Source: Alteromonas abrolhosensis
GTDB taxonomy: Bacteria > Pseudomonadota > Gammaproteobacteria > Enterobacterales > Alteromonadaceae
Direction of reading: 5' to 3'
Assembly (NCBI RefSeq): GCF_001953635.1
Contig: NZ_MEJH01000003.1
Coordinates: 1,019,287 to 1,083,286, forward strand
Length of the DNA stretch: 64,000 nt
Every line of letters starts with the position of its first letter. Position 1 is the first letter of the stretch. This document shows positions 1 through 64,000 of the stretch, piece by piece. The translations under genes were made by a program, and so were the position numbers. The notes beneath the pieces were generated by a model. The model was not told the origin of the DNA. It ran no database searches and was given only the letters and a program-made list of their open reading frames with translations.

Positions 1-171
1 CGTGTGCTTCACGGTACGCTTATGTGTCGCTTTTATGCGTAAATGTCGACTCTCACAATGCATGCATTGCGGCTTTTTAGTGGGCTTTGCCCACACTTCA
101 ATAAAATCATGTCGATGAACACGTTCTATTTCTAACTCACTTATGCCTAAAATAGTACCTGCGTGGGACAT
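1..171 (-). CDS. ISL3-family transposase, N-terminal part (runs off the left edge)
   Basis: Reading leftward from an ATG at 171, 57 codons stay open to the window edge. The product starts MSHAGTILGISELEIERV and contains a CMHC pair followed by basic residues, as in the N-terminal zinc finger of ISL3-family (IS204/IS1001/IS1096/IS1165-type) transposases. The DDE catalytic domain would lie outside the window, so intactness cannot be judged. A GGAGAG ribosome binding site lies just before the ATG. The family call rests on recognition of this N-terminal pattern. Confidence 0.7.
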   Translation of the reverse strand, partial: MSHAGTILGISELEIERVHRHDFIEVWAKPTKKPQCMHCESRHLRIKATHKRTVKHT

Positions 172-247
172 CTGTACTCTCCATTAAATGATTCTTCGCA
201 AAATCAGTTTAATGAATGCGGATGTCCCCCGTTAATGATGAAGAGCC
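1..247 (-). mobile_element. End of an ISL3-like insertion sequence
   Basis: The transposase fragment begins 76 bp from a sequence that reads GGCTCTTCATCATTAACG on the minus strand, starting at 247. A GGCTCTTC-like tip is typical of ISL3-family terminal inverted repeats, so 247 is a likely element boundary. The matching inverted repeat and the 8-bp target duplication cannot be tested because the other end is outside the window. Confidence 0.5.
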
Positions 248-378
248 AACTTACGTTACTTTTGATATTTGGTTTGTTTTTCTGCGTACCCTTTCCGTAC
301 CCTTATACAGCAGTAAATTTCGCTTAATAAAAGAGTGCATAGTTGTATATAGACTCTTAAATATTCTTAGCGCAAGGA

Positions 379-558
379 CTAGTTGGTTTTAAAGCTCAAG
401 GTATCGAAAAGCATTAATAACGAACCTGCCATAAATAACCATACTCCAACTGTTGCATACAAGCTGAAGGCTGGCAAAAATAGCGTACTTCCCCAAAAAA
501 AGCATAAACAAGCCGCTACGCTTAACTTATTTTTTTGTACTCGTTCCACGATAGTCAT
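379..558 (-). CDS. Small YrhK-like inner-membrane protein
   Basis: A 59-residue protein starting MTIVERVQKNKLSVAACL. It has two hydrophobic segments (about residues 13-30 and 35-53), separated by a short loop with the pattern FLPAFSLYATVGVWLFMAGS. This resembles YrhK-domain proteins, which are short two-helix membrane proteins of unknown role. A GAGGA ribosome binding site lies ahead of the ATG, which is 13 bp after the stop of the carboxymuconolactone-decarboxylase-like gene on the same strand, so the two are probably one transcript. The opposite strand is also open here, but it has no start signal or recognisable protein. Confidence 0.6.
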   Translation of the reverse strand: MTIVERVQKNKLSVAACLCFFWGSTLFLPAFSLYATVGVWLFMAGSLLMLFDTLSFKTN

Positions 559-571
559 TTTTACGTTTTCC

Positions 572-1027
572 TCAGTATCTTATTGGAGGTTGAAACTGAA
601 GGCTCACCGAGATGCGATTCCAACTGTTAATTTGAAGTATGATAGAAGTGAGTTCTATCAAGCCTTGCTTCCCAATCACACCTTCTAATCTGCTGTACAT
701 TTCGTCAGTAATCGTGGAAGTGTGAATGAGCGTTAGCGCTTCGGTCCATTCAAGCGCCGCTCGTTCTTCAGGGGTAAAGCAATGCAGCTCCCTCCATGCA
801 GACAAAACATCAAGTCTCTCCTGATTTTCTCCAGCTTCTCGCGCTTCTTCAGCGTGCATATGCTGGCAAAAGCCACATTGATTGATTTGTGACGCGCGAA
901 GGGTTACCAGATGTATGAGTTTATGGCTGAGTGTGCTTCCGTGTAAAGGCTTCGCTAAGCCAGTGAGGTGTTCAAGAATATGGGGATATTCAGAGTACAG
1001 TTCAGATTGTGTAATGCGTTTATTCAT
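572..1027 (-). CDS. Carboxymuconolactone decarboxylase/AhpD-family protein
   Basis: A 151-residue cytoplasmic protein with the AhpD-like active-site motif CGFCQHMH (about residues 52-59), inside the conserved run beginning LVTLRASQINQC. Members with this CxxC...H motif act as thiol-dependent peroxidase or alkylhydroperoxidase partners; the sequence does not show the substrate. The start has a clear AAGGAGATCACT leader. It follows the AraC regulator gene by 48 bp and precedes the YrhK-like gene by 13 bp, all on the minus strand, so the three probably form one unit. Confidence 0.85.
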   Translation of the reverse strand: MNKRITQSELYSEYPHILEHLTGLAKPLHGSTLSHKLIHLVTLRASQINQCGFCQHMHAEEAREAGENQERLDVLSAWRELHCFTPEERAALEWTEALTLIHTSTITDEMYSRLEGVIGKQGLIELTSIILQINSWNRISVSLQFQPPIRY

Positions 1028-1075
1028 AGTGATCTCCTTTAAATTAAGGAGAACTATAAGGGCTAGGTGTCTTGC

Positions 1076-1888
1076 TTAATTGTAAATTTGCGACAACTTT
1101 CGTTTTCTATACTGAAGGGGCGTTTCTAGTGCAAAAGTGCTAAACGAATGCGTAAAGTGCGCTTGGTCGAAGTAACCGCAGGCTAGGGCAACGTGGCTGA
1201 GCTCCACAGTATCTGTGGCAAGCAGCGCTCGTGCTTGGCGTATCTGTGCAAATTGATACAGCTTATTAGGTGAGAAGCCAAAATTTGCGCGGAATTGGCG
1301 TTCAAGCGTTCTTCTGCTCACGCCAAATTGATCTGCAAGACGTTGCGGAGGTACCAGTAAGCTCATCGACTGATAAAGCATGCGCTCCCATTTCTGAAAT
1401 GCACCATCACTATTTTCTGCTAGCTCAATCAGCCAACGCTGTATTGCTAAGCACTGCCGGCTAATAGTTTTTCCAATAAGATAGGCTTGCAGTCGTTGAT
1501 AGGAGTCACGCTGCTTTACCATAGCCAATGCGATGTCGATTTGTTGGTTTTTACTGTCGTCGAATGTTAGACCAAATAAACATTTCAACGCGCCAGGTCT
1601 AAACCTTATGCTAATTTGCCTACAGGCAAGTTCCCACGGCATGGCGCAGACTTGCGTATGGTAAAATAATTTGGCTTCACAATTTGTTTGAGAGATGTAG
1701 AAAGTCAAACTTGCCCCAGCATCGGGATAAAACTTTTCGTTTAGCGTAGTAGCCGAACCTTCTACGTTATCAATAACCCATATACATTGTACAAACCGTT
1801 TTATGGAAGTGGCAGGGGTCACGAAACCAATATCAATCTGCTTAAAGCTAGCAGCAGGAATAATTTCGTTGTTGGCTGAATCGTCCAT
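1076..1888 (-). CDS. AraC-family transcriptional regulator
   Basis: A 270-residue regulator. The C-terminal third holds two helix-turn-helix units typical of AraC/XylS proteins: about residues 190-215 (RLADQFGVSRRTLERQFRANFGFSP) and the second helix pair ending VALACGYFDQAHFTHSF. The N-terminal half lacks a recognisable cupin ligand motif and resembles the DUF6597-type sensor domain. It lies directly upstream of the AhpD-like gene on the same strand and may control it and itself. The effector is unknown. Confidence 0.88.
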   Translation of the reverse strand: MDDSANNEIIPAASFKQIDIGFVTPATSIKRFVQCIWVIDNVEGSATTLNEKFYPDAGASLTFYISQTNCEAKLFYHTQVCAMPWELACRQISIRFRPGALKCLFGLTFDDSKNQQIDIALAMVKQRDSYQRLQAYLIGKTISRQCLAIQRWLIELAENSDGAFQKWERMLYQSMSLLVPPQRLADQFGVSRRTLERQFRANFGFSPNKLYQFAQIRQARALLATDTVELSHVALACGYFDQAHFTHSFSTFALETPLQYRKRKLSQIYN

Positions 1889-1953
1889 AAACGTTAGTTG
1901 CGAATCTAGAGTTAAGTCGATATAGCTTTATATTACCTTTGTCGCGGACTGCA

Positions 1954-2835
1954 TCAAGATAAAGTTTTACGTTTAGTTAGCGTAGCCACGCAAAAATTTG
2001 TTATTGAGTTCACCACGGCTTCAGCACATTCAATTTGCGGATAGTGCCCGATTTTATTGAGCTCAATCACGTCTGTGTTGGAAATAAGTTCTTTGTACCG
2101 CGCCACCATATGCGCGCCAGAGATTGGGTCAGCCATGCCTGCGGTTAGTCGAAGAGGGACATTGGCATTTTGCAGAGCACTTACCCAGCGCTCTCGATAT
2201 TGTTTACGCTGCTTCATATAGTCCAAAAGCAAGTGCATGTATTTGTGACCATTATTTGTACTGATAAGTGTCCAAAAATCATCGATGTCTTGATCTGAAG
2301 GTGGTGTGTTTGGGCCAAATATATTGTGCATGCTTTTTCGAATTGCATTCTTGTTTAAAAAGCGAATAAGTAGGCCACCAATTGGAGAGAGCAGCAGCTT
2401 TTGAATGAGTAGTGCACGATGTGTCTCAGGAAAAAGGCCACCGTTAAGTAAGTGCAGCGATTCGATGCGAAAGGCAAGATTGTTTTCCAGTTGCTGCGCC
2501 ATCATTTCTTGGGCAACCGTATCACCGTAATCGTGAGATAGCACATGGGCACTTGTAATGCCTAAATGCCTTATTACTTCACTTATCGTGGCGGCTTGCT
2601 CTTTAATTAAGTATTTTTTTGGGGCCTTATCGCTAAAACCAAACCCCGGCATATCGAGCGTCACGCAGTGAAACAGATTTGTAAGCGCTGGCCACATTCT
2701 AGCCCAATCAAAACTTGCAGTGGGGTATCCGTGAATGAGTAATAGTACTGGTCCAGTACCTTCTGCCTTGTAAAAAACTTGCTGACCGTCGACGGTTAAA
2801 AAGTGGCCGGAACTTCGCCATTGTGAAAGTTGCAT
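1954..2835 (-). CDS. Alpha/beta hydrolase, haloalkane dehalogenase/epoxide hydrolase-like
   Basis: A 293-residue single-domain alpha/beta hydrolase. The oxyanion motif HGYPTASFDW is near residue 35. The nucleophile elbow reads SHDYGD, placing aspartate rather than serine at the nucleophile position, as in haloalkane dehalogenases, epoxide hydrolases and related enzymes. The late GHYPQIE motif supplies the catalytic histidine. No signal peptide is visible, so it is cytoplasmic. An AAGGCG ribosome binding site precedes the ATG. The substrate cannot be told from sequence; it is separated from neighbours by 65-150 bp and is probably its own unit. Confidence 0.8.
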   Translation of the reverse strand: MQLSQWRSSGHFLTVDGQQVFYKAEGTGPVLLLIHGYPTASFDWARMWPALTNLFHCVTLDMPGFGFSDKAPKKYLIKEQAATISEVIRHLGITSAHVLSHDYGDTVAQEMMAQQLENNLAFRIESLHLLNGGLFPETHRALLIQKLLLSPIGGLLIRFLNKNAIRKSMHNIFGPNTPPSDQDIDDFWTLISTNNGHKYMHLLLDYMKQRKQYRERWVSALQNANVPLRLTAGMADPISGAHMVARYKELISNTDVIELNKIGHYPQIECAEAVVNSITNFCVATLTKRKTLS

Positions 2836-2898
2836 TTCTACACGCCTTGTTATTCTTTTGTATTTAGCTTGCCCAGCCTTTGGATTTAGGTCTGTCGT

Positions 2899-2927
2899 GA
2901 GTGCGACATTTTAATAATGCCGCACTC
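2899..2927. terminator. Hairpin between kinase and hydrolase genes
   Basis: GAGTGCG and CGCACTC pair across a loop with an additional CATT/AATG inner stem. It lies just downstream of the histidine kinase gene on the minus strand. There is no thymine run after it, so it may be a weak or Rho-assisted terminator or only a hairpin. Confidence 0.3.
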
Positions 2928-2984
2928 TACGCAAGGAATTGATAACGCTGGGGTAGGTAGTGAAGAAGGAAAAGAAGTAGAGCG

Positions 2985-4337
2985 TTAGCTTTCAACTGGA
3001 ATGCAGACCGTCACTGTTGTCCCTTCACCTGGAGAAGATTTGAGCCCAATTTCACCTTTAAATTTTTGCCTAACCAAATTGTATAAAATATTCAAACCTA
3101 GCCCTGTGCCTCCCTTGTCTCGGGCTGTAGTGTAAAAAGGCTCGAACACCTTTTTGTGTAAGTTTTCAGGAATGCCTTTACCGTTATCTTGAACGCTGAT
3201 AACAATGCCTTTATCTGTTCTACTACAGCTCACTGATACTCTATTTACGTCGTTATTTACGGATGGCCCAAAGGCATGGCGCTGTGCGTTAGAGATTAGA
3301 TTGGTCAGCAATTGGGCGATGATTCCAGGGCATGTGGTAATAACCAAATTGGGTGTTACATCTATGCTCAGCTCTATTTGTTCTTTGCGAAGCATAGGTT
3401 TTAAAGGGTTACAGACACGAGGAATGTATTCGTCCAGTGCAATTTCTTCGATTTCCAGCGACGTTTGATCTGCGGAAGTCCGTTTAAAATCCTGAACCAG
3501 ATTTGCTGCTCGCATGAGGCTTGTTTCGGCTAAATTTAATCCCTCAGAGCATATGGCTTCAAAGTCTTTAAAGCCTTGCTCGGTTAGCTCTTCATTTTCG
3601 AAGTCGCGATAAATATTGCTCAACTCTTCCTTACAGTTACTCACCGAAGTTAATGCAATGCCAAGCGGCGTGTTAACCTCATGTGCTATTCCAGCCACTA
3701 GGTTACCTAACGCCGCCATTTTTTCTGACTCAACAAGTTTTTCTTGGGCAGCTTCGAGCTCAGCCGTACGGTCTTTCACCTTTTGCTCAAGGGTTTGATT
3801 GGCTTCAATGAGTTTTTGTTCGTAATCTGCACGCTCGTTGGCACTCACTGCTCGCCCATAGAGGTCGGCTAATGAAGCGGCAAACACCACTTCATCGGCA
3901 TGCCATTCTCGGGCTTCGCCTTGATGTTCACAGCAAATTATTCCAATCATTTTTCCACGGTGGCGAATAGGGACGTCCAGCATGGAACTGATGCCCAATG
4001 GTGTTAAATATACTTCAGCAAATTCAAAGGTTGCTACATCGGTTAAAGCGTCGTGAGCGGCGATGGTGCGTTCTGAGTCTAACGCCTCGAAATAGTGAGG
4101 AAAGTCTTTGCGCGTAAGTACTAAGCTTTCATGGTCAAGGTCGTTACCCTTGTCGATAAGCAATGTGCATTGAACCAACGTTTGCTTTTCATCATACAGC
4201 CAGATACCAGCACGAGTAATTTCCAAGCCTTCACATACAGAGTTGATAATAAGTCTGGAAGCTACGTCCAATTCACCTTTATCAATATCTGCGCTTTGGC
4301 TAACACGTAGTAAAATTAACTCTAACGTCTCTTTCAT
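2985..4337 (-). CDS. GAF-domain sensor histidine kinase
   Basis: A 450-residue soluble kinase. Residues about 20-165 form a GAF sensor domain, about 170-208 a coiled coil, and about 210-285 a dimerisation domain with the phosphoacceptor His219 in GIAHEVNTPLG. The C-terminal ATPase domain shows the N box (LISNAQRHAFG), the G1 box (DNGKGIPE) and GTGLGLNILYNLV. There is no transmembrane segment, so it senses an internal signal. Its ATG overlaps the stop of the REC/HD-GYP regulator gene by 4 bp (ATGA), indicating translational coupling and a cognate pair. Confidence 0.93.
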   Translation of the reverse strand: MKETLELILLRVSQSADIDKGELDVASRLIINSVCEGLEITRAGIWLYDEKQTLVQCTLLIDKGNDLDHESLVLTRKDFPHYFEALDSERTIAAHDALTDVATFEFAEVYLTPLGISSMLDVPIRHRGKMIGIICCEHQGEAREWHADEVVFAASLADLYGRAVSANERADYEQKLIEANQTLEQKVKDRTAELEAAQEKLVESEKMAALGNLVAGIAHEVNTPLGIALTSVSNCKEELSNIYRDFENEELTEQGFKDFEAICSEGLNLAETSLMRAANLVQDFKRTSADQTSLEIEEIALDEYIPRVCNPLKPMLRKEQIELSIDVTPNLVITTCPGIIAQLLTNLISNAQRHAFGPSVNNDVNRVSVSCSRTDKGIVISVQDNGKGIPENLHKKVFEPFYTTARDKGGTGLGLNILYNLVRQKFKGEIGLKSSPGEGTTVTVCIPVES

Positions 4338-5863
4338 TCATCTTCGTCCGGTTCTGTGGCACGAATTTCAAGGATTTTGTCGAAGTGCTCTATCATGATA
4401 TGGGTGATTAACGGGTCAAACTGTTTACCCGCATTTTCGTGAAGGTAGGCTTTTACTTCTTCTGGGCTCCAGGCAGGCTTATAACAACGCTTAGAGAGTA
4501 GGGCGTCTACCACGTCGACAATCGCCATAATGCGACCTTCAACAGGAATATCGTCACCGGCTAGTCCTTCCGGGTAACCTTGTCCATCCCAGCGCTCGTG
4601 GTGGGTTTTGGCAATAATGGCGCCCATTTTGGCAACAATACGGTCTGAGCCCGCAAGGAGCTCGTAGCCTTTTTGGGCGTGGGTCTTCATTATTTCCCAC
4701 TCTTCAGGAGTAAGCTTACCTGGCTTGTGTAAGATCGTTTCAGGAATACTGATTTTCCCTACATCGTGAAGTGCCGCAGAATAACGTATTGTCTCTATAA
4801 ATTCCTTGCTCATATGGAGCTTTTCCGACAGGAATTCAGTCATTAGAATTACCCGTCTTACATGGCCGCCGGTTTCTTTGCTGCGCATTTCGATAGCGTC
4901 GCTCAGCACCATAATGAGCTCTTTCTGGGTTTTTTGAATATCTTCTTTTTGCGTTAGGTTCTGGAAAATAACCGCTACATTAGACGCAAACATTTCTAAG
5001 GTTTTTCGTTGCAGGGCGTCTAGTGGATGCTCAAGTTTTACATACAAAATATTGTGGCTATCTTCACCCGTTGGATAGTAGCCGATGAATAGATCGTTAG
5101 ACTGGTAGTGGCATTTGCTTTCTAGAACTTGTTTAATTTCTTCTTCGATAGTTTCAGGAATTCGACTAGAAATCCCAGGCTCACACAGACCCACTAAATC
5201 GCCACTAGCACCAAGCACAGTCATGGTTGTGTCACCATACAAATCGGTATGTTGCGTGGTCAAATACAGCACAGAATTATTTAGGTTTAGTAAAGTTAGT
5301 GTTTGCTTCAATACCGCGGTGCCGAATTGAGCCAAAGATTGGCTGGCCAATACGGACGACGACGATTTAAGCACGTCTTCCATACCGCGTTTGCCTTGCT
5401 CTATCGTTTGTATATCGCGATATGATCTGATCGCTGTGTACACACAGGATTTGAGCTTTAACGACGATAACTCTGTTTTCGCCTTGTAATCATTAATATC
5501 GTAACGCCTGATCACGTCTTCTTCAGGCGCTTGACCTGGCTGACCTGTACGCAGGATTAGGCGCGCTGTATGGTTGTTTAGTTCGTTGCGAATAGCATCA
5601 ACTAAATTCAGCCCCGCGTCGTCGGTTTCCATCACCACATCAACAAAAGCCAGGGCAATATCAGGGTGGGTTTTAAAAAGAGCTAAGCCTTCAGCGCCGC
5701 TGTGTGCAGATAGAAATTCAACACCACGTGACTCAAAACTGAATTTTCGAAGGGTAAGTTTAGTGACATCATGCACGCCTTCTTCATCGTCAATAATGGC
5801 TATTTTCCATGGAGCTAGGCGAGAGGTAGATTGTTCTGTTTTTGACTTCTTAAATAACGACAT
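4334..5863 (-). CDS. Response regulator with REC, DUF3369 and HD-GYP domains
   Basis: A 509-residue protein. Residues about 20-145 are a receiver domain with the acidic pair DDEE (25-28), phosphoacceptor Asp75 in FVDVVM, and LRTGQ. The middle (about 160-305) matches DUF3369, a GAF-like sensor region. The C-terminal part is an HD-GYP domain with HDVGK, HHERWDGQGYPEG and DVVDAL motifs, so cyclic di-GMP hydrolysis is expected. It is the first gene of a two-gene operon with the GAF kinase, overlapping it by 4 bp. This fits a RpfG-like output arm. Confidence 0.93.
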   Translation of the reverse strand: MSLFKKSKTEQSTSRLAPWKIAIIDDEEGVHDVTKLTLRKFSFESRGVEFLSAHSGAEGLALFKTHPDIALAFVDVVMETDDAGLNLVDAIRNELNNHTARLILRTGQPGQAPEEDVIRRYDINDYKAKTELSSLKLKSCVYTAIRSYRDIQTIEQGKRGMEDVLKSSSSVLASQSLAQFGTAVLKQTLTLLNLNNSVLYLTTQHTDLYGDTTMTVLGASGDLVGLCEPGISSRIPETIEEEIKQVLESKCHYQSNDLFIGYYPTGEDSHNILYVKLEHPLDALQRKTLEMFASNVAVIFQNLTQKEDIQKTQKELIMVLSDAIEMRSKETGGHVRRVILMTEFLSEKLHMSKEFIETIRYSAALHDVGKISIPETILHKPGKLTPEEWEIMKTHAQKGYELLAGSDRIVAKMGAIIAKTHHERWDGQGYPEGLAGDDIPVEGRIMAIVDVVDALLSKRCYKPAWSPEEVKAYLHENAGKQFDPLITHIMIEHFDKILEIRATEPDEDE

Positions 5864-6138
5864 ACGTAGCGCTATAAACGTTAAGATACATTAAACGTAA
5901 GCCACAAACTTCATTCTCGCAAATGAACTCTCTAAGATTTAATCTAAAGTTCAACCTTGCGTTAATACTAAAGAATAAGCATGAAACTCAAGTTACTTTA
6001 TAGGTCGTTATGGATCGTCGTTGCATATACATAACTATAAAAACAAACAATCTGAATTACGTTTCATGCCTATTGAAGACCCTCTTCCTCATGTTTACTC
6101 TAAATTAACTAGTTCAATAACCGCCTGTAAGGAAGTGT

Positions 6139-6810
6139 ATGAGTTTTGCGGAATTTGCAGCATCAAGAAAGAGTGTGCGCGGGTTTACTAAACAGCCTGT
6201 TACAAAGGAAACGGTAGACGCCATTATCAACGCGGCGAAGTGGGCGCCCTCGTCATACAACACGCAGACTTGGAAAATTCATGCTGTAACAGGCGATGTG
6301 CTAGATAAGATTCGTGAGGGCAACACCAAAAATACACTGGAAGGCAAACCGCATGTGCGAGATTTTCCTTATAAAGAGGATTACGAAGGTATTCATCGAC
6401 AACGTCAAATTGATGTGGCTATTCAGTTGTTCGACGTAATGGGGATAGCGCGCGAAGATAAAGAGAAAAGAATGGATTGGATGATGCGTGGCTTCAGACA
6501 GTTCGATGCACCAGTTTCTTTAGTCCTAACCTATGATAAGTCTTTGGAGCCTGCCGGAATAACGCAGTTTGGCTTAGGGTCGCTAGCGTATGGGATTGTG
6601 CTAGCAGCGTGGGATCTTGGTCTTGGGTGTGTTATCAATGGTCAAGGCATAATGCAGTCTGATGTGGTACATAAGTACGCCAATATTCCCGATGATGAAG
6701 CCATAATGATTTGCATTGCATTAGGCTACCCCGACCCGGAGTTTCCTGCCAATGAAGTTCGTTCAACCCGCGCCGATAATACTGAATTCGTGACCTACCA
6801 CGGTTTCTAA
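6139..6810 (+). CDS. Nitroreductase-family flavoprotein
   Basis: A 223-residue FMN-dependent nitroreductase-fold protein. The N-terminal SRKSVRGFTKQPV and the following WAPSSYNTQTWK motif bind FMN phosphate; the LGLGCVINGQG region and the terminal IALGYPD complete the pattern. Such enzymes reduce nitroaromatics, quinones or enones with NAD(P)H. An AAGGAAG ribosome binding site precedes the ATG. It is convergent with the old yellow enzyme gene and shares a terminator hairpin with it, so co-regulation is not implied. Confidence 0.88.
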   Translation: MSFAEFAASRKSVRGFTKQPVTKETVDAIINAAKWAPSSYNTQTWKIHAVTGDVLDKIREGNTKNTLEGKPHVRDFPYKEDYEGIHRQRQIDVAIQLFDVMGIAREDKEKRMDWMMRGFRQFDAPVSLVLTYDKSLEPAGITQFGLGSLAYGIVLAAWDLGLGCVINGQGIMQSDVVHKYANIPDDEAIMICIALGYPDPEFPANEVRSTRADNTEFVTYHGF

Positions 6811-6874
6811 TATTCTGGCTTATAGCCAGTTTGTAGAAAGGTAAATAACGACTTAGCCCACCAAGCAGATATAG

Positions 6875-6908
6875 AAAGACAGCAAAGCTTAACAACTTTG
6901 CTGTCTTC
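6875..6908. terminator. Shared terminator between convergent genes
   Basis: An 11-bp perfect stem, AGACAGCAAAG paired with CTTTGCTGTCT around an 8-base loop, sits between the nitroreductase stop and the old yellow enzyme stop. A T-rich tract follows on the minus-strand reading; the plus-strand side is weaker. Confidence 0.6.
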
Positions 6909-6918
6909 TGGCGGCTAG

Positions 6919-8025
6919 TTATCTTTCATCTGAGGGTGCGTAGCGCTCTAACCAGTGAGCGTAAGGCGCAGGCATTACCCAAGACGGCTTTTCAACGCCT
7001 AGCTTTTTAGCTGCAAAGTAAGTCCAATGTGGGTTGGTAAGGTGCATTCTGCCTACCATAACTACGTCTAGTTGTTGGTTTTCAACCGTATCGTTGGCAA
7101 GTTCTGGCGTATCTACCCCCCAAGCGGTTGCAACCGGAATATCGGCTTCATCACGCACTCTTTTTGCAATTGGAGCAAGGAAAGCCGGGCCCCAAGGAAT
7201 ATTAGCGTCAGGAATATTAAAGCCAACGCTTACACTTACGAAGTCAGCTCCAATTTCTTTGAACTGTTTGATAAGCTCAATAGACTCGCTTAGCGTCTGT
7301 TCATCATCGCCATCGTATTCAATAACACCAAAGCGAACGGTAAGCGGAAGATTTTCGGGCCACACTGCACGCACGGCGCTCAGTGTTTCTAGTAGAAATC
7401 TCCCCCGACCTTGTGCATCACCACCGTATTCGTCGGTGCGCTTATTGGCGTGTTTTGAAAAAAAGCTCTGTGCTAAATAGCCGTGGGCGAAGTGAAGTTC
7501 AAGCCACTCAAACCCTGCTTCAAGTGCGCGCTGGGCACCTTTAACAAAGTCGCTCTTAACACGCTCAATGTCGGCCTTGGTCATTTCCGTAGGCGTAACA
7601 GGCAAATGTGCGCCAAAGGCCTGTGCCGATGGCCCAATAGGCTGCCAACCTTTTTCATCAGTGGGTTGAATGTGGTCGTCGCCTTCCCACGGGCGATTGG
7701 CACTGGCTTTTCGACCTGCATGGGCAATCTGAATGCCTGCTACAGCGCCCTGGCTTTTTATGCGTTCAGCAATATTTTTCAAGCCCTCAACGTGCTCATC
7801 TTTCCAAATGCCCAAGCAATTAGGAGTGATACGTCCTTCTGGAGATACGGCGGTTGCTTCTACAATTACAAGCCCTGCGCCGCCGCGTGCGAATGATTGG
7901 TAGTTTGCTTCATGCCACTGATTAGTAAATCCATCTTCTGCAGAATATTGGCACATAGGAGGCACTGCAATACGATTGCGAAGCGTCACGTCTTTTAATG
8001 AAAATTGTTCAAATAGTGCAGTCAT
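6919..8025 (-). CDS. Old yellow enzyme, NADPH dehydrogenase (YqjM/NamA-like)
   Basis: A 368-residue FMN-dependent ene-reductase. The N-terminal RIAVPPMCQYSAEDGF carries the class-specific cysteine of the YqjM subgroup. The substrate-binding site is in LHFAHGYLAQSFFS, with the HxxH/N arrangement, and VMVGRMHLTNP near the end binds the FMN phosphate. It reduces activated C=C bonds such as enals, enones and N-ethylmaleimide. It is third in a probable minus-strand series after the DJ-1-like and YqhD-like genes (101-bp gap), consistent with electrophile detoxification. Confidence 0.9.
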   Translation of the reverse strand: MTALFEQFSLKDVTLRNRIAVPPMCQYSAEDGFTNQWHEANYQSFARGGAGLVIVEATAVSPEGRITPNCLGIWKDEHVEGLKNIAERIKSQGAVAGIQIAHAGRKASANRPWEGDDHIQPTDEKGWQPIGPSAQAFGAHLPVTPTEMTKADIERVKSDFVKGAQRALEAGFEWLELHFAHGYLAQSFFSKHANKRTDEYGGDAQGRGRFLLETLSAVRAVWPENLPLTVRFGVIEYDGDDEQTLSESIELIKQFKEIGADFVSVSVGFNIPDANIPWGPAFLAPIAKRVRDEADIPVATAWGVDTPELANDTVENQQLDVVMVGRMHLTNPHWTYFAAKKLGVEKPSWVMPAPYAHWLERYAPSDER

Positions 8026-8126
8026 GTTTGCTCTTTATTTTGAATGAGAATAACAAGTACCCAGCAAAACGCTGAGCACTTAACTATTTAAAAGGCACAT
8101 GTACTTATCGCCATATGCTGCTGAAA

Positions 8127-9281
8127 TTAAGCCGCGAGGGTTAATATTTCACGGGCTTTAGCAAGGTCAATGTCACCATGCTCGCCAAGCGCGGTTAAAC
8201 CATTGCGCTCTAGGTTTTTGATAAGCCCATCAATTGCTGACTTTTCAATATCATAGTCTGACAAGCGAGTTTTCACCTGCATGGTCTCGAAAAAGTCCTG
8301 CACTGCTTTTATGGTCAAATCGATGGCCTTTTCTTTGTCATCTTCTTGAATACCAAAAACGCGCTCGCCTAACTGCAAGATTTTCTCCTGCTTTTTGTCA
8401 CGCTGCACAAACATCAATGAAGGCAAAACAATTGCTAGGGTCACGGCATGATCTAAACCGTGTAACGCAGTAAGTTCGTGCCCAATCATGTGGGTGCCCC
8501 AGTCTTGTGGTACACCTTTACCGATTAACCCATTAAGCGCCATTGTTGCTGACCACATGACGTTTGCGCGCACGTCGTAATCTTCAGGTGTTGCTAGCGC
8601 TTTAGGGCCTTCCTGGATTAACGTTTGTAGAATACCTTCTGCAAAGCGATCTTGAAGCGGCGCATTTACAGGGTAGGTTAGGTACTGCTCAATTACGTGT
8701 ACAAAGGCATCAACCACTCCATTCGACACTTGACGTGGTGGTAGTGAATACGTGAACTCTGGGTCAAGCACGGCAAATACTGGCTGCACTGTTTCAGATG
8801 AAAACGCACGTTTTTGTGACGTTTCTTTTCTGTTTACTACTGAGTTGCCGTTACTTTCAGAGCCAGTGGCAGGTAGTGTAAGTACTGCGCCAATGGGTAA
8901 CGGATTTTTAAAGTCCGCGCCTTTCACTAAAATGTCCCACGGATCACCTTCGAAATTAACAGCAGCAGCGACGAACTTGGCGCCGTCGATAACACTTCCG
9001 CCGCCTACAGCAAGGATGAAATTCACGTTATTCTCACGTGCCACATGCACCGCTTTCATCAGCGTCTCGAATTCAGGATTTGGCTCAACACCCTGAAATT
9101 CAATAACTTCAGCGCCTTCCAGTGCAGTATTTACTTTGTCGTAAATCCCGTTTTTCTTAATTGAGCCGCCACCGTAAAGGAAGAGGACTTTAGCTTGGTT
9201 CGGCAGGCGTGAAGACACTGCACTTAGCTGACCTTTGCCGAACAAAATTTCGGTTTGATTTTTAAACGTAAAATTAAGCAT
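8127..9281 (-). CDS. Iron/zinc-containing alcohol dehydrogenase, YqhD-like aldehyde reductase
   Basis: A 384-residue group III alcohol dehydrogenase. NAD(P) binding is indicated by GGGSVIDGAKF (about residues 94-104). The metal site is spread over DAFVHVIEQ and HELTALHGLDHAVTLA, matching the Asp/His/His/His ligands of E. coli YqhD. TGSESNGNSVVNRKET is also YqhD-like. YqhD reduces short aldehydes and lipid peroxidation products with NADPH. An AAGGAC ribosome binding site is present. It follows the DJ-1/PfpI gene by only 15 bp, so the two are in one operon. Confidence 0.92.
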   Translation of the reverse strand: MLNFTFKNQTEILFGKGQLSAVSSRLPNQAKVLFLYGGGSIKKNGIYDKVNTALEGAEVIEFQGVEPNPEFETLMKAVHVARENNVNFILAVGGGSVIDGAKFVAAAVNFEGDPWDILVKGADFKNPLPIGAVLTLPATGSESNGNSVVNRKETSQKRAFSSETVQPVFAVLDPEFTYSLPPRQVSNGVVDAFVHVIEQYLTYPVNAPLQDRFAEGILQTLIQEGPKALATPEDYDVRANVMWSATMALNGLIGKGVPQDWGTHMIGHELTALHGLDHAVTLAIVLPSLMFVQRDKKQEKILQLGERVFGIQEDDKEKAIDLTIKAVQDFFETMQVKTRLSDYDIEKSAIDGLIKNLERNGLTALGEHGDIDLAKAREILTLAA

Positions 9282-9296
9282 CGTGTTGCCTGTCCT

Positions 9297-10163
9297 TTAA
9301 TTAGATTGTGAGTTCAACTGTTGTAAAAGCTTTTCTGCTAAAAGCTCATCAGAAAATGGGTTCTGGCCTGTAATAAGTTCTCGGTCTACTACCACATTTG
9401 GCGCCCACATTTCTTTATATTCCATATTGCCACCCGCTTGTGCCATCGCATCTGCGGGGTAGTACAATAAAGCTGCATCATCTAAGGTGCTCTCAAAATA
9501 GGCTTCTTCTGGTGTAGAGAAAATAGTCATTTTGTAGCCTTCATAAATCCAATTTTCAGATGTGGCCTGCTCACCTGATTTCAATGCTAATTCAAATGCC
9601 TGTGGGTTGGATTGACCAGAAAGTAAGGCGATTGGACCATGACAGATCGCGGCGGTGGGTTTACCTTCATTGTGGAAGTGCGACAAAATTTCGCCCACCT
9701 GTGGGTTATTCGCCAAATCGATGAGCGGTGCGTGGCCTCCTGGAATGAATACTCCCTCAAACTCATCAAGCCCTTGCGCAATCACCTCGTTTAACGACAG
9801 CGTGTCATTAATGCCGTCTAATGACGCTACAAACGTTTGAATCTCTCGCATTTGTGTTTCGTCACCATCAAAGTATTGCGGTATTACCGATTTTTTATCG
9901 ACTGATGGAGCGTTGCCCTTTGGGGTTGCCAACACTAACCTGTAACCCGCATCTACCAGCGCTTTTGCAGGTACACCAAACTCGTTCAGGTAGTAACCAG
10001 TAGGCTCTGTTTTTCCGTCTGTGAGTTGCATAACACTTTCACTTGAAAGAAGCACAAGTACTTCGCCTTTACTGGCGTTTTCAGTTCGATTGTCAGCAGC
10101 ATAGGCTGACTGTGATAAGCCCGCTGTAATAGCGAGCGATAAAATTGATGATGCTAGTTTCAT
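9297..10163 (-). CDS. Exported DJ-1/PfpI-family protein
   Basis: A 288-residue protein beginning MKLASSILSLAITAGLSQSA with a cleavable signal peptide ending near AYA, so it is probably periplasmic. The nucleophile elbow AAICHGPIALLSG carries the catalytic Cys-His pair, and EFEGVFIPGGHAP the conserved glutamate and glycine turn. It belongs to the DJ-1/PfpI superfamily, near glyoxalase III/Hsp31-like members. The start at 10163 has AGGAGGT seven bases upstream; an ATG 18 bp further up lacks this. It leads the unit with the YqhD-like gene and is divergent from a LysR gene. Confidence 0.87.
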   Translation of the reverse strand: MKLASSILSLAITAGLSQSAYAADNRTENASKGEVLVLLSSESVMQLTDGKTEPTGYYLNEFGVPAKALVDAGYRLVLATPKGNAPSVDKKSVIPQYFDGDETQMREIQTFVASLDGINDTLSLNEVIAQGLDEFEGVFIPGGHAPLIDLANNPQVGEILSHFHNEGKPTAAICHGPIALLSGQSNPQAFELALKSGEQATSENWIYEGYKMTIFSTPEEAYFESTLDDAALLYYPADAMAQAGGNMEYKEMWAPNVVVDRELITGQNPFSDELLAEKLLQQLNSQSN

Positions 10164-10273
10164 ATGTACCTCCTGTCGCATTAGATGATGCGTGCATCTT
10201 AGAGATGTTGGATTGAATGGAGAAGTCAGATAAATTGTGGGTAGTCATCAAAAATCTGATGGGTCAGAATTGC

Positions 10274-11182
10274 ATGTCATATTTAACACAGTTGAAAACC
10301 TTCGTAGAAGTTTATAGAAGCGGTAACATCACGCGCGCTGCTGCTCGCCTTCATATGTCTCAACCTGCAGTCACTTCTCACATACAAGCCATGGAGAATA
10401 TTGTCGGTAAAGAATTGTTCGTGAGGAAAGCGCGAGGCGTAGAGCCTACCGCTATTGCAGATGATTTGGCGCTGCAAGTTGCTTCTCACATCGATACTTT
10501 AGAGCAAAAAGTGGCGTCTATTCGCAGTCGCGCTTCAACCGATCACGGAACGTTACACCTTGCAGGGCCAGCAGAGTATCTAAGTTTGGTAGCAGGCCCA
10601 GCGCTTGCTAACTTGCTTCAGGCAGACAAAGTTAACTTAGTGATCCATACGGGAAATAAAAATAGCATTTATCACTTACTTGAGAACGACACTGCAGAAC
10701 TCGCCATTACTGCTTCTGAGCCTACTGACGCGATGTATGAATACCAGAAGTTAGATAAGGAACGTCTAATTCTGGTAATGAACCGTGTGCAAGGAAAACT
10801 CTTAGGGGAGAGGGAAATGTCGGCAGAGTTGCTCAATCAACACAAAGTAGTAACCTATGACGAACAATTGCCACTTGTCCGGCGTTATTTTTCAGAAGTC
10901 TTTAACGCTGCGTGTGAATCGCCTGTCGCAGCGGTTTGCCCCGATATACGGGCAATAAGCAGTATTATAAAAGCAGGAATTGGTTATTCAGTCTTACCTG
11001 ATTACCTGTGTAAAGAAGGAATAGCGAAAGGGGAATTGATCGCGCTAGGCAAACCTGGGCCTGAAAATGATGTTTATTTGGTATGGAAAAAGGGAGCGCT
11101 ACGACATCCCAGGGTGGACTTTGCCAAAGACGTAATCATGGCGTTTGCCAACATTAACTATTTGTCTACTTATCCAGATTGA
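10274..11182 (+). CDS. LysR-family transcriptional regulator
   Basis: A 302-residue regulator. The winged helix-turn-helix is at residues 1-60 (LKTFVEVYRSGNITRAAARL then MSQPAVTSHIQ), followed by a substrate-binding-like effector domain. The start MSYLTQLK fits the family's usual length; an upstream in-frame ATG at 10217 would add 19 atypical residues. It is divergently transcribed from the DJ-1/YqhD/old yellow enzyme genes, the classic arrangement for a LysR regulator and its target. The 110-bp gap contains AGATG/CATCT dyad motifs that could be its site. Confidence 0.9.
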   Translation: MSYLTQLKTFVEVYRSGNITRAAARLHMSQPAVTSHIQAMENIVGKELFVRKARGVEPTAIADDLALQVASHIDTLEQKVASIRSRASTDHGTLHLAGPAEYLSLVAGPALANLLQADKVNLVIHTGNKNSIYHLLENDTAELAITASEPTDAMYEYQKLDKERLILVMNRVQGKLLGEREMSAELLNQHKVVTYDEQLPLVRRYFSEVFNAACESPVAAVCPDIRAISSIIKAGIGYSVLPDYLCKEGIAKGELIALGKPGPENDVYLVWKKGALRHPRVDFAKDVIMAFANINYLSTYPD

Positions 11183-11257
11183 AGTCAAACTTACAAGGTG
11201 GGCGACGCAATAAAACCAGTCGTCGCCAACCCTTCTTGGTTTAACGATCAACAGCCC

Positions 11258-11662
11258 CTAAAATGTACCGACGACCTTCACGCTGCCATCGACCTTACTT
11301 TCATCCACAAAGCCTATGGTATTAGGGTTGGTCGCGACAAGGCTTAACATCTCTTCTTCAGTTGCTATCATTTCGGGGGGAGTGCCCCTGCCTGTGAACA
11401 CGAGTTTTGACCAAAACGCGGAATATTGCGATTCAGATTTTCCAAGCACATTATTGTTAAAGGCGTCTCTGATATTATTTCCTTGCTCAAAAGTAAGTGG
11501 AATGGCACGGCTTCCATCGGGAAACGCTTTTACTTTCCCTAAATATATTTTTTTTACGGTATCGATGTCGATCCCAGAATTGTTATTGGCATTGATTATT
11601 ACTGCTGTACCGGCATAAATCGGAGCAGACAGCAAAAAACATAGGGCTGCAACTATCTTCAT
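11258..11662 (-). CDS. Small PstS-like periplasmic substrate-binding protein
   Basis: A 134-residue protein with a signal peptide (MKIVAALCFLLSAPIYAG) and motifs of short phosphate-binding-like proteins: IDTVKKIYLGKVKAFPDG, RDAFNNNVLGKSESQYSAFW, and IGFVDESKV. This is about half the size of true PstS, and no transporter genes are nearby, so phosphate transport is doubtful. The start at 11662 has AAGG eight bases upstream; more distal ATG codons are less convincing. It is convergent with the LysR gene. Confidence 0.75.
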   Translation of the reverse strand: MKIVAALCFLLSAPIYAGTAVIINANNNSGIDIDTVKKIYLGKVKAFPDGSRAIPLTFEQGNNIRDAFNNNVLGKSESQYSAFWSKLVFTGRGTPPEMIATEEEMLSLVATNPNTIGFVDESKVDGSVKVVGTF

Positions 11663-11823
11663 TGATATTACCTTCATTCTTAACTCGCTAGCATAGAAAT
11701 AAGCATGCATGTTGTATGTAATCAGGGGCAAAACGCCCTCGCTAGAGTATAACCAAGATTTGCAATTTGTCGCATTTCGACAAAAGACGAAATTTAAAGT
11801 TTTAAAAAGGCATTAAGAATTCT

Positions 11824-12075
11824 ATGGCAAAACCGAATGCAAAGGGACCGGTCAGGACAGTGCAAATTTATTGCGCTAAATGCAAATTCCAACTTTTTAA
11901 ATATCGCAAGGGTGGGAAGGGAGCGTTGGTAAAATGTTTCAAAGAAAGAATAGTTGAAGACTATACCCTTGAAGAAGGCATTTGCCCGTCTTGTCAAAAG
12001 CAATTCGCTAGGGATGCGTTAATTCGAGGCGCTCCTGCTCTTAAAATCGTAGGAGGAAAAGTAACGATGAAGTAA
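11824..12075 (+). CDS. Small zinc-ribbon protein
   Basis: An 83-residue basic protein with two CxxC pairs, CAKC (about 17-20) and CPSC (about 55-58), separated by a lysine-rich strand region. This is the signature of a zinc ribbon. It may bind nucleic acid or a protein partner; nothing nearby fixes its function. A longer reading on the opposite strand is a shadow with no recognisable protein features. Confidence 0.75.
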   Translation: MAKPNAKGPVRTVQIYCAKCKFQLFKYRKGGKGALVKCFKERIVEDYTLEEGICPSCQKQFARDALIRGAPALKIVGGKVTMK

Positions 12076-12277
12076 AGCTCATCCTCAATAGGTTGTTAAT
12101 TGGTCAACTTTCAAAAAAATAAACGTTTGGATAATTTGCTCTTATGTAATTTTTGCCTAAATTACTATAGAGGGATTTAAGACCTTAAGCCGTTGTACTG
12201 TGTGGTAAATGTCATGGGCTAGGTTGAATGCTAAAAGGAGTGGCTTTGTGTTGAACGACTAAATATTGAGATGATAA

Positions 12278-14197
12278 ATGTCCATTCAAAGAAAGTTTCT
12301 GTTTTCTATATCTGCTGTTATCGTTCTTTTTGCATTAATTGTTGCTGTTGTAACGGTTATTACCACCTCGTCGAATGTTTCAACCCTTGTTGAAGAGCAA
12401 AAAAAGAGTACGGCTGATCGGTTAGTAAACATACTCACTGTAACCGACTCTATTATGCTTGAGCGGGTAAAAAGCAGTATGGCGCTGCTTAAGCAAAGAG
12501 GGGAGGCGTTGGGTGAGCCCAATCAAACCGACTTTGTCACTGTTAAAAATACGCAGGCTCGGCAACTTAGATTGGGCAATATTGATCAGGCGAACACGTT
12601 TGATTTAGTGGATAGTTTGACAAACGTTATGGGCGGTACTGCCACGCTGTTTAGTAAAACTGGCGATGATTATATTCGAGTCAGTACCAATGTTATTAAG
12701 AATGGTGAGCGAGCTATAGGTACTAAACTGGCGCCTGACGGCAAAGCCATTAAAAAGATAAATCAACAGCAAGCGTACTACGGTGCCGTCGATATTTTAG
12801 GCAGTCCTTACCTTACTGGGTATGAGCCTATGTTTAACAGCAGTGGTGAAGTAGTTGGTATCTGGTATGTGGGATATTCAGCCGACCTCAATGTTCTGGA
12901 ACAGGCCATCAAGCAAAGCCATGTTTTAAAAGAAGGTTTTGTCGCACTTCGTGATGGGAAAGGAAATATTCGCATGCATTCTGCTCACGTAAATGATGAG
13001 CAGGTAGCCGAAGCACTGAAACCCAACGATGACTGGGTTGTAGAAATTGTCCCGTTTTCAGCCTGGGGCTACGACATTATATTAGCTGCGTCTTCGTCTG
13101 AAAAATCTGCGATGGTCAGAAGTTCAGTATTGGTCGTTGTACTTAAAATTGTACTGGCCAGTGTGGGTATCTTAATCACCATTTGGTTTTTAGTTAAGCA
13201 TATCGTTGGTAAACCACTAGAAGAATTTATTGGTGTAGTAAATAACTTATCTTCTGGTGAGGGTGATTTAACGTTCCGTTTTCAAGCCTCAAGAAGCGAT
13301 GAGTTTGGAACAATGGCAAGAGCATTTAACGGTCTACTTAGCCAATTGCAGGAAACATTGCAGAGCGTTGATGAAGCCACTGAACACATGCTAGCAAAAT
13401 CTGAGGCGCTGAATACGACAGCACTGCGCTCTAAAGATACCGTCTCTCGACTCAGTCGAGAAACCGAGTCTATTGATAATGCTATTTCTCTGATGCAACA
13501 AAATGCTCAAACGGTGTCTTCAACCATTCGAAGCTCAAGTGAAGCGGCACATGCGGCAGACCAAGACACACGAAATAGCGTAAATGTATTGGCTCAGACG
13601 ATCAAAGATATCCAGTCACAAGCTAATGACGTGGATGCGTCTGTACAGGTTATCACAGAGCTTGCTCAGGCGAGTGAAGAGATAAGTGGCGTTATGGAAG
13701 TCATTAGAAATATCGCGGAGCAAACGAACTTGTTGGCACTGAATGCTGCAATTGAAGCAGCTCGTGCCGGAGAGCAGGGGCGGGGCTTCGCGGTTGTTGC
13801 AGATGAAGTACGTTCGCTTGCGAGCAGAACACAGTCATCTACAGAAGAAATTCGCAATATGATTGAGCGACTCCAGCAAGGTAGCCGTGTGGCCTCTGAA
13901 AAAATGCAACAAAATAAAGACACTGCTTACAAAACTGTGGAGACCACTAAGCACGCTGGCGATTCGTTGAAACAAGCGCTGGATGCCGTTGCTCGCATTA
14001 CTACACTAAACCAAGATGCGGCAACGATGGCTGAAGGGCAAACAGCGGTGGCGAATGATGTAAACAAAGGAGTGAGTAGCATTCAACAGGTGGGTAATGC
14101 CAATACTAGCTATGCGAAAGAAGTTGTAGATAACTGCGAAGCCTTGGTCCAACAAGTTAAGCAGATGCAAATGCAGCTGCGCAGATATCATTTTTAA
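12278..14197 (+). CDS. Methyl-accepting chemotaxis protein with periplasmic Cache domain
   Basis: A 639-residue transmembrane chemoreceptor. There is a membrane helix at residues 8-30, a periplasmic Cache (Cache_3/Cache_2-like) sensor at about 35-280 with [20 protein letters not shown], a second helix at about 287-308, HAMP at about 310-365, and a long signalling coiled coil. The hairpin tip reads [35 protein letters not shown]. It signals to CheA/CheW located elsewhere. The ligand is unknown; Cache_3/2 receptors often sense small organic acids. It is monocistronic. Confidence 0.95.
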
Positions 14198-14351
14198 GTA
14201 ACTGTATGGAGTACCCAGTTTGCGACTGTTGGCTGGTTAGATTCGACATGCCGAAAACATGAGCGAGTGGCAGCAAAGTAGTGCTTATACTTACGCTGAA
14301 ATGCTAAATTCTTGCGGTTGACACGAATAGTAACAATTTGAACCAGTACCA

Positions 14352-14382
14352 AAAGGGCTTTAGATTGCTAAGGCCCTTTTTC
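14352..14382 (+). terminator. Rho-independent terminator after the chemoreceptor gene
   Basis: AAAGGGCTTTAG pairs with CTAAGGCCCTTT (one G-U pair) around a 4-base loop, followed by TTTTTC. Confidence 0.75.
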
Positions 14383-14441
14383 ATATTTATTCTTACCCGT
14401 GGATGAATATAGGGATTTTCCCACAACATGGATAAACCATA

Positions 14442-17087
14442 ATGAAACAACTATCTACACTGGCTGGTGTGGTCGCGAGTGTTTTAGCAATTACATCGCT
14501 CTCGACAACGGCAGTACTAGCGCAAGAAGCACAAACTGCAGCCGCAGTGGTATCACCTGTTAAAAAGACAATGGCCGATGTTGAGTATCGATTACCATCA
14601 ACGGTCGCCCCTACTTTTCAACGCATTCACCTAAACATCGACCCAGACAAGCCTGCTTATTCTGGTACAACGAATATTGATATAACGGTTAAAGCCCCGA
14701 CGAAGAAGGTAGGCTTTTATCAGCAAGATCTCACTGTTAAATCTGCGCGTCTGGTTTCTTCAAGTTCAACTATTCCCTTAGATGTTACCATTGGTGAATA
14801 CGATATTAATTGGGGGGAATCACAAAGTGAGATAGCGCCGGGCAAATATACGCTTGAGGTTACATTTGAAGGAAAAGTGAATACATCATCTGATGGTATG
14901 TATTTGTCACGCTTCGAAGAGACTAATTATATCTTCACTCAATTTGAAGATATGCATGCACGTAAAGCGTTTCCAAGCTTCGACGAGCCTAATTTCAAAA
15001 TCCCTTATCAAATGACAATTAGCGCGCCCGCACACCAGGAAATTGTTGGCAATACACCCGTTGAAAAAGTAACCGTGGAAAACGGAGTAAAAACGGTGGA
15101 GTTTGAGAAAACTAAGCCGATGCCCACATATCTAATTGCTTACACGGTTGGGCCTTTCGATAGCGCTGAAATTACCGGGCTTTCCGTACCTGGAAAGATT
15201 TACGTGCCAAAAGGTTATGCCGACAAAACTAAATTTGTCATCAAACACACACCGGAAATACTGGCCTTTTTGGAAGAGTTTTTTGGTATCAAATACCCCT
15301 ACAAGAAAATGGATTTTGTTGCCGTTCCAAACTTTACTCATGGCGCGATGGAAAATGTAGGTTTAATTACCTATCGAGACAGTCTGCTACTTCTTGAAGA
15401 TAACCCAAGCGTAACAGAGCGCTCGCGACCACTGAATGTCATAGCTCACGAATTGGCTCACCAGTGGTTTGGCAATCTTGTAACTATGGCGTGGTGGGAT
15501 GACTTGTGGTTAAACGAAGCATTTGCATCATGGGCTGCCAGTCACACGATGAAGACCCTCTATCCTGAACTTAACTACGCCGATCGCATTGTACAGGAAG
15601 GTGCATTTGCGGCAGACGCGAGCCCTACGGTTAAGCCTGTTAAAAAGGTAGTGAAAAGCCAGCCTGACGTAATGGATGGTCTGGGCTTAAACTATTCAAA
15701 AGGCGAGTCAATTCTGCAAATGATTGAGTCTCTCATCGGCACAGAAAAGTTTCGTGAAGGTGTTCAGAACTATATGAACACACATGCATGGGGCAATACA
15801 GTAGCAGACGATTTATGGCGTGCTTTAGACAATGTGTCAGATTTTAACTTAAGCGCCATGATGAAAGCCTACTTGGAACAGCCGGGTTACCCGCTTATTC
15901 ATATTTCTAAGGACGGCAAATTAACCCAGTCCCGTTTCCATCTTGCGGGCGCGACTGTAGAAGATAAAACCTGGGCAATTCCGTTAAAACTGACTTACCA
16001 ATCAAATGGTAAAATTTTAAACGAAGTCGTTTTCATAGATAAGAAAACCACTGTTTTACCGCAACTGGCTGAAGCGGACTGGGTTTATCCAAATGACAAT
16101 GCGACAGGATACTTCCGTTGGTCTATTGAACCTGCTCAGCTCAACGCACTTCTAGACAACATAGATGCACTAAACAAACGTGAAAAAAAGAACGTGTTAT
16201 ATAACTATCAGGCACTGCTAAATGCAGATGAAGTTGGTGTTGATAGTGTCATGAAAGTGCTTAATAGCTTAGCAAAAGACGATGACCCAGCGGTTATTCG
16301 CGCTGCTGTTGGCGTGTTGGCAGAATTTGATTACTTAGTGAATGACAATAATAAAGCTGCTTACGCCGCGCTTTTAAATCAAAATTACATGCCGTTACTT
16401 AACGAGCTTACTCTTGAGCAAGGTGAACAGGATAGTGCCGATGTTATTCGTTTGCGCAACCAACTGTATGGCCTGTTAGGTACACATGCGAATAATGAGA
16501 AACTTGTTGAGCAAAGCATTAAGATAGCAAAGCAGTATCTTGCCGATACTAGCAGCGTGCCTTCAGGTATAGCCGGAACTGCTATAGAGATCGCGACGCG
16601 AAATAGTCCAGAGAGCGAGCATGCAACATGGTTTAACGCTATTGTTGAGGCGTTCAAAAAAGCACAGCTGCCTAATGTAAAAAGTACGTTAGTTTATTCA
16701 ATGCACTTTGAAGACAAAGAAACCGTTTTTAAAATGCTAGATTTGGCACTTACTGACGACATTACACCTGCAAATACCATGTATATGGTAGTGCGTGTAG
16801 CGCGTAACTTAGAAGACCACACGTTGTTATACGAGTGGCTTAACAAAAACAAAGATGCGCTGTTAGCAAAAATGCCTGACTATCATGTAAGCAGAATGCC
16901 AGAGTTTGTTTCAACAACATGCTCAGCTGAAAACCTAGATTTGGCTAATGCGTTCTACGCGCCAATAAGTGAAACTTATCAGGGGATGGCTCGCGGTGTT
17001 GAAATCATGCAGGATGAATCTAAACAATGTATGCGACTGAAATCTGCATTCCAGGCAGATTTCGACAGCTTCTTAAACGAGCAGTAG
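14442..17087 (+). CDS. Exported M1-family aminopeptidase
   Basis: An 881-residue protein with a signal peptide ending near VLAQEA (about residue 28). Zinc metallopeptidase motifs are clear: GAMEN exopeptidase motif (about 303-307) and HELAHQWFGNL with HExxH at 336-340, then the third ligand in WLNEAFASW. The C-terminal part is a helical ERAP1-like region. It should trim N-terminal residues from peptides in the periplasm or outside the cell, supplying amino acids. It is monocistronic with its own terminator. Confidence 0.95.
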   Translation: MKQLSTLAGVVASVLAITSLSTTAVLAQEAQTAAAVVSPVKKTMADVEYRLPSTVAPTFQRIHLNIDPDKPAYSGTTNIDITVKAPTKKVGFYQQDLTVKSARLVSSSSTIPLDVTIGEYDINWGESQSEIAPGKYTLEVTFEGKVNTSSDGMYLSRFEETNYIFTQFEDMHARKAFPSFDEPNFKIPYQMTISAPAHQEIVGNTPVEKVTVENGVKTVEFEKTKPMPTYLIAYTVGPFDSAEITGLSVPGKIYVPKGYADKTKFVIKHTPEILAFLEEFFGIKYPYKKMDFVAVPNFTHGAMENVGLITYRDSLLLLEDNPSVTERSRPLNVIAHELAHQWFGNLVTMAWWDDLWLNEAFASWAASHTMKTLYPELNYADRIVQEGAFAADASPTVKPVKKVVKSQPDVMDGLGLNYSKGESILQMIESLIGTEKFREGVQNYMNTHAWGNTVADDLWRALDNVSDFNLSAMMKAYLEQPGYPLIHISKDGKLTQSRFHLAGATVEDKTWAIPLKLTYQSNGKILNEVVFIDKKTTVLPQLAEADWVYPNDNATGYFRWSIEPAQLNALLDNIDALNKREKKNVLYNYQALLNADEVGVDSVMKVLNSLAKDDDPAVIRAAVGVLAEFDYLVNDNNKAAYAALLNQNYMPLLNELTLEQGEQDSADVIRLRNQLYGLLGTHANNEKLVEQSIKIAKQYLADTSSVPSGIAGTAIEIATRNSPESEHATWFNAIVEAFKKAQLPNVKSTLVYSMHFEDKETVFKMLDLALTDDITPANTMYMVVRVARNLEDHTLLYEWLNKNKDALLAKMPDYHVSRMPEFVSTTCSAENLDLANAFYAPISETYQGMARGVEIMQDESKQCMRLKSAFQADFDSFLNEQ

Positions 17088-17141
17088 TCCGCAATATTGC
17101 AGTAGGCGTGCACACCGCCTGTTGCCTTAAAATTGGAATTG

Positions 17142-17170
17142 AAAGAGCGCCCCAGTGGCGCTCTTTTTTT
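17142..17170 (+). terminator. Rho-independent terminator after the M1 peptidase gene
   Basis: AAAGAGCGCC pairs with GGCGCTCTTT around a short loop and is followed by a run of thymines. Confidence 0.85.
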
Positions 17171-17426
17171 GTGCAAGTCATTGTAAATTGCACCATGAGT
17201 AGTCATTAAAATGTGTCGAGACTGAAACATTTTGGCATTGTGACAAGTTAACTTTTCCTGTACCAAAGTTCAGTGGAGTTAATCAATAAGTAAACTTATT
17301 TTAAACGTCTAAGTTTATGATTCTTAACGTGTGTGACGTTTATATTATTATTTTTATTAAGTGCTTGCTGTGTATACGTATGTATAAGAATTTATACCTT
17401 CCTTATACAATAAAGCGGAAAGCAAA
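17171..17426 (+). promoter_or_regulatory. AT-rich leader/promoter region of the nuclease gene
   Basis: The gap between the M1 peptidase and nuclease genes is 339 bp; after the terminator it holds no coding sequence. An inverted repeat GTATAAG (17382-17388) and CTTATAC (17402-17408) with a 13-base spacer lies just ahead of the start. TAAACTTA and TAAGTTTA form another dyad about 100 bp upstream. Both could be operators, but no known regulator consensus is recognised and no Pho box was found. Confidence 0.3.
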
Positions 17427-20400
17427 ATGATTCATGAGGGTAACACACAAAAGTACAGGCTACGCAGGTCAGCAAAGGTAGTAAATGCATTGTTGGCAAG
17501 CGCGTTGTCTTTAGGGGCTGTTTCAATCAATGTTGCAGCAGAAACGGTTTGGCAAGAAGACTTCGAAGCAAGTGAACTCCAAGGTAAGGGGGCGACTGGC
17601 CCCATTGAAATTGGCACTAACGTGACTATCGAGGGTGTCGATCGTTGGTCAATTGATGTTTCTACAGGCGAATTAAGCGCAACTTCAGATTGGTTTCGCG
17701 TTCAAAACGGCGCGATGCAGGCCCGTGATGTTGATGGTGAAGTGGTATGGCAAAGTGAGTCTATAGACATAACCGGTCAGGGTGACATTACTATCGACGC
17801 TTTGTTATCTAAAAGCGGCACGATGGAAGAGAGTGATTATATAGACGTTTTCTACTCCGTCGACGGTGGAACGTTTGAACTTATTACACCTATCGCTGGT
17901 AGTGCTCACACAGTACAAGACGATTTTGAGAGCGGCAACGTTTCGGCTGCTATTGGCAGCGGTAGTAGCCTTGTTCTTAAAGTTGTTATGTCTAACAACG
18001 CAGGAACTGAATATCTTAATCTTGAGAGTATTACAGTTACCGGGTCTGGTGCCACAGACGGCGGTGACACACCTGACGAGGGCGGAGAGCCTTCAAGCGA
18101 ACTTCTATTCATAAGCGGAGCTTGCTTTAACTGCCCTGATTTAGAAGCAGTTAATTTAGCCAGTGATTATGTTGCGTCTGATTACTATGCGGCGCTTGAC
18201 GCTGCGATTGCAAACGGTGAAAGTGCGCAAACTTTAAAAGAAACAGCACACAACATTATTGAAAATGGTCACCGCACGTTGTCATATTCAGAGGTCTGGA
18301 CGGCGTTAACCTATACAGATGAAGACCCTGCTAATTCAAATAATATTATCTTGTTTTACAAAGGTATCTCTCAGGATAAATTCACCAACGGTAGCGGTAG
18401 CCAAAGCACTAATCAAGACAACTGGAACCGCGAACACGTATGGGCGAAAAGCCACGGGTTCCCTAGTTCAAGCCTGACTGCATACAGCGATATTCTACAT
18501 CTACGTCCTACCGATATTTCGGTGAATAGTTCACGGGGCAACTTGGACTTTGATTTTAGTGACAGCGAACTTTCTGAAGCACCGTTAAATCGTGTCGACA
18601 GTGACTCCTTTGAGCCACGCGATGCGGTTAAAGGTGACGTTGCACGTTCTATGCTTTACATGGATGTTCGTTATGACGGTAATACGGCTGGTGATACAGA
18701 AGACGATTTAGTATTAGTAAATCGCCTCACATCTACGAGTGAAGCGGCATTTGGTAAACTTTGCGTGCTGCTTCAGTGGCATGAAAGTGATCCGGTAGAT
18801 GACTTTGAGCGCCGTCGTAACGAGCGCGTTTATGAGTTCCAAGGCAACCGAAACCCGTTTATCGATAAGCCTGAACTTGCTTCACTTATCTTCAACGAAA
18901 GTTGTGACGGTACAGGTGGCGATACTGGTGGTGATACTGGCGGGGATACTGGTGGTGACACAGGAGGCGGCGAAACTCCTGCAACTAGCAGTATTTACAT
19001 CTCAGAATATATTGAAGGTGGAGACTTTAATAAAGGCATCGAGCTTTTTAATAGTTCTACACAGCCAGTCAGCCTAGCAGGTTATGAGCTGGTTCTTCTT
19101 TCTAATGGTGCTACCGCTGATGCGGATCGCAAGGTTCTTGCATTAGAAGGTACGATCCCTGCGGGTGGCGTAGTCACGTTTGCGCATGCTAGTGCGGCTC
19201 CTTCGCTTACCACTGGAGCCACTCTTAGTAGCTTCGTAATAAATTTCAATGGAGATGACTACATAGAGCTTGTCAATAACGGCCAAGTTATCGACGCGCT
19301 TGGTACATTCGGTGTTAAAACAAACTGGGGTAAGGACGTTACCTTAGTGCGCAAGAGTTCAGTGACCGCAGGTAACCCTAACCGCAACCCAGCTTTCACC
19401 CTAGAAGAGTGGGACAGTCTGCCAAAGGATACCTTTAGCAATTTTGGTACGCATAATGGTTCGGTAAGCGAGCCTACAGATCCTACTGACCCAACCGACC
19501 CAACAGATCCGGTAGCTGATGTCGTACTCATCAGCACGATTCAAGGGGATGGAGATGCATCACCACTTGCGGGGAGCGATGTTGTTGTTGAGGCAGTAGT
19601 GACCAAAGTTGTGTCAGAGATGAACGGATTTTTCATTCAAGAAGAAGCCAGTGACTCAGACGGTAATGCTTCTACTTCTGAAGGCGTGTTCGTTTACTCA
19701 ACGACTTTCACTGAGTTCCCTAGTGTGGGTGACGCTGTGCGTGTAAGCGGTGCAGTAGCCGAATACAACGGCATTACAGAAATTGTACTTAGCGCTAATG
19801 CTGAAGTTCTGGGATCAGGCGATAATATTTTATCGACGAACCTCGAGATGCCATTTGATGAGAGTGTAAACCTTGAATCATTTGAAGGTATGCAGGTTAG
19901 CTTCCAGCAAACCCTTAGTGTAACCGACATATATAACCTAGGGCGCTATGGACAGTTTAACGTTTCATCAGGTCGATTGATGATTCCTACAAACCAATAT
20001 GCAGCAGGCTCGAGCGAAGCGATTGCATTGGCAGAATCTAACGGCCGTAACACATTGTTGATTGATGACGGTTCAAATGCTCAAAACGCTGACGGTATTC
20101 CATTCCCTGTTGGCGGTTTATCACATGATAATCCGTTACGCTTAGGCGACAGCGTTGAAGGCCTTGAAGGTGTAATGCACTATGCATTTGGCGCTTACAA
20201 CTTAATTCCGGTGGGCGATCTTCAAACCGTTCGCACAAATCCGAGAACTAATGCACCACAGCTGGACGCGCAAGGCGATGTTAAAGTGGCAAGCTTTAAC
20301 GTACTTAACTACTTCAACGGTCCGAATTTCCCTACATCTCGTGGCGCAGACTCAGAAACTGAATTTGCCCGTCAGCAGGCGAAGACCGTAGCAGCCATCG

Positions 20401-21410
20401 TGGCAATGGATGCGGACGTCGTTGGTTTAGTGGAAATTGAAAACGACGGATATGGTAGTGATTCTGCTATCGCTTCACTTGTGGATAGCGTAAATGCTGA
20501 AATTGGTAGTGACGTGTACAGCTACGTCGAACTTGAATCATTACTAGGCGGTGATGAAATTGCTGTAGGTATTATTTATAAGCCTGCGACGGTTACGCCG
20601 CAAGGAGCAGCTGTTACTTCCTCTGACACGCCTTTTGACTACGGTAACCGTCAGCCGTTGCTGCAAAGCTTTAGCGTAAATAGTAACGACGAAGCCTTCA
20701 CACTTGCGGTAAATCACTTTAAATCTAAAGGGAGCTGTGGCAGTGCAACAGGTAACGACGCTGACTCGGGTGATGGACAAGGCTGCTGGAACGAACTGCG
20801 TACCCAAGCTGCAGAAGGACTTATAGCCCTTGTTCAACAAAATAGCGAAGTATTGTCTGACCGCGTCATTGTAATGGGCGACTTAAATGCTTATGCGAAG
20901 GAAGATCCCATTCTTGCTTTGGAAAGCGCAGGCTACAGTAACTTGGTAAACGTTTTCGAAGGCGACAGTGCTTACTCGTACAGCTTCGGTGGCGAAATGG
21001 GTTACTTAGATCACGCGTTATCAAGCCCGTCGCTTACAGAGTATGTGGTAGACGCTACGGTTTGGCATATCAACGCTGACGAACCTCGTGTCTTCGACTA
21101 CAACGTTGAATATAAGACTGAAACACAGCTATCAAGCTATTACGGCGCTGATGCTTATCGTTCATCTGACCACGACCCAGTAGTTGTAGTAATGGACTTC
21201 CCTGAAACAAGTGAGCCTGAGCCCATCGTTGGTGATTTTGACGGCGATAGTGACGTTGATAACTACGATGTCGTGGCGTTCTATACGTTGCTTCTACGAA
21301 ATCAAGCAACGGTTGAAGAACATGACTTCAACGGGGATAGCAGACTAAATATCTATGATTTGTATGCGTTAATGTCTATGTGTACACGTACAGCATGTGC
21401 AGTTCAGTAA
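17427..21410 (+). CDS. Exported double nuclease: endonuclease I + LTD + ExeM-type module + dockerin
   Basis: A 1327-residue secreted protein. Order: signal peptide (1-38); jelly-roll-like region (about 40-210); endonuclease I module (about 230-490) with the beta-beta-alpha metal motif NREHVWAKSHGFP and LHLRPTDISVNSSRGNLDF; Gly-Asp-Thr repeat linker (495-515); lamin-tail domain (525-678); PTD repeat linker; OB-like region; endonuclease/exonuclease/phosphatase module (about 950-1255) with FNVLNYFNG, MGDLNAYAKEDP and SSDHDPVVVV. The last 60 residues are a type I dockerin: two calcium loops, DFDGDSDVDNYD and DFNGDSRLNIYD. It should degrade extracellular DNA. ExeM-type nucleases often end in GlyGly-CTERM; here a dockerin replaces it. 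The PEP-CTERM gene starts 5 bp downstream. Confidence 0.93.
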   Translation: MIHEGNTQKYRLRRSAKVVNALLASALSLGAVSINVAAETVWQEDFEASELQGKGATGPIEIGTNVTIEGVDRWSIDVSTGELSATSDWFRVQNGAMQARDVDGEVVWQSESIDITGQGDITIDALLSKSGTMEESDYIDVFYSVDGGTFELITPIAGSAHTVQDDFESGNVSAAIGSGSSLVLKVVMSNNAGTEYLNLESITVTGSGATDGGDTPDEGGEPSSELLFISGACFNCPDLEAVNLASDYVASDYYAALDAAIANGESAQTLKETAHNIIENGHRTLSYSEVWTALTYTDEDPANSNNIILFYKGISQDKFTNGSGSQSTNQDNWNREHVWAKSHGFPSSSLTAYSDILHLRPTDISVNSSRGNLDFDFSDSELSEAPLNRVDSDSFEPRDAVKGDVARSMLYMDVRYDGNTAGDTEDDLVLVNRLTSTSEAAFGKLCVLLQWHESDPVDDFERRRNERVYEFQGNRNPFIDKPELASLIFNESCDGTGGDTGGDTGGDTGGDTGGGETPATSSIYISEYIEGGDFNKGIELFNSSTQPVSLAGYELVLLSNGATADADRKVLALEGTIPAGGVVTFAHASAAPSLTTGATLSSFVINFNGDDYIELVNNGQVIDALGTFGVKTNWGKDVTLVRKSSVTAGNPNRNPAFTLEEWDSLPKDTFSNFGTHNGSVSEPTDPTDPTDPTDPVADVVLISTIQGDGDASPLAGSDVVVEAVVTKVVSEMNGFFIQEEASDSDGNASTSEGVFVYSTTFTEFPSVGDAVRVSGAVAEYNGITEIVLSANAEVLGSGDNILSTNLEMPFDESVNLESFEGMQVSFQQTLSVTDIYNLGRYGQFNVSSGRLMIPTNQYAAGSSEAIALAESNGRNTLLIDDGSNAQNADGIPFPVGGLSHDNPLRLGDSVEGLEGVMHYAFGAYNLIPVGDLQTVRTNPRTNAPQLDAQGDVKVASFNVLNYFNGPNFPTSRGADSETEFARQQAKTVAAIVAMDADVVGLVEIENDGYGSDSAIASLVDSVNAEIGSDVYSYVELESLLGGDEIAVGIIYKPATVTPQGAAVTSSDTPFDYGNRQPLLQSFSVNSNDEAFTLAVNHFKSKGSCGSATGNDADSGDGQGCWNELRTQAAEGLIALVQQNSEVLSDRVIVMGDLNAYAKEDPILALESAGYSNLVNVFEGDSAYSYSFGGEMGYLDHALSSPSLTEYVVDATVWHINADEPRVFDYNVEYKTETQLSSYYGADAYRSSDHDPVVVVMDFPETSEPEPIVGDFDGDSDVDNYDVVAFYTLLLRNQATVEEHDFNGDSRLNIYDLYALMSMCTRTACAVQ

Positions 21411-21415
21411 GTGGA

Positions 21416-22033
21416 ATGAAAATGAAAAAATTTATTTTAATGGTAATGGCTATTGCTAGCTTTAGTGCAAACGCCGCAATAATTGAAATCTCTACGGATA
21501 AAACCATTTATCAAGTAGGGGAAACTATCACGGCAACGGTAAGCTTTTCTAACGAAGATGCGTTCTTAGGAATGACATCGTATCCCCAGTCTTTCGATGT
21601 ATACAACACGACTATTGGGTTTAATGAGTCGCTATTGAGCTTCATTGGCGCTTCTACGTTGAGTCCTTTTGGCGTGACAAGTAGCTTGAGTACTCCCGTG
21701 TTCGAGATGTTTCTACCTCTTTTTCCAGTGGGGGGACTTTTAGAGATAGGCTCACTGGCGTTCTTAGAGGAAATTGACTTGTTTTATCAGTTACAGCTAC
21801 CAGTGATTGGTTTATACACCGTGCAATTTCTTGCACAGTCTGCTGGAGACACAGCAATCAATGGGTTGTCTGGTTCGTATATTTTTCAAGGCACCAGAGG
21901 CGGCGTACTGACACCTATACAAGTAACCAGCGCAACTTTCACCATTGCACAAGTACCAGCGCCAGGAACACTTGTTTTATCGCTTTTGGCTTTAGGCGGC
22001 ATGGTTTTCGCTCGCAAACGTGTGAAGTCATAA
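21416..22033 (+). CDS. PEP-CTERM surface protein with a cohesin-like body
   Basis: About 205 residues. A signal peptide (KKFILMVMAIASFSANA) is followed by a beta-rich region of about 150 residues beginning IIEISTDKTIYQVGETITATV. The pattern VGETITATVSF, then YNTTIGFNESLLSF, then GLYTVQFLAQSAGDTAI resembles cohesin domains. The C-terminus is a PEP-CTERM signal: VPAPGT, a hydrophobic helix, and RKRVKS, so exosortase processing is expected. ATG at 21416 or 21422 is possible. The preceding gene, 5 bp upstream, encodes a dockerin-bearing nuclease, suggesting that this protein may hold it at the cell surface. The cohesin assignment is inferred from pattern only. Confidence 0.82.
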   Translation: MKMKKFILMVMAIASFSANAAIIEISTDKTIYQVGETITATVSFSNEDAFLGMTSYPQSFDVYNTTIGFNESLLSFIGASTLSPFGVTSSLSTPVFEMFLPLFPVGGLLEIGSLAFLEEIDLFYQLQLPVIGLYTVQFLAQSAGDTAINGLSGSYIFQGTRGGVLTPIQVTSATFTIAQVPAPGTLVLSLLALGGMVFARKRVKS

Positions 22034-22052
22034 ACCTTAATTGCTAAAAGTT

Positions 22053-22080
22053 TAAGCCCAGCCTAGTGCTGGGCTTTTTT
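22053..22080 (+). terminator. Rho-independent terminator after the nuclease/PEP-CTERM unit
   Basis: AAGCCCAGC pairs with GCTGGGCTT around a 5-base loop and is followed by TTTTTT. It closes the two-gene unit. Confidence 0.88.
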
Positions 22081-22147
22081 ATTTGTTTACTATTTACATG
22101 CGGCTTCAAATAAACCACACTGAATAAAAACACAATAAGTGCGCACC

Positions 22148-23035
22148 ATGTTAGATTCTATTTCTTTTTCTCAACGTCAGCGTCTGGCGTATATCGATTT
22201 TTGCTTATTATTTAAAGGGGCTATCCATCGCCAGGACTTAATAAATCGCTTTGAAGTGGGGTTGTCGGCTGGCTCTCGTGATTTTACATTATACAAAGAG
22301 CTCGCTCCTGATAACTTAATCTACGATCCAAGGGAAAAGCGTTACTTTCAAACAGAAAACTTTTTTCCGGTTTTTGAACACGATGCAAAACGAACCCTTG
22401 TAAAGCTGGCTAATGACATTTCAGACGGGTTTGATGCCATCGGCGATGTCCATTTCCCTGTGGAAAGTGCATCGTCACTAAATGTTCCTGATATTTTTGT
22501 GGTAGCAAAAGTGGTACAGGCCATAGTGAACAAAAAGGCAATGAGCGTAATCTACACGTCGCTATCCAGCGGCAGCGGCGCACGGGAGCTAGTACCTCAT
22601 AGTATTGTTGATAACGGTCAGCGCTGGCATGTTCGTGCATTCGATAGAAAGTCACAAAGCTTTAGAGATTTTGTACTGACAAGAATTAGTAAAGTAACGG
22701 TTAAAGCGGAGCCGGATGCTCACGAATGTGTTGAACACGATGAAGAATGGGGCAGACTAATCCCGCTTGAAATTGTACCTCACCCTAAAAACATTAAATA
22801 TCCCACCGCAATAGAGCTGGATTACGCAATGGAAGAAGGCGTGCTAAAACTTGAAGTGCGTGCGGCCATGGCAGGATATCTATTAAGGCGCTGGAATGTT
22901 GATTGTACTAAGCATGCAAGCTTACGCACTGGCGAATATCAACTTTGGCTTAGAAACCAGCAGAGCCTAGCTAATACCGATAATCTGGCAATTGCACCCG
23001 GGTATATCTCAGAACAAGAGCCCTACATGGTTTAA
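22148..23035 (+). CDS. WYL-domain transcriptional regulator
   Basis: About 295 residues. The N-terminal 90 residues form a winged-helix-type region (SFSQRQRLAYIDFCLLFKGA IHRQDLINRFEVG). The middle (about 120-195) is a WYL domain with KKAMSVIYTSLSSG, ELVPHSIVDNGQRWHVRAFD and RDFVLTRISKV. The C-terminus resembles a WCX dimer region. This layout is shared by BrxR/CapW-type repressors, some of which control phage defence, but no defence genes are adjacent. An alternative GTG start lies 9 bp upstream; neither start has a strong ribosome binding site. Confidence 0.82.
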   Translation: MLDSISFSQRQRLAYIDFCLLFKGAIHRQDLINRFEVGLSAGSRDFTLYKELAPDNLIYDPREKRYFQTENFFPVFEHDAKRTLVKLANDISDGFDAIGDVHFPVESASSLNVPDIFVVAKVVQAIVNKKAMSVIYTSLSSGSGARELVPHSIVDNGQRWHVRAFDRKSQSFRDFVLTRISKVTVKAEPDAHECVEHDEEWGRLIPLEIVPHPKNIKYPTAIELDYAMEEGVLKLEVRAAMAGYLLRRWNVDCTKHASLRTGEYQLWLRNQQSLANTDNLAIAPGYISEQEPYMV

Positions 23036-23090
23036 TATTGTGTGCGTGTGGTCTGTCGACCAACACGCAAGTAAATGACAGTAATCGCTG

Positions 23091-25214
23091 CTATCCAATG
23101 TACTTTTTAATGCAAACGAGCAGCGTGTCTTTATCTAAAGGTTTGGCTAGGAAGTCAGTCATGCCAGCAGCCAAACATTCTTCTTTGTCTTCTGCGAAGG
23201 CATTTGCAGTAAGCGCTACAATTGGTGTGTCGACTTCTAATGTTGTCCGCAACATCATTGAAGCTTCGATACCGCCCATTACAGGCATATTGCAGTCCAT
23301 TAAAATAAGGTCGAAGCGGTGACGCTTTGCCACTTCGACAGCGTCTTTTCCGTTTTTGACATGCAGGAACTTATAGCCTTCCGACTGCAATATGGTCTTT
23401 ACAATTTCTGCATTAATCTCGTTGTCTTCAGCAAGAAGTATCCGTTTCTTGTTGTTACCTTCTTGAATATCAGTACGAGAAATAGGTTTAGTCTCGATTA
23501 ACTTGCCTAAATCGTGTTCGAGTTCTCTACGGTTAATCGGCTTGGCATGAGTACGCCAAATTAGTTCAGAAACATCATTTTCATCCTCTAAACGTTCGAG
23601 TTCCGCAGATATCAAAATGATCTTAGGAAATTTCTGTGGGTTCATCGCCTTTAATTGTTCAAGCAAGTCTACACCACTCATTTCCGGCATGGATAAATCA
23701 AGTATTATAACGTCAAAGGCCAGAGGGCTATCTTCAAGGTAAGCTTTTGCACTCTCATAGCTTTTGGGCGCAATGGACATAGATGTAACAACGTGTTCAA
23801 AATATTCGCGACTGGTTTGCAAATCATCCACTATCGCACAACGTAGATTTGCACTGGGCTCAACAGAAATGTCGGGGAGTTGAGACTCTTCTGCCGCCAT
23901 AGTAAAGCTGAATGTACTGCCTTGGCCTATAAACGACGTAACGTTGATATCGCCATGCATGAGTTTTGCTAGTTGCTTAGCAATACTTAAACCAAGCCCA
24001 GTGCCACCGTATTCGCGGGTGGTGGATTGATCGGCTTGCTCAAATTTCTTGAAGATATTGTCAAGTTTCGATGATTCGATACCAATGCCTGTGTCGATAA
24101 CATCGAAGCTTAAATAGTTTCCGTTTGGGCGTTTGGTATAGGTGACCTTTAACGTGACAGAACCTTGCTCGGTGAACTTAATCGCATTACTTAGCAAGTT
24201 ATGAAGAATTTGCGACATACGTGTTATGTCACCTTTAATTACATGAGGTAAATCTGGGTCTTTCAAGTAGTGAAATTCAAGGCCTTTGCGTTGGCAGTAA
24301 ACCCGTTGCAACGACACGACATCGTCTAGAACTTGAAGTAGGTCTACAGGGGCCTGTTCAATTTTAATTTTGCCTGCCTCAATCTTTGATATATCGAGAA
24401 TGTCATTGATCAATACTAGTAATTGTCGGCCGGCTGTTTTAGCTTTCTTTAGGTAGATATTACTTTTTTCTGGGTTATCAATGGCCAACTCAATCATACC
24501 GAAGAGCCCATTCATTGGTGTACGAAGTTCATGGCTCATGCTTGATAGGAATTCTGACTTTGCTTTGCTTGCCCTACGGGCTTCTTCAGCGGAACTTTCA
24601 GCTTGTTCTTTCAAACTAGTGAGTTTTGCAAATGAGCGTTTAACGGTTCGCTCCATAGGCAAAAAGATGAATGCAGCCTCTATACATAGCAGTGCCAGCG
24701 TAGCTAGCCACAAGTAAACTTCAATAGAAAGAACAACATCAACCCTAGCTGTCGCGTCCTGCTCGAATTGCGCCACAACAAAGTCGAGCTGTTGCAAAAG
24801 GAATGTCAGTTCTCGAATATCTAAAAGTGAAACCGGTTGGCACTCTGCGCCGACTAATACTTGTTCGGCTCTATTGATATACGTTTTCACTCTGATATCA
24901 AGCTGGCCTTCGCCAAAGTATGTGTTGTAAATAGAGGAGGGCAGGCTACTTAACGAAATAAGTTGTTGGTGATTCTGGTTGAACCGCTCAAGTGAGCGCC
25001 CTAAATACTCTCTATCGTCGCTGTTATCACAAATGCTGGGGGAAGACGTAAGTAATGCAATACGCTGAGAAAGCATGCGCTGTTGACCTGCGACATTGAT
25101 TATTTCAGCGTCTTGTTTTTGATCGCTAATTAATTCATACAAAACGACAAACGAAAGAGTGATTAGCGTGGCGGTCAACAGTAACGCAACGATATAGCGA
25201 ACACGTATAGACAT
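23091..25214 (-). CDS. Hybrid sensor histidine kinase with PilJ-type N-terminus and two receiver domains
   Basis: A 707-residue membrane protein. Helices at residues 7-29 and about 165-187 flank a periplasmic helical sensor with the PilJ/NarX-like pattern INVAGQQRMLSQRIALL. The dimerisation domain has His228 in SHELRTPMNGLFG, and the ATPase domain has SNAIKFTEQG, DTGIGIES and GTGLGLSIAKQLA. Two receiver domains follow, with phosphoacceptors near 504 (ILDLSMPEMSG) and 639 (LMDCNMPVMGG). No output protein is adjacent. The sensor type suggests oxyanion or similar small-ligand sensing, but this is inference. Confidence 0.93.
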   Translation of the reverse strand: MSIRVRYIVALLLTATLITLSFVVLYELISDQKQDAEIINVAGQQRMLSQRIALLTSSPSICDNSDDREYLGRSLERFNQNHQQLISLSSLPSSIYNTYFGEGQLDIRVKTYINRAEQVLVGAECQPVSLLDIRELTFLLQQLDFVVAQFEQDATARVDVVLSIEVYLWLATLALLCIEAAFIFLPMERTVKRSFAKLTSLKEQAESSAEEARRASKAKSEFLSSMSHELRTPMNGLFGMIELAIDNPEKSNIYLKKAKTAGRQLLVLINDILDISKIEAGKIKIEQAPVDLLQVLDDVVSLQRVYCQRKGLEFHYLKDPDLPHVIKGDITRMSQILHNLLSNAIKFTEQGSVTLKVTYTKRPNGNYLSFDVIDTGIGIESSKLDNIFKKFEQADQSTTREYGGTGLGLSIAKQLAKLMHGDINVTSFIGQGSTFSFTMAAEESQLPDISVEPSANLRCAIVDDLQTSREYFEHVVTSMSIAPKSYESAKAYLEDSPLAFDVIILDLSMPEMSGVDLLEQLKAMNPQKFPKIILISAELERLEDENDVSELIWRTHAKPINRRELEHDLGKLIETKPISRTDIQEGNNKKRILLAEDNEINAEIVKTILQSEGYKFLHVKNGKDAVEVAKRHRFDLILMDCNMPVMGGIEASMMLRTTLEVDTPIVALTANAFAEDKEECLAAGMTDFLAKPLDKDTLLVCIKKYIG

Positions 25215-25305
25215 AAGGGTATTAGTGGCACAGTGGTAACTAAAAGATAATAGATACCAAGTGGTTACGCAATGTGCCGAGTAAATAACTTATTTTTATG
25301 TTGCA

Positions 25306-26508
25306 CTATTTAATATTGTAGATTGTGGTATCCGGCTTCCAGCCTCGCAATACCGCCTCTTTGGTGTAAAAAGCTGCAGCGTTGGCATCTAGAAAATGAG
25401 ACTCCATTGCTGGTGTAGTAGCTCTGTCGTAGGCACCTTCACCATGAGATTGGTATTCAGAAAACCTGGCTTCGGTGTGAGGACTAAATGGCCTTTTTTC
25501 TCCCGATGGGGTAGTGCCACCCATGGTAGTCCAACGAGCTTGCGTAATATGTCCTGACATGTAGGTGTTTACAAATGTGGTTTTGCCTACCGCATAAGGA
25601 TTGGCATAGCGGCCATCAGAAAAGCTGGTCGTTGGATGCCAAGGTCTTCCTAGTGCAACGCTCATATCTGGCACACCATCTTCTCTTTCTAGCTTGCAGT
25701 TATGGAACGTGAGTCCATATGGCCGCTGTAAGTGCGTACTTGGTGCAGTAATGTAACCAGTAAGTCCTTCGGCATCGCCGTTGGAATAACGGGCTCTTGA
25801 AAGAATTGTGACGCCATCAAAAAATGCTGTGCCTTCCCCAAAAATAAAATCTATATGTCCTGCTATTATTCCGCCTTCTATCAGAGCGCGGTCACCTTTC
25901 AAATAAAGGGTGTCTTGGTAACCCCATAGCGCGACGTTGTTAAGATAAGTGCGATCTGAATTAACGTCTGTTTTAAGTGCTACCGCTTGTGTACCTGAGA
26001 GGCGAGTCGGGTCATCTTTTGCTTTAACCTCGTTACCGGGATAATCAAAATCGTTGGTGATAGTGATGTTCTCTATGGTGACATTATTTCCTAATATTTC
26101 CACCGTGGCGGTGCGACGGGTTCCCCATTTTTCTTCAGAACCGTCTGAGACCTTTTGCCCCGCGTATCGGTTAAACACGATAGTTGTTGCATCTCGCGAT
26201 TCACCAACGATACGAAGATTATCTACGGCGATCACAACCCGTTCTCGGTAGGTGCCTTCTTTTACGAAAATAGTCCAAATTTTGCCCTGCTGTTGCGCTT
26301 GAGATTCAACATACGCCACTGCCTGGTTAACCGTTTGAAACTGATGGGGGGATGCATTCACTGACGTATCAACAGCTTCATTGGTACGTGATTTCATAAC
26401 TACAATATCGGTACCAGCAGGCATTGCTAGACAACAACCAGTGAATAGAATACCTGCCATTAGCGCAAAGGCTTTATAAACATCGTTACGCGCTTTGATA
26501 ATGTTCAT
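25306..26508 (-). CDS. Pectin methylesterase (CE8), lipoprotein
   Basis: A 400-residue right-handed beta-helix enzyme. Catalytic motifs are present: GYQDTLYLKG, GHIDFIFGEGTAFF (catalytic Asp) and LGRPWHPT (Arg). The N-terminus MNIIKARNDVYKAFALMAG then ILFTGCC is a lipoprotein signal, with Cys25 probably acylated. It removes methyl groups from homogalacturonan so that polygalacturonase can act. It is last in a minus-strand operon with GH105 and GH28, starting 9 bp after the GH28 stop, under the operator at 29264-29277. Confidence 0.95.
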   Translation of the reverse strand: MNIIKARNDVYKAFALMAGILFTGCCLAMPAGTDIVVMKSRTNEAVDTSVNASPHQFQTVNQAVAYVESQAQQQGKIWTIFVKEGTYRERVVIAVDNLRIVGESRDATTIVFNRYAGQKVSDGSEEKWGTRRTATVEILGNNVTIENITITNDFDYPGNEVKAKDDPTRLSGTQAVALKTDVNSDRTYLNNVALWGYQDTLYLKGDRALIEGGIIAGHIDFIFGEGTAFFDGVTILSRARYSNGDAEGLTGYITAPSTHLQRPYGLTFHNCKLEREDGVPDMSVALGRPWHPTTSFSDGRYANPYAVGKTTFVNTYMSGHITQARWTTMGGTTPSGEKRPFSPHTEARFSEYQSHGEGAYDRATTPAMESHFLDANAAAFYTKEAVLRGWKPDTTIYNIK

Positions 26509-26517
26509 AGCGTAGAT

Positions 26518-27984
26518 CTACAGTTTGTCTTTATTAAAGGGTTGGCTATTAATAACCACATTGTTGATAGAAAGATGTGAAACGTTTTCTATTACTGGGT
26601 CTTTTTGCGCGTGTTTTATCGTCACGTTGTTTAACGTCAAACCGGAAATAGGCGTATGGTCATACCCGCGAAGCACAAAGGCTCGGTTAGCAGATACAAC
26701 GTTCAAATTTTCAATGGTTATATCTTCTAACAGAGGTGGGAAGTTGCCTGCGTCACCTTCTTCATAAAAGAAATTCACGACAACAGCGTCTTTCACTGTA
26801 CCGATATCAATATTGCGATAGTTTAAGTTCTTGAGGTGACCACCGCGAATACTGTTGGTTTTAATCCTTATACCTCGGTCTAGATCAGGGCTACTCATGG
26901 TGCAATACTGAGCATAAAGATTCTCTACACCACCAGATATTTCACTGCCAATGACAACGCCGCCATGTCCGGCCTTCATTTCGCAGTGTTCAATGATGAT
27001 ATTGCTGCAGGGAACATTAACTCGACGGCCGTCTGCGTTTCGTCCAGATTTAATGGCAATACAATCGTCGCCGGTATCAAACGTGCAGTTTGAGATAATT
27101 ACATTCGTGCAGCTTTCCGGATCGCAACCGTCTGAATTGGGTCCGAAGCTTTTGCAGTAAACGTCGTTAACGGTAACGTTTTTGCAAAGGACTGGGTTAA
27201 CTAGCCAGAATGGCGAGCGCAGAATGGTAACACCCTCAATAAGTACATTCTCACACCGATAAGGTTGGATAAAAGGAGGGCGCAGGTAGTTTTTTTCAAA
27301 GACCCGTTCACTGACAGGCGTGCCCCTTTCTACCATTTCTTGCAGTGTATCTCGGGTATATTTTTGGTTCTCAACCGGGTCGTCACCCCATGTTGAAGCT
27401 TTCCACTTACCTTTCCACGGCCACCAGTTGTCTTTAGCGGCACAGCCGTCTAACGTACCTTTGCCGGTAATAGCAATGTTGGTTTGCTCATACGCATAAA
27501 TAAGTGGTGAGTAACCCATCAATTCCATACCTTCCCAACGAGTAAACACATAGGGTTTGTAATCATCAGGATTAGTAGAGAATTGTATCGTTGCGCCTAG
27601 TTCAACATGTAGGTTTATATTCGATTGTAAGTGGATAGGGCCCTTGCATAGCCAATTACCTTTTGGAACTACTACTTTGCCGCCGCCTTGGCTTGCTATT
27701 TGAGAGATAGCGTCATGCAACGCTTGCTTAAAATCATTGTTGTGTATTGCTAAGAAATCAACAACGTTAGCCTGACGTTTTGCAAAGGAGGGACGCGTTA
27801 CCATGCCTTTAATAAGGTTTGCTTCTGCGTCCCATTGGCGTTGAGTCCTTCCTGTTTCGACCACATTTGCACATCCAGATAAGAATGTCGGCACTCCTAC
27901 AGCCATGCCAGAAGCTGCAACTGTGGTGGCGAGACCAGACTTTAAAAATTGCCGTCTAGCGTTCGTAGAATTAGGTTGGACCAT
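26518..27984 (-). CDS. GH28 polygalacturonase-family hydrolase, Tat lipoprotein
   Basis: About 488 residues. The N-terminus has a twin-arginine motif RRQFLK (residues 10-15) and a lipobox LSGC (Cys38), so folded export and membrane anchoring are expected. GH28 motifs are all present: NSDGCDPESC, DTGDDCIAIKSG, GHGGVVIGSE and RGIRIKT. Its context and the downstream uronate pathway suggest exo-acting cleavage of galacturonan or rhamnogalacturonan oligomers. The start at 27984 is chosen because AAAGGGG lies six bases upstream; a more distal ATG would overlap the GH105 gene. Confidence 0.93.
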   Translation of the reverse strand: MVQPNSTNARRQFLKSGLATTVAASGMAVGVPTFLSGCANVVETGRTQRQWDAEANLIKGMVTRPSFAKRQANVVDFLAIHNNDFKQALHDAISQIASQGGGKVVVPKGNWLCKGPIHLQSNINLHVELGATIQFSTNPDDYKPYVFTRWEGMELMGYSPLIYAYEQTNIAITGKGTLDGCAAKDNWWPWKGKWKASTWGDDPVENQKYTRDTLQEMVERGTPVSERVFEKNYLRPPFIQPYRCENVLIEGVTILRSPFWLVNPVLCKNVTVNDVYCKSFGPNSDGCDPESCTNVIISNCTFDTGDDCIAIKSGRNADGRRVNVPCSNIIIEHCEMKAGHGGVVIGSEISGGVENLYAQYCTMSSPDLDRGIRIKTNSIRGGHLKNLNYRNIDIGTVKDAVVVNFFYEEGDAGNFPPLLEDITIENLNVVSANRAFVLRGYDHTPISGLTLNNVTIKHAQKDPVIENVSHLSINNVVINSQPFNKDKL

Positions 27985-28018
27985 CATATACCCCTTTGAA
28001 TTACGATTTAGCGATTTT

Positions 28019-29224
28019 TTACTTGTTAAGATAGTGTGCGGCGAGAATAAATGGGCCCACACCTTTCGCATCGTTGGCTCTAATTGGCTCACTCATGTAG
28101 TAGTCAAATGAACCATCTCTATATGGATTACCGCCAAGACCGGCCACAGCGCAAACTTGTTCAAGGCTAATCACATTAGTGTCTGGGTTAACTGAAATCA
28201 TTTGATCAAGAAGGCCAGCAAACCCTTTTTCTGCGTGCGCTTTATACTCAGTGGGAAGTAACTTAAGACTTGCGCCTTTAGCTATCGCGTAAGTCAGCAT
28301 TGCCGTTCCAGAGGCCTCAAGGTAGTTACCTTTACGGCTGCCCAAATCCGTCACTTGATACCAGGTGCCTGAGTTGTGTTGATAGGCAAGGGCAGCATCA
28401 ATGAATTTTTTGAAGCGCGCTTTCAACCAAGGCGTTTTTGGATGTTCAGCGGGAACAATTTCAAGCACGTCTACCATTGCCATTGCATACCAGCCCAGTG
28501 AACGTGACCAGTGGTGTTGAGAAAGGCCTGTTTCTTTGTCTGCCCACTTCTGTTTCTTAGAGGCATCCCAGCCATGTAAAGGAAGACCTGTTTTCTCGTC
28601 GTATAGATGCTCTTCAATTAATTCAAATTGCAAAAACACATCGTCGAGTTCTTTCATATCCCCGTACTTTACAATGTATTCTGCATAAAATGGCGCGCCC
28701 ATATATAGGCCATCAAGCCACATCTGGTCAGGGTAACGTTTCTTATGCCAGAAGCCACCTTGCTCGGTACGTGGGTGGGTAGTAAGCTGCGTTCTCAAAA
28801 GGTCTGCTGCTTTTTTGTATTTAGGATTGCCTGTTTCCTCGTAAAGGAAAAACAGCACTTTACCCGGGTTGATCATATCAATATTAAATTTATTGATATC
28901 GTAAGTTTTAATACTGCCATCTTCCTGAACCAGCATGTCGTAATACCCCTTTACATACGACAAGAGGCGAGGATCTTTGGTATCTTGATAAACTTCTGTT
29001 ATCGCAAGAAGGTTGAGACCATGAACGTAGTCCCACTGCGGCTTCTCATCCCAATCGATTTGCCAAGCTTCTGGGAAGCGCACCATTTCAGATTCTATCA
29101 TTCTGATAGACCATGATTGCGTGTTGTCGAGAGGCATTTGCACCCAATCATTTGCATTCGCTGTCGAAGAAACAAATGCCGTGCAAGCCACAATGGAAGC
29201 TGCGCGTAGAATACCTTTTAGCAT
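28019..29224 (-). CDS. GH105/GH88 unsaturated (rhamno)galacturonyl hydrolase
   Basis: A 401-residue protein with a signal peptide ending near TANA (about residue 24). The alpha/alpha-barrel pattern includes WDYVHGLNLLAI, DQMWLDGLYMGAPFYAEY, SQHHWSRSLGWYAMAMVDVL and YLEASGTAMLTYAIAKG, matching YteR-like enzymes. These remove the terminal unsaturated uronate from pectic oligosaccharides, giving a sugar that becomes 5-keto-4-deoxyuronate, the KduI substrate. It is first in the GH105-GH28-CE8 operon; the operator palindrome lies 40 bp upstream of its ATG. Confidence 0.93.
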   Translation of the reverse strand: MLKGILRAASIVACTAFVSSTANANDWVQMPLDNTQSWSIRMIESEMVRFPEAWQIDWDEKPQWDYVHGLNLLAITEVYQDTKDPRLLSYVKGYYDMLVQEDGSIKTYDINKFNIDMINPGKVLFFLYEETGNPKYKKAADLLRTQLTTHPRTEQGGFWHKKRYPDQMWLDGLYMGAPFYAEYIVKYGDMKELDDVFLQFELIEEHLYDEKTGLPLHGWDASKKQKWADKETGLSQHHWSRSLGWYAMAMVDVLEIVPAEHPKTPWLKARFKKFIDAALAYQHNSGTWYQVTDLGSRKGNYLEASGTAMLTYAIAKGASLKLLPTEYKAHAEKGFAGLLDQMISVNPDTNVISLEQVCAVAGLGGNPYRDGSFDYYMSEPIRANDAKGVGPFILAAHYLNK

Positions 29225-29263
29225 AACAAACCCTTATTTTTATAACATTGTAAATACACTCTG

Positions 29264-29277
29264 TGCTACCGGTAGCA
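29264..29277. promoter_or_regulatory. Operator of the pectin regulon, before the GH105 operon
   Basis: TGCTACCGGTAGCA, a perfect 14-bp palindrome with the central CCGG typical of LacI-family operators. It is 40 bp upstream of the GH105 start. Related copies occur at 29492, 40066 and 45856, each before a pectin or uronate transcription unit. Confidence 0.8.
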
Positions 29278-29491
29278 TAATGGTTTTTATTTGCTCAGAT
29301 GTCAACGAAATTATTCACATTCGTTAACTTTTGGTTTACGCGATGTTTTTATGTGTTATTTGATATAAGTTTATGTAAAATATAGGTTATTTACTTCAAC
29401 CTCCATCAGTTCATACTTTCTATTTAATCGTGGCTTTTATAATCCATCGCCTTACATTTCAGCATAATGTAAATTTTTTCAACAAAATTGT

Positions 29492-29505
29492 TGCCACCGG
29501 TAGCA
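29492..29505. promoter_or_regulatory. Operator of the pectin regulon, distal site before the TonB receptor
   Basis: TGCCACCGGTAGCA, differing from a perfect palindrome at one pair. It lies about 400 bp upstream of the receptor start and could serve either divergent promoter, possibly by looping with the site at 29264. Confidence 0.75.
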
Positions 29506-29753
29506 TAACTGTTTAGGATGTAAACCAAATGTAAAGCTTGAGTGTTGTTTTCGGGGTTTACATTATTGCCGAAGAGAAGTTTTGCTCTAATTAAAATATA
29601 CAGCTGTACCCTGCAACTCTTCTTATTCAAGGTTTCGGTGATTGACGAGATCACTGTAGAGAATGAATTAGATTTGACGCGTTTTCGCTTCCTTAACAGC
29701 CAAGACGTGCTATTGGATAAATGTAAAACATAGGCGGTATTTCATACCGAAAT

Positions 29754-29767
29754 GTTATCCGGTGGCA
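29754..29767. promoter_or_regulatory. Degenerate operator proximal to the TonB receptor
   Basis: GTTATCCGGTGGCA keeps the right half-site CCGGTGGCA and a poor left half. It is 137 bp upstream of the receptor start, and position and the intact half-site suggest a weaker third site. Confidence 0.5.
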
Positions 29768-29904
29768 TAAAAGGAAGTGAGATGATTAAATACGAAAAAT
29801 GTTTAAATTGTGTAAACTCAAAGAGTTTATACACGCTTCACAGGCATTTTTATCGTTAGTCAGTATGCGCGTCTCTTATAAATATAAAAACCGGAGAAAC
29901 AACA

Positions 29905-32604
29905 ATGTTACCAAAGAAAAAGCAACTCGCTGTTCTTGTTACGCTAGCGTTGTCAGGCGCACACATTCATGCGCAAGAAGCCACAGACGAACAAACCAGT
30001 GAAACCGAAGCGCAAAATATGGAAGTCATCGAAGTATCAGGCTTTCGTGGCTCACTTAATAAATCACTGATGGAAAAGCGAACGTCAGTAAACAGCAAAG
30101 AATCAATTGTTGCGCAAGATATTGGTAAATTCCCGGACTTAAACATTGCAGAGTCTATTCAACGTGTACCCGGTGTAGCGATTTCTCGTGAAGGTGGGGA
30201 AGGGCGTCAAATTACCTTACGTGGTTTAAGCCCTTCGTTTACCCGCACAACACTTAACGGCATGGAAGTACCAGCTAGTACAGACGGGACAGATTCAGGT
30301 GGCGGCGTAAACGGCGGCCGCGGCTTCGACTTTAATATTTTTGCTTCTGAATTATTTAATCGTGTCGATATTCAAAAGTCTCCTACCGCCTCTATGGAAG
30401 AAGGCGGCATTGCAGGTACAGTTGATCTGTACTCAGCAAAGCCCTTCGATTACGACGGTTTCAAATTCGTTTCATCTCTTCAAGGCGGCTATAACAGTAT
30501 CACTGAAGAGACTGACCCTCGTGCAGCCTTCATGATCAGCAATCGCTTTGCTGACGACAAAGTTGGTGTACTTTTCTCGGCTGCGTTCTCTGAGCGCACA
30601 GTAAGACAGGAAGGCTTTGGTACCGTTCGTTGGACTACACCGGTTCGCGATGGCGGTGGCATTTACGGCGATACATCTAACACTGTTGTTTCCGGCACGC
30701 CTGATGTAGACGATTGTCAGTATGAGGGTGAATCGGTAGATCCTATCAACTGTTTGTGGACCCCTCGTCTGCCTAGACCTGACTACTTCGGTAATGATCA
30801 AGAGCGTGTGGGTTTCACCGGTTCAATTCAGTGGGCTGCAACAGACAACTTCACACTAACGTTAGACGGTTTAGTGTCCAAGCTTGATAACACCCGTACC
30901 ATGTATAACTTCTTCCATATGTTCAGAAGTACATTTGAAGAAATTACGCCAACCTCTATTACTGTTCATCCTAATGGTCAACAGGTATTGGCTGGTACTT
31001 ACGACGGTATCAAATCGCGTATCGAGAGCCGTTTACAGGAATCTACCACTGACTTTAGCCAATTTGTTATTTCTGGCGAGTGGTTTATTGGTGAAAACCT
31101 GAAACTTGACATGATGGCTGGCACTGCAGAGTCTGACGCACGTTCAGAGCAATATCGCTACAATATGACGCTGTTGGAAGAAACAAGCTACGGCTTTGAC
31201 TTTAGCAACAACAGCAACGCGCCTGAAGTGACCTACGGTTATGACGTTAATGACGCAAGTAATTACAACCTTAGCGATGGTCGTTTACGTGCCACTGATG
31301 TATTGCGTGAAAACGACACAGTCAAATTTGATGCGACATACTTAGGTGATGAAGTCACGATTAAGGCGGGCTTTGCCTACAACGACCGTGTCGTCACCTA
31401 TAGTGAAGAGCAAATAAATGGCTTCCCAGATCAAGATTCGGCGGTAGGTTTTGCTGAAATGATGCCGGTAGACGATTTCGGTAGTGGCTTTGATGGCCCT
31501 CTTGACCCCTTCCTTGTTGCTGACTTTGACGCCATTAATAGCCAACTGTTAGATGTTGTTTGGACACCGCGTTCTGCACAAAGCTGGCAAGTAGGCGAAG
31601 AAACATCGGCCATGTACCTTGAGCTTGATACGAGCTATGAAATTGCCGATATGTTACTTCGTGCTAATTACGGTGTGCGTTATGTGAAAACAACCACAAC
31701 CTCTGAAGGCTTTATTCAAGGTGAAACGGTACAAATCGAAAACGAGTACAATAACTTTTTACCAGCAGTTAACTTAGCGCTTGAAGCAACCGATGACGTT
31801 GTTGTTCGCCTTGGCTTAACGCAGTCAATGACTCGCCCGAGTCTGAACTCGTTGAACCCTGGTAATCCTAGCTTCGACTATATTAACGGCTCAGTGAGTG
31901 TAGGTAACCCGTTCCTTGACCCGTTTACGTCAAACAACGTTGATTTTGGCGTTGAATGGTACTTCGATGACGAAGCGCTATTAGCAGCAACCGTGTTCTA
32001 CAAAGACATTGATAACTGGATTGTTCGCGCATCAGAAGAACGTTTAGTCGATAGCGCTTACTACAACTTTATTGACAATGATGCACAGTTTGACCCTGTG
32101 ATTGCGCTAGACCCTCGCACTATTCCTTACGAGCACAGCAGCCCAATCAATGCTGAGGACAGAAGTGTAAGTGGTTATGAGTTGATTTATCAGCAGCCGT
32201 TAAGTTTCTTACCAGGCCTGTTTGAAAACATGGGTATCGTGTCGAACTATACGCACGTTAACGCTGACGACATCGAAGGTATGAGCGAAACATCGTATAA
32301 CTTTACCGTGTATTACGAAACAGACCAGTACGGTGCGCGTGTGTCAATCAACAAACGTGATGATTACCTAACAGACTTTTCTGGCAGCAATGGTAACGTT
32401 TCACACGGCACGACTGGCCCAACGCAGGTGGATTTCTCGTCATTTTACAACGTGAATGACGAGCTAACACTGACCTTTGAAGTGATTAACCTTACCGACG
32501 AGTATGAGCGTTTGTTCACTACCGGTGATGGTTCATTGAACTTAGTTCGTGAGTATAACCACACGGGACGTCAGTTCTTCCTAGGTGCTCGTTATACTAT
32601 GTAA
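29905..32604 (+). CDS. TonB-dependent outer-membrane receptor for pectic oligosaccharides
   Basis: An 899-residue protein with a signal peptide (MLPKKKQLAVLVTLALSGAH, cleaved near HAQ) and a TonB-box-like MEVIEVSGF. The plug domain has DIGKFPDLNIAESIQRVPGV and GRQITLRGLSPSFTRTTLNG, then a 22-strand barrel with the final strand ending QFFLGARYTM. The subfamily (TonB-dependent receptor, TIGR01782-like) imports oligosaccharides. GGAGA precedes the ATG. Its position opposite the GH105-GH28-CE8 operon and shared operators point to uptake of galacturonan fragments. Confidence 0.93.
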   Translation: MLPKKKQLAVLVTLALSGAHIHAQEATDEQTSETEAQNMEVIEVSGFRGSLNKSLMEKRTSVNSKESIVAQDIGKFPDLNIAESIQRVPGVAISREGGEGRQITLRGLSPSFTRTTLNGMEVPASTDGTDSGGGVNGGRGFDFNIFASELFNRVDIQKSPTASMEEGGIAGTVDLYSAKPFDYDGFKFVSSLQGGYNSITEETDPRAAFMISNRFADDKVGVLFSAAFSERTVRQEGFGTVRWTTPVRDGGGIYGDTSNTVVSGTPDVDDCQYEGESVDPINCLWTPRLPRPDYFGNDQERVGFTGSIQWAATDNFTLTLDGLVSKLDNTRTMYNFFHMFRSTFEEITPTSITVHPNGQQVLAGTYDGIKSRIESRLQESTTDFSQFVISGEWFIGENLKLDMMAGTAESDARSEQYRYNMTLLEETSYGFDFSNNSNAPEVTYGYDVNDASNYNLSDGRLRATDVLRENDTVKFDATYLGDEVTIKAGFAYNDRVVTYSEEQINGFPDQDSAVGFAEMMPVDDFGSGFDGPLDPFLVADFDAINSQLLDVVWTPRSAQSWQVGEETSAMYLELDTSYEIADMLLRANYGVRYVKTTTTSEGFIQGETVQIENEYNNFLPAVNLALEATDDVVVRLGLTQSMTRPSLNSLNPGNPSFDYINGSVSVGNPFLDPFTSNNVDFGVEWYFDDEALLAATVFYKDIDNWIVRASEERLVDSAYYNFIDNDAQFDPVIALDPRTIPYEHSSPINAEDRSVSGYELIYQQPLSFLPGLFENMGIVSNYTHVNADDIEGMSETSYNFTVYYETDQYGARVSINKRDDYLTDFSGSNGNVSHGTTGPTQVDFSSFYNVNDELTLTFEVINLTDEYERLFTTGDGSLNLVREYNHTGRQFFLGARYTM

Positions 32605-32681
32605 GAAAACAGGTTGACCAATTAGCTTGGTCCACCTGAGATAATAATTAAATGTTGTGTTCCGTGAAGACGGGTGTGTTT

Positions 32682-32706
32682 GGCCATCGTAATGATGGCC
32701 TTTTTT
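32682..32706 (+). terminator. Rho-independent terminator after the TonB receptor gene
   Basis: GGCCATC pairs with GATGGCC around a 5-base loop and is followed by TTTTTT. Confidence 0.85.
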
Positions 32707-32807
32707 ATGTGCGACAAGGCGACATTGCAGACTGTTCCTGAATGCGTCTATCTGCTTTATCACTTAATTGGAGCGCAACTCTACTAATGTCGAGAAGGAG
32801 AAAAGGT

Positions 32808-33743
32808 GTGAGAAATTCACGTAAACCCGCTACAGGGAAAATATTCAACGCGCTTCGCTACAGTTTTGCAAGCGTCATTGCTGTATCGAGTACTCTTGCA
32901 TTGGCAGGCCAAGAAAGTACGTCGGTTCTTCAAAGAAGCTACGTGTCTCATTCAAGCACTTTTGTTCTCGCTAGCTCAAATGCTCACATTGCTAAGGAAC
33001 AAAGTGCTGGAATTGCAGAGAACGAAGGGAGTGGAAAAGCTCCACCCTACAAAAAGCCGGTTACCCTACATTTGGTTGGCGATTCAACCATGTCAGACAA
33101 GCCAATGTTGTCATATCCAGAACGTGGTTGGGGGCAATTACTTCCTGAATTCATGCTTCCAAATATAAACATTAAAAACCACGCAGCTAACGGCAGAAGC
33201 ACAAAGCGATTTGTGGACGAAGGGCGTTGGCAAGTGCTGTTATCTGATCTTTCTGAAGGTGACTTTGTGGTAATTCAGTTTGGACACAACGATCAAAAAC
33301 AGTCGGACCCCGCTCGCTATGCCGACCCGGAAAATGCCTATCCTGCTTATTTGAAACAGTTTGTGCAAGACGTTGAAGCGAGAGGCGCATCAGTTATTAT
33401 TGCAAGTAGTATTTGCAGGCGTCATTTCACCGAGGAAGGCGTGTTGAAACGCACGTTGTTGGCATATGCCGATGCTGCGAAGAAAGTAGCATTGCAAGCT
33501 AACGTGCCATTTATTCCTATGAATACACTAACCTGTGACTTTCTTGCTCAGATTGGCGAACCTAAAAGTAACCATTACTTCATTAAGGTGCCTGCCGACT
33601 TATATACGCGCTACCCTGAAGGTAAGAACGACGACACTCACTTGAATGTAGTCGGTGCTGCAAAAATGGCGCAGATATTCGTGCGAGAGCTAAAAGCAAC
33701 AGCGCATCCGCTGGCAAAATACGTTTATCGAGACACTCTATAA
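32808..33743 (+). CDS. Rhamnogalacturonan acetylesterase (CE12, SGNH hydrolase)
   Basis: About 311 residues. SGNH blocks are visible: GDSTM (nucleophile Ser), the Gly block in GRSTKRF, QFGHNDQKQS (Asn block), and DDTHLNVVG (Asp and His). A hydrophobic stretch near residues 15-35 is a signal peptide or anchor. It removes acetyl groups from pectin backbones. The GTG at 32808 has AAGGAG seven bases upstream; in-frame ATG codons at 32742 and 32787 lack this. No locus operator was found directly upstream, so it may rely on its own promoter or readthrough from the receptor gene. Confidence 0.9.
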   Translation: MRNSRKPATGKIFNALRYSFASVIAVSSTLALAGQESTSVLQRSYVSHSSTFVLASSNAHIAKEQSAGIAENEGSGKAPPYKKPVTLHLVGDSTMSDKPMLSYPERGWGQLLPEFMLPNINIKNHAANGRSTKRFVDEGRWQVLLSDLSEGDFVVIQFGHNDQKQSDPARYADPENAYPAYLKQFVQDVEARGASVIIASSICRRHFTEEGVLKRTLLAYADAAKKVALQANVPFIPMNTLTCDFLAQIGEPKSNHYFIKVPADLYTRYPEGKNDDTHLNVVGAAKMAQIFVRELKATAHPLAKYVYRDTL

Positions 33744-33873
33744 ATCAAATTAACCAAAGTGGTGCGCCAATATATGGTGTGCCGCGCCTATTTAAACTAA
33801 CGCACTGCAACCTATCTTAGCTAACTTGCTAAGGCATCTTTACCAATTGTGTATGTAGCGAATGATTATTGAG

Positions 33874-33899
33874 GAAGAGGGAAGAGGGAAGAGGGAAGG
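33874..33899. repeat. Short purine tandem repeat (GAAGAGG)
   Basis: Three full copies and a partial fourth copy of the 7-base unit GAAGAGG lie between the convergent CE12 and kdgK stops. It is intergenic; length variation here would not alter a protein. Confidence 0.8.
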
Positions 33900-33929
33900 T
33901 CACATACCGACTATAGCGACGGTATGTGA
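33900..33929 (-). terminator. Inverted repeat spanning the kdgK stop codon
   Basis: TCACATACCG and CGGTATGTGA form a 10-bp stem around a 10-base loop that contains the stop codon of the sugar kinase gene. On the minus strand it is followed by a C/T tract rather than a pure T run, so termination is plausible but not certain. Confidence 0.4.
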
Positions 33930-34882
33930 TTAGTGAAGGCATCGCCTGATATAATGGCACCGGGGTAGGTAATCACAGTCGCTGCCACTTTTGCCCCATA
34001 GCTCGCGCTCTCGACAGGCTTTCTACCTGCAAGTCGAGCGGCCATATAACCGCCATTAAATGCATCGCCAGCAGCCGTTGTATCAACCACCTGTTCAACA
34101 CGCTCAACAGGCACAATACATTGTTCTTGTTGACGGAGTATATGAACGCCAACCGCCCCGTTTTTCATCACGATTTCTTCAATCTGTTTGTCGGCTAAAT
34201 AGCTAAATATTTCATCAGCATTAGTGTGGCCAAACAGCATTAAATGGTCGTCTGCACCTGGGAACGCCAAGTCTGCTTCAGCATATGCCTTACCCGTCCA
34301 GTATTTGGCATCTTCTTGAGATGACCAAAGGCGAGCTCGATAATTAGGATCAAAGGCAATCTTACTGCCTTTGGCCTTGAGGGACGAAATTAGTTCGAAA
34401 AGTGTAGCGCGCTGTTCGTCATCTAAAATGGCAATAGAGATACCGCTCAAATAAAACCAATCACAAGCAAATTCAGCGCCGTTCATAATGTTGAGCGTCT
34501 GTGTTGCTGCAGATTGGTTACGCCAATATGCAAAGGTTCTTTCACCTTCGTTGTCGTTGCGGATCATATACAGGCCAAGGTTACGCGACGACGAGCGAAA
34601 CACTAAATCAGTGTTAATTTCGTGCTCACCCATTTTAAACAGCAGCTCATCGCTTAAAAAGTCTGCGCCGATCGCCGTTAAGTAACTAATGGAAGATGAA
34701 GGCAAGCAGCGTTTTAAATAAACCGCAGTGTTGTACGTGTCGCCAGCAAAGCTTTTCGCCATCAGATTATTATCTGTGTTTTCATCGCGCGTACTAACTG
34801 ATGACTCACGCTGAGTGCTTCGAAGCTCTACCATGCACTCGCCAAAAATAACCATTCTTTGGTTGGTATCAACTATGCTCAT
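33911..34882 (-). CDS. kdgK: 2-keto-3-deoxygluconate kinase (PfkB family)
   Basis: A 323-residue ribokinase-type sugar kinase. The C-terminal signature DTTAAGDAFNGGYMAARLAG holds the catalytic Asp and anion hole. The N-terminal FGECMVELR and FAGDTYNTAVYLKR match KdgK proteins. It phosphorylates KDG to KDPG, where the galacturonate and unsaturated uronate branches meet. It overlaps eda by 4 bp, at the end of the uxaA-uxaC-uxuB-eda-kdgK operon. Confidence 0.93.
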   Translation of the reverse strand: MSIVDTNQRMVIFGECMVELRSTQRESSVSTRDENTDNNLMAKSFAGDTYNTAVYLKRCLPSSSISYLTAIGADFLSDELLFKMGEHEINTDLVFRSSSRNLGLYMIRNDNEGERTFAYWRNQSAATQTLNIMNGAEFACDWFYLSGISIAILDDEQRATLFELISSLKAKGSKIAFDPNYRARLWSSQEDAKYWTGKAYAEADLAFPGADDHLMLFGHTNADEIFSYLADKQIEEIVMKNGAVGVHILRQQEQCIVPVERVEQVVDTTAAGDAFNGGYMAARLAGRKPVESASYGAKVAATVITYPGAIISGDAFTNHIPSL

Positions 34883-35457
34883 GCCGCAGCCTCATCAAAC
34901 AATGTTAGGCTTTGTTGACATGCCAAAGTTATAGCTTGCCAATTTTTTGCTTCAATGGCTGCCTTCGGCATCATCCATGTACCGCCTACTGCTCTTACAT
35001 TGCCAAGCGAGAGATACTCATTCGCGTTGTCGCCATTAATGCCGCCGCTAAGACTCGCAGGAAAGAACTTCATTTCGCGAATGCCTTTTTGGTGCGCCAA
35101 AAGAATATCGGCAGGCGTAGCGACGCCCGGCAAAAAGGGTGCATTTGAAGCAATCAGTGTATCGAGCAATGTCTCTGAGCTTGTGGGCGTTATCAAAAAT
35201 TGCGCGCCTGCATCCAACGCTTCAAATACGTGGTTGCGATTTAACAATGTGCCCATGCCCACAACGAGTTCAGGAAACTGTTTTCTAATCGCTGACAGGG
35301 CTTCAAATGCTGCGTCGCTGCGTTTCACTACTTCTATGTTGCACAGGCCGCTATTTGCAATTGCTTCTGCTAGGTGAAGCCCCTCGTCAACAGATTTAGG
35401 CTGAATAATAGGGAGTAATGGGGCGCCTTTAAGCATGGAAAAGGTACTTTTCATCAC
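34879..35457 (-). CDS. eda: KDPG aldolase
   Basis: A 192-residue class I aldolase. The Schiff-base lysine lies in IREMKFFPAS, and the glutamate region is NIEVVKRSD, with VVGMGTLLN and AQFLITPTSS between. It splits KDPG into pyruvate and glyceraldehyde-3-phosphate. It is slightly shorter than E. coli Eda (213). Start and stop overlap both neighbours by 4 bp (ATGA type), so the enzymes are translationally coupled. A second ATG lies one codon in. Confidence 0.94.
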   Translation of the reverse strand: MMKSTFSMLKGAPLLPIIQPKSVDEGLHLAEAIANSGLCNIEVVKRSDAAFEALSAIRKQFPELVVGMGTLLNRNHVFEALDAGAQFLITPTSSETLLDTLIASNAPFLPGVATPADILLAHQKGIREMKFFPASLSGGINGDNANEYLSLGNVRAVGGTWMMPKAAIEAKNWQAITLACQQSLTLFDEAAA

Positions 35458-36995
35458 GCGGTTCCTTTTAGTGAATCTAGCGAACTTTCTGTTAACGTAG
35501 TGGGAGCAGAACCTTGCTGACCTTCGTTGCTGTTTTCGTGCGATAAAATGTTGCGCAGCTGATTAACTTTTTCGAGCACTTTTTCTTTGAACGTAGTGTT
35601 TACCGACAGTTCAGCGAACATGGTTTCAAGAGATAGCAATTTTTTAGCAAGTTCTATTGCCTGAAAGTCTACCGATTTTGCTGTGGCCCTTAACATACTA
35701 TCTAGCGGGTCAGTGATAGTTTCGTTTAGACGTGCCTTGTTGTTTACAAATAGGCACCAGGCCGCAACGGCACTGCAGAGCAAATCAATATTTCGTTTTG
35801 CTTTTAGGTTATCGCGTACTGTGTCGAGAATTCGAAATGGGATTTTCTGTGACCCATCCCAAGCAATTTGCGACAACAGGTGGCGAATATGCTTATTCTC
35901 ATAGCGCTTAACAATGTCTTGTGCGTAAGCGTTCAGATCAAAGTCTTGTGTTCCGCTATCGGCATTCTCGTTATCACTGGATAGAGACGGAACAATTTCT
36001 TCTTTCAACATGGTTTGAATCAGTTGCTTTATGGCTGGGGTACGCATTGCGTCGAATACGGTTTCCTTGCCAAGCAATAACCCTATGTAGGCCAGTGTTG
36101 AATGTGTGCCGTTTAGAATGCGAAGCTTAGCTTTTTCAAAGAAGCTCACATCATGAGTAAAAGTAACGCCAACTTTATCCCAAGCGGGTCGTGGGCCAGA
36201 AAAATTATCTTCAACCACCCATTGAGTAAATGCCTCTCGCTGAATAGGCCAGTTATCAGTTAAACCCAGCTCAGCGGCAACGTTGGCTTTAAAGCTGTCT
36301 TCAGTTGCTGGCGTAATACTGTCAACCATAGTGCAGGGGAAGGCGATGTTCTCGCTGATCCATTGGCCGAGTGATTCGTCCGTTTTATTGGCGAACTCGG
36401 TCACCGCTTTTTGCAGCTTTTTACCGTTGTCTGACACGTTGTCACAGCTGATAATGGTAATATCTGCATAGCCTGCCTGCTTACGTTGTGCTAGCGCTTG
36501 CACAATTAGGCCAACTGCACTTACCGGTGTTTCTGGCGTGACTAAATCAGCTTTAATATCCGGATGATCAGTATCTAGATGACCTTGCGCATTAAGGCAA
36601 TAGCCCTTTTCTGTCACGGTAAGCGTCACAATTTTAGTTTGCTTGTTTACCAGTGCAGCAACAATGTCTTCACGATCATTTGCTAATGTAGAAAGGGTTT
36701 TAATTGCGCCGATAATGTGGGTTTCAGGCTCGTTATCAACAATACACAACGCATAGAGATTGTCTTGTGTACTCAACGCTTCTTTAAGAGATGCGCTGCG
36801 CATTGACACACCGTGAATGCGCCAGTCACCGCCATAAGCCAGCGCCTTTTCGGTATAATACGCTTGGTGCGCACGGTGAAAGGCGCCTGGACCAATATGC
36901 ACAATGCCACAACCGGTTGCTTCCAGATCGTAATTTGGTTTACTTACGCTGTCACTTAAAAGAGGTAGCGTTGAAATTGATAACGGCTTTGTCAT
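35454..36995 (-). CDS. uxuB: UxuB-type uronate reductase (mannitol dehydrogenase family)
   Basis: A 513-residue NAD-dependent polyol dehydrogenase. It shares HIGPGAFHRAHQAYYT, VTLTVTEKGYC, SCDNVSDNGK, FPCTMVDSITPAT and KLRILNGTHSTLAYIG with E. coli UxuB (fructuronate reductase), not with the separate UxaB type. A 30-residue C-terminal tail, rich in Ser and Gly, is extra. It sits between uxaC and eda in an operon with altronate dehydratase, where tagaturonate reductase is the expected step. It may therefore reduce tagaturonate, or both keto-uronates. The gene symbol reflects sequence type, not proven substrate. Confidence 0.85.
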   Translation of the reverse strand: MTKPLSISTLPLLSDSVSKPNYDLEATGCGIVHIGPGAFHRAHQAYYTEKALAYGGDWRIHGVSMRSASLKEALSTQDNLYALCIVDNEPETHIIGAIKTLSTLANDREDIVAALVNKQTKIVTLTVTEKGYCLNAQGHLDTDHPDIKADLVTPETPVSAVGLIVQALAQRKQAGYADITIISCDNVSDNGKKLQKAVTEFANKTDESLGQWISENIAFPCTMVDSITPATEDSFKANVAAELGLTDNWPIQREAFTQWVVEDNFSGPRPAWDKVGVTFTHDVSFFEKAKLRILNGTHSTLAYIGLLLGKETVFDAMRTPAIKQLIQTMLKEEIVPSLSSDNENADSGTQDFDLNAYAQDIVKRYENKHIRHLLSQIAWDGSQKIPFRILDTVRDNLKAKRNIDLLCSAVAAWCLFVNNKARLNETITDPLDSMLRATAKSVDFQAIELAKKLLSLETMFAELSVNTTFKEKVLEKVNQLRNILSHENSNEGQQGSAPTTLTESSLDSLKGTA

Positions 36996-36997
36996 GA

Positions 36998-38413
36998 TTA
37001 CCCCAGTTTGTACGCTTGTTTAGCAAAATCATAAGTTAGTTTTCTTGCAATGCTGGCCGCTTCTGTTTCACTGATGCGGTGCTCCACAACTAGCTGTGCA
37101 AGGAAGCGACAATCAATGCGTCTGGCAACATCATGACGTGCAGGAATAGACAAGAACGCGCGCGTATCGTCATTAAAACCAACGGTATTGAAGAAACCTG
37201 CGGTTTCTGTCACTTGATGTCTAAAGCGCAACATGCCTTCAGGGCTATCGTGGAACCACCAAGAAGGACCAAGTTTCAGGCAAGGGTAGTGGCCTGCAAG
37301 TGGTGCTAATTCACGGCTGTACGTGGTTTCATCTAATGTAAATAGAATAATGTCGAGGTTAGGCTCGTTACCGTATTTACCGAGTAACGGGCGAAGCGCT
37401 TTAACAAAATCTGTTTGCATTGGAATGTCGTGGCCTTTATCGCGACCAAACTGTATAAAGAGCTGACTGTTGTGGTTTCTAAACGAACCAGGGTGAATTT
37501 GCATCACCATGCCGTCTTCTACACTCATTCCCGCTAATTCGGTAAGCATTTGCGCTCTAAATAGCTCTTGCTCTTCAGCGTTACTGTTTCCACTTCTTAC
37601 TTTATCGAATAAAGCAATACACTCAGCTTCACTTAAATCAGCTGTGTTCGCCGTTGGGTGTCCGTGATCCGTTGCTGTTGCACCGTGCTCTCTAAAGACG
37701 GCACGTCGTGCACGAATTGCGTTCAGGTAGCCCTGCCAGGTTGCAGTGTCTTCACCGGTGAGTTCACCAAGTTTCTCAATGTTTGAAACAATATCTTCGC
37801 GTGAAGCATCGACTACATCATCAGGTCTAAAGGTGGTGATAACCCGCTTTGCCCACGGTGTATCTTTAATCGCTGCGTGATGGGGAAGGGCATCAAGCGC
37901 GCCTTCGGTGGTAGCAATCACTTCAATATTGAAGCGGTCCATCAGTGCACGGGGTTTAAAGTCATCCCCTTGAAGCTGCGCAGTGATGTGGTCGTAATAA
38001 TGCGTTGCGTTGTCGCTACACAACATCTCTCGCAAACCAAATACATCGTGAAATACAGTGTCTAACCACAAACGCGATGGTGTGGCAGCAAATAGATGAT
38101 AGTTATCTGCCAGAAGTTTCCAAATTTTACGTGGATCCTTTTCCGTTTCGCCGCCGTCCCAACGTGGCACACCAATATCGGTTAATTTAATACCTTGGCT
38201 ATACAGCATTCTGAACACATAGTGATCAGGGGTGATAAACAACTCGGTTGCATTGGTGAAATTGTTGTTTTGTGCAAACCAACGTGGGTCAGTATGGCCA
38301 TGCGGACTTATGATAGGGAGATCTCGAATTTCCTTATACAGCGCCTTTGCAACACTTCGGGTTGCTTCATCGGCAGGAAAAAGTCTATCTTCATGTAATA
38401 ATATCGATTCCAT
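36998..38413 (-). CDS. uxaC: Uronate isomerase
   Basis: A 471-residue enzyme, the same size as E. coli UxaC (470). The metal site begins SPHGHTDPRWFAQNN (HxH), and the C-terminal half has NTVGFNDDTRAFLSIPARHD. It converts galacturonate to tagaturonate and glucuronate to fructuronate. The start MESILLHEDRLF at 38413 has GAGAG upstream; a more distal ATG would overlap the uxaA gene. The uxuB-type gene starts 2 bp after its stop. Confidence 0.95.
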   Translation of the reverse strand: MESILLHEDRLFPADEATRSVAKALYKEIRDLPIISPHGHTDPRWFAQNNNFTNATELFITPDHYVFRMLYSQGIKLTDIGVPRWDGGETEKDPRKIWKLLADNYHLFAATPSRLWLDTVFHDVFGLREMLCSDNATHYYDHITAQLQGDDFKPRALMDRFNIEVIATTEGALDALPHHAAIKDTPWAKRVITTFRPDDVVDASREDIVSNIEKLGELTGEDTATWQGYLNAIRARRAVFREHGATATDHGHPTANTADLSEAECIALFDKVRSGNSNAEEQELFRAQMLTELAGMSVEDGMVMQIHPGSFRNHNSQLFIQFGRDKGHDIPMQTDFVKALRPLLGKYGNEPNLDIILFTLDETTYSRELAPLAGHYPCLKLGPSWWFHDSPEGMLRFRHQVTETAGFFNTVGFNDDTRAFLSIPARHDVARRIDCRFLAQLVVEHRISETEAASIARKLTYDFAKQAYKLG

Positions 38414-38424
38414 AACGCTCTCTT

Positions 38425-39915
38425 TTAGAGGGTGACGCCACGTTTCCAAATAGCAATCTCATGGCTGCCATTTTTCTCGTTGCAGGTTTGTTGACCAGAT
38501 GCCACTGCCAAACAATGTTGGAGTAGCGCTTCGGCACACTTATCAATAGATACGCCTTCCAGAACTTGTCCAGCGTTAAAATCTATCCAATGTGGCTTCT
38601 TATTAGCGATATCTGAATTTGACGATATCTTGACTGTGGGTACAGGAAAACCAAGGGGCGTGCCTCGACCTGTGGTGAATAAAACGATATGTGCACCCGA
38701 TGCTGCCAACGCCGTTGAACTAACGGCATCGTTACCAGGTGCTTGTAATAAACTTAAGCCTTTATCTTGCTTGGGCTCGCCATACTGCAAGATAGACTGA
38801 ATAGTAGACGTTCCACCTTTTTGAACCGCGCCGAGAGACTTTTCCTCTAGCGTGGTTAAACCGCCTGCCTTATTGCCTGGAGACGGGTTTTCGTAAATAG
38901 GTTGATTGTGGGCGATAAAGTAGTTCTTAAACTCATCAATCAGCGAGTTAAACGCCTCGAATACGTCTTTGTTTTTTGCGCGATTCATTAAGAGCTGTTC
39001 GGCACCAAACATTTCTGGCGTTTCGGTTAAAATGACCGAGCCACCTAGATTACACATTAAATCAGTAACGCGCCCTACTGTTGGGTTGGCAGTAATACCG
39101 CTAAAAGCGTCGCTACCACCGCACTTCATGCCCAACGTTAATTCGCTAGCGTCTATGGGCTCGCGTTTGTCATTAGCCATGACTTTTAGCAAGTCGTAAA
39201 CTGCGTTTACGCCTTCTTCTAATTCATCTACCACTTCTTGTGCGTTGTAGAAGCGAACCCGATTTGCCGGTTTATCAACGTGAGGCAGTAAACTCTTAAG
39301 CTGATTGTTTTCGCAACCCAAGCCTACAATTAACACCGCACCAGCGTTCGGGTGAGATGCGAGAGAGGCTAAGATAGTGCGCGTGTCATCTAAATCATCG
39401 CCCAGCTGAGAACAGCCAAAAGGGTGGGTAAATGCGCGGAACCCGTCGCACTCGCTAGCGAAACGGCGATTACATTCGTTGGCAATACGGTCTGCTGTTC
39501 GATTTACGCAGCCTACGGTATTGATGATCCATACTTCATTGCGAATACCCACTTTTCCATTTTCTCTTCTGTAGCCCATGAACTGTAACCCAGAAGTAAG
39601 ATGGTTTTGTTTTGAAGCGGTATTTGACGGCGCGTAAACGTATTGTTCAGTGCCTTTTAACTTAGTCTTTGCGTTATGGCTGTGAACATGTTCGCCGGGG
39701 TTAATTTGACTTATTGCAGCACCAATGCTGAAACCATATTTTACGATGTCGCAACCGTCTGACAGGGTAACTAAGGCAACTTTATGGCCAGCAGGAATGT
39801 CTTGGCTAACTGTAATGTCATATTCAGCGATGTAAGTGCCAGCCACGATAGGGCAGGTTGCAACCGCAACGTTATCGTTATTATGCACTTTAACTAGTTG
39901 TGTTTTAACGTCCAT
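38425..39915 (-). CDS. uxaA: Altronate dehydratase
   Basis: A 496-residue enzyme, the same length as E. coli UxaA. The N-terminal SAF-like domain (about residues 1-95) has LVTLSDGCDIVKYGFSIGAA. The catalytic part has GYRRENGKVGIRNEVWIINT, GCSQLGDD, KCGGSDAFSGITANP and TGRGTPLGFPVPT. It dehydrates D-altronate to KDG. It is the first gene of the five-gene galacturonate operon, with a perfect operator 151 bp upstream. Confidence 0.95.
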   Translation of the reverse strand: MDVKTQLVKVHNNDNVAVATCPIVAGTYIAEYDITVSQDIPAGHKVALVTLSDGCDIVKYGFSIGAAISQINPGEHVHSHNAKTKLKGTEQYVYAPSNTASKQNHLTSGLQFMGYRRENGKVGIRNEVWIINTVGCVNRTADRIANECNRRFASECDGFRAFTHPFGCSQLGDDLDDTRTILASLASHPNAGAVLIVGLGCENNQLKSLLPHVDKPANRVRFYNAQEVVDELEEGVNAVYDLLKVMANDKREPIDASELTLGMKCGGSDAFSGITANPTVGRVTDLMCNLGGSVILTETPEMFGAEQLLMNRAKNKDVFEAFNSLIDEFKNYFIAHNQPIYENPSPGNKAGGLTTLEEKSLGAVQKGGTSTIQSILQYGEPKQDKGLSLLQAPGNDAVSSTALAASGAHIVLFTTGRGTPLGFPVPTVKISSNSDIANKKPHWIDFNAGQVLEGVSIDKCAEALLQHCLAVASGQQTCNEKNGSHEIAIWKRGVTL

Positions 39916-40065
39916 TACAAGTCCTGCTTTATCTTTACGGCTTATTTAACTGCTAAGCGTTGTTAAATAAGCACTGTGTATTTAAAAAGAGCGATAGATT
40001 AGAAAACGTTGCTTTTCACGCCCTGTTTACAAATTGTTTATTTTTAACATTCTTTTTTATTGTCG

Positions 40066-40079
40066 TGCCACCGGTGGCA
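40066..40079. promoter_or_regulatory. Operator of the pectin regulon, before the uxaA operon
   Basis: TGCCACCGGTGGCA, a perfect 14-bp palindrome in the 209-bp gap between uxaA and the LacI-family gene. It is the same sequence as at 45856, and fits repression of uxaA-uxaC-uxuB-eda-kdgK. Confidence 0.85.
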
Positions 40080-40124
40080 TAATAGGTCGAAAAAGAAGTG
40101 TTAGCAACACTTCATTGTAAAAAA

Positions 40125-41141
40125 TCACACTTTTTTGATTGAATCGCGAATAATTAGGTGAGGTTTGACCAGATACGTTTCGGTTTCACTAACTTCACTG
40201 CCTTCGATATGAGCAATGATTTTACGTGCTGCGATAGCTGCCATGTCCCCAACGGGACGTTGAACGGTTGTCAGAGCAGGAATGACGCGAGCGGCAAGTA
40301 AGTTGTCATCGAACCCAGCAACGGAAAGTTCGTCTGGCACGGTAATTCCCATTTCGTGGGCTACTTTTAACACACCTGCCGCCATTTCGTCGTTGTTCGC
40401 AAAGATAGCTTTAACTCGTGGCGACTGAATGAGTAATTGGCGCGCACATTCGATACCGCTTTCGAAGCTGTTTTTACCTTCAATTACTCTGTTTTTAGGA
40501 ACATCGACACCTAAACCGTTAAGTGTTTCAACAAAGCCTTCTAAACGTTCTTTCGATGAATAGTACTGTTGAGGACCGCTAATAATACCAATATCTTTAT
40601 GACCCAGTGACACCATATAGCGTGCTAAATCACTTAGCGCCGCTCTGTCGTCACTGACGACAATATTTTGATGGTCGTCCAAATCTACTGACGCCATCCG
40701 AACATAGTTAATGCTCTTTTGCTGCAGGGCGTCTGCCAGTAGCTTAGATTCGGATACCGGTGGCAATATGATGACACCATCTATGTTTGAACGACGTACG
40801 AAGTTGATGCAGTCTTCTACAAACCCTTCAGCGTTGTAACTGCAAGGGTGGACAACTAACTCATAACCCTTTTGAGAACATATGCTTAACACGCCTCTTT
40901 GTACCTGGTCGATATACAAGGCGTCGGGGTTGTCATAAATCAAGCCTATCAAGTAAGAGCGGCTAGTACTTAAGCCTCGCGCTTGTTTGTCAGGGGCAAA
41001 CCCCGTTTCTTGAATGACCGCTTCAATGCGCTCACGTGTTGCCTTACCCACATTGGTCGCACCGTTAATGACACGTGACACGGTACGTTTCGATACCCCT
41101 GCTAGGGCTGCAACATCATTGATAGTCGGGCGCTTGTTCAT
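40125..41141 (-). CDS. LacI-family regulator of the pectin/galacturonate locus
   Basis: A 338-residue repressor-type protein. Residues 5-50 are the helix-turn-helix and hinge (TINDVAALAGVSKRTVSRVI, then ARGLSTSRSYLIGLI). The rest is a periplasmic-binding-like effector domain. It is placed between the uxaA operon and the TRAP operon. Palindromes with the CCGG centre that LacI proteins favour occur before each uronate unit. It is probably a KdgR-like repressor released by KDG or a related intermediate; the effector is inference. Confidence 0.93.
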   Translation of the reverse strand: MNKRPTINDVAALAGVSKRTVSRVINGATNVGKATRERIEAVIQETGFAPDKQARGLSTSRSYLIGLIYDNPDALYIDQVQRGVLSICSQKGYELVVHPCSYNAEGFVEDCINFVRRSNIDGVIILPPVSESKLLADALQQKSINYVRMASVDLDDHQNIVVSDDRAALSDLARYMVSLGHKDIGIISGPQQYYSSKERLEGFVETLNGLGVDVPKNRVIEGKNSFESGIECARQLLIQSPRVKAIFANNDEMAAGVLKVAHEMGITVPDELSVAGFDDNLLAARVIPALTTVQRPVGDMAAIAARKIIAHIEGSEVSETETYLVKPHLIIRDSIKKV

Positions 41142-41220
41142 AATTCTCTGTTTTTCCGCGCTATTATGTCGTTACTTCCGATATTACCACACAAATCAGG
41201 GCAATATGTTTTTGTTACTC

Positions 41221-41272
41221 AAAAGTGAAAGGTCATGTGATCAGACTACGTCAGACCACATGATTCACTTTT
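41221..41272 (-). terminator. Long hairpin at the end of the TRAP operon
   Basis: TCATGTGATC pairs with GACCACATGA (one G-U), extended by an outer AAAAGTGA/TCACTTTT stem. It lies just past the DctM-like stop on the minus strand and ends in TTTT. The outer AT stem makes it look like a bidirectional structure. Confidence 0.55.
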
Positions 41273-41286
41273 ATATTTCTTTTTTA

Positions 41287-42582
41287 CTAAAACCCTAATG
41301 CACGAGGTAGCGCTTCGCTGAACCAAGCGACATAAGTGACCAGCATAAGAACAACAAACATAGCTACATACAAAGGAATAAGCGGTCGAATGATGTTCTC
41401 AAGTTTGGTTTTGGCAATGGCGCAGGTTATGAAAAGTACTGCGCCAACGGGCGGAGAGCACAATCCAATAGACAGGTTGAGTACTAGCATAATGCCAAAC
41501 TGAAGCTCGCTCATGCCAAGCTCTAGCGCCACTGGTAAAAAGATGGGCGTAAAAATTAGTACGGCTGGTGTCATATCTAAAAACGCACCAACCACAATGA
41601 GTAACAGGTTAATTAGAAGCAGAATAAGTAAAGGATTATCGCTCACAGACAACAGTGCATTACTTAAGGTTTGCGGAATGTTCTCGAACGATAAAAGCCA
41701 AGACATGGCGGTAGACGCCGCAATAAGCAGCATAACAATGGCTGTCGTTTCCGCCGCTTTTAAGAAAATGTCAGGTAAGGCTTTCGCTTCTACTTCTTTG
41801 TAAAACACCACGGCTAATAGTAACGAGTAAACCACTGCAATGGCGCCTGCTTCAGTAGCGGTAAAAACACCGCCCACAATACCACCAATAACCAGAATTA
41901 TTAGGAACAAAGAGGGAAGGGCAGCGACAGTTTTCTCAAAAACAACGTTAAGTGGAAGTCGTGGTGAAAGCGGAAATCCTTTCATTTTGGCATAAATAAA
42001 GCACACTAGCATAAGCGCTAATCCAACCATAATGCCCGGTATATAGCCAGCCATAAACAAGGCCGCGATAGATACCCCGCCACTGGCGATGGCATAAACA
42101 ATTAATATATTGCTTGGCGGGATTAACATACCCGTGGTCGATGCAGCTGCGGTGACAGCAGCACTAAAATTAGGCTCGTAGCCAGCCTTTTTCATTTCGG
42201 GCAGCATAAAGCTGCCTATTGCAGAAGTGGTCGCTACTGCAGACCCTGAAATTGCACCGAAGAGCATACAGGATACAACATTAACTAAGGCAAGACCGCC
42301 AGGTAGGGCACCAATAAGCGCCATTGCACATTCTATTAATCGCTTGGCAATGCCTCCTCGCCCCATGATAAGCCCTGATAGAACAAAGAACGGGATGGCC
42401 AGTAGCGCAAAACTATTGAGTCCACCTGCCATACGCTGGGCAATAGTAATGGTAGCGGGTGCAATGTCCATGCTCATTACCATAGCGAGTAACGTTGCTA
42501 CCCCTATGCTAATTGAAATAGGAACGTTTAATAGGAGTAATACGAAAAAGGCAACGACTAAGATAATACCGGTCAGTTCCAT
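41287..42582 (-). CDS. dctM: TRAP transporter large membrane subunit (DctM type)
   Basis: A 431-residue polytopic protein with about 12 hydrophobic segments. It contains the DctM patterns AIPFFVLSGLIMGRGGIAKR, MLIPPSNILIVYA and NLSIGLCSPPVGAVLFI. It forms the sodium-driven channel of a TRAP carrier. Its ATG overlaps the DctQ stop by one base. It is last in the operon kduD-kduI-dctP-dctQ-dctM, so the cargo is probably galacturonate, unsaturated uronates or KDG. Confidence 0.95.
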   Translation of the reverse strand: MELTGIILVVAFFVLLLLNVPISISIGVATLLAMVMSMDIAPATITIAQRMAGGLNSFALLAIPFFVLSGLIMGRGGIAKRLIECAMALIGALPGGLALVNVVSCMLFGAISGSAVATTSAIGSFMLPEMKKAGYEPNFSAAVTAAASTTGMLIPPSNILIVYAIASGGVSIAALFMAGYIPGIMVGLALMLVCFIYAKMKGFPLSPRLPLNVVFEKTVAALPSLFLIILVIGGIVGGVFTATEAGAIAVVYSLLLAVVFYKEVEAKALPDIFLKAAETTAIVMLLIAASTAMSWLLSFENIPQTLSNALLSVSDNPLLILLLINLLLIVVGAFLDMTPAVLIFTPIFLPVALELGMSELQFGIMLVLNLSIGLCSPPVGAVLFITCAIAKTKLENIIRPLIPLYVAMFVVLMLVTYVAWFSEALPRALGF

Positions 42583-43067
42583 TACGCTGACTCCTTATTG
42601 TTGTTTCGCCACAGCGTAGTAATGTTTACCAGTGCATAGGCAATGATAAGGCCACCAGACAGGGGCAGCACACTATAAATAAGGCCCATTTTTACACCCA
42701 GAGCCGCCGAGATTTGTTCTAATTCTAGGGTGAGAGACACAAGCTCGGAACCACCGTACACCATCACTAATACACAGAAAATAATGACGATAATCTCAAC
42801 GCAGGTGAGTAATAATCTTTTTACTTTACGCGACTGGCGCTCAACAATTAAGTTGAAGCCTAAATGCGCATTTTGACGATACGCATAGGCAGCACCTAAT
42901 ATGCCAATCCAAATTAATATGAATCTAGATAATTCTTCAGTGATTGATGCTGGGTCTTTAAGTACATAACGCGAGACCACTTGCCAAATTACAGTAAGTA
43001 AAATACTCACCATGGCTGCAATAAGGGTACCTGCTAAGGCTTTGTCGATGAGGCGTATTATTGTCAT
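42582..43067 (-). CDS. dctQ: TRAP transporter small membrane subunit (DctQ type)
   Basis: A 161-residue protein with four membrane helices. DctQ-typical motifs include VVSRYVLKDPASITEELSRF and GAAYAYRQNAHLGFNLI. It bridges the binding protein and the large channel subunit. It starts 2 bp after the dctP stop. Confidence 0.93.
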   Translation of the reverse strand: MTIIRLIDKALAGTLIAAMVSILLTVIWQVVSRYVLKDPASITEELSRFILIWIGILGAAYAYRQNAHLGFNLIVERQSRKVKRLLLTCVEIIVIIFCVLVMVYGGSELVSLTLELEQISAALGVKMGLIYSVLPLSGGLIIAYALVNITTLWRNNNKESA

Positions 43068-43069
43068 TG

Positions 43070-44053
43070 TTACATCGCTTTAATTTGCGTTATTAAGTCG
43101 CCAATCGGCGTACCTTCGAAGCTCTTATGAAAAGGCTTAACTGCTTCAACGAAAGGCGCTTTGTCAGGTGTAATAACCGTGACACCTTCGGCTTTTACCT
43201 TTTCTAACGAGGCTTGTGTGGATGTTTTCCAAAGTTCACGTTGGTATTCAACGGAGTCTTCCATAGCTTTGGTTAACCAGATTTTCTGCTGCTCATTCAA
43301 GCTTTCCCAAACTGGGAGGGATGCCAGCATGACATCTGGCACACTGGTATGCTCATCAAGGCTGTAGTAGCGGGCAATTTCATAGTGACGTGAAAGGTAG
43401 TAGCTTGGCGGGTTATTCTCAGCACCGTCTACCACGCCTTGCTGAAGCGCTGTGTAAAGCTCTCCCCAGGCAACGGGAGTCGCTGCGCCTCCAAGTGCAC
43501 GAACTGTTGCAACCGCAGTAGGACTATTTAACACGCGAATTTTTAGCCCGTTTAGATCGCTCGGCGTTTTTATTGGTTTATCGTTAGTGTAAAAACTGCG
43601 GCTACCTGCATCGTAATAGCCTAGGCCTTTAAGACGGAAATCCTCAACACCAGAAAGCAAATCATTGCCCAGATCGCTGTTTAATACTCGCCAGAAGTGT
43701 TCGTTATCGCGAAAAATATAGGGAATACTAAATATCTTCATTTCCGGTGCAAACCCTTCCAGAGGGCTTGCAGATACTTTAGTCATAGCGAGTGAACCAA
43801 TCTGCAACAGTTCTACCATTTCTCGCTCAGTACCCAGCTGGCTACTTGGATAAATCACCACACTCATTGTGCCGTCAGAATAGTAATCTAGACGCTCTCC
43901 TAGATATTCCATCGCCTTGTGTACAGAGTGCTGAGTGTCTAAGGTATGCCCCAAGCGCAACACGGTGACTTCACCTTGCAATTCATTTTGAGAACACGCC
44001 GATGTTAGCAACAGCGCTGTGGCAGACAGTGTGAGTTTTATATACCGCAACAT
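43070..44053 (-). CDS. dctP: TRAP substrate-binding protein (DctP type), predicted lipoprotein
   Basis: About 327 residues. The N-terminus MLRYIKLTLSATALLLTSAC ends in a lipobox (Cys20), so the binder is probably membrane-anchored rather than freely periplasmic. The body has YPSSQLGTEREMVELLQIGS, LNGLKIRVLNSPTAVATVRAL and EGVVDGAENNPPSYYLSRH-like DctP motifs, including the conserved Arg that binds carboxylates. The start at 44053 has AGGTG eight bases upstream; the ATG two codons earlier is too close to it. Confidence 0.92.
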   Translation of the reverse strand: MLRYIKLTLSATALLLTSACSQNELQGEVTVLRLGHTLDTQHSVHKAMEYLGERLDYYSDGTMSVVIYPSSQLGTEREMVELLQIGSLAMTKVSASPLEGFAPEMKIFSIPYIFRDNEHFWRVLNSDLGNDLLSGVEDFRLKGLGYYDAGSRSFYTNDKPIKTPSDLNGLKIRVLNSPTAVATVRALGGAATPVAWGELYTALQQGVVDGAENNPPSYYLSRHYEIARYYSLDEHTSVPDVMLASLPVWESLNEQQKIWLTKAMEDSVEYQRELWKTSTQASLEKVKAEGVTVITPDKAPFVEAVKPFHKSFEGTPIGDLITQIKAM

Positions 44054-44083
44054 AATCATTACACCTATTTAGAGCAGGGCTGC

Positions 44084-44983
44084 TTAGCGCAACTGTGAAG
44101 GTGGAAACTTGTCCATATCATCGTAATCAAGGTTTTCACCTGCCATTCCCCAGATAAATGCATAGCTTCCAGTACCCACACCACAGTGAATTGACCAAGG
44201 TGGCGATACTACGGCTTCTTCATTCGCAACGAAAATGTGACGAGTTTCATGAGGTTCGCCCATGAAATGACATACTCGGCTTTCGCTGTCCATATCAAAG
44301 TAAAAGTACACTTCATTGCGTCGGTCATGCTGATGAGCTGGCATGGTGTTCCAAACGGAACCCGTATGTAGACGCGTTAATCCCATCTGAAGCTGACATG
44401 TATCGACAACAGTATTGATAAGTAACTGTTTGATATCGCGTTTGTTGGAGGTTTCCTGGCTTCCTAGATGAAGGACATTTGCATCTTTGCTGCCTATTTT
44501 TTTGCATGGGTAGGCATGATGAGCTGGCGCTGAATTTAAGTAGTACTTGGCGGGATTAGACGCGTTGTCTGACTCAAATATTACTTCTTCATTGCCTTGG
44601 CCGATGTATAAGGCTTCTTCGTTATCTAAATGGTAACTAGTGCCTGAAACTGTAATGGTGCCAGGTCCGCCGATATTAATCACACCTACCTCACGGCGGG
44701 CGGTAAAAAATGGCATCTTTAGCTGATCTTCAATGGTTTCTAGCGTTAGCGCTGACGTAGTCGGTACGGCACTTCCGAGCATAAAGCGCTCGTAATGGGT
44801 GTATATCCAAACGACTTCGCCTTTTGTCATTAGAGTGTCGACTAAAAACGCGTCGCGCAGTTCTTGCGTGTTGTAAGCGTTAGCCTCTTTACGACCTATT
44901 GCATATCGGGTGTCTATTTTCTTGCTCATGTCTTTTCTATCGCTCATGGCTCTCTCATCGCTCATGCTTTTTTTGTCGCTCAT
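44084..44983 (-). CDS. kduI: 5-keto-4-deoxyuronate isomerase
   Basis: About 299 residues. The cupin enzyme core matches E. coli KduI: GVINIGGPGTITVSG, ALYIGQGNEEVIF, WNTMPAHQHDRRNEVYFYFD (His and Glu metal ligands), ETRHIFVANEEAVVSPPWSI HCGVGT. It turns 4-deoxy-5-ketouronate into the KduD substrate. The N-terminus is unusual: four in-frame ATG codons at 44983, 44965, 44947 and 44929 are spaced exactly 18 bp apart, giving MSDKKS-, MSDERA-, MSDRKD- and MSKKID-like units. GGGGGA precedes the first of these; another ATG at 44998 lacks a site. Confidence 0.93.
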   Translation of the reverse strand: MSDKKSMSDERAMSDRKDMSKKIDTRYAIGRKEANAYNTQELRDAFLVDTLMTKGEVVWIYTHYERFMLGSAVPTTSALTLETIEDQLKMPFFTARREVGVINIGGPGTITVSGTSYHLDNEEALYIGQGNEEVIFESDNASNPAKYYLNSAPAHHAYPCKKIGSKDANVLHLGSQETSNKRDIKQLLINTVVDTCQLQMGLTRLHTGSVWNTMPAHQHDRRNEVYFYFDMDSESRVCHFMGEPHETRHIFVANEEAVVSPPWSIHCGVGTGSYAFIWGMAGENLDYDDMDKFPPSQLR

Positions 44984-45005
44984 GACTGTATCCCCCATTC
45001 GTTAA

Positions 45006-45764
45006 TTAACGTGCCAGAAAGCCGCCGTCGACGGCAAGGATATGGCCGTTAACGTAATTGCTGGCTGCGCTCGCAAGAAATACCGCCGCACCTGCTAAAT
45101 CATCACTTTCCCCCCAGCGATTAGCTGGAATGCGGGCACAAATTTCAGCACTGCGCTTTTCATCATCTTGTAGTGCTTGGGTGTTATCAGTTTTAATGTA
45201 ACCGGGCGCAATCGCGTTCACCTGCACATTGTATTGGCCCCATTCGTTTGCAAGCGCTTTGGTAAGACCCGCAATGGCATGTTTACTTGCAGTGTAAGCA
45301 GGAACAGTAATGCCACCTGTGTAACTCAACATTGATGCAATGTTGATGATCTTACCTTGACCACGTTCTACCATTGTCTTACCAATAGTCTGGCTAAGTA
45401 GGAAAGCTGAATCGATGTTGACAGCAAGCACATTCCGCCATTCCTCGAAAGGGAAGTCGGTAGCTGGCGCTCGAAAAATAGTTCCGCCGTTATTCAGCAA
45501 TATGTCGATGTGACCCTTAATGCTTAATGCATCCTCGGCAAGTTTAAGTACAGCGTGAGGCTCGGCGAGGTCGGCGTCCAACGCCATAGCTTGTCCACCT
45601 TCACTTTGAATTTTACGTAGCGTCTCATCACAGCCACCTGGTCTAGAACTGGCACAGATAACAAAGGCACCAGAAGTAGCGAGCGCTAAAGCAAGCGCTT
45701 GTCCTATACCCCGACTTGCTCCGGTCACTAATGCAGTTTTACCTTCAAGGCTAAAGTTGACCAT
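45006..45764 (-). CDS. kduD: 2-deoxy-D-gluconate 3-dehydrogenase / KDG-forming reductase
   Basis: A 252-residue short-chain dehydrogenase. The nucleotide motif TGASRGIGQA is at about residues 15-24, NNGG near 90, the catalytic Ser in ASMLSYTGG, and YTASKHA supplies Tyr and Lys. It reduces the KduI product to KDG. It is first in the operon with kduI and the TRAP genes, and the perfect operator lies about 90 bp upstream. Confidence 0.93.
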   Translation of the reverse strand: MVNFSLEGKTALVTGASRGIGQALALALATSGAFVICASSRPGGCDETLRKIQSEGGQAMALDADLAEPHAVLKLAEDALSIKGHIDILLNNGGTIFRAPATDFPFEEWRNVLAVNIDSAFLLSQTIGKTMVERGQGKIINIASMLSYTGGITVPAYTASKHAIAGLTKALANEWGQYNVQVNAIAPGYIKTDNTQALQDDEKRSAEICARIPANRWGESDDLAGAAVFLASAASNYVNGHILAVDGGFLAR

Positions 45765-45855
45765 GTAATTTACCTTTCACTAAATGGTTCATTGGCGTGC
45801 CGAATTTTATCGACATACTAAATTGAAAAATCTCGTTAACAAAATTTAAAATAAT

Positions 45856-45869
45856 TGCCACCGGTGGCA
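45856..45869. promoter_or_regulatory. Operator of the pectin regulon, between kduD and the DUF4861 gene
   Basis: TGCCACCGGTGGCA, a perfect palindrome identical to the site at 40066. It lies in the 178-bp gap between divergent genes, 92 bp from kduD and 74 bp from the lipoprotein gene, so one site can govern both directions. Confidence 0.85.
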
Positions 45870-45942
45870 TTTGTCAATATATTGTTTATAAATATCGTAA
45901 ATTAGTTAAACACTTTACCAACCGATGGAGAGCATAAAAGTG

Positions 45943-47172
45943 ATGAAATTTAGTAAGATAGGCCTGGTTTTAGTGCCATTTCTGGCAAGTTGCTCACAGG
46001 GTGAAATAAATTCGGCATTGTCTGTTGAGGTTAAAAATTCAGCAGGTGGTGGCAGCGGAGAGCAAGTCGTCGAAATTTCACTTCCTGCTCAATACGCAGG
46101 TTGGAAATTAAAACAGAACGCGTCTGAGTGGGTAGAGAACAGTGAGGGTAAATCTGTTTTACTAGGCGCTGTTTCAGTGGCACCAGGCGCTACTGCGTCA
46201 CTCGAACTTGTACCGCCTGAGCAAGTGTCTAGCGCCTATGTTCAAGACAGAGCGCACGCTGAGCTTTCCGTAAGAACGGGTGGAAAATGGGAAGACGCGG
46301 CGTATAAGGCTGAGGGTTTTTCTTTTGACGAAGTCACTTCGTTCACGTCACCAGCTCAATTAACCGATCACTCCTATTTTTTGCGTTATGAAGGGCCAGG
46401 TTGGGAATCCGATCAAATGGGTTATCGTCTTTATCTCGACTGGCGCAATGCGATTGATGTCTTTGTAAAAACCAACGACAGCGTAGTGTTACCCGAAGTT
46501 GGGCAAGACGGCTATGACAGCTATCACGCTTTATCTTCATGGGGCGGCGATGCGCTAAAAGTCGGCAAATCGCTAGGAGTTGGTGCGTTAGGGCGCCTTA
46601 TAGAAAATGAAGTTCAAGGCTTCTCTTCACAGTCAGTCATGCATTTTCAACACGTCGAGAATACGCACTACCAGTTAGTTTCAAACTCGCAACTGCGGGC
46701 TGAATTCGAGGTAGCCTACGAGGGATGGTCGTCGTCTGAAGCTAAAGCAGACAGTATTGATGTTACTACTCACTACCGTATTGATGCGTTTGACCCAACG
46801 ACCCACATCAGTGTCTCTGTATCGGAGCCTTCGGATAACATTGTCGCAGGTTTAGTAGCGCATGATGGAATGCAAGTGATTAAAGCCGAGCAAGGCGAGT
46901 GGGGCGTGGTAGCCACCTGGGGAGCCCAAAGCATTTTGGCAGATGATGATAGCTTAGGGCTGGCGCTTATTTATCGATTAGACCAAGTTGAAAAGGTATT
47001 CGAAGGTGAATACGACCACCTTGTTTCGTTTAAACCCTTAACGAATTTAGACTACAAAATACTCGCGGTCTGGCCCAAGCGTAGCAGCGATATACAAACA
47101 GCCGAGCAGTTCGAAGACTATCTGGTTAATAAATTAAAAGTGTATAGTCATCCGCTTACCGTGTTGAACTAA
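45943..47172 (+). CDS. DUF4861-family lipoprotein of the pectin locus
   Basis: About 409 residues. The N-terminus MKFSKIGLVLVPFLASC is a lipoprotein signal with Cys17. The body matches DUF4861: HAELSVRTGGKWEDA, SYFLRYEGPGWESDQMGYRLYLD, and later beta-rich segments. The family recurs in uronate and pectin loci; function is unknown, but a carbohydrate-binding or hydrolase role is possible. It is divergent from kduD and shares its operator. The start at 45943 is chosen for the signal peptide; ATG at 45925 is also possible. Confidence 0.85.
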   Translation: MKFSKIGLVLVPFLASCSQGEINSALSVEVKNSAGGGSGEQVVEISLPAQYAGWKLKQNASEWVENSEGKSVLLGAVSVAPGATASLELVPPEQVSSAYVQDRAHAELSVRTGGKWEDAAYKAEGFSFDEVTSFTSPAQLTDHSYFLRYEGPGWESDQMGYRLYLDWRNAIDVFVKTNDSVVLPEVGQDGYDSYHALSSWGGDALKVGKSLGVGALGRLIENEVQGFSSQSVMHFQHVENTHYQLVSNSQLRAEFEVAYEGWSSSEAKADSIDVTTHYRIDAFDPTTHISVSVSEPSDNIVAGLVAHDGMQVIKAEQGEWGVVATWGAQSILADDDSLGLALIYRLDQVEKVFEGEYDHLVSFKPLTNLDYKILAVWPKRSSDIQTAEQFEDYLVNKLKVYSHPLTVLN

Positions 47173-47193
47173 GCTTTATCGATTAATAGTGTT

Positions 47194-47223
47194 AACGGGT
47201 TGCGGCGAGATTCGCAGCCCGTT
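47194..47223 (+). terminator. Terminator after the DUF4861 gene
   Basis: AACGGGTTGCG pairs with CGCAGCCCGTT (one G-U pair) around an 8-base loop, followed by GATTATT. The T tract is short, so it is moderately supported. Confidence 0.6.
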
Positions 47224-47609
47224 GATTATTCCAATCCATTTATCGTCTATTTCCCCCCAAGTTTTCAATTGTTTACCTTTTCACTCAATAACATTCTCAG
47301 CTGGAAACCCTTGAAGCCCAGATTAGTTAGGTGCAACAAAAAATTCATAAACTGACTGAGTGGTTTAGGTTTTCTTGATTATGTATTCAATAACCTCAAT
47401 GATTACAGCGACTCGGTGAACGTTCTCCTACGTTTTATTTCTTCGTACAACCTTCCTTTGTAAACAAAGCTTCATTTTGGTGTCAACTTGCTGTCACCGG
47501 AATGTCACAAATGTCCTCCAGACTTTTTGCCCGCTAAGACCGTTTACTGAGGTAAGCTTTCTGCTTGCCTCCACTCAACATCGAAAACAAGTATAAGCAA
47601 GGAACCATA
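47224..47609 (+). promoter_or_regulatory. Promoter and leader of the PhoX-like gene
   Basis: Together with the preceding terminator this is a 437-bp non-coding gap. It is AT-rich, carries the Pho box at 47479-47508, and a GAGGTAAGC/GCTTGCCTC hairpin (about 47550-47573) in the leader. AAGGAA precedes the start at 47610. No other gene is visible. Confidence 0.6.
47479..47508 (+). promoter_or_regulatory. Pho box (PhoB binding site)
   Basis: TGTCA occurs at 47481, 47492 and 47503, exactly 11 bp apart, and the centre reads CTGTCACCGGAATGTCAC. PhoB sites consist of CTGTCAT-like 7-mers repeated every 11 bp. The site is about 100 bp upstream of a PhoX-family gene, which fits phosphate-starvation control. 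Confidence 0.8.
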
Positions 47610-49466
47610 ATGAAAAGCGAAACTCTTCGTGGAATAAAGTATTCAGCGATAGCATTGGCTGTAACACTAGGAATGACTGCCTGTTCACTAGAAGGTGACG
47701 ATGGCGAAGATGGCGTTCAAGGCCCGGTGGGAGAGCAAGGCCCAATAGGAGAGCAAGGTCCAGTAGGCGAGCAGGGTCCTCAAGGTGATAGTGCAGGTAC
47801 GCTAACACGTATCGCTACGGTTCCACTTGGCGCAGAAGTAACAGGCATATTCTTAACCGACGAAGGTGATTTATTTTTTAATGTTCAGCACCCGTCGGGC
47901 ACTAATGCAGCAACAACCAGTGTAAATGCAATGCCTATCAACACAGGTACAGTGGGCGTGCTTGCCGGTGCTAACTTCAATAATCTTCCTGTTACATTAC
48001 CAAATTCACCTGTTCCAAGCTCAGATGAAGAAAAAGAGCTGGTTATTTCCGCTATTGGTCAATATCAAGTTCTCGGGCAAACGGGCGACACTTTCGGTAC
48101 TGACCTACCAGAAGGCTTAGGTCACATCTACACGTTGGATGGCGAAGAGTTGGTTCTTGAAAATGACATGCCTGACTTTAACGGCTTCATCTCAACCGCC
48201 GAAGGCGAAGGTTACCTTTTCTCGAACTGGGAAGAGCTGCCTGGCGGTATGAGCCGCATGAAAGTTGAAAAAGACGAGTTTGGTATGTGGGAAGTAACTG
48301 AAGCCATGATGCTGGATTTCTCGCCTGTGTGGGGAACGGCGGCAAACTGCTTTGGTTCAATGTCACCGTGGGGTACACCGCTTACTTCTGAGGAGTGGGT
48401 TGTTGATTCGGCGGTGGATACGACAACATCACCAAGCTGGAATAACCCAGAGGCGGTTGCTACAGATGCGCGCTTAGGTCGTATGTGGCAAATGACGGCG
48501 CCAGATGCGCCAAACCCTTACAACTATGGCTACATTGCGGAAGTAACAGAACCGTTGGCTGATGAGCCGGTTATTGTTAAGCATTTTGCGATGGGCCGTT
48601 ATGAGCACGAAAACTCAACGGTCATGCCTGACGGCAAAACGGTTTACCTTTCTCAAGATGATACGGGAGGCGTACTGTTTAAGTTTGTCGCAGACACAGC
48701 TGAAGACTTATCTGCAGGTACCCTCTACGGCGCTAAGCTTACTCAGGATGCAGGTCAAAATGATCCAGCAACTACTGGCTTTGCGGTTGAATGGGTGGAA
48801 TTAGCCAGCGGTGACAACCTGACTATTCGCGCATGGATTGATGAATACAATGGAATTGGTACCGACGATTACGTAGATGGCCAAAGCTCTTACATCACTA
48901 TGGCCGACGTTCAGGCGTGGGCTGATGGCGATGCGACCTATCCAACAGTAGAGGAAGGTGGCTCTAGCGTAACTGCAGGTCAACCTATGGATAACCGCGT
49001 TGCGTTCTTAGAAAGCCGTGCGGCGGCCCGTCTCAAAGGGGCTACCGCAGAGTGGAGAAAACTGGAAGGTATCTCAATCAACCAGAAACGCGCAAAAGAA
49101 GCGGTTGAAGGTGTAGATACTATCGAAGGTGAAGTGGTACAGAATGCTTACCTTTACATCGGCATTGCAGATATCGACAACACAATGATCGACGGTGAAG
49201 GCGATATGCAGCTTTCAACTCGTGTTAAAGACTGTGGTGGCGTTTATCGTGCCAAGCTTGAAGAAGGCTACAACATTTCTCGAATCGAACCCGTAGTAAT
49301 GGGTGGGACATACCGTTCAAGCCTAACCGGCGCGGAGCGTTGCGACGTTGAGCAGCTATCTCAACCCGATAACGTAGTGGTGATGAACGACGGCCGTATT
49401 CTTATCGGTGAAGACGGTTTCCAAGAAAACAACACGCTGTGGATGTATGAGCCAGCAGATAAGTAA
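47610..49466 (+). CDS. PhoX/DUF839-family phosphatase-like lipoprotein with collagen-like linker
   Basis: About 618 residues. The signal peptide ends in a lipobox (MTAC, Cys25), followed by an acidic tract and a collagen-like GPxGEQ repeat (about residues 35-57), then a large beta-propeller-like DUF839 region. Characteristic stretches are GRYEHENSTVMPDGKTVYLS, then QDDTGGVLFKF and NAYLYIGIADIDN. Standard PhoX is exported by Tat; this one looks Sec/lipoprotein. It probably frees phosphate from organic esters. A Pho box lies upstream and a terminator follows directly. Confidence 0.85.
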   Translation: MKSETLRGIKYSAIALAVTLGMTACSLEGDDGEDGVQGPVGEQGPIGEQGPVGEQGPQGDSAGTLTRIATVPLGAEVTGIFLTDEGDLFFNVQHPSGTNAATTSVNAMPINTGTVGVLAGANFNNLPVTLPNSPVPSSDEEKELVISAIGQYQVLGQTGDTFGTDLPEGLGHIYTLDGEELVLENDMPDFNGFISTAEGEGYLFSNWEELPGGMSRMKVEKDEFGMWEVTEAMMLDFSPVWGTAANCFGSMSPWGTPLTSEEWVVDSAVDTTTSPSWNNPEAVATDARLGRMWQMTAPDAPNPYNYGYIAEVTEPLADEPVIVKHFAMGRYEHENSTVMPDGKTVYLSQDDTGGVLFKFVADTAEDLSAGTLYGAKLTQDAGQNDPATTGFAVEWVELASGDNLTIRAWIDEYNGIGTDDYVDGQSSYITMADVQAWADGDATYPTVEEGGSSVTAGQPMDNRVAFLESRAAARLKGATAEWRKLEGISINQKRAKEAVEGVDTIEGEVVQNAYLYIGIADIDNTMIDGEGDMQLSTRVKDCGGVYRAKLEEGYNISRIEPVVMGGTYRSSLTGAERCDVEQLSQPDNVVVMNDGRILIGEDGFQENNTLWMYEPADK

Positions 49467-49490
49467 GTTTTCTTTTTAATTTAAAATTTG

Positions 49491-49516
49491 CCGGGTGTTT
49501 ATACACCCGGATTTTT
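49491..49516 (+). terminator. Terminator between the PhoX-like and di-heme genes
   Basis: CCGGGTGT pairs with ACACCCGG around TTAT and is followed by ATTTTT. It ends only 15 bp before the next start codon, so it may tune readthrough into the downstream gene. Confidence 0.8.
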
Positions 49517-49530
49517 CCGTTGTGACGATT

Positions 49531-51273
49531 ATGAAAATGTTAAAAATAACTTCAGGTGTAGGCATTCTGCTTTCACTACTTATCAGTGCAGGATGTACCG
49601 AGGACACGGGGGCTGATGTAAGCAATCAGTCAAATTACGACCTAAGCTCATCTCGCTACACCGATGATGCACAAGCGCCTTCATCTACTCAGAAAAAGAC
49701 CGACAGCGCGCACACTTACCCTTATCAAGAAGGCGATGCTATTCCCGCTCTGGCATATATTGAACACAATGAAGTGTATAACCCTGAATCGGTTATTCCT
49801 CCCCAGTGTTACACAAAAACGGAAGGCGTTAACAACCCGTGTTACGCATGCCATCAAAGTTACGATTCAATGGAAAAGCGTCCTAATCAAATGGGTGATG
49901 GCACGCTACAGGGTAACTACGAATTTTCTGATGTAGGGTTAACAAACAGCTGGAAAAACCTGTTTATTGACCGTACATCACTAATTGCGGGCATTGATGA
50001 TGCCACGATTAAGAAATATATAGCGCAAGACAACTATACCGATTCGCTTAACAATGACGCCATGCCAGATTACATGCGTATTGAAAATTTGAGCGCTGCT
50101 GCCGAAGCGTTTGACGGCGACGGTTTTGCTAAAGATGGCAGTGGATGGGTGTCGTATAATTACAAGCCATTCCCAAGTACCTTCTGGCCAACTAACGGGT
50201 CAACCGGCGATGCGATGATCAGGCTTCCTGAAAGCTTTCAAACGCTAAAAGGCGAGTATAATAAGGCTATCTATACACTGAACCTAAGCTTGGTTGAAAT
50301 GGCGCTTAAAGAGCTGGATACGTTAACCGTGGCGCCGGTCAACGAATTAGCGTTGAACCTTGACGTAAACCAAGACGGAAAACTAACTAATTCAGTGACT
50401 GAAATCGCTCGTTTGTCGCATTATGTTGGTGACGCAAGCGATGTTCCGCTAGCGCACATGCTTTACCCCGAAGGTACAGAATTCTTACATACCGTGCGCT
50501 ATATTGGCGTGGATGAAAACGGAAATATTTATAACGCGCCGCGTATGAAAGAAGTGCGCTACATGAAAAAACATATGTTTAGAAGCAGAGAAAGTTTAGC
50601 GTCTGCCTATTATGCGGAAGCAAAAGATAAGCATTTTGAAAAGCTGCCTCAAACCCGCTACTTAGGTGAAAAAGGGATAGACAACGGCTTTGGCTGGACA
50701 ATTAATGGCTTCATTGAAAATGAGCAGGGCGAACTTCGCGCGCAGCACGACCAAGAGCTTGCTTTTTGCAATGGCTGTCACAAAACCGTTGGGTCAACCT
50801 TTGACCAAACATTTTCATTTGCACGGAAAGTACCTGGAGAAGCGGGGTGGGGCTATATAAACCTGCGTGAAATAGAAGATGTGCCAAATATCAACGAGGA
50901 AAAAGGCGAGTTTCTCACTTACATGGAGCGCGTAGGCGGTGGCGATGAGTTTCGTCAAAACGGTGAAATGCTGGCGAAGTGGTTTGATGAAAAAGGCATG
51001 GTTAAGGCAGAAGAAGTGCAGCGTGCTAATTCAGTATACGACATCATTACCCCTTCTCCCGAGCGTGCCTATGCGTTGAATAAGGCCTATTTAACGATAG
51101 TGAAAGAGCAAAGCTATTTGTTTGGACGTGATGCAACGATAACCGAAGCAACTAACGTGTTGAGTACTATTGATGCCAAACAGCCACCGCTTAAGTCTGA
51201 ACATCGTTTCAAGTGGGATATGCGCCTGAACTGGCAACAAGAAAAAACAAGCGCTATTGCAGAAGCTCGGTAG
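49531..51273 (+). CDS. Di-heme c-type cytochrome-like lipoprotein
   Basis: About 580 residues. The signal peptide ends in a lipobox (ISAGC, Cys22). Two heme c motifs are present: CYACH (about residues 106-110) and CNGCH (about 413-417). Other stretches such as YNYKPFPSTFWPTNGSTGDA and a FDGDGFAKDGSGWV segment are distinctive but not assignable to a named family. It follows the PhoX-like gene with a terminator between them and may share its phosphate control through readthrough. Its electron partner is unknown. Confidence 0.8.
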   Translation: MKMLKITSGVGILLSLLISAGCTEDTGADVSNQSNYDLSSSRYTDDAQAPSSTQKKTDSAHTYPYQEGDAIPALAYIEHNEVYNPESVIPPQCYTKTEGVNNPCYACHQSYDSMEKRPNQMGDGTLQGNYEFSDVGLTNSWKNLFIDRTSLIAGIDDATIKKYIAQDNYTDSLNNDAMPDYMRIENLSAAAEAFDGDGFAKDGSGWVSYNYKPFPSTFWPTNGSTGDAMIRLPESFQTLKGEYNKAIYTLNLSLVEMALKELDTLTVAPVNELALNLDVNQDGKLTNSVTEIARLSHYVGDASDVPLAHMLYPEGTEFLHTVRYIGVDENGNIYNAPRMKEVRYMKKHMFRSRESLASAYYAEAKDKHFEKLPQTRYLGEKGIDNGFGWTINGFIENEQGELRAQHDQELAFCNGCHKTVGSTFDQTFSFARKVPGEAGWGYINLREIEDVPNINEEKGEFLTYMERVGGGDEFRQNGEMLAKWFDEKGMVKAEEVQRANSVYDIITPSPERAYALNKAYLTIVKEQSYLFGRDATITEATNVLSTIDAKQPPLKSEHRFKWDMRLNWQQEKTSAIAEAR

Positions 51274-51304
51274 CGCTTGTTTATTTAGCAGATAATGCTC
51301 GCGG

Positions 51305-51898
51305 CTAGATGTTGGCCGCGGGTAAAATTTCAAACTGTATTGGTTTGTAACGGAAGTTATTTGACTCGCCCGCTGAGCATGCAGTTAACCCGACGATCAA
51401 ATCCATTTTTGCTTCAAAGATTGTGTAATCACCGGCTTTGGACTTTGGAGGAAGAACGGATATTTTACCTTTGGCGTCTACCTCCACATTCATAAAGGTG
51501 TTGAATGTGGTACAAACGTGATGCTCTGGGATGTCAAATTCTGAAAAAGCCGCGACCAAATTACCGTGGCACCCGGGTACTGGCTCTTCATTGGGGTAAA
51601 AATGTTTAAACGTGTCAACACTGCAAGGCGTTAAAAGAAAGTCATGGTCTTCTACAGTGTCTTCAATAATTTCGAACATCACATTACTTTGATTAGAGTA
51701 TAGCAAGCTGCCTTTTTTGAATTGGATGCTTTCATTGTAATCTAAGCTTCGTCCTGAAGAGATAAACTCCTTTTTATCATGTTCATTGAACGCATAAAGA
51801 TCGGCCACTTGTTCACCTTCTGGGTCAATAACTTTAAGTCTTTCCCCTTTTTTCATAGTAAATGCAGTGCCGCTTCTTGGCTGTATAGTTTGTATCAT
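51305..51898 (-). CDS. DUF1989 (urea carboxylase-associated) family protein
   Basis: A 197-residue protein of the DUF1989 family, often annotated as urea-amidolyase-associated. Visible motifs are GTAFTMKKGERLKVIDPEGEQVADLYAFN, LLTPCSVDTF, GCHGNLVAAF and CTTFNTFMNVEVD. No urea carboxylase or allophanate hydrolase is nearby. It is third in the GT2-YqcI-DUF1989 operon, 29 bp after the YqcI/YcgG stop. Members have been linked to ethylammelide- or guanidine-type metabolism only by context; the reaction here is unknown. Confidence 0.85.
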   Translation of the reverse strand: MIQTIQPRSGTAFTMKKGERLKVIDPEGEQVADLYAFNEHDKKEFISSGRSLDYNESIQFKKGSLLYSNQSNVMFEIIEDTVEDHDFLLTPCSVDTFKHFYPNEEPVPGCHGNLVAAFSEFDIPEHHVCTTFNTFMNVEVDAKGKISVLPPKSKAGDYTIFEAKMDLIVGLTACSAGESNNFRYKPIQFEILPAANI

Positions 51899-51927
51899 TG
51901 TATGACTTGTCCCATTTTTCTTAAAGT

Positions 51928-52593
51928 TTAGTGCTTAACCCGCTTGAACGGGCACTCCCAGTTTTCGGAATGTTTTACACCACTATATTGATATACCTCT
52001 GAGCTATCACCATGGTTTGCGAGTAACTCGTTTTTACTTCCGCAGTACGCGGTATCTCGTTTACGAATGTGGTCTCTGAATGCTTCAAAACGCTTCTGCT
52101 TTCTCAACATGTCAAATTGCTCGTGTAAATTAAAAACGATGGCAGGGTAGGGAAATCGGCGGCTTTTTCTTGATGCATTTGGATGCAGTCCAACTACAAA
52201 GAAACCTTTTCCGCCTAAACTCAAGCTAAACTGAGCGTTATGAGGGTCGCTAGATACCTTACTATCCCAAGGTTTTAAACAAGCGTCAATCTCGTGTAAA
52301 CGCTGTAATTTTTCCCATAAAACCTGATCAAATTCAGTTTCGCTAATCGTATCTGGAAGCTCAAAAGTTGCGACCAAAGAAGAGAACATATCCCGTTCGA
52401 GATCAAACGACTCTACAAATTGGTGGATTGACGCCAACATATCTGTCTCATTGTGAGGACAGCGAATATCGTCGTATTGGTTCACGTGAATTTGGCTTTT
52501 ATTGAGGGCTGTTTTTGCTCCGACGCAGGGGAAATCAGTTTCCCCTACAAATGACAAAAAGCGCTTGGTTAAATTCGGTTTCATTAAAGACAT
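51928..52593 (-). CDS. YqcI/YcgG-family protein (GntA-like heme-dependent N-hydroxylase family)
   Basis: A 221-residue protein. Conserved patterns are FPCVGAKTAL, GLHPNASRKSRRFPYPAIVF and NLHEQFDMLRKQKRFE, diagnostic of YqcI/YcgG. The family includes GntA, a heme-dependent N-hydroxylase in guanitoxin formation, so oxidation of a guanidine or amine is possible. A GGGAG site lies before the ATG. It is 22 bp after the glycosyltransferase gene and 29 bp before the DUF1989 gene, so the three are likely co-transcribed. Confidence 0.85.
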   Translation of the reverse strand: MSLMKPNLTKRFLSFVGETDFPCVGAKTALNKSQIHVNQYDDIRCPHNETDMLASIHQFVESFDLERDMFSSLVATFELPDTISETEFDQVLWEKLQRLHEIDACLKPWDSKVSSDPHNAQFSLSLGGKGFFVVGLHPNASRKSRRFPYPAIVFNLHEQFDMLRKQKRFEAFRDHIRKRDTAYCGSKNELLANHGDSSEVYQYSGVKHSENWECPFKRVKH

Positions 52594-52615
52594 TCCATAT
52601 CTCCCTGAAAGCGTT

Positions 52616-53599
52616 TTATGCCGTCGTGCTTAAAAGGTCAGAGCCTTTCTCCGGCGAATGAAAAGAGGTAAATTCAACATTGTCTTGGGCGTTGGTTACC
52701 GTTAAATGTTCCACAGGCGCCCCCGCCTTGTCTTCATCTTCCTGTTGAGGGAGTTGCTTGATTTTGATGCCGTTTAGCTTGAAATCAGCGTTGATAAAGC
52801 CTTCCTTAGCATAAGCGTTTAATACGCTGACACATGGATAGAAGCCCCATTTCGAGTGAAAACGCTGAGCGTTGTGAACAAAATCTAGAAGATGGTGCAC
52901 CGGGCACTGATAATTAGGTCGGTGAGGCGCAAATGTGCGCGTGGGTAATTGTTCTAAAGAAAAACCTAACGCTCTACAGTTTGTAAAGAAATCTTCGTCG
53001 TTTAGTCCGAAACCCGCGTAGCCTTCATCGAAGCCGCCGGTTTTTTGAAAGTCTGCCTTACGAATAAAAAACACTGTAGAACAAATACTATCGTCACTAA
53101 ACTTTCCATGATTAATTTCCTGTTCTCTTGAAGGGATTTCATTATTGTCATCGTCAGGTAACGTATCGTCGTTACTTGCTAGATAACCAATTTGTTTTTC
53201 GTCTTTTGAAATCTGTAAATATGGCTTGCTGCATCGCTCGTTGGGTAAAAACACCACTGACGTGAACACTACAGTATTGTCACGAAGTGCTAACAATCCG
53301 TCCTTAAATAGCGAAGGAGCCACAACCGCATCTACGTTTAAATAAACTAAACTCGCGTGCTTAGCCGCTAACATTCCCTTATTGCGAGCTTTCGCAATGG
53401 GAAGCGCGTCTTGCGTCGCAAATTTGTGAACAATGTCAAACTTATCGCTACGAACGAGTGACAGGTCGGAAGGTGGTGCCATCCAAACTATTACCAACTC
53501 GTCTGGGGTTGGAGAGCATTGCTCAAGCTGAGTAATCAAATTGCTGAGCTTCTCCGTTCTATTTTTAACAATAGTGACTGCACTTATTGGTGAACGCAT
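52616..53599 (-). CDS. Family 2 glycosyltransferase with galactosyltransferase-like C-terminus
   Basis: A 327-residue GT-A enzyme. The nucleotide-sugar region is AVTIVKNRTEKLSNLITQLE near the start, a metal-binding acidic stretch is VYLNVDAVVAP (about 89-99), and the acceptor-side motif is GGFDEGYAGFGLNDEDFFTN, as in Glyco_transf_7C proteins. A GGGAGGAAGAG site precedes the ATG. It leads the operon with the YqcI/YcgG and DUF1989 genes. Its acceptor might be a small molecule made by its neighbours; this is inference. Confidence 0.87.
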   Translation of the reverse strand: MRSPISAVTIVKNRTEKLSNLITQLEQCSPTPDELVIVWMAPPSDLSLVRSDKFDIVHKFATQDALPIAKARNKGMLAAKHASLVYLNVDAVVAPSLFKDGLLALRDNTVVFTSVVFLPNERCSKPYLQISKDEKQIGYLASNDDTLPDDDNNEIPSREQEINHGKFSDDSICSTVFFIRKADFQKTGGFDEGYAGFGLNDEDFFTNCRALGFSLEQLPTRTFAPHRPNYQCPVHHLLDFVHNAQRFHSKWGFYPCVSVLNAYAKEGFINADFKLNGIKIKQLPQQEDEDKAGAPVEHLTVTNAQDNVEFTSFHSPEKGSDLLSTTA

Positions 53600-54222
53600 A
53601 CTCTTCCTCCCTTACTTGTTTACTAAGCGGTACCACCGTACCCGAAATGCCATGTGCGATATGCACGTTATACTTTCGTATAGCAAGTCGTGAGCCATTA
53701 ATCTAACTTATTGTTTTTAAATGTTTTGTTTTTGTTATTTGGCAAGGGGAGAAAGCACCGAAAAGGTGAAACCGTGAAGTTGGTTACCGCTAACGGAAAA
53801 TTTTACAAGGTGGATCACGGTGCTAAAAAGGTTGAGCTGAAAGACGAGTAAGGACGAACTTTTCGAGTCACTGCGTTCATTTGGTGCAAGTACTGGTATT
53901 GGGCGTTAAGTCTAGATAAGGCGATTATGCGCTCAACTTTCTTGTGAGAAGAGTCGCAATGCCATTGAGCCTTATTAAACGAGGGATTTGGCGCGTATTT
54001 GCTTTGCCCGAAGCCTTAATTTTGTTATGCTCAAATACTAGGTTTACACATTACAATTCAATAGTTTAAATAGACCTAAAGTTGTTATTTAACGCGTTTT
54101 ATTTTGAACGAAGCCCCAGATTAGAAATGGGTGCTGTCGACTCAAAGCGTAGGTAAATCTTCAGCCTTACTTGTAACGTATTAATTTCTGTATTTCGTAT
54201 TTTTCTTTGGTGGGCAAGGGCT
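53600..54222 (+). other. Intergenic region between the GT operon and the membrane protein gene
   Basis: A 623-bp stretch with no convincing gene except the possible 25-codon frame listed separately. It holds promoters for both divergent units. A 36-codon frame near 53959 looks random in composition and has no start signal. Confidence 0.5.
53774..53851 (+). CDS. Possible 25-residue peptide
   Basis: A GTG start preceded by AAGGTG with fair spacing opens a short frame, KLVTANGKFYKVDHGAKKVE then LKDE. The composition is protein-like and soluble, but no family is recognised and its size makes chance likely. Confidence 0.2.
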   Translation: MKLVTANGKFYKVDHGAKKVELKDE

Positions 54223-54765
54223 GTGGAATCACAATCGTCTGTAATTATTCGTCACTATGACAAGCAATCTCTTAAATTGGTTGATGTCATTTCTGGTATT
54301 TCGCCGAATGCTATGCGTAGAGTTTTCGGGGGCTGGATATTTTTTGCAGCCATAGTAGGTGTAATTGTTGCTGTAGCGCCAGATTTGAGCGCGCAGTTTA
54401 TTGGATTGACCCTATTTGTTTTGATTGCTTTTACGCTTGTTATGTTCGGTCAAAGCAGAATATCAGAAGGTTGGCCGGCAATTATTTGTGACAATGATTA
54501 TATTGGTGTGGTGCGCGACCCTGTTAAACGTGAGTATATTTGTGTTCCCTCTACTTTGGTTAAAGAGGTGAACCCTACGCTGATAAAACCCAACAAAAAA
54601 GCCATCGAGATCGTGTTAGATAGTGAGCAACTTTCAGAGCAAGATCAAGATGTGCTTAATCAAGCGGTTTGGCCAAGAGACAGTAAGCTGATTGGTTTGG
54701 CCCATTTTAAGAAGCGTGAAGACGCTTGCGACAGCCTGATGTGGTGCGTTAAACACCGTAGCTAG
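54223..54765 (+). CDS. Two-helix membrane protein of unknown function
   Basis: A 180-residue protein with two hydrophobic helices (about residues 34-52 and 57-76) and a soluble C-terminal half of about 100 residues. A GTG at 54223 with a weak AAGGG site fits. No family is recognised. It is convergent with the membrane-anchored endonuclease/exonuclease/phosphatase gene and looks monocistronic. Confidence 0.65.
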   Translation: MESQSSVIIRHYDKQSLKLVDVISGISPNAMRRVFGGWIFFAAIVGVIVAVAPDLSAQFIGLTLFVLIAFTLVMFGQSRISEGWPAIICDNDYIGVVRDPVKREYICVPSTLVKEVNPTLIKPNKKAIEIVLDSEQLSEQDQDVLNQAVWPRDSKLIGLAHFKKREDACDSLMWCVKHRS

Positions 54766-54797
54766 CGCAAATATTAATACTGAATCTTAAAAGCGGG

Positions 54798-55781
54798 TTA
54801 GTCCTCACTGTCGATCAACGCAAGCTCGGTATACAGCGGGTAATGATCCGAGCCTATGCTCTTAAGTTTTTCAATGTTCACCAGCGCGAAATGTCTAGAG
54901 TGAAAAACGTGGTCAAGAGGCCATTTCACCAGAGGGTATTTCGCGTGGAAAGTATTAAAAAAGCCTCTACCTTCCCTTGGGTCCAAAAGCCCACTGATTT
55001 TCTTAAATTTTCTTGTTGTGGGAGACCAAGCAACGTCATTGAGGTCACCTGCTACAATGACCGGGCCTGATGCTTTGGCTATTTCCCTTCCCACTAACGT
55101 AAGCTCAACATCTCTTGGCTTTGCATACGTATTTTCTGTGGGACTGGGAGGTTTTGGATGAAGAAAGTAAAGGGTTACGTCCTTTCCTTGATGATTAATG
55201 GTGACTTTCATAGAAGGCACATCATCCTCAATTAAAAATCGCAACGTAACACTTTTGAAGGGAAACTTACTATAAAGGTGCATACCGTAAAGGTTTTCGA
55301 GTGGGCAAAATTTTCGGTGAGGGTACTCCGATTCGATTTCGCTAATTCCTTTCTCCCATTTTTCGTTTGATTCCAGGGTTACAAGAAAGTCAGGCTGTTT
55401 ATTTCGTACATGCTCTATTAACTTACGAAAGTCATTATTTGGCATGTAAACATTACTAGAAAGGACACTCAGTTTACGACCTGATTCAATATCATCTACA
55501 CGCTTCACTTCCCGTTTATATAGGGGCGTGTAAGGCGTTATCCAAAGAAGCTGGTAGATTAGGCTTATTACTAGACCCGCATTGATAAGTGAATAGAGAC
55601 CGTCTATTTGTCCAGTATACGCCCATTTAAAGCCGTGGCAGGCAATAAGAAAGGTAATGATGGTCGCGATCTGCAGACGCGGAAATTCCCACACTCGAAC
55701 TATCCAGTGAGAGGAGGGAAGCAATGGAACCCAGCTTACAATAATAAAAAAGACTGATACGGCAATAAGTGCAGTGTCCAT
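54798..55781 (-). CDS. Membrane-anchored endonuclease/exonuclease/phosphatase-family protein
   Basis: A 327-residue protein. The first 85 residues hold three hydrophobic segments, then a catalytic domain with SSNVYMPNND, TLESNEKWE, GMHLYSKFP, AGDLNDVAWSP and SDHYPLYTEL. These are the EEP metal and histidine motifs, as in YafD-like proteins. The active site probably faces the periplasm. The substrate could be nucleic acid, a phospholipid or a phosphoester. Confidence 0.88.
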   Translation of the reverse strand: MDTALIAVSVFFIIVSWVPLLPSSHWIVRVWEFPRLQIATIITFLIACHGFKWAYTGQIDGLYSLINAGLVISLIYQLLWITPYTPLYKREVKRVDDIESGRKLSVLSSNVYMPNNDFRKLIEHVRNKQPDFLVTLESNEKWEKGISEIESEYPHRKFCPLENLYGMHLYSKFPFKSVTLRFLIEDDVPSMKVTINHQGKDVTLYFLHPKPPSPTENTYAKPRDVELTLVGREIAKASGPVIVAGDLNDVAWSPTTRKFKKISGLLDPREGRGFFNTFHAKYPLVKWPLDHVFHSRHFALVNIEKLKSIGSDHYPLYTELALIDSED

Positions 55782-56195
55782 GTCTGTACGATCCTTGAAT
55801 TTGATTAACTAGAAAGCAGATTTCACCTACAAGAGTGCCTTACGCAAAAACAACGTCGGCTGCTCTTAAGTAGAGATGAATGGTTATAATTACGGAAGCT
55901 ACCTAAAATTAGTTTAACCTTTAAAAACTGAGCGCTTTTGTCTGACGAAGCAATTCCCTGATTTTCTTTTTCCTACGATTGGCAACACCCTTGTAAGCAT
56001 TCAAATAGGTGTAAAACCAGCAATAGGTAACGTGGAAATCACAAGGTAAAAAATTCTCGAACAAAGGCAAACTTTGCAAAGTCCAAGTTCACCGATGTCG
56101 CCTTTTATCTGTAAAAATTCTTTTTATTCAAGTGGTTAAATTTTTGGCAAGGTTTTGGCATCTGTATATTCGAGTTTCGACAAAGGAGAAATGTT
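55782..56195. other. Intergenic region before the BON-domain gene
   Basis: A 414-bp non-coding gap with promoters for two divergent genes. It contains one perfect 12-bp palindrome, ACTTTGCAAAGT (56071-56082), not matched to a known regulator. Nothing else was recognised. Confidence 0.4.
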
Positions 56196-56795
56196 ATGAA
56201 ACGTTCACTAATTTCTATGATTGTTGCTACAACTTTGACTACCGCTGCTTATGCAGGTGACATGGACACAGACAACAAGTGGGAAAAAGGTGCCAAAGAC
56301 GCATGGATAGACGGTAAAGCAGAAGCGACACTGTTGTTCAATGGCAACCTTGATTCATTCGACATTAACACAGACGTAAAAGACGGCAATGTTGTATTGA
56401 CGGGTAAAGTTGAGAACTCTGTTGATAAGAAGCTAGCAGAAGAATTGGTAGCTAACATTGACGGCGTTGTATCTGTTGATAATAAACTGACTATCGTTGC
56501 CGACGATGATATGGACTCAGATTTGTCAGATGACGCAGAAGATGCGGTCGATGAAGGTACAAGCGAACTTACCGACGCCAAGATTGCGACAGTAATCAAA
56601 ACGCGCCTTCTAATGGACACGGACATCTCAGGTTTTGATATCGACGTTGACGTAGAAAATGGTGTCGTAACCCTTACAGGTGAAGTGGATTCAGACGCCG
56701 AGCGTGATCTAGCAGTAGAAATTGCTAAAAACGCATCAGATGTAAAAGATGTTGAGAACAATCTTCGCGTGGTTACAGAAACAGTAATGAACTAA
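56196..56795 (+). CDS. Periplasmic protein with two BON domains
   Basis: A 199-residue protein with a signal peptide (MKRSLISMIVATTLTTAAYA, cleaved near residue 20). Two BON repeats occur at about 38-100 (NGNLDSFDINTDVKDGNVVL) and 127-195 (DTDISGFDIDVDVENGVVTL). The linker is very acidic. BON domains bind membrane phospholipids; OsmY is the best-known relative and supports envelope stress tolerance. AAAGGAG precedes the ATG. Confidence 0.93.
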   Translation: MKRSLISMIVATTLTTAAYAGDMDTDNKWEKGAKDAWIDGKAEATLLFNGNLDSFDINTDVKDGNVVLTGKVENSVDKKLAEELVANIDGVVSVDNKLTIVADDDMDSDLSDDAEDAVDEGTSELTDAKIATVIKTRLLMDTDISGFDIDVDVENGVVTLTGEVDSDAERDLAVEIAKNASDVKDVENNLRVVTETVMN

Positions 56796-56814
56796 GCGAT
56801 ATTTGTGAGTGGTT

Positions 56815-56840
56815 AAAAAAGGGGCTTCGGCCCCTTTTTT
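56815..56840 (+). terminator. Rho-independent terminator after the BON-domain gene
   Basis: AAAAAAGGGGC, loop TTCG, then GCCCCTTTTTT: a strong tetraloop hairpin with flanking A and T tracts, possibly working in both directions. Confidence 0.9.
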
Positions 56841-56923
56841 GGTGACTTTTCCTATCAGGGAACACATGCGCATCGGCTGTCTGAGAATCTATCGGTTTGC
56901 ACTGATGGCGTAAACCGTGAAGC

Positions 56924-57730
56924 TCATTCCCCATTTCCTTGTTTATTTCCATCACTTATCATTTTGCGCGCTCTGGAATCAGAATGGCGTATCATATCGC
57001 CAATCAACGACGTTTCCGGCATATTTTTCCAATACTTCTTAGGCATGGAACTTAACATCGCCTTAGTTTTAATTCGGGCCGGGTTATATATATTTGCGTA
57101 ATAGGTAAGCCAATATTTCTCAACTCGATCATCGTCTGGAATGACACTTGGGTCAGGGTTATCTTCTAAAGTGAGTGTTTTAGTGTCCCAATGGGCTGCC
57201 CGATAAGGTGTAAGAATGGACCATCGCATATTCTTAAATCGGGTTTGAAAAAAATCGAGCTTTATTTCCAAGCTGAAGTGCTCTGGCTCGTACCACGCAA
57301 TAAAGTGTTCTTGTCCGTCAAAATCAATTTCTCTAAACCTCAAAAAAGCACTCATCTTATATGCATCGCGTTTCACAGCTTTCGCCAGCGCATTTATACG
57401 CAATATATCTTCATCAGTTTTTAAGTGAATAAGGTTTCTATTTTCGAAAACTACTCGCCATAAAACACGGTAGCACAATGCAAAACGGTTGGGGTCTTGA
57501 TGGCACAATGCATACTTCATCAGCACCAGGACAGACTTAGGAATTGTGTAATTCGCTCGCGGGTTACCGAATATACTGGCTTTTTCCGTTTCGCCAAACA
57601 GGTCAGTTTGATTCCACTGAGCATTTTGCCAAACCACGTTTTCGGGAGGGATAGAGTGGGCCAAACATTCTCTAGAGGCTAGACGCCACTCCTCATAACC
57701 TGGCACCGAAGAAATAATTACTTTTTTCAT
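56924..57730 (-). CDS. DUF4130/TIGR03915-type putative DNA-repair partner
   Basis: A 268-residue protein. It begins with a short VIISSVPGYEEWRLASREC region and contains RDAYKMSAFLRFREI, HFIAWYEPEHFSLE and LTPYRAAHWDTKTL, characteristic of the DUF4130 (TIGR03915) family. The family is almost always next to a radical SAM/HhH protein (TIGR03916 type); here that gene ends 16 bp upstream. A DNA-repair or DNA-modification role is proposed for the pair, with the reaction uncharacterised to my knowledge. The LexA box upstream of the pair supports repair. Confidence 0.9.
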   Translation of the reverse strand: MKKVIISSVPGYEEWRLASRECLAHSIPPENVVWQNAQWNQTDLFGETEKASIFGNPRANYTIPKSVLVLMKYALCHQDPNRFALCYRVLWRVVFENRNLIHLKTDEDILRINALAKAVKRDAYKMSAFLRFREIDFDGQEHFIAWYEPEHFSLEIKLDFFQTRFKNMRWSILTPYRAAHWDTKTLTLEDNPDPSVIPDDDRVEKYWLTYYANIYNPARIKTKAMLSSMPKKYWKNMPETSLIGDMIRHSDSRARKMISDGNKQGNGE

Positions 57731-57746
57731 AATTCCACTAATTCAA

Positions 57747-58988
57747 TTAGGCGCTGAACAATTCAAACTGCTTTGGTTGCTTGAACTGCTGCTCAAAGCT
57801 ATTGCTGTCTAGCAAATGAATGGAGGGAGAATAATCACTTACCGTAATGAACGGCTTTAACTTTTGTAAGGGCAAACGCATTTTTGTAAGATCGAACCAA
57901 CTTAGCTTTGTATAACGTCGAATAGCCAGAATTTTTTGTACTGTGCGTGCCCCCAAGCCAGGTACTCTGAGCAATAGCATTTTATCGGCTTTGTTTAAGT
58001 CAATTGGAAATATATGACGGTTACGTAATGCCCAAGCAAGCTTGGGATCATGCTCCATGTCTAACATGTCATTGTGAACGATTTCATCTAAACCAAACCC
58101 GTAAAAACGTAAGAGCCAATCGGCCTGATAAAGGCGGTGCTCACGGATGAGTGGGGCAGGCTTAAGAGGCAATACTTCAGATGCATCAGGAATGGGAGAA
58201 AATGCGGAATAGTAAACGCGGCGCAGTTTTTGTTGACCATAGAGCTTAACACTCGTACCAAGAATAACTTTGTCGTTTGAATCATCGGCCCCTATAATCA
58301 TCTGAGTGGACTGTCCGCCAGGAGCAAAGCGAGGAGGGCGTTTACCAGAGTACGTTTTATCTACTTTGTGCTCGTTTATTTTGTCTTTCAGTGTATTCAT
58401 TGAACCATGAATGGCGCCGAGATCTTTTTCAGGCGCGTATTTGTTCAACGAAACTTGCGTCGGCATTTCGATATTTATACTTAGCCTGTCGGCGTATAGG
58501 CCTGCTTCTGCCTGTAGTTCTGGTGAAGCGTTTGGAATGGTTTTAAGGTGAATATAGCCCTTGAATCCGTGGTCAATACGGAGGGACTTAGCAATACGCA
58601 CCATGCTTTCCATGGTCAGATCAGGGGAGCCAACAATCCCTGAGCTCAGAAACAAGCCTTCAATGTAGTTACGCTTATAAAAGTTAAGCGTCAAATCAAC
58701 CGTTTCTTTAACTGAGAATCGCGCACGTCGAACGTTACTAGACACTCTGTTAATACAGTAATGGCAATCGTAAATACAATAGTTGGTCATCAAAATCTTG
58801 AGCAACGAGACGCATCGGCCATCAGGGGTAAAACTGTGACATATCCCAGACCCTCCCGTAAGAGAACCTATTCCTTTTGAGTCTGTTTTACCTGCCTTAC
58901 GCTTGCCTGCTGACCCACTAGCACATGAAGCATCATACTTAGCTGCATCTGAGAGAATTTCGAGTTTTTGAATTAGTTTGTCTTGCAT
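57747..58988 (-). CDS. Putative DNA-modification/repair radical SAM protein (TIGR03916 type)
   Basis: About 413 residues. The radical SAM cluster motif CxxxCxxC is in NYCIYDCHYC (Cys near 71, 75 and 78), followed by a barrel-type domain with YIEGLFLSSGIVGSPD and GYIHLKTIPNASPELQ. The C-terminus has a helix-hairpin-helix, LLLRVPGLGARTVQKILAIR, suited to DNA contact. It is first in a two-gene operon with the DUF4130 gene. A GTG one codon upstream is an alternative start. The LexA box lies about 97 bp upstream. Confidence 0.93.
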   Translation of the reverse strand: MQDKLIQKLEILSDAAKYDASCASGSAGKRKAGKTDSKGIGSLTGGSGICHSFTPDGRCVSLLKILMTNYCIYDCHYCINRVSSNVRRARFSVKETVDLTLNFYKRNYIEGLFLSSGIVGSPDLTMESMVRIAKSLRIDHGFKGYIHLKTIPNASPELQAEAGLYADRLSINIEMPTQVSLNKYAPEKDLGAIHGSMNTLKDKINEHKVDKTYSGKRPPRFAPGGQSTQMIIGADDSNDKVILGTSVKLYGQQKLRRVYYSAFSPIPDASEVLPLKPAPLIREHRLYQADWLLRFYGFGLDEIVHNDMLDMEHDPKLAWALRNRHIFPIDLNKADKMLLLRVPGLGARTVQKILAIRRYTKLSWFDLTKMRLPLQKLKPFITVSDYSPSIHLLDSNSFEQQFKQPKQFELFSA

Positions 58989-59450
58989 CACAAATTGTCA
59001 CTTTTCATGGCAAATACACGAAGTAATCCGTTCTGTAAAATTTAGACAGAACACCCGTGTACAGATCGTTGTAGTACAGTTTAGCTGTATTAATATACAG
59101 CGGTAAGTGTACAGCAAAAGTTATAGGGGATTTATTAAACTTGGAAGGAAATTTTTATCATGCAGTGTGTAGAAAGTTCTATTTACAACTTTAGTATAAG
59201 ATGTCGATTTATATAAGTTTATGAAAAATAACGATTAACTATTTGGTACGAAAGGTGCAAACATTAAATTAAAGATAGGGTAACAGCTTGATGTAGAGAA
59301 AATAGGTGAAATTATCTTTGCTCAATGAGAGCAAGAAACGTCTTAGCCTACGCGCTCTATACACAGGTAATACAAGATTTAATTAAGTGAGTTGCATCGA
59401 TATTGTCGATACAAACACGCAAGCGTCCGAAATCGTTCAAGGAGTGGGGC
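58989..59450. promoter_or_regulatory. Intergenic region with the SOS promoter
   Basis: This 462-bp gap is AT-rich. It has one exact LexA box (59085-59100) and several isolated TACAG half-sites around it (59060, 59075, 59110). No gene is visible. The right part provides the promoter and the AAGGAG site of the next gene. Confidence 0.65.
59085..59100. promoter_or_regulatory. LexA box (SOS operator)
   Basis: CTGTATTAATATACAG: CTGT, eight A/T bases, ACAG, which matches the gammaproteobacterial LexA consensus exactly in both half-sites. It is 97 bp upstream of the radical SAM start and predicts damage induction of the repair pair. Confidence 0.85.
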
Positions 59451-59828
59451 ATGAACTTTTTAAAGTGGGTTTATTCAGGCATAGTGGTATCAGCAATCAT
59501 TGTTATTGTGGGTGTGATAGGTCAAGGAAAGCTCTCTGTCAGCCAAGCGTCTGCTGATGATGCGCAGCGCCCTGTACATATGGATATTCAAAAAGTTGAA
59601 AGAACCTTTTCACTAGTAGAGTTCGATTTATCGAAAAAGGCGCACCTGTTGAGAAAAACGCGTTTAGAGCATTATATTGCGCAGGCTAAACAAGCCGATT
59701 TGAGAGGCTGGAAATTTAAGCGCGACGAGTTTGTTGAGCGCGCTGAGAATATTTTAAGTCACCACCTCACTCAATACGCGCATGAAGTAACTCAAGACGC
59801 GGAAACCTATACCGCTCAGGCAATTTAA
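59451..59828 (+). CDS. Small single-pass membrane protein of unknown function
   Basis: About 125 residues. The start MNFLKWVYSG at 59451 has a textbook AAGGAG six bases upstream; an in-frame TTG at 59403 is less likely. Residues about 7-26 are a membrane helix, and the rest is charged and helical, facing the periplasm (LSKKAHLLRKTRLEHYIAQA). No family is recognised. It is monocistronic. Confidence 0.65.
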   Translation: MNFLKWVYSGIVVSAIIVIVGVIGQGKLSVSQASADDAQRPVHMDIQKVERTFSLVEFDLSKKAHLLRKTRLEHYIAQAKQADLRGWKFKRDEFVERAENILSHHLTQYAHEVTQDAETYTAQAI

Positions 59829-59842
59829 GTGAATTGATAGAA

Positions 59843-59875
59843 GAAAGGCCCCTTATTTAAGGGGCCTTTTTCTTT
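59843..59875 (+). terminator. Rho-independent terminator
   Basis: AGGCCCCTT pairs with AAGGGGCCT around ATTT, flanked by A-rich and T-rich runs. It serves the small membrane protein gene and perhaps the convergent nucleosidase gene. Confidence 0.85.
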
Positions 59876-59896
59876 ATCTGGTGAGATAGTATTCAA

Positions 59897-60802
59897 TTAA
59901 TTTAATGATGATATGTAGGCTCTCACTACGGTTGCAACGAATGCCTGGCAATCTGTGGCAGTGGTTGGGTCATATTCGCCATGGTTAGTAATGTTGTTCG
60001 ATAATACGCGAATACCTAAAAAGGGTACGTGGTAGGCATGCGCAATTTGCGCAGCAGAAGCGGTTTCCATTTCTTCCACGCTCGTTCCCATATTTTTATG
60101 AAGCCAAGCTATTCTGTCTAACTCGTTGTTCCAGAAGTTACCGCTGCCAATGGTTCCTGTAACAACACTTCCGCGTTTGTATTGTTTGGATAGCGATAAG
60201 GCGAGAGCGATAAGTTGCTTGTCGCCTTGATAAAATCGCAATTTTTCTGCGTCCTTTGCGCTACTTCCTTCGCCCGCACTGCCTTCTGATGCCATGAGGT
60301 CCATCGGCAGCCAATTGAGCGGATGCGAGCCTTGTCCCTCAGCTAATTTAGGTGTCTTAAAATTGGATGCACTAACACTGCGTTCGCCCAGAACGATATC
60401 ACCAACTTTCAAGGATGGATCGTGTCCACCTGATGTTCCTTGATTGATGATAAGGCGAGGACGGTATCTCTCTATGCCAATTGCTGTTGCGGCAGCGGTG
60501 TTCTCTAAACCTTTGCCAGTTTTAGCGACCACAATGGGATACCCGTCTAGTGTCCCTTTATAGAATATGGCATTCCCTGAGTTTTCTGTTGTAACGTTAT
60601 CCAACAAAGAAGCAAAATACTCTGCTTCGATGGGCATGGGCCCTTGAATCATTATTGGTTGCAAGGGGGCGTTGTGAGGCGCTACTTCTACATGTTTCAT
60701 AGGAGGAGCGTGTTGGGTAGTTGCCCATACACTAAAAGTGAAAAACGCGAACAAAGCTATAGTGGTGGAAAAAAGTATTGAGCGCTTGGAACTAAGCTGC
60801 AT
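59897..60802 (-). CDS. Exported MTA/SAH nucleosidase-like protein
   Basis: A 301-residue protein with a signal peptide (SILFSTTIALFAFFTFSVWA). The phosphorylase/nucleosidase fold shows VVAKTGKGLENTAAATAIGI, INQGTSGGHDPSLKVGDIVL and VEEMETASAAQIAHAYHVPF, with catalytic Glu and Met as in MTA/SAH nucleosidases, and an Asp-type residue expected near the C-terminus (here EYDPTTATDCQAFV). Ordinary Pfs is cytoplasmic and about 230 residues. This one appears to act in the periplasm on released nucleosides. Confidence 0.85.
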   Translation of the reverse strand: MQLSSKRSILFSTTIALFAFFTFSVWATTQHAPPMKHVEVAPHNAPLQPIMIQGPMPIEAEYFASLLDNVTTENSGNAIFYKGTLDGYPIVVAKTGKGLENTAAATAIGIERYRPRLIINQGTSGGHDPSLKVGDIVLGERSVSASNFKTPKLAEGQGSHPLNWLPMDLMASEGSAGEGSSAKDAEKLRFYQGDKQLIALALSLSKQYKRGSVVTGTIGSGNFWNNELDRIAWLHKNMGTSVEEMETASAAQIAHAYHVPFLGIRVLSNNITNHGEYDPTTATDCQAFVATVVRAYISSLN

Positions 60803-60951
60803 ATCTATCCTTAATTTTATCGTTATTGTCCTGAGGCGTTTAGAAGAATTATCGCTGATTTGGAAATTATAGTTTTGAGTATATCTGTTACCGACGTCGA
60901 TAAGGCATTCTTATCATAAGTGTTAGCTTATCATTACCTGAGTAAATGACA

Positions 60952-60985
60952 GGCAAAAAAAAGCGAAGCATTAGCTTCGCCTTTT
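60952..60985 (-). terminator. Rho-independent terminator of pykA
   Basis: On the minus strand GCGAAGC, loop TAAT, GCTTCGC, then nine thymines. It lies 15 bp after the pykA stop. Confidence 0.9.
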
Positions 60986-60999
60986 GATAAATGTTGTGG

Positions 61000-62436
61000 T
61001 TATTCAACTTCTACAATTTTTAACGTGTTGGTTGCGCCCACTTTTTCCATTTCATCGCCGTAAGTCAGGATGATACTGTCACCACTTTTCACTAAGCCTT
61101 TTTCTTTAAGCGATGCAATAACATCATACTTCAATTTGCCTGGCTCACTTTTTGATGAGTCAAAAAATACCGGCTTGACGCCGCGGCAAAGTGCCATGGT
61201 GTTAAGCGTTGATTCGTGACGAGACATCGCAATAATTGGCAATGAGGTTGTGATGCGAGACATCAAGGTTGGCGTTGTTCCGCTTTCAGTTAAACCTACA
61301 ATTGCTTTGACACTTGGCAAGTGGTTCGCGGCGTATACTGCAGATAGTGCAATAGATTCGCTAGTTGACGAGAATTGCTGGTCCATACGGTGCTTTGAAA
61401 TTTTAACACTAGGGTGTGTTTCTGCGCCTTCACAAACACGAGCCATAGCTGCAACCGTTTCAATTGGATAGTTACCCGCAGCTGTTTCAGCAGAAAGCAT
61501 TACCGCGTCAGTGCCGTCTAGCACGGCGTTTGCCACGTCCATAACTTCTGCGCGCGTTGGCATAGGGCTGTCAATCATCGACTCCATCATTTGAGTGGCT
61601 GTGATTACAACTTTGTTTAGCTGGCGAGAACGGGCAATTAACTTCTTCTGAACACCAACTAATTCTGCGTCGCCTATTTCAACACCTAGGTCACCACGAG
61701 CAACCATTACCGCGTCAGATGCGCTGATAATGTCAGTCATCGCTTCGTCAGACGCAACGGTTTCAGCACGCTCTACTTTGGCACAAATTTTAGCGTAGCA
61801 GCCTGCTGCTTCGGCAAGTTCTCGTGCATAGTTCAAGTCTGCGCCACTGCGAGGAAACGACACAGCAAGGTAATCAACACCAATTTTTGCCGCTGTTTTA
61901 ATATCTTCTTTGTCTTTTTCGGTAAGCGCATCTGCAGAAAGACCACCGCCTTGACGGTTAATGCCCTTGTTGTTTGAGAGCTTGCCACCTACTGTTACTT
62001 CAGTGATCACTTTGCGGCCTTCAACGCCAGTTACTCTTAGCTGAATTCGACCATCATCAAGAAGTAGAATATCGCCTGCTGATACATCGTCAGGAAGCGC
62101 TTTGTAATCAATACCTACTTGATTAACATCACCTTCGTCACGGCCTAGTTCAGCATCCAGAACGAATGTTGCACCAACCTCTAAACGAACTGCGCCTTCG
62201 GCAAAACGAGCAACACGAATTTTAGGACCCTGAAGGTCGCCTAAAATGGCTACATATTTACCCAAGTTCTTTGCTGCCTGACGAACGCGCTTCGCACGTT
62301 CAATATGATCTTCAGCTTGTCCGTGTGAAAAGTTCATGCGCACAGTGTTTGCGCCTGCGGCTATGAGTGCCTGAATTTTTTCAAGAGAGTCGGTTGCAGG
62401 TCCTAGGGTGGCAAGAATTTTCGTTCTTCTGGTCAT
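61000..62436 (-). CDS. pykA: Pyruvate kinase II
   Basis: A 478-residue enzyme, nearly the length of E. coli PykA (480). It has [54 protein letters not shown], the active-site Lys in AKVERAE, and [45 protein letters not shown]. It makes pyruvate and ATP from phosphoenolpyruvate. It lies next to hexR on the same strand, and a HexR-type box is 83 bp upstream of its ATG, as in other gammaproteobacteria. Confidence 0.97.
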
Positions 62437-62518
62437 GTGATTCCGTCGCTGTTTCTAAGTTAGAAAAGACAAAGAGTGATTGGCTACGCGTTTGAACGGT
62501 ATACCTGTAATCGCTTTA

Positions 62519-62533
62519 CGTAATTTTATTACA
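62519..62533. promoter_or_regulatory. HexR-type box upstream of pykA
   Basis: CGTAATTTTATTACA matches the HexR palindrome (TGTARTWWWAYTACA) at 14 of 15 positions on the reverse reading. It is in the pykA promoter region, a known HexR target in Shewanella and relatives. Confidence 0.7.
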
Positions 62534-62574
62534 GAATAATAGTTGAATTTGACAAAAATGTGAATGAAATAAAC

Positions 62575-62611
62575 AAAAACGCCCAACTGGCTCGACCAGT
62601 TGGGCGTTTTT
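62575..62611 (-). terminator. Rho-independent terminator of hexR
   Basis: CGCCCAACTGG pairs with CCAGTTGGGCG around CTCGA, flanked by A and T runs, on the hexR side of the pykA promoter. It separates the two genes. Confidence 0.9.
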
Positions 62612-62674
62612 GCTGATTTATTAAGCCAATATAAATACGACTAATGTTGGCTAAATGATCATGTGGGAAGAAAA

Positions 62675-63526
62675 TTACTCACCACGCTTTTCGTAGCGCG
62701 AGCCGCGCAGGGTATCTTTCACTCGTTTCAAGTTCTCTCTAAACTTATTTCCACGGCGTAGGGTAAAGCCAGTGGCAAGTACATCAATCAGTGTCAGCTG
62801 CGCTATGCGAGAAGCCATAGGCATATACATGTCAGTGTCTTCCGGCACTTCCAGCGATAACACGTAACTGCATTCCTGTGCCAGCGGGCTATCTGCTGAG
62901 GTAATTCCTACTACGGTTGCATCATTCATACGGGCAATTTGTGCTATTTCTACTAAGCTTTTAGTTCGGCCTGTGTGGCTAATTAGTACAACTACATCAC
63001 CATCTGAACAGTTCATGCAGCTCATGCGTTGCATCAGAATATCTTCAAAGTACACCACCGGTACATTGAAACGGAAGAATTTGTTTAATGCATCGTGTGC
63101 TACCGAAGCCGATGCGCCTAGTCCGAAAAATGAAATTTTCTGTGCCTGCGTAAGTAAGTCAACAACGCGATTTACCACGTTCACATCTACTGACTGGCGC
63201 GCAACTTCAAGTGACGCCATAGTCGATTCGAATATTTTATTTGTGTATTCGTCCGGACTATCATTTTCATCTACGTGACGGTTTACATAGGGCGTGCCGT
63301 TAGCCAGGCTCTGCGCTAAATGCAGTTTAAAGTCTGGGAAGCCTTTAGTATCAAGTCTTCGGCAGAAACGGTTTACGGTAGGCTCACTAACATCCGACAT
63401 CTTAGCCAGCGTTGCTATACTCGAATGAATGGCCGTTTGTGGGTTAGCTAGAATGACTTCAGCTACCTTTTTCTCAGATTTACTGAATGCCGCTTGGTTT
63501 TGTGTGATTTTTTCTAAAATGTTCAT
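62675..63526 (-). CDS. hexR: HexR-type transcriptional regulator (MurR/RpiR family)
   Basis: About 283 residues. The RpiR-type helix-turn-helix reads ATLAKMSDVSEPTVNRFCRR, and the SIS domain has SFFGLGASASVAHDA and VVLISHTGRTKSLVEIA for sugar-phosphate binding. HexR represses or activates central carbon genes in response to KDPG. It is divergent from zwf and upstream of pykA, the classical HexR neighbourhood. The start at 63526 fits family proteins; an ATG eight codons upstream adds an atypical stretch. Confidence 0.95.
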   Translation of the reverse strand: MNILEKITQNQAAFSKSEKKVAEVILANPQTAIHSSIATLAKMSDVSEPTVNRFCRRLDTKGFPDFKLHLAQSLANGTPYVNRHVDENDSPDEYTNKIFESTMASLEVARQSVDVNVVNRVVDLLTQAQKISFFGLGASASVAHDALNKFFRFNVPVVYFEDILMQRMSCMNCSDGDVVVLISHTGRTKSLVEIAQIARMNDATVVGITSADSPLAQECSYVLSLEVPEDTDMYMPMASRIAQLTLIDVLATGFTLRRGNKFRENLKRVKDTLRGSRYEKRGE

Positions 63527-63703
63527 ACAGATATAGCAATTAGTTAGCACAATTTATTGTAAGGTACACCTGTAATAGTACCCAATGTGACGTCTGTGAC
63601 AAGAAAAATGTAATTTTTTGACAATTTTTGTTATTTCAATCGGGTTAAATGAGGGTAAACTGAGGGAAACAGTAAAGATTCAGATCCTATAGTTGGTACA
63701 AGT

Positions 63704-63718
63704 TGTAATTTTACTACA
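63704..63718. promoter_or_regulatory. HexR-type box between hexR and zwf
   Basis: TGTAATTTTACTACA matches the HexR palindrome (TGTARTWWWAYTACA) on both strands, lying 93 bp before the zwf start. It should control zwf and possibly hexR itself. Confidence 0.75.
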
Positions 63719-63810
63719 TTTGGTGTTAACTATACGGTAAAAATAGTCGTTAGTGTTGTAAATAACTGTACAATACGCCGCGGACACATACATTTAAAAG
63801 GTCGACGAAT

Positions 63811-64000
63811 ATGGTATTGGATAATTCCTACGAACCCTGTGATTTTGTACTTTTCGGTACACTGGGAGATCTTTCACGACGCAAGTTGTTGCCTTCTTTA
63901 TATCAGCTTGAAAAAGCAAACTTGATGCACCCAGACACCACTATTGTAGGTGTTGCGCGTCAAGAAATGGAGCTGGATGCCTATATTGAAGAAGTTCACG
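63811..64000 (+). CDS. zwf: Glucose-6-phosphate 1-dehydrogenase, N-terminal part (runs off the right edge)
   Basis: The first 63 codons read MVLDNSYEPCDFVLFGTLGD then LSRRKLLPSLYQLEKANL, with the Zwf coenzyme motif FGTLGDLSRRKL. It forms the entry to the oxidative pentose phosphate and Entner-Doudoroff routes, which links to Eda and KDPG in the pectin locus. The rest lies outside the window. Confidence 0.95.
   Translation, partial: MVLDNSYEPCDFVLFGTLGDLSRRKLLPSLYQLEKANLMHPDTTIVGVARQEMELDAYIEEVH

Follow-up and report, generated by a model that had tools for sequence, protein, structure and literature searches.

Two adjacent genes on the + strand of the window (the whole 64,000-nucleotide stretch of Alteromonas abrolhosensis DNA that was analyzed) encode an extracellular nuclease ending in a dockerin and a small cohesin-like protein ending in a PEP-CTERM sorting signal. 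Our main reading, to which we give a probability of roughly 0.75, is that the second protein is an exosortase-sorted cohesin that would retain the enzyme bearing the dockerin on the surface of the cell. Both the binding and the location are predicted from the identity of the domains by profile, the adjacency of the genes, the conservation and generality of the pair, the single cohesin match in each anchor and the presence of an exosortase.

Domains of the nuclease and of its neighbor

The first gene (17427..21410, +) encodes a protein of 1327 aa which domain scans assigned to the ExeM/NucH family of extracellular nucleases, with a score of 656 bits against the ExeM_NucH_DNase model NF033681 (cut-off 300). 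Behind an N-terminal signal peptide, judged by eye, it harbors an Endonuclease_1 domain (residues 268-483; 18228..18875, +; PF04231, E 6e-42), a Lamin tail domain (LTD, residues 517-626; 18975..19304, +; PF00932, E 1.4e-15) and the ExeM/NucH nuclease core, which includes the EEP domain (residues 721-1257; 19587..21197, +; NF033681 and PF03372). The full-length model for ExeM with GlyGly-CTERM, NF033680, gave 451.9 bits, below its cut-off of 1300. A second ExeM with a GlyGly-CTERM tail, the type of tail treated in the available part of the rhombosortase paper (PMC3237569), is present in the source genome (G000:C24:46054-47784). The dockerin and GlyGly-CTERM routes thus coexist on paralogues, and the original prediction that the dockerin replaces GlyGly-CTERM had to be given up for this genome.

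The last 61 residues of the nuclease (1267-1327; 21225..21407, +), delimited by Pfam Dockerin_1 and a tail alignment, form a dockerin module with a C-terminal CTRTAC motif. The two calcium loops that had been predicted, DFDGDSDVDNYD (residues 1270-1281; 21234..21269, +) and DFNGDSRLNIYD (residues 1300-1311; 21324..21359, +), read from the sequence and aligned among dockerin tails, are both complete, each with 12 residues and D at positions 1 and 12, as in the loops of type I dockerins. The alignment comprised 33 of the 63 tails found, chosen by their loop-and-cysteine pattern, so that the invariance of the loops within it is partly a product of that choice. The CTRTAC sequence (21381..21398, +) is a motif of the CxxxxC type, which was found in 138 of 150 distinct C-terminal dockerins in the loci examined and could possibly form a disulfide. 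Pfam Dockerin_1 (cut-off 22.9) gave the nuclease 18.7 bits when the protein was scanned and 23.7 bits when the 4.4 Mb source genome was scanned; of the three matches in the genome, this dockerin alone exceeded the cut-off. When the dockerin profile was compared with the PDB, a cellulosomal dockerin ranked first (E 1.1e-8); below it, other dockerins were interspersed with calmodulin-like proteins, which is what a pair of EF-type loops would be expected to produce.

The second gene (21416..22033, +), which begins 5 bp after the nuclease ORF as originally described, encodes a protein of 205 aa from its ATG, identified by its ORF, TIGR02595 and a family profile, that we propose as the anchor. It consists of a signal peptide of about 20 residues (21416..21475, +; by eye, with A20 and A21 nearly invariant in the anchor alignment), a cohesin-like domain of approximate limits (21473..21930, +; from the profile match to PDB cohesins), and a PEP-CTERM sorting signal composed of VPAPGT, a hydrophobic helix and ARKR (21950..22021, +; PEP-CTERM models). 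The predicted PEP-CTERM character was confirmed by TIGR02595 (18.2 bits, cut-off 16), with Pfam PEP-CTERM slightly below its threshold (20.1 versus 20.7), and the tail shows the PEP-type motif (reading VPAP), the helix and the basic end of an exosortase substrate. This C-terminal part is conserved across alignments of the anchors, and nearly all their NCBIfam matches were to PEP-CTERM or similar tail models, with no match to any cohesin family in that scan. The source genome encodes an exosortase (E 3e-41); as all 59 genomes of a genus sample do so, co-occurrence with exosortase is not discriminating.

Directly 3' of the anchor gene lies a terminator-like hairpin (22054-22076) with a T run (together 22054..22083, +), a consensus match of a kind found 7 times in the region versus 4.6 expected, from which the nuclease and anchor genes are probably one transcription unit. 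A single-protein search identified a protein of Alteromonas marina as the nearest named relative of the anchor (44%), and no match to the anchor was detected on plasmids at E 1e-5.

Cohesin likeness of the anchor family

The cohesin-like pattern attributed to the anchor stood when the family was considered and did not reach significance for the single sequence. Alone, the window anchor gave no match to Pfam Cohesin in the protein scan, its best cohesin in the PDB (E 0.22, not significant) ranked behind a photosystem chain, and no match to PF00963 (Pfam Cohesin) was found in the source genome. A 34-row profile was then compared with the PDB, 22 of its rows having been found by sequence in the 59 genus genomes (the window's included) and 12 because they follow ExeM, with one identical row omitted. 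The first 20 matches were cohesins or NagJ cohesin-like modules, the best with E 5.2e-14, and the first unrelated chain appeared at E 0.47. With a 30-row profile that includes more distant relatives, its rows chosen by hand from the loci read, the first 24 matches were again cohesins or NagJ modules, followed by antibody chains from E 0.015. With a limit of E 1, Pfam Cohesin itself matched 8 of the 34 profile members, the best of them at 1.3e-4, and left the window protein unmatched. By sequence comparison, then, the predicted cohesin likeness is clear with the family profile and not significant from the single window protein.

In the loci examined, two cohesin matches never occurred in a single ORF and no ORF matched both the anchor and the dockerin profiles, and the source genome gave one anchor-profile match at E 1e-6. 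Since each anchor carries a single cohesin match, the unit includes no scaffold and is no cellulosome; this reading was rejected because there is one cohesin match per anchor, not a multi-cohesin scaffold, and no Pfam Cohesin match in the source genome.

Pairing of dockerin and anchor genes across genomes

Conservation in related genomes had been set beforehand as a test of the pair, and the pair was found to recur in the genus and in the family. Among the 59 genomes of the genus sample, 55 contain ExeM/NucH. Most of these genes belong to one of two classes, shorter frames (about 860-910 aa) with GlyGly-CTERM and longer ones, mostly of 1190-1550 aa, with a dockerin. The exceptions are L051 and L105, which have neither tail, L077, a dockerin form in an 888-aa frame, and G043, in which the nuclease is split over two frames. 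The tail profile (E < 1e-6) identified 70 dockerin genes, a split pair in G039 being counted as one and nine weak matches (E 5e-5 to 8.5e-4), whose frames measure some 400 aa, being excluded; the DNA of one of these nine, L132, was read and contains no dockerin tail. ExeM accounts for 52 of the 70, and 35 of these 52 have a cohesin-like gene directly downstream, the other 17 being without one. Sequence searching by itself recovered 22 of the 35 anchors, and the other 13 were first noticed because of their adjacency to ExeM; all 22 of the former adjoin a dockerin-tailed ExeM (the one in G039 at a contig end). As for the 18 dockerin genes that do not encode ExeM, 16 have a cohesin-like gene within 5 kb, in some cases upstream or with a small gene between; domain scans of some of the 18 showed porphyranase-like, BNR_4 (ulvan-lyase or rhamnosidase-like), M4 peptidase and VWA/DUF1194 proteins.

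The 17 partner-less dockerin-ExeMs are the chief finding that speaks against the main reading. Eleven of them carry an extra tail after CxxxxC, which was not seen on the partnered ones, and G005 has no anchor match anywhere in its genome at E 1e-6. A dockerin can therefore persist alone or with another partner, and these nucleases may use a different anchor or put the dockerin to a second use. Such cases, along with the dockerin genes of L130 and L131, which have no anchor gene nearby, fit an explanation in which the dockerin works without its neighbor, as a calcium-stabilized C-terminal cap or through another surface partner, and the PEP-CTERM protein is an unrelated exopolysaccharide protein that happens to be co-transcribed. 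We consider this explanation improbable, because the neighbor is specifically cohesin-like and recurs beside unrelated enzymes, and because none of 150 listed PEP-CTERM places in the genus (a control list of strong motifs, which leaves out most anchors, the window's included, on account of their weaker motifs) has a dockerin match within 500 bp. On the same count, adjacency by chance was rejected. Widening the distance to 5 kb brings in four of these 150 control places, one of them itself an anchor gene; for the comparison set of 51 genus anchor matches (to E 9e-10), the corresponding counts are 45 at 500 bp and 50 at 5 kb.

Of 14 further anchor-match loci (E 1e-24 to 9e-10), 13 hold a dockerin gene belonging to another enzyme, L119 being the one that does not. 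L119 (E 2e-10) and L122-L127, with anchor-profile matches ranging from E 2e-10 to 4e-5, are PEP-CTERM genes with no dockerin gene in the stretch read, and were not counted as pairs. The anchor diverges fast, its mean distance being 0.72 where the nuclease core has 0.34 and the dockerin 0.39. Distances of dockerins and anchors were correlated (r 0.78, 26 pairs), also when the nuclease core was controlled for (partial r 0.43, permutation P 1e-4, 26 pairs), a correlation to which close linkage could contribute; the correlation of dockerin distances with those of the nuclease core is higher still (r 0.87).

The wider sample covered 246 genomes from 52 genera of the family, with limits of E 1e-5 for the dockerin profile and E 1e-6 for the anchor profile. 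The dockerin profile matched in 125 genomes and the anchor profile in 121, each in 37 of the 52 genera, and both occurred together in 110 genomes, the dockerin alone in 15, the anchor alone in 11 and neither in 110. The genomes are related and not independent, so that P values are overstated and Fisher values serve only as a guide; recurrence beside unrelated enzymes is the stronger argument. With 150 matches listed for each profile, 89 of the listed anchor matches are at most 500 bp away from a dockerin match of the other list, in every case downstream of it on the same strand with a median gap of 39 bp, and 8 more are within 5 kb. The DNA around the other 53 was read, and 51 were found to have a dockerin-bearing gene nearby: directly upstream on the same strand in 40, directly downstream in 4, downstream past one small frame in 1, downstream with the dockerin at the N-terminus right after the signal peptide in 3, on the opposite strand at 842 bp in 1, and recognizable as a two-loop tail by eye only in 2. 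No dockerin was found in the DNA read for L198 and L210. Overall, a gene with a dockerin lies within 5 kb of 148 of the 150 listed family anchor matches, the dockerin having been recognized only by eye in two cases, which, together with the 35 of 52 dockerin-ExeMs in the genus, bears out the expected conservation.

Counting also ORFs truncated by the end of a locus, 150 distinct ORFs had their dockerin match at the C-terminus, 5 at the N-terminus and 3 in the interior. The anchor gene is upstream in the 5 N-terminal cases, and it is also upstream of some C-terminal-dockerin genes (for instance at L118, L190 and L196), so gene order alone says little.

The original prediction concerned a nuclease, and the partner enzymes extend the arrangement to collagenases, thermolysin-like proteases, porphyranases and others. 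When 28 dockerin proteins, hand-chosen from the loci read, were scanned with Pfam, they included 4 M9 collagenases, 4 EEP nucleases, 3 M4 peptidases, 2 BNR_4 proteins, 2 VWA proteins, 1 porphyranase, 1 glucuronyl esterase and others. The one-enzyme, one-anchor pairing is thus general and not special to nucleases. This bears on the idea that the small protein is an inhibitor shielding the cell from its own nuclease, as the adjacency of a toxic enzyme and a small partner might suggest. Because the anchor family also stands beside collagenases, thermolysin-like proteases, ulvan-lyase-like proteins and porphyranases, enzymes of unrelated domains which have in common the dockerin and not the active site, an inhibitor is extremely improbable and was rejected.

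Beyond the family, a spread of 369 genomes of the class was searched with the anchor profile (E up to 1e-8), which matched in 20. In short stretches at 18 places outside the family, 8 had a dockerin match (E up to 1e-3), 3 showed two loops by eye, and no dockerin was found in the other 7. An exception in kind to the separation of the two modules is L234, also outside the family, where a 473-aa ORF combines a cohesin-like part (residues 20-184) with a tail in which two loops can be seen by eye.

Proposed mechanism and relation to known systems

According to the main reading, the two genes probably form a small operon that supplies an extracellular DNase together with a private anchor. The two proteins would enter the periplasm by means of their signal peptides; the anchor, a single cohesin module, would have its PEP-CTERM tail processed by the exosortase of the genome and would be carried to the outer surface or the exopolysaccharide; and the nuclease dockerin, folded around two Ca2+, would bind the cohesin of the anchor, so that the DNase would be kept at the cell and not diffuse away. 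We infer both the calcium dependence of the pair and the processing of the anchor by exosortase. The identical plan of one enzyme and one anchor would serve many other secreted depolymerases in the family.

Adjacency and one-to-one pairing would fit equally well if the cohesin-like protein bound the dockerin as an escort or chaperone, for solubility or for passage through the envelope, and the complex were then released. The signal peptides seen by eye on both proteins agree with such a role, as does the published model, in the part of PMC1569441 available, in which EpsH cleaves the C-terminal anchoring sequence, so that lasting attachment is not proved. An escort would have no need of a PEP-CTERM tail, yet the tail is conserved along the alignments, and we regard this alternative as unlikely. 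Retention at the surface by the sorted cohesin thus remains our preferred reading. As regards the nuclease itself, the accessible text of PMC6085458 reports that ExeM of Shewanella oneidensis, when deprived of its putative C-terminal anchor, still remained in the fraction of the cytoplasmic membrane, and the tail may therefore not decide where such nucleases stay. That enzyme resembles ours in its NF033681 nuclease core and in its proposed action on DNA near the cell, and differs, as far as that text describes it, in having a tail of GlyGly and a membrane helix in place of a dockerin and a separate cohesin-like protein.

Cellulosomal pairs such as that of Acetivibrio cellulolyticus ScaB (PDB 3l8q/1qzn) share with the present one a module that is cohesin-like by profile and a two-loop dockerin on the enzyme. 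They differ from it in several respects: here each anchor has a single cohesin match and is encoded next to its own enzyme, with no multi-cohesin scaffold found in the loci examined; the tail is of the exosortase type, not SLH or LPxTG; CxxxxC is found in most C-terminal dockerins; and the substrates, judged by domain, are DNA, protein and algal polysaccharide.

Non-cellulosomal cohesin and dockerin modules were described by Peer et al. 2009, as cited in PMC5244752, the available part of which reports cohesins and dockerins to be abundant in ANME archaea, with a hypothetical role in adhesion, and calls their function outside the cellulosome unknown. The modules in that account and those described here both lie outside cellulosomes, in cells with exosortase or archaeosortase systems; unlike in that account, what recurs here is a unit of two genes whose cargo is a defined enzyme. 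In ulvan lyases of the long type, a type II dockerin repeat has been reported (Kopel 2016, as cited by PMC11101340), likewise a dockerin on a secreted depolymerase and perhaps one of the same BNR_4 class; unlike for our pair, the passage of PMC11101340 concerned names no cohesin partner. In the main text of a 2024 genome survey of cellulosome bacteria, a word search found none of the terms Proteobacteria, Gammaproteobacteria, Pseudomonadota or Alteromonas. A literature search, conducted mostly outside subscription journals, found no paper combining dockerin and PEP-CTERM and none combining dockerin, extracellular nuclease and cohesin, and no title on such a pair was among the matches listed for dockerins in Alteromonas, Pseudoalteromonas, ulvan lyases or gammaproteobacterial surfaces.

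Cohesin-dockerin binding and PEP-CTERM sorting are known; what appears new, as far as this search of the literature goes, is their probable exosortase-linked, monovalent, one-to-one combination with an enzyme. That the pair of genes recurs with other secreted enzymes points to a means by which cells may keep enzymes on their surface. It is plausible, on balance, that this constitutes a widespread modular display in Gammaproteobacteria, with a monovalent exosortase-sorted cohesin beside each dockerin-tagged depolymerase, specific to its pair, so that several enzymes per cell could be displayed without a scaffold.

To our knowledge, the role of most PEP-CTERM proteins is open. The recurrent pair joins this question to that of the role of cohesins and dockerins outside cellulosomes, and makes both testable. 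It would also supply many natural, possibly orthogonal, cohesin-dockerin pairs, and would explain how free-living marine bacteria keep their depolymerases close.

C-terminal tails of ExeM nucleases

Reading the 3' ends of the ExeM genes revealed that 11 of the 17 dockerin-tailed ExeMs with no adjoining anchor gene (partner-less ExeMs) continue beyond the cysteine motif CxxxxC into an extra tail (loci L059, L063-L067, L071-L074 and L106), which in most cases has a basic end, such as ..LRSLFR or ..RLSR. No extra tail after CxxxxC was seen at the 3' ends of the partnered ExeM genes of the genus. The extra tail of partner-less ExeMs is a possible alternative attachment signal.

The window's own genome also encodes a second ExeM paralogue (G000:C24:46054-47784) with a GlyGly-CTERM tail, seen in locus L080. 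Within the window, positions 25306-46000 hold a pectin-use-like gene cluster, whose genes, named by eye only, include a pectinesterase, a polygalacturonase, a TonB receptor, sugar-acid enzymes and a TRAP transporter.

Other dockerin arrangements

In other genera, two-loop dockerin-like tails lacking CxxxxC occur in L177, L193, L203, L206, L208 and L212, where cohesin-like PEP-CTERM genes still adjoin them. Secreted proteins of L174, L184, L213, L224 and L226 carry an N-terminal dockerin directly behind the signal peptide, with a cohesin-like gene upstream. The dockerin proteins of L130 and L131 (757 and 737 aa) adjoin a conserved gene encoding roughly 430 aa, and no cohesin-like gene was found in the stretch read around either dockerin gene.

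A possible two-module protein and tandem arrays

A 473-aa ORF (L234:1441-2862) joins a cohesin-like part to a two-loop tail, identified by eye, and is perhaps an adaptor carrying both modules. Single loci also hold tandem arrays, L216 with four dockerin and two cohesin-like genes and L218 with two of each, alternating; such tandem pairs at one locus would need either pair specificity or sharing.
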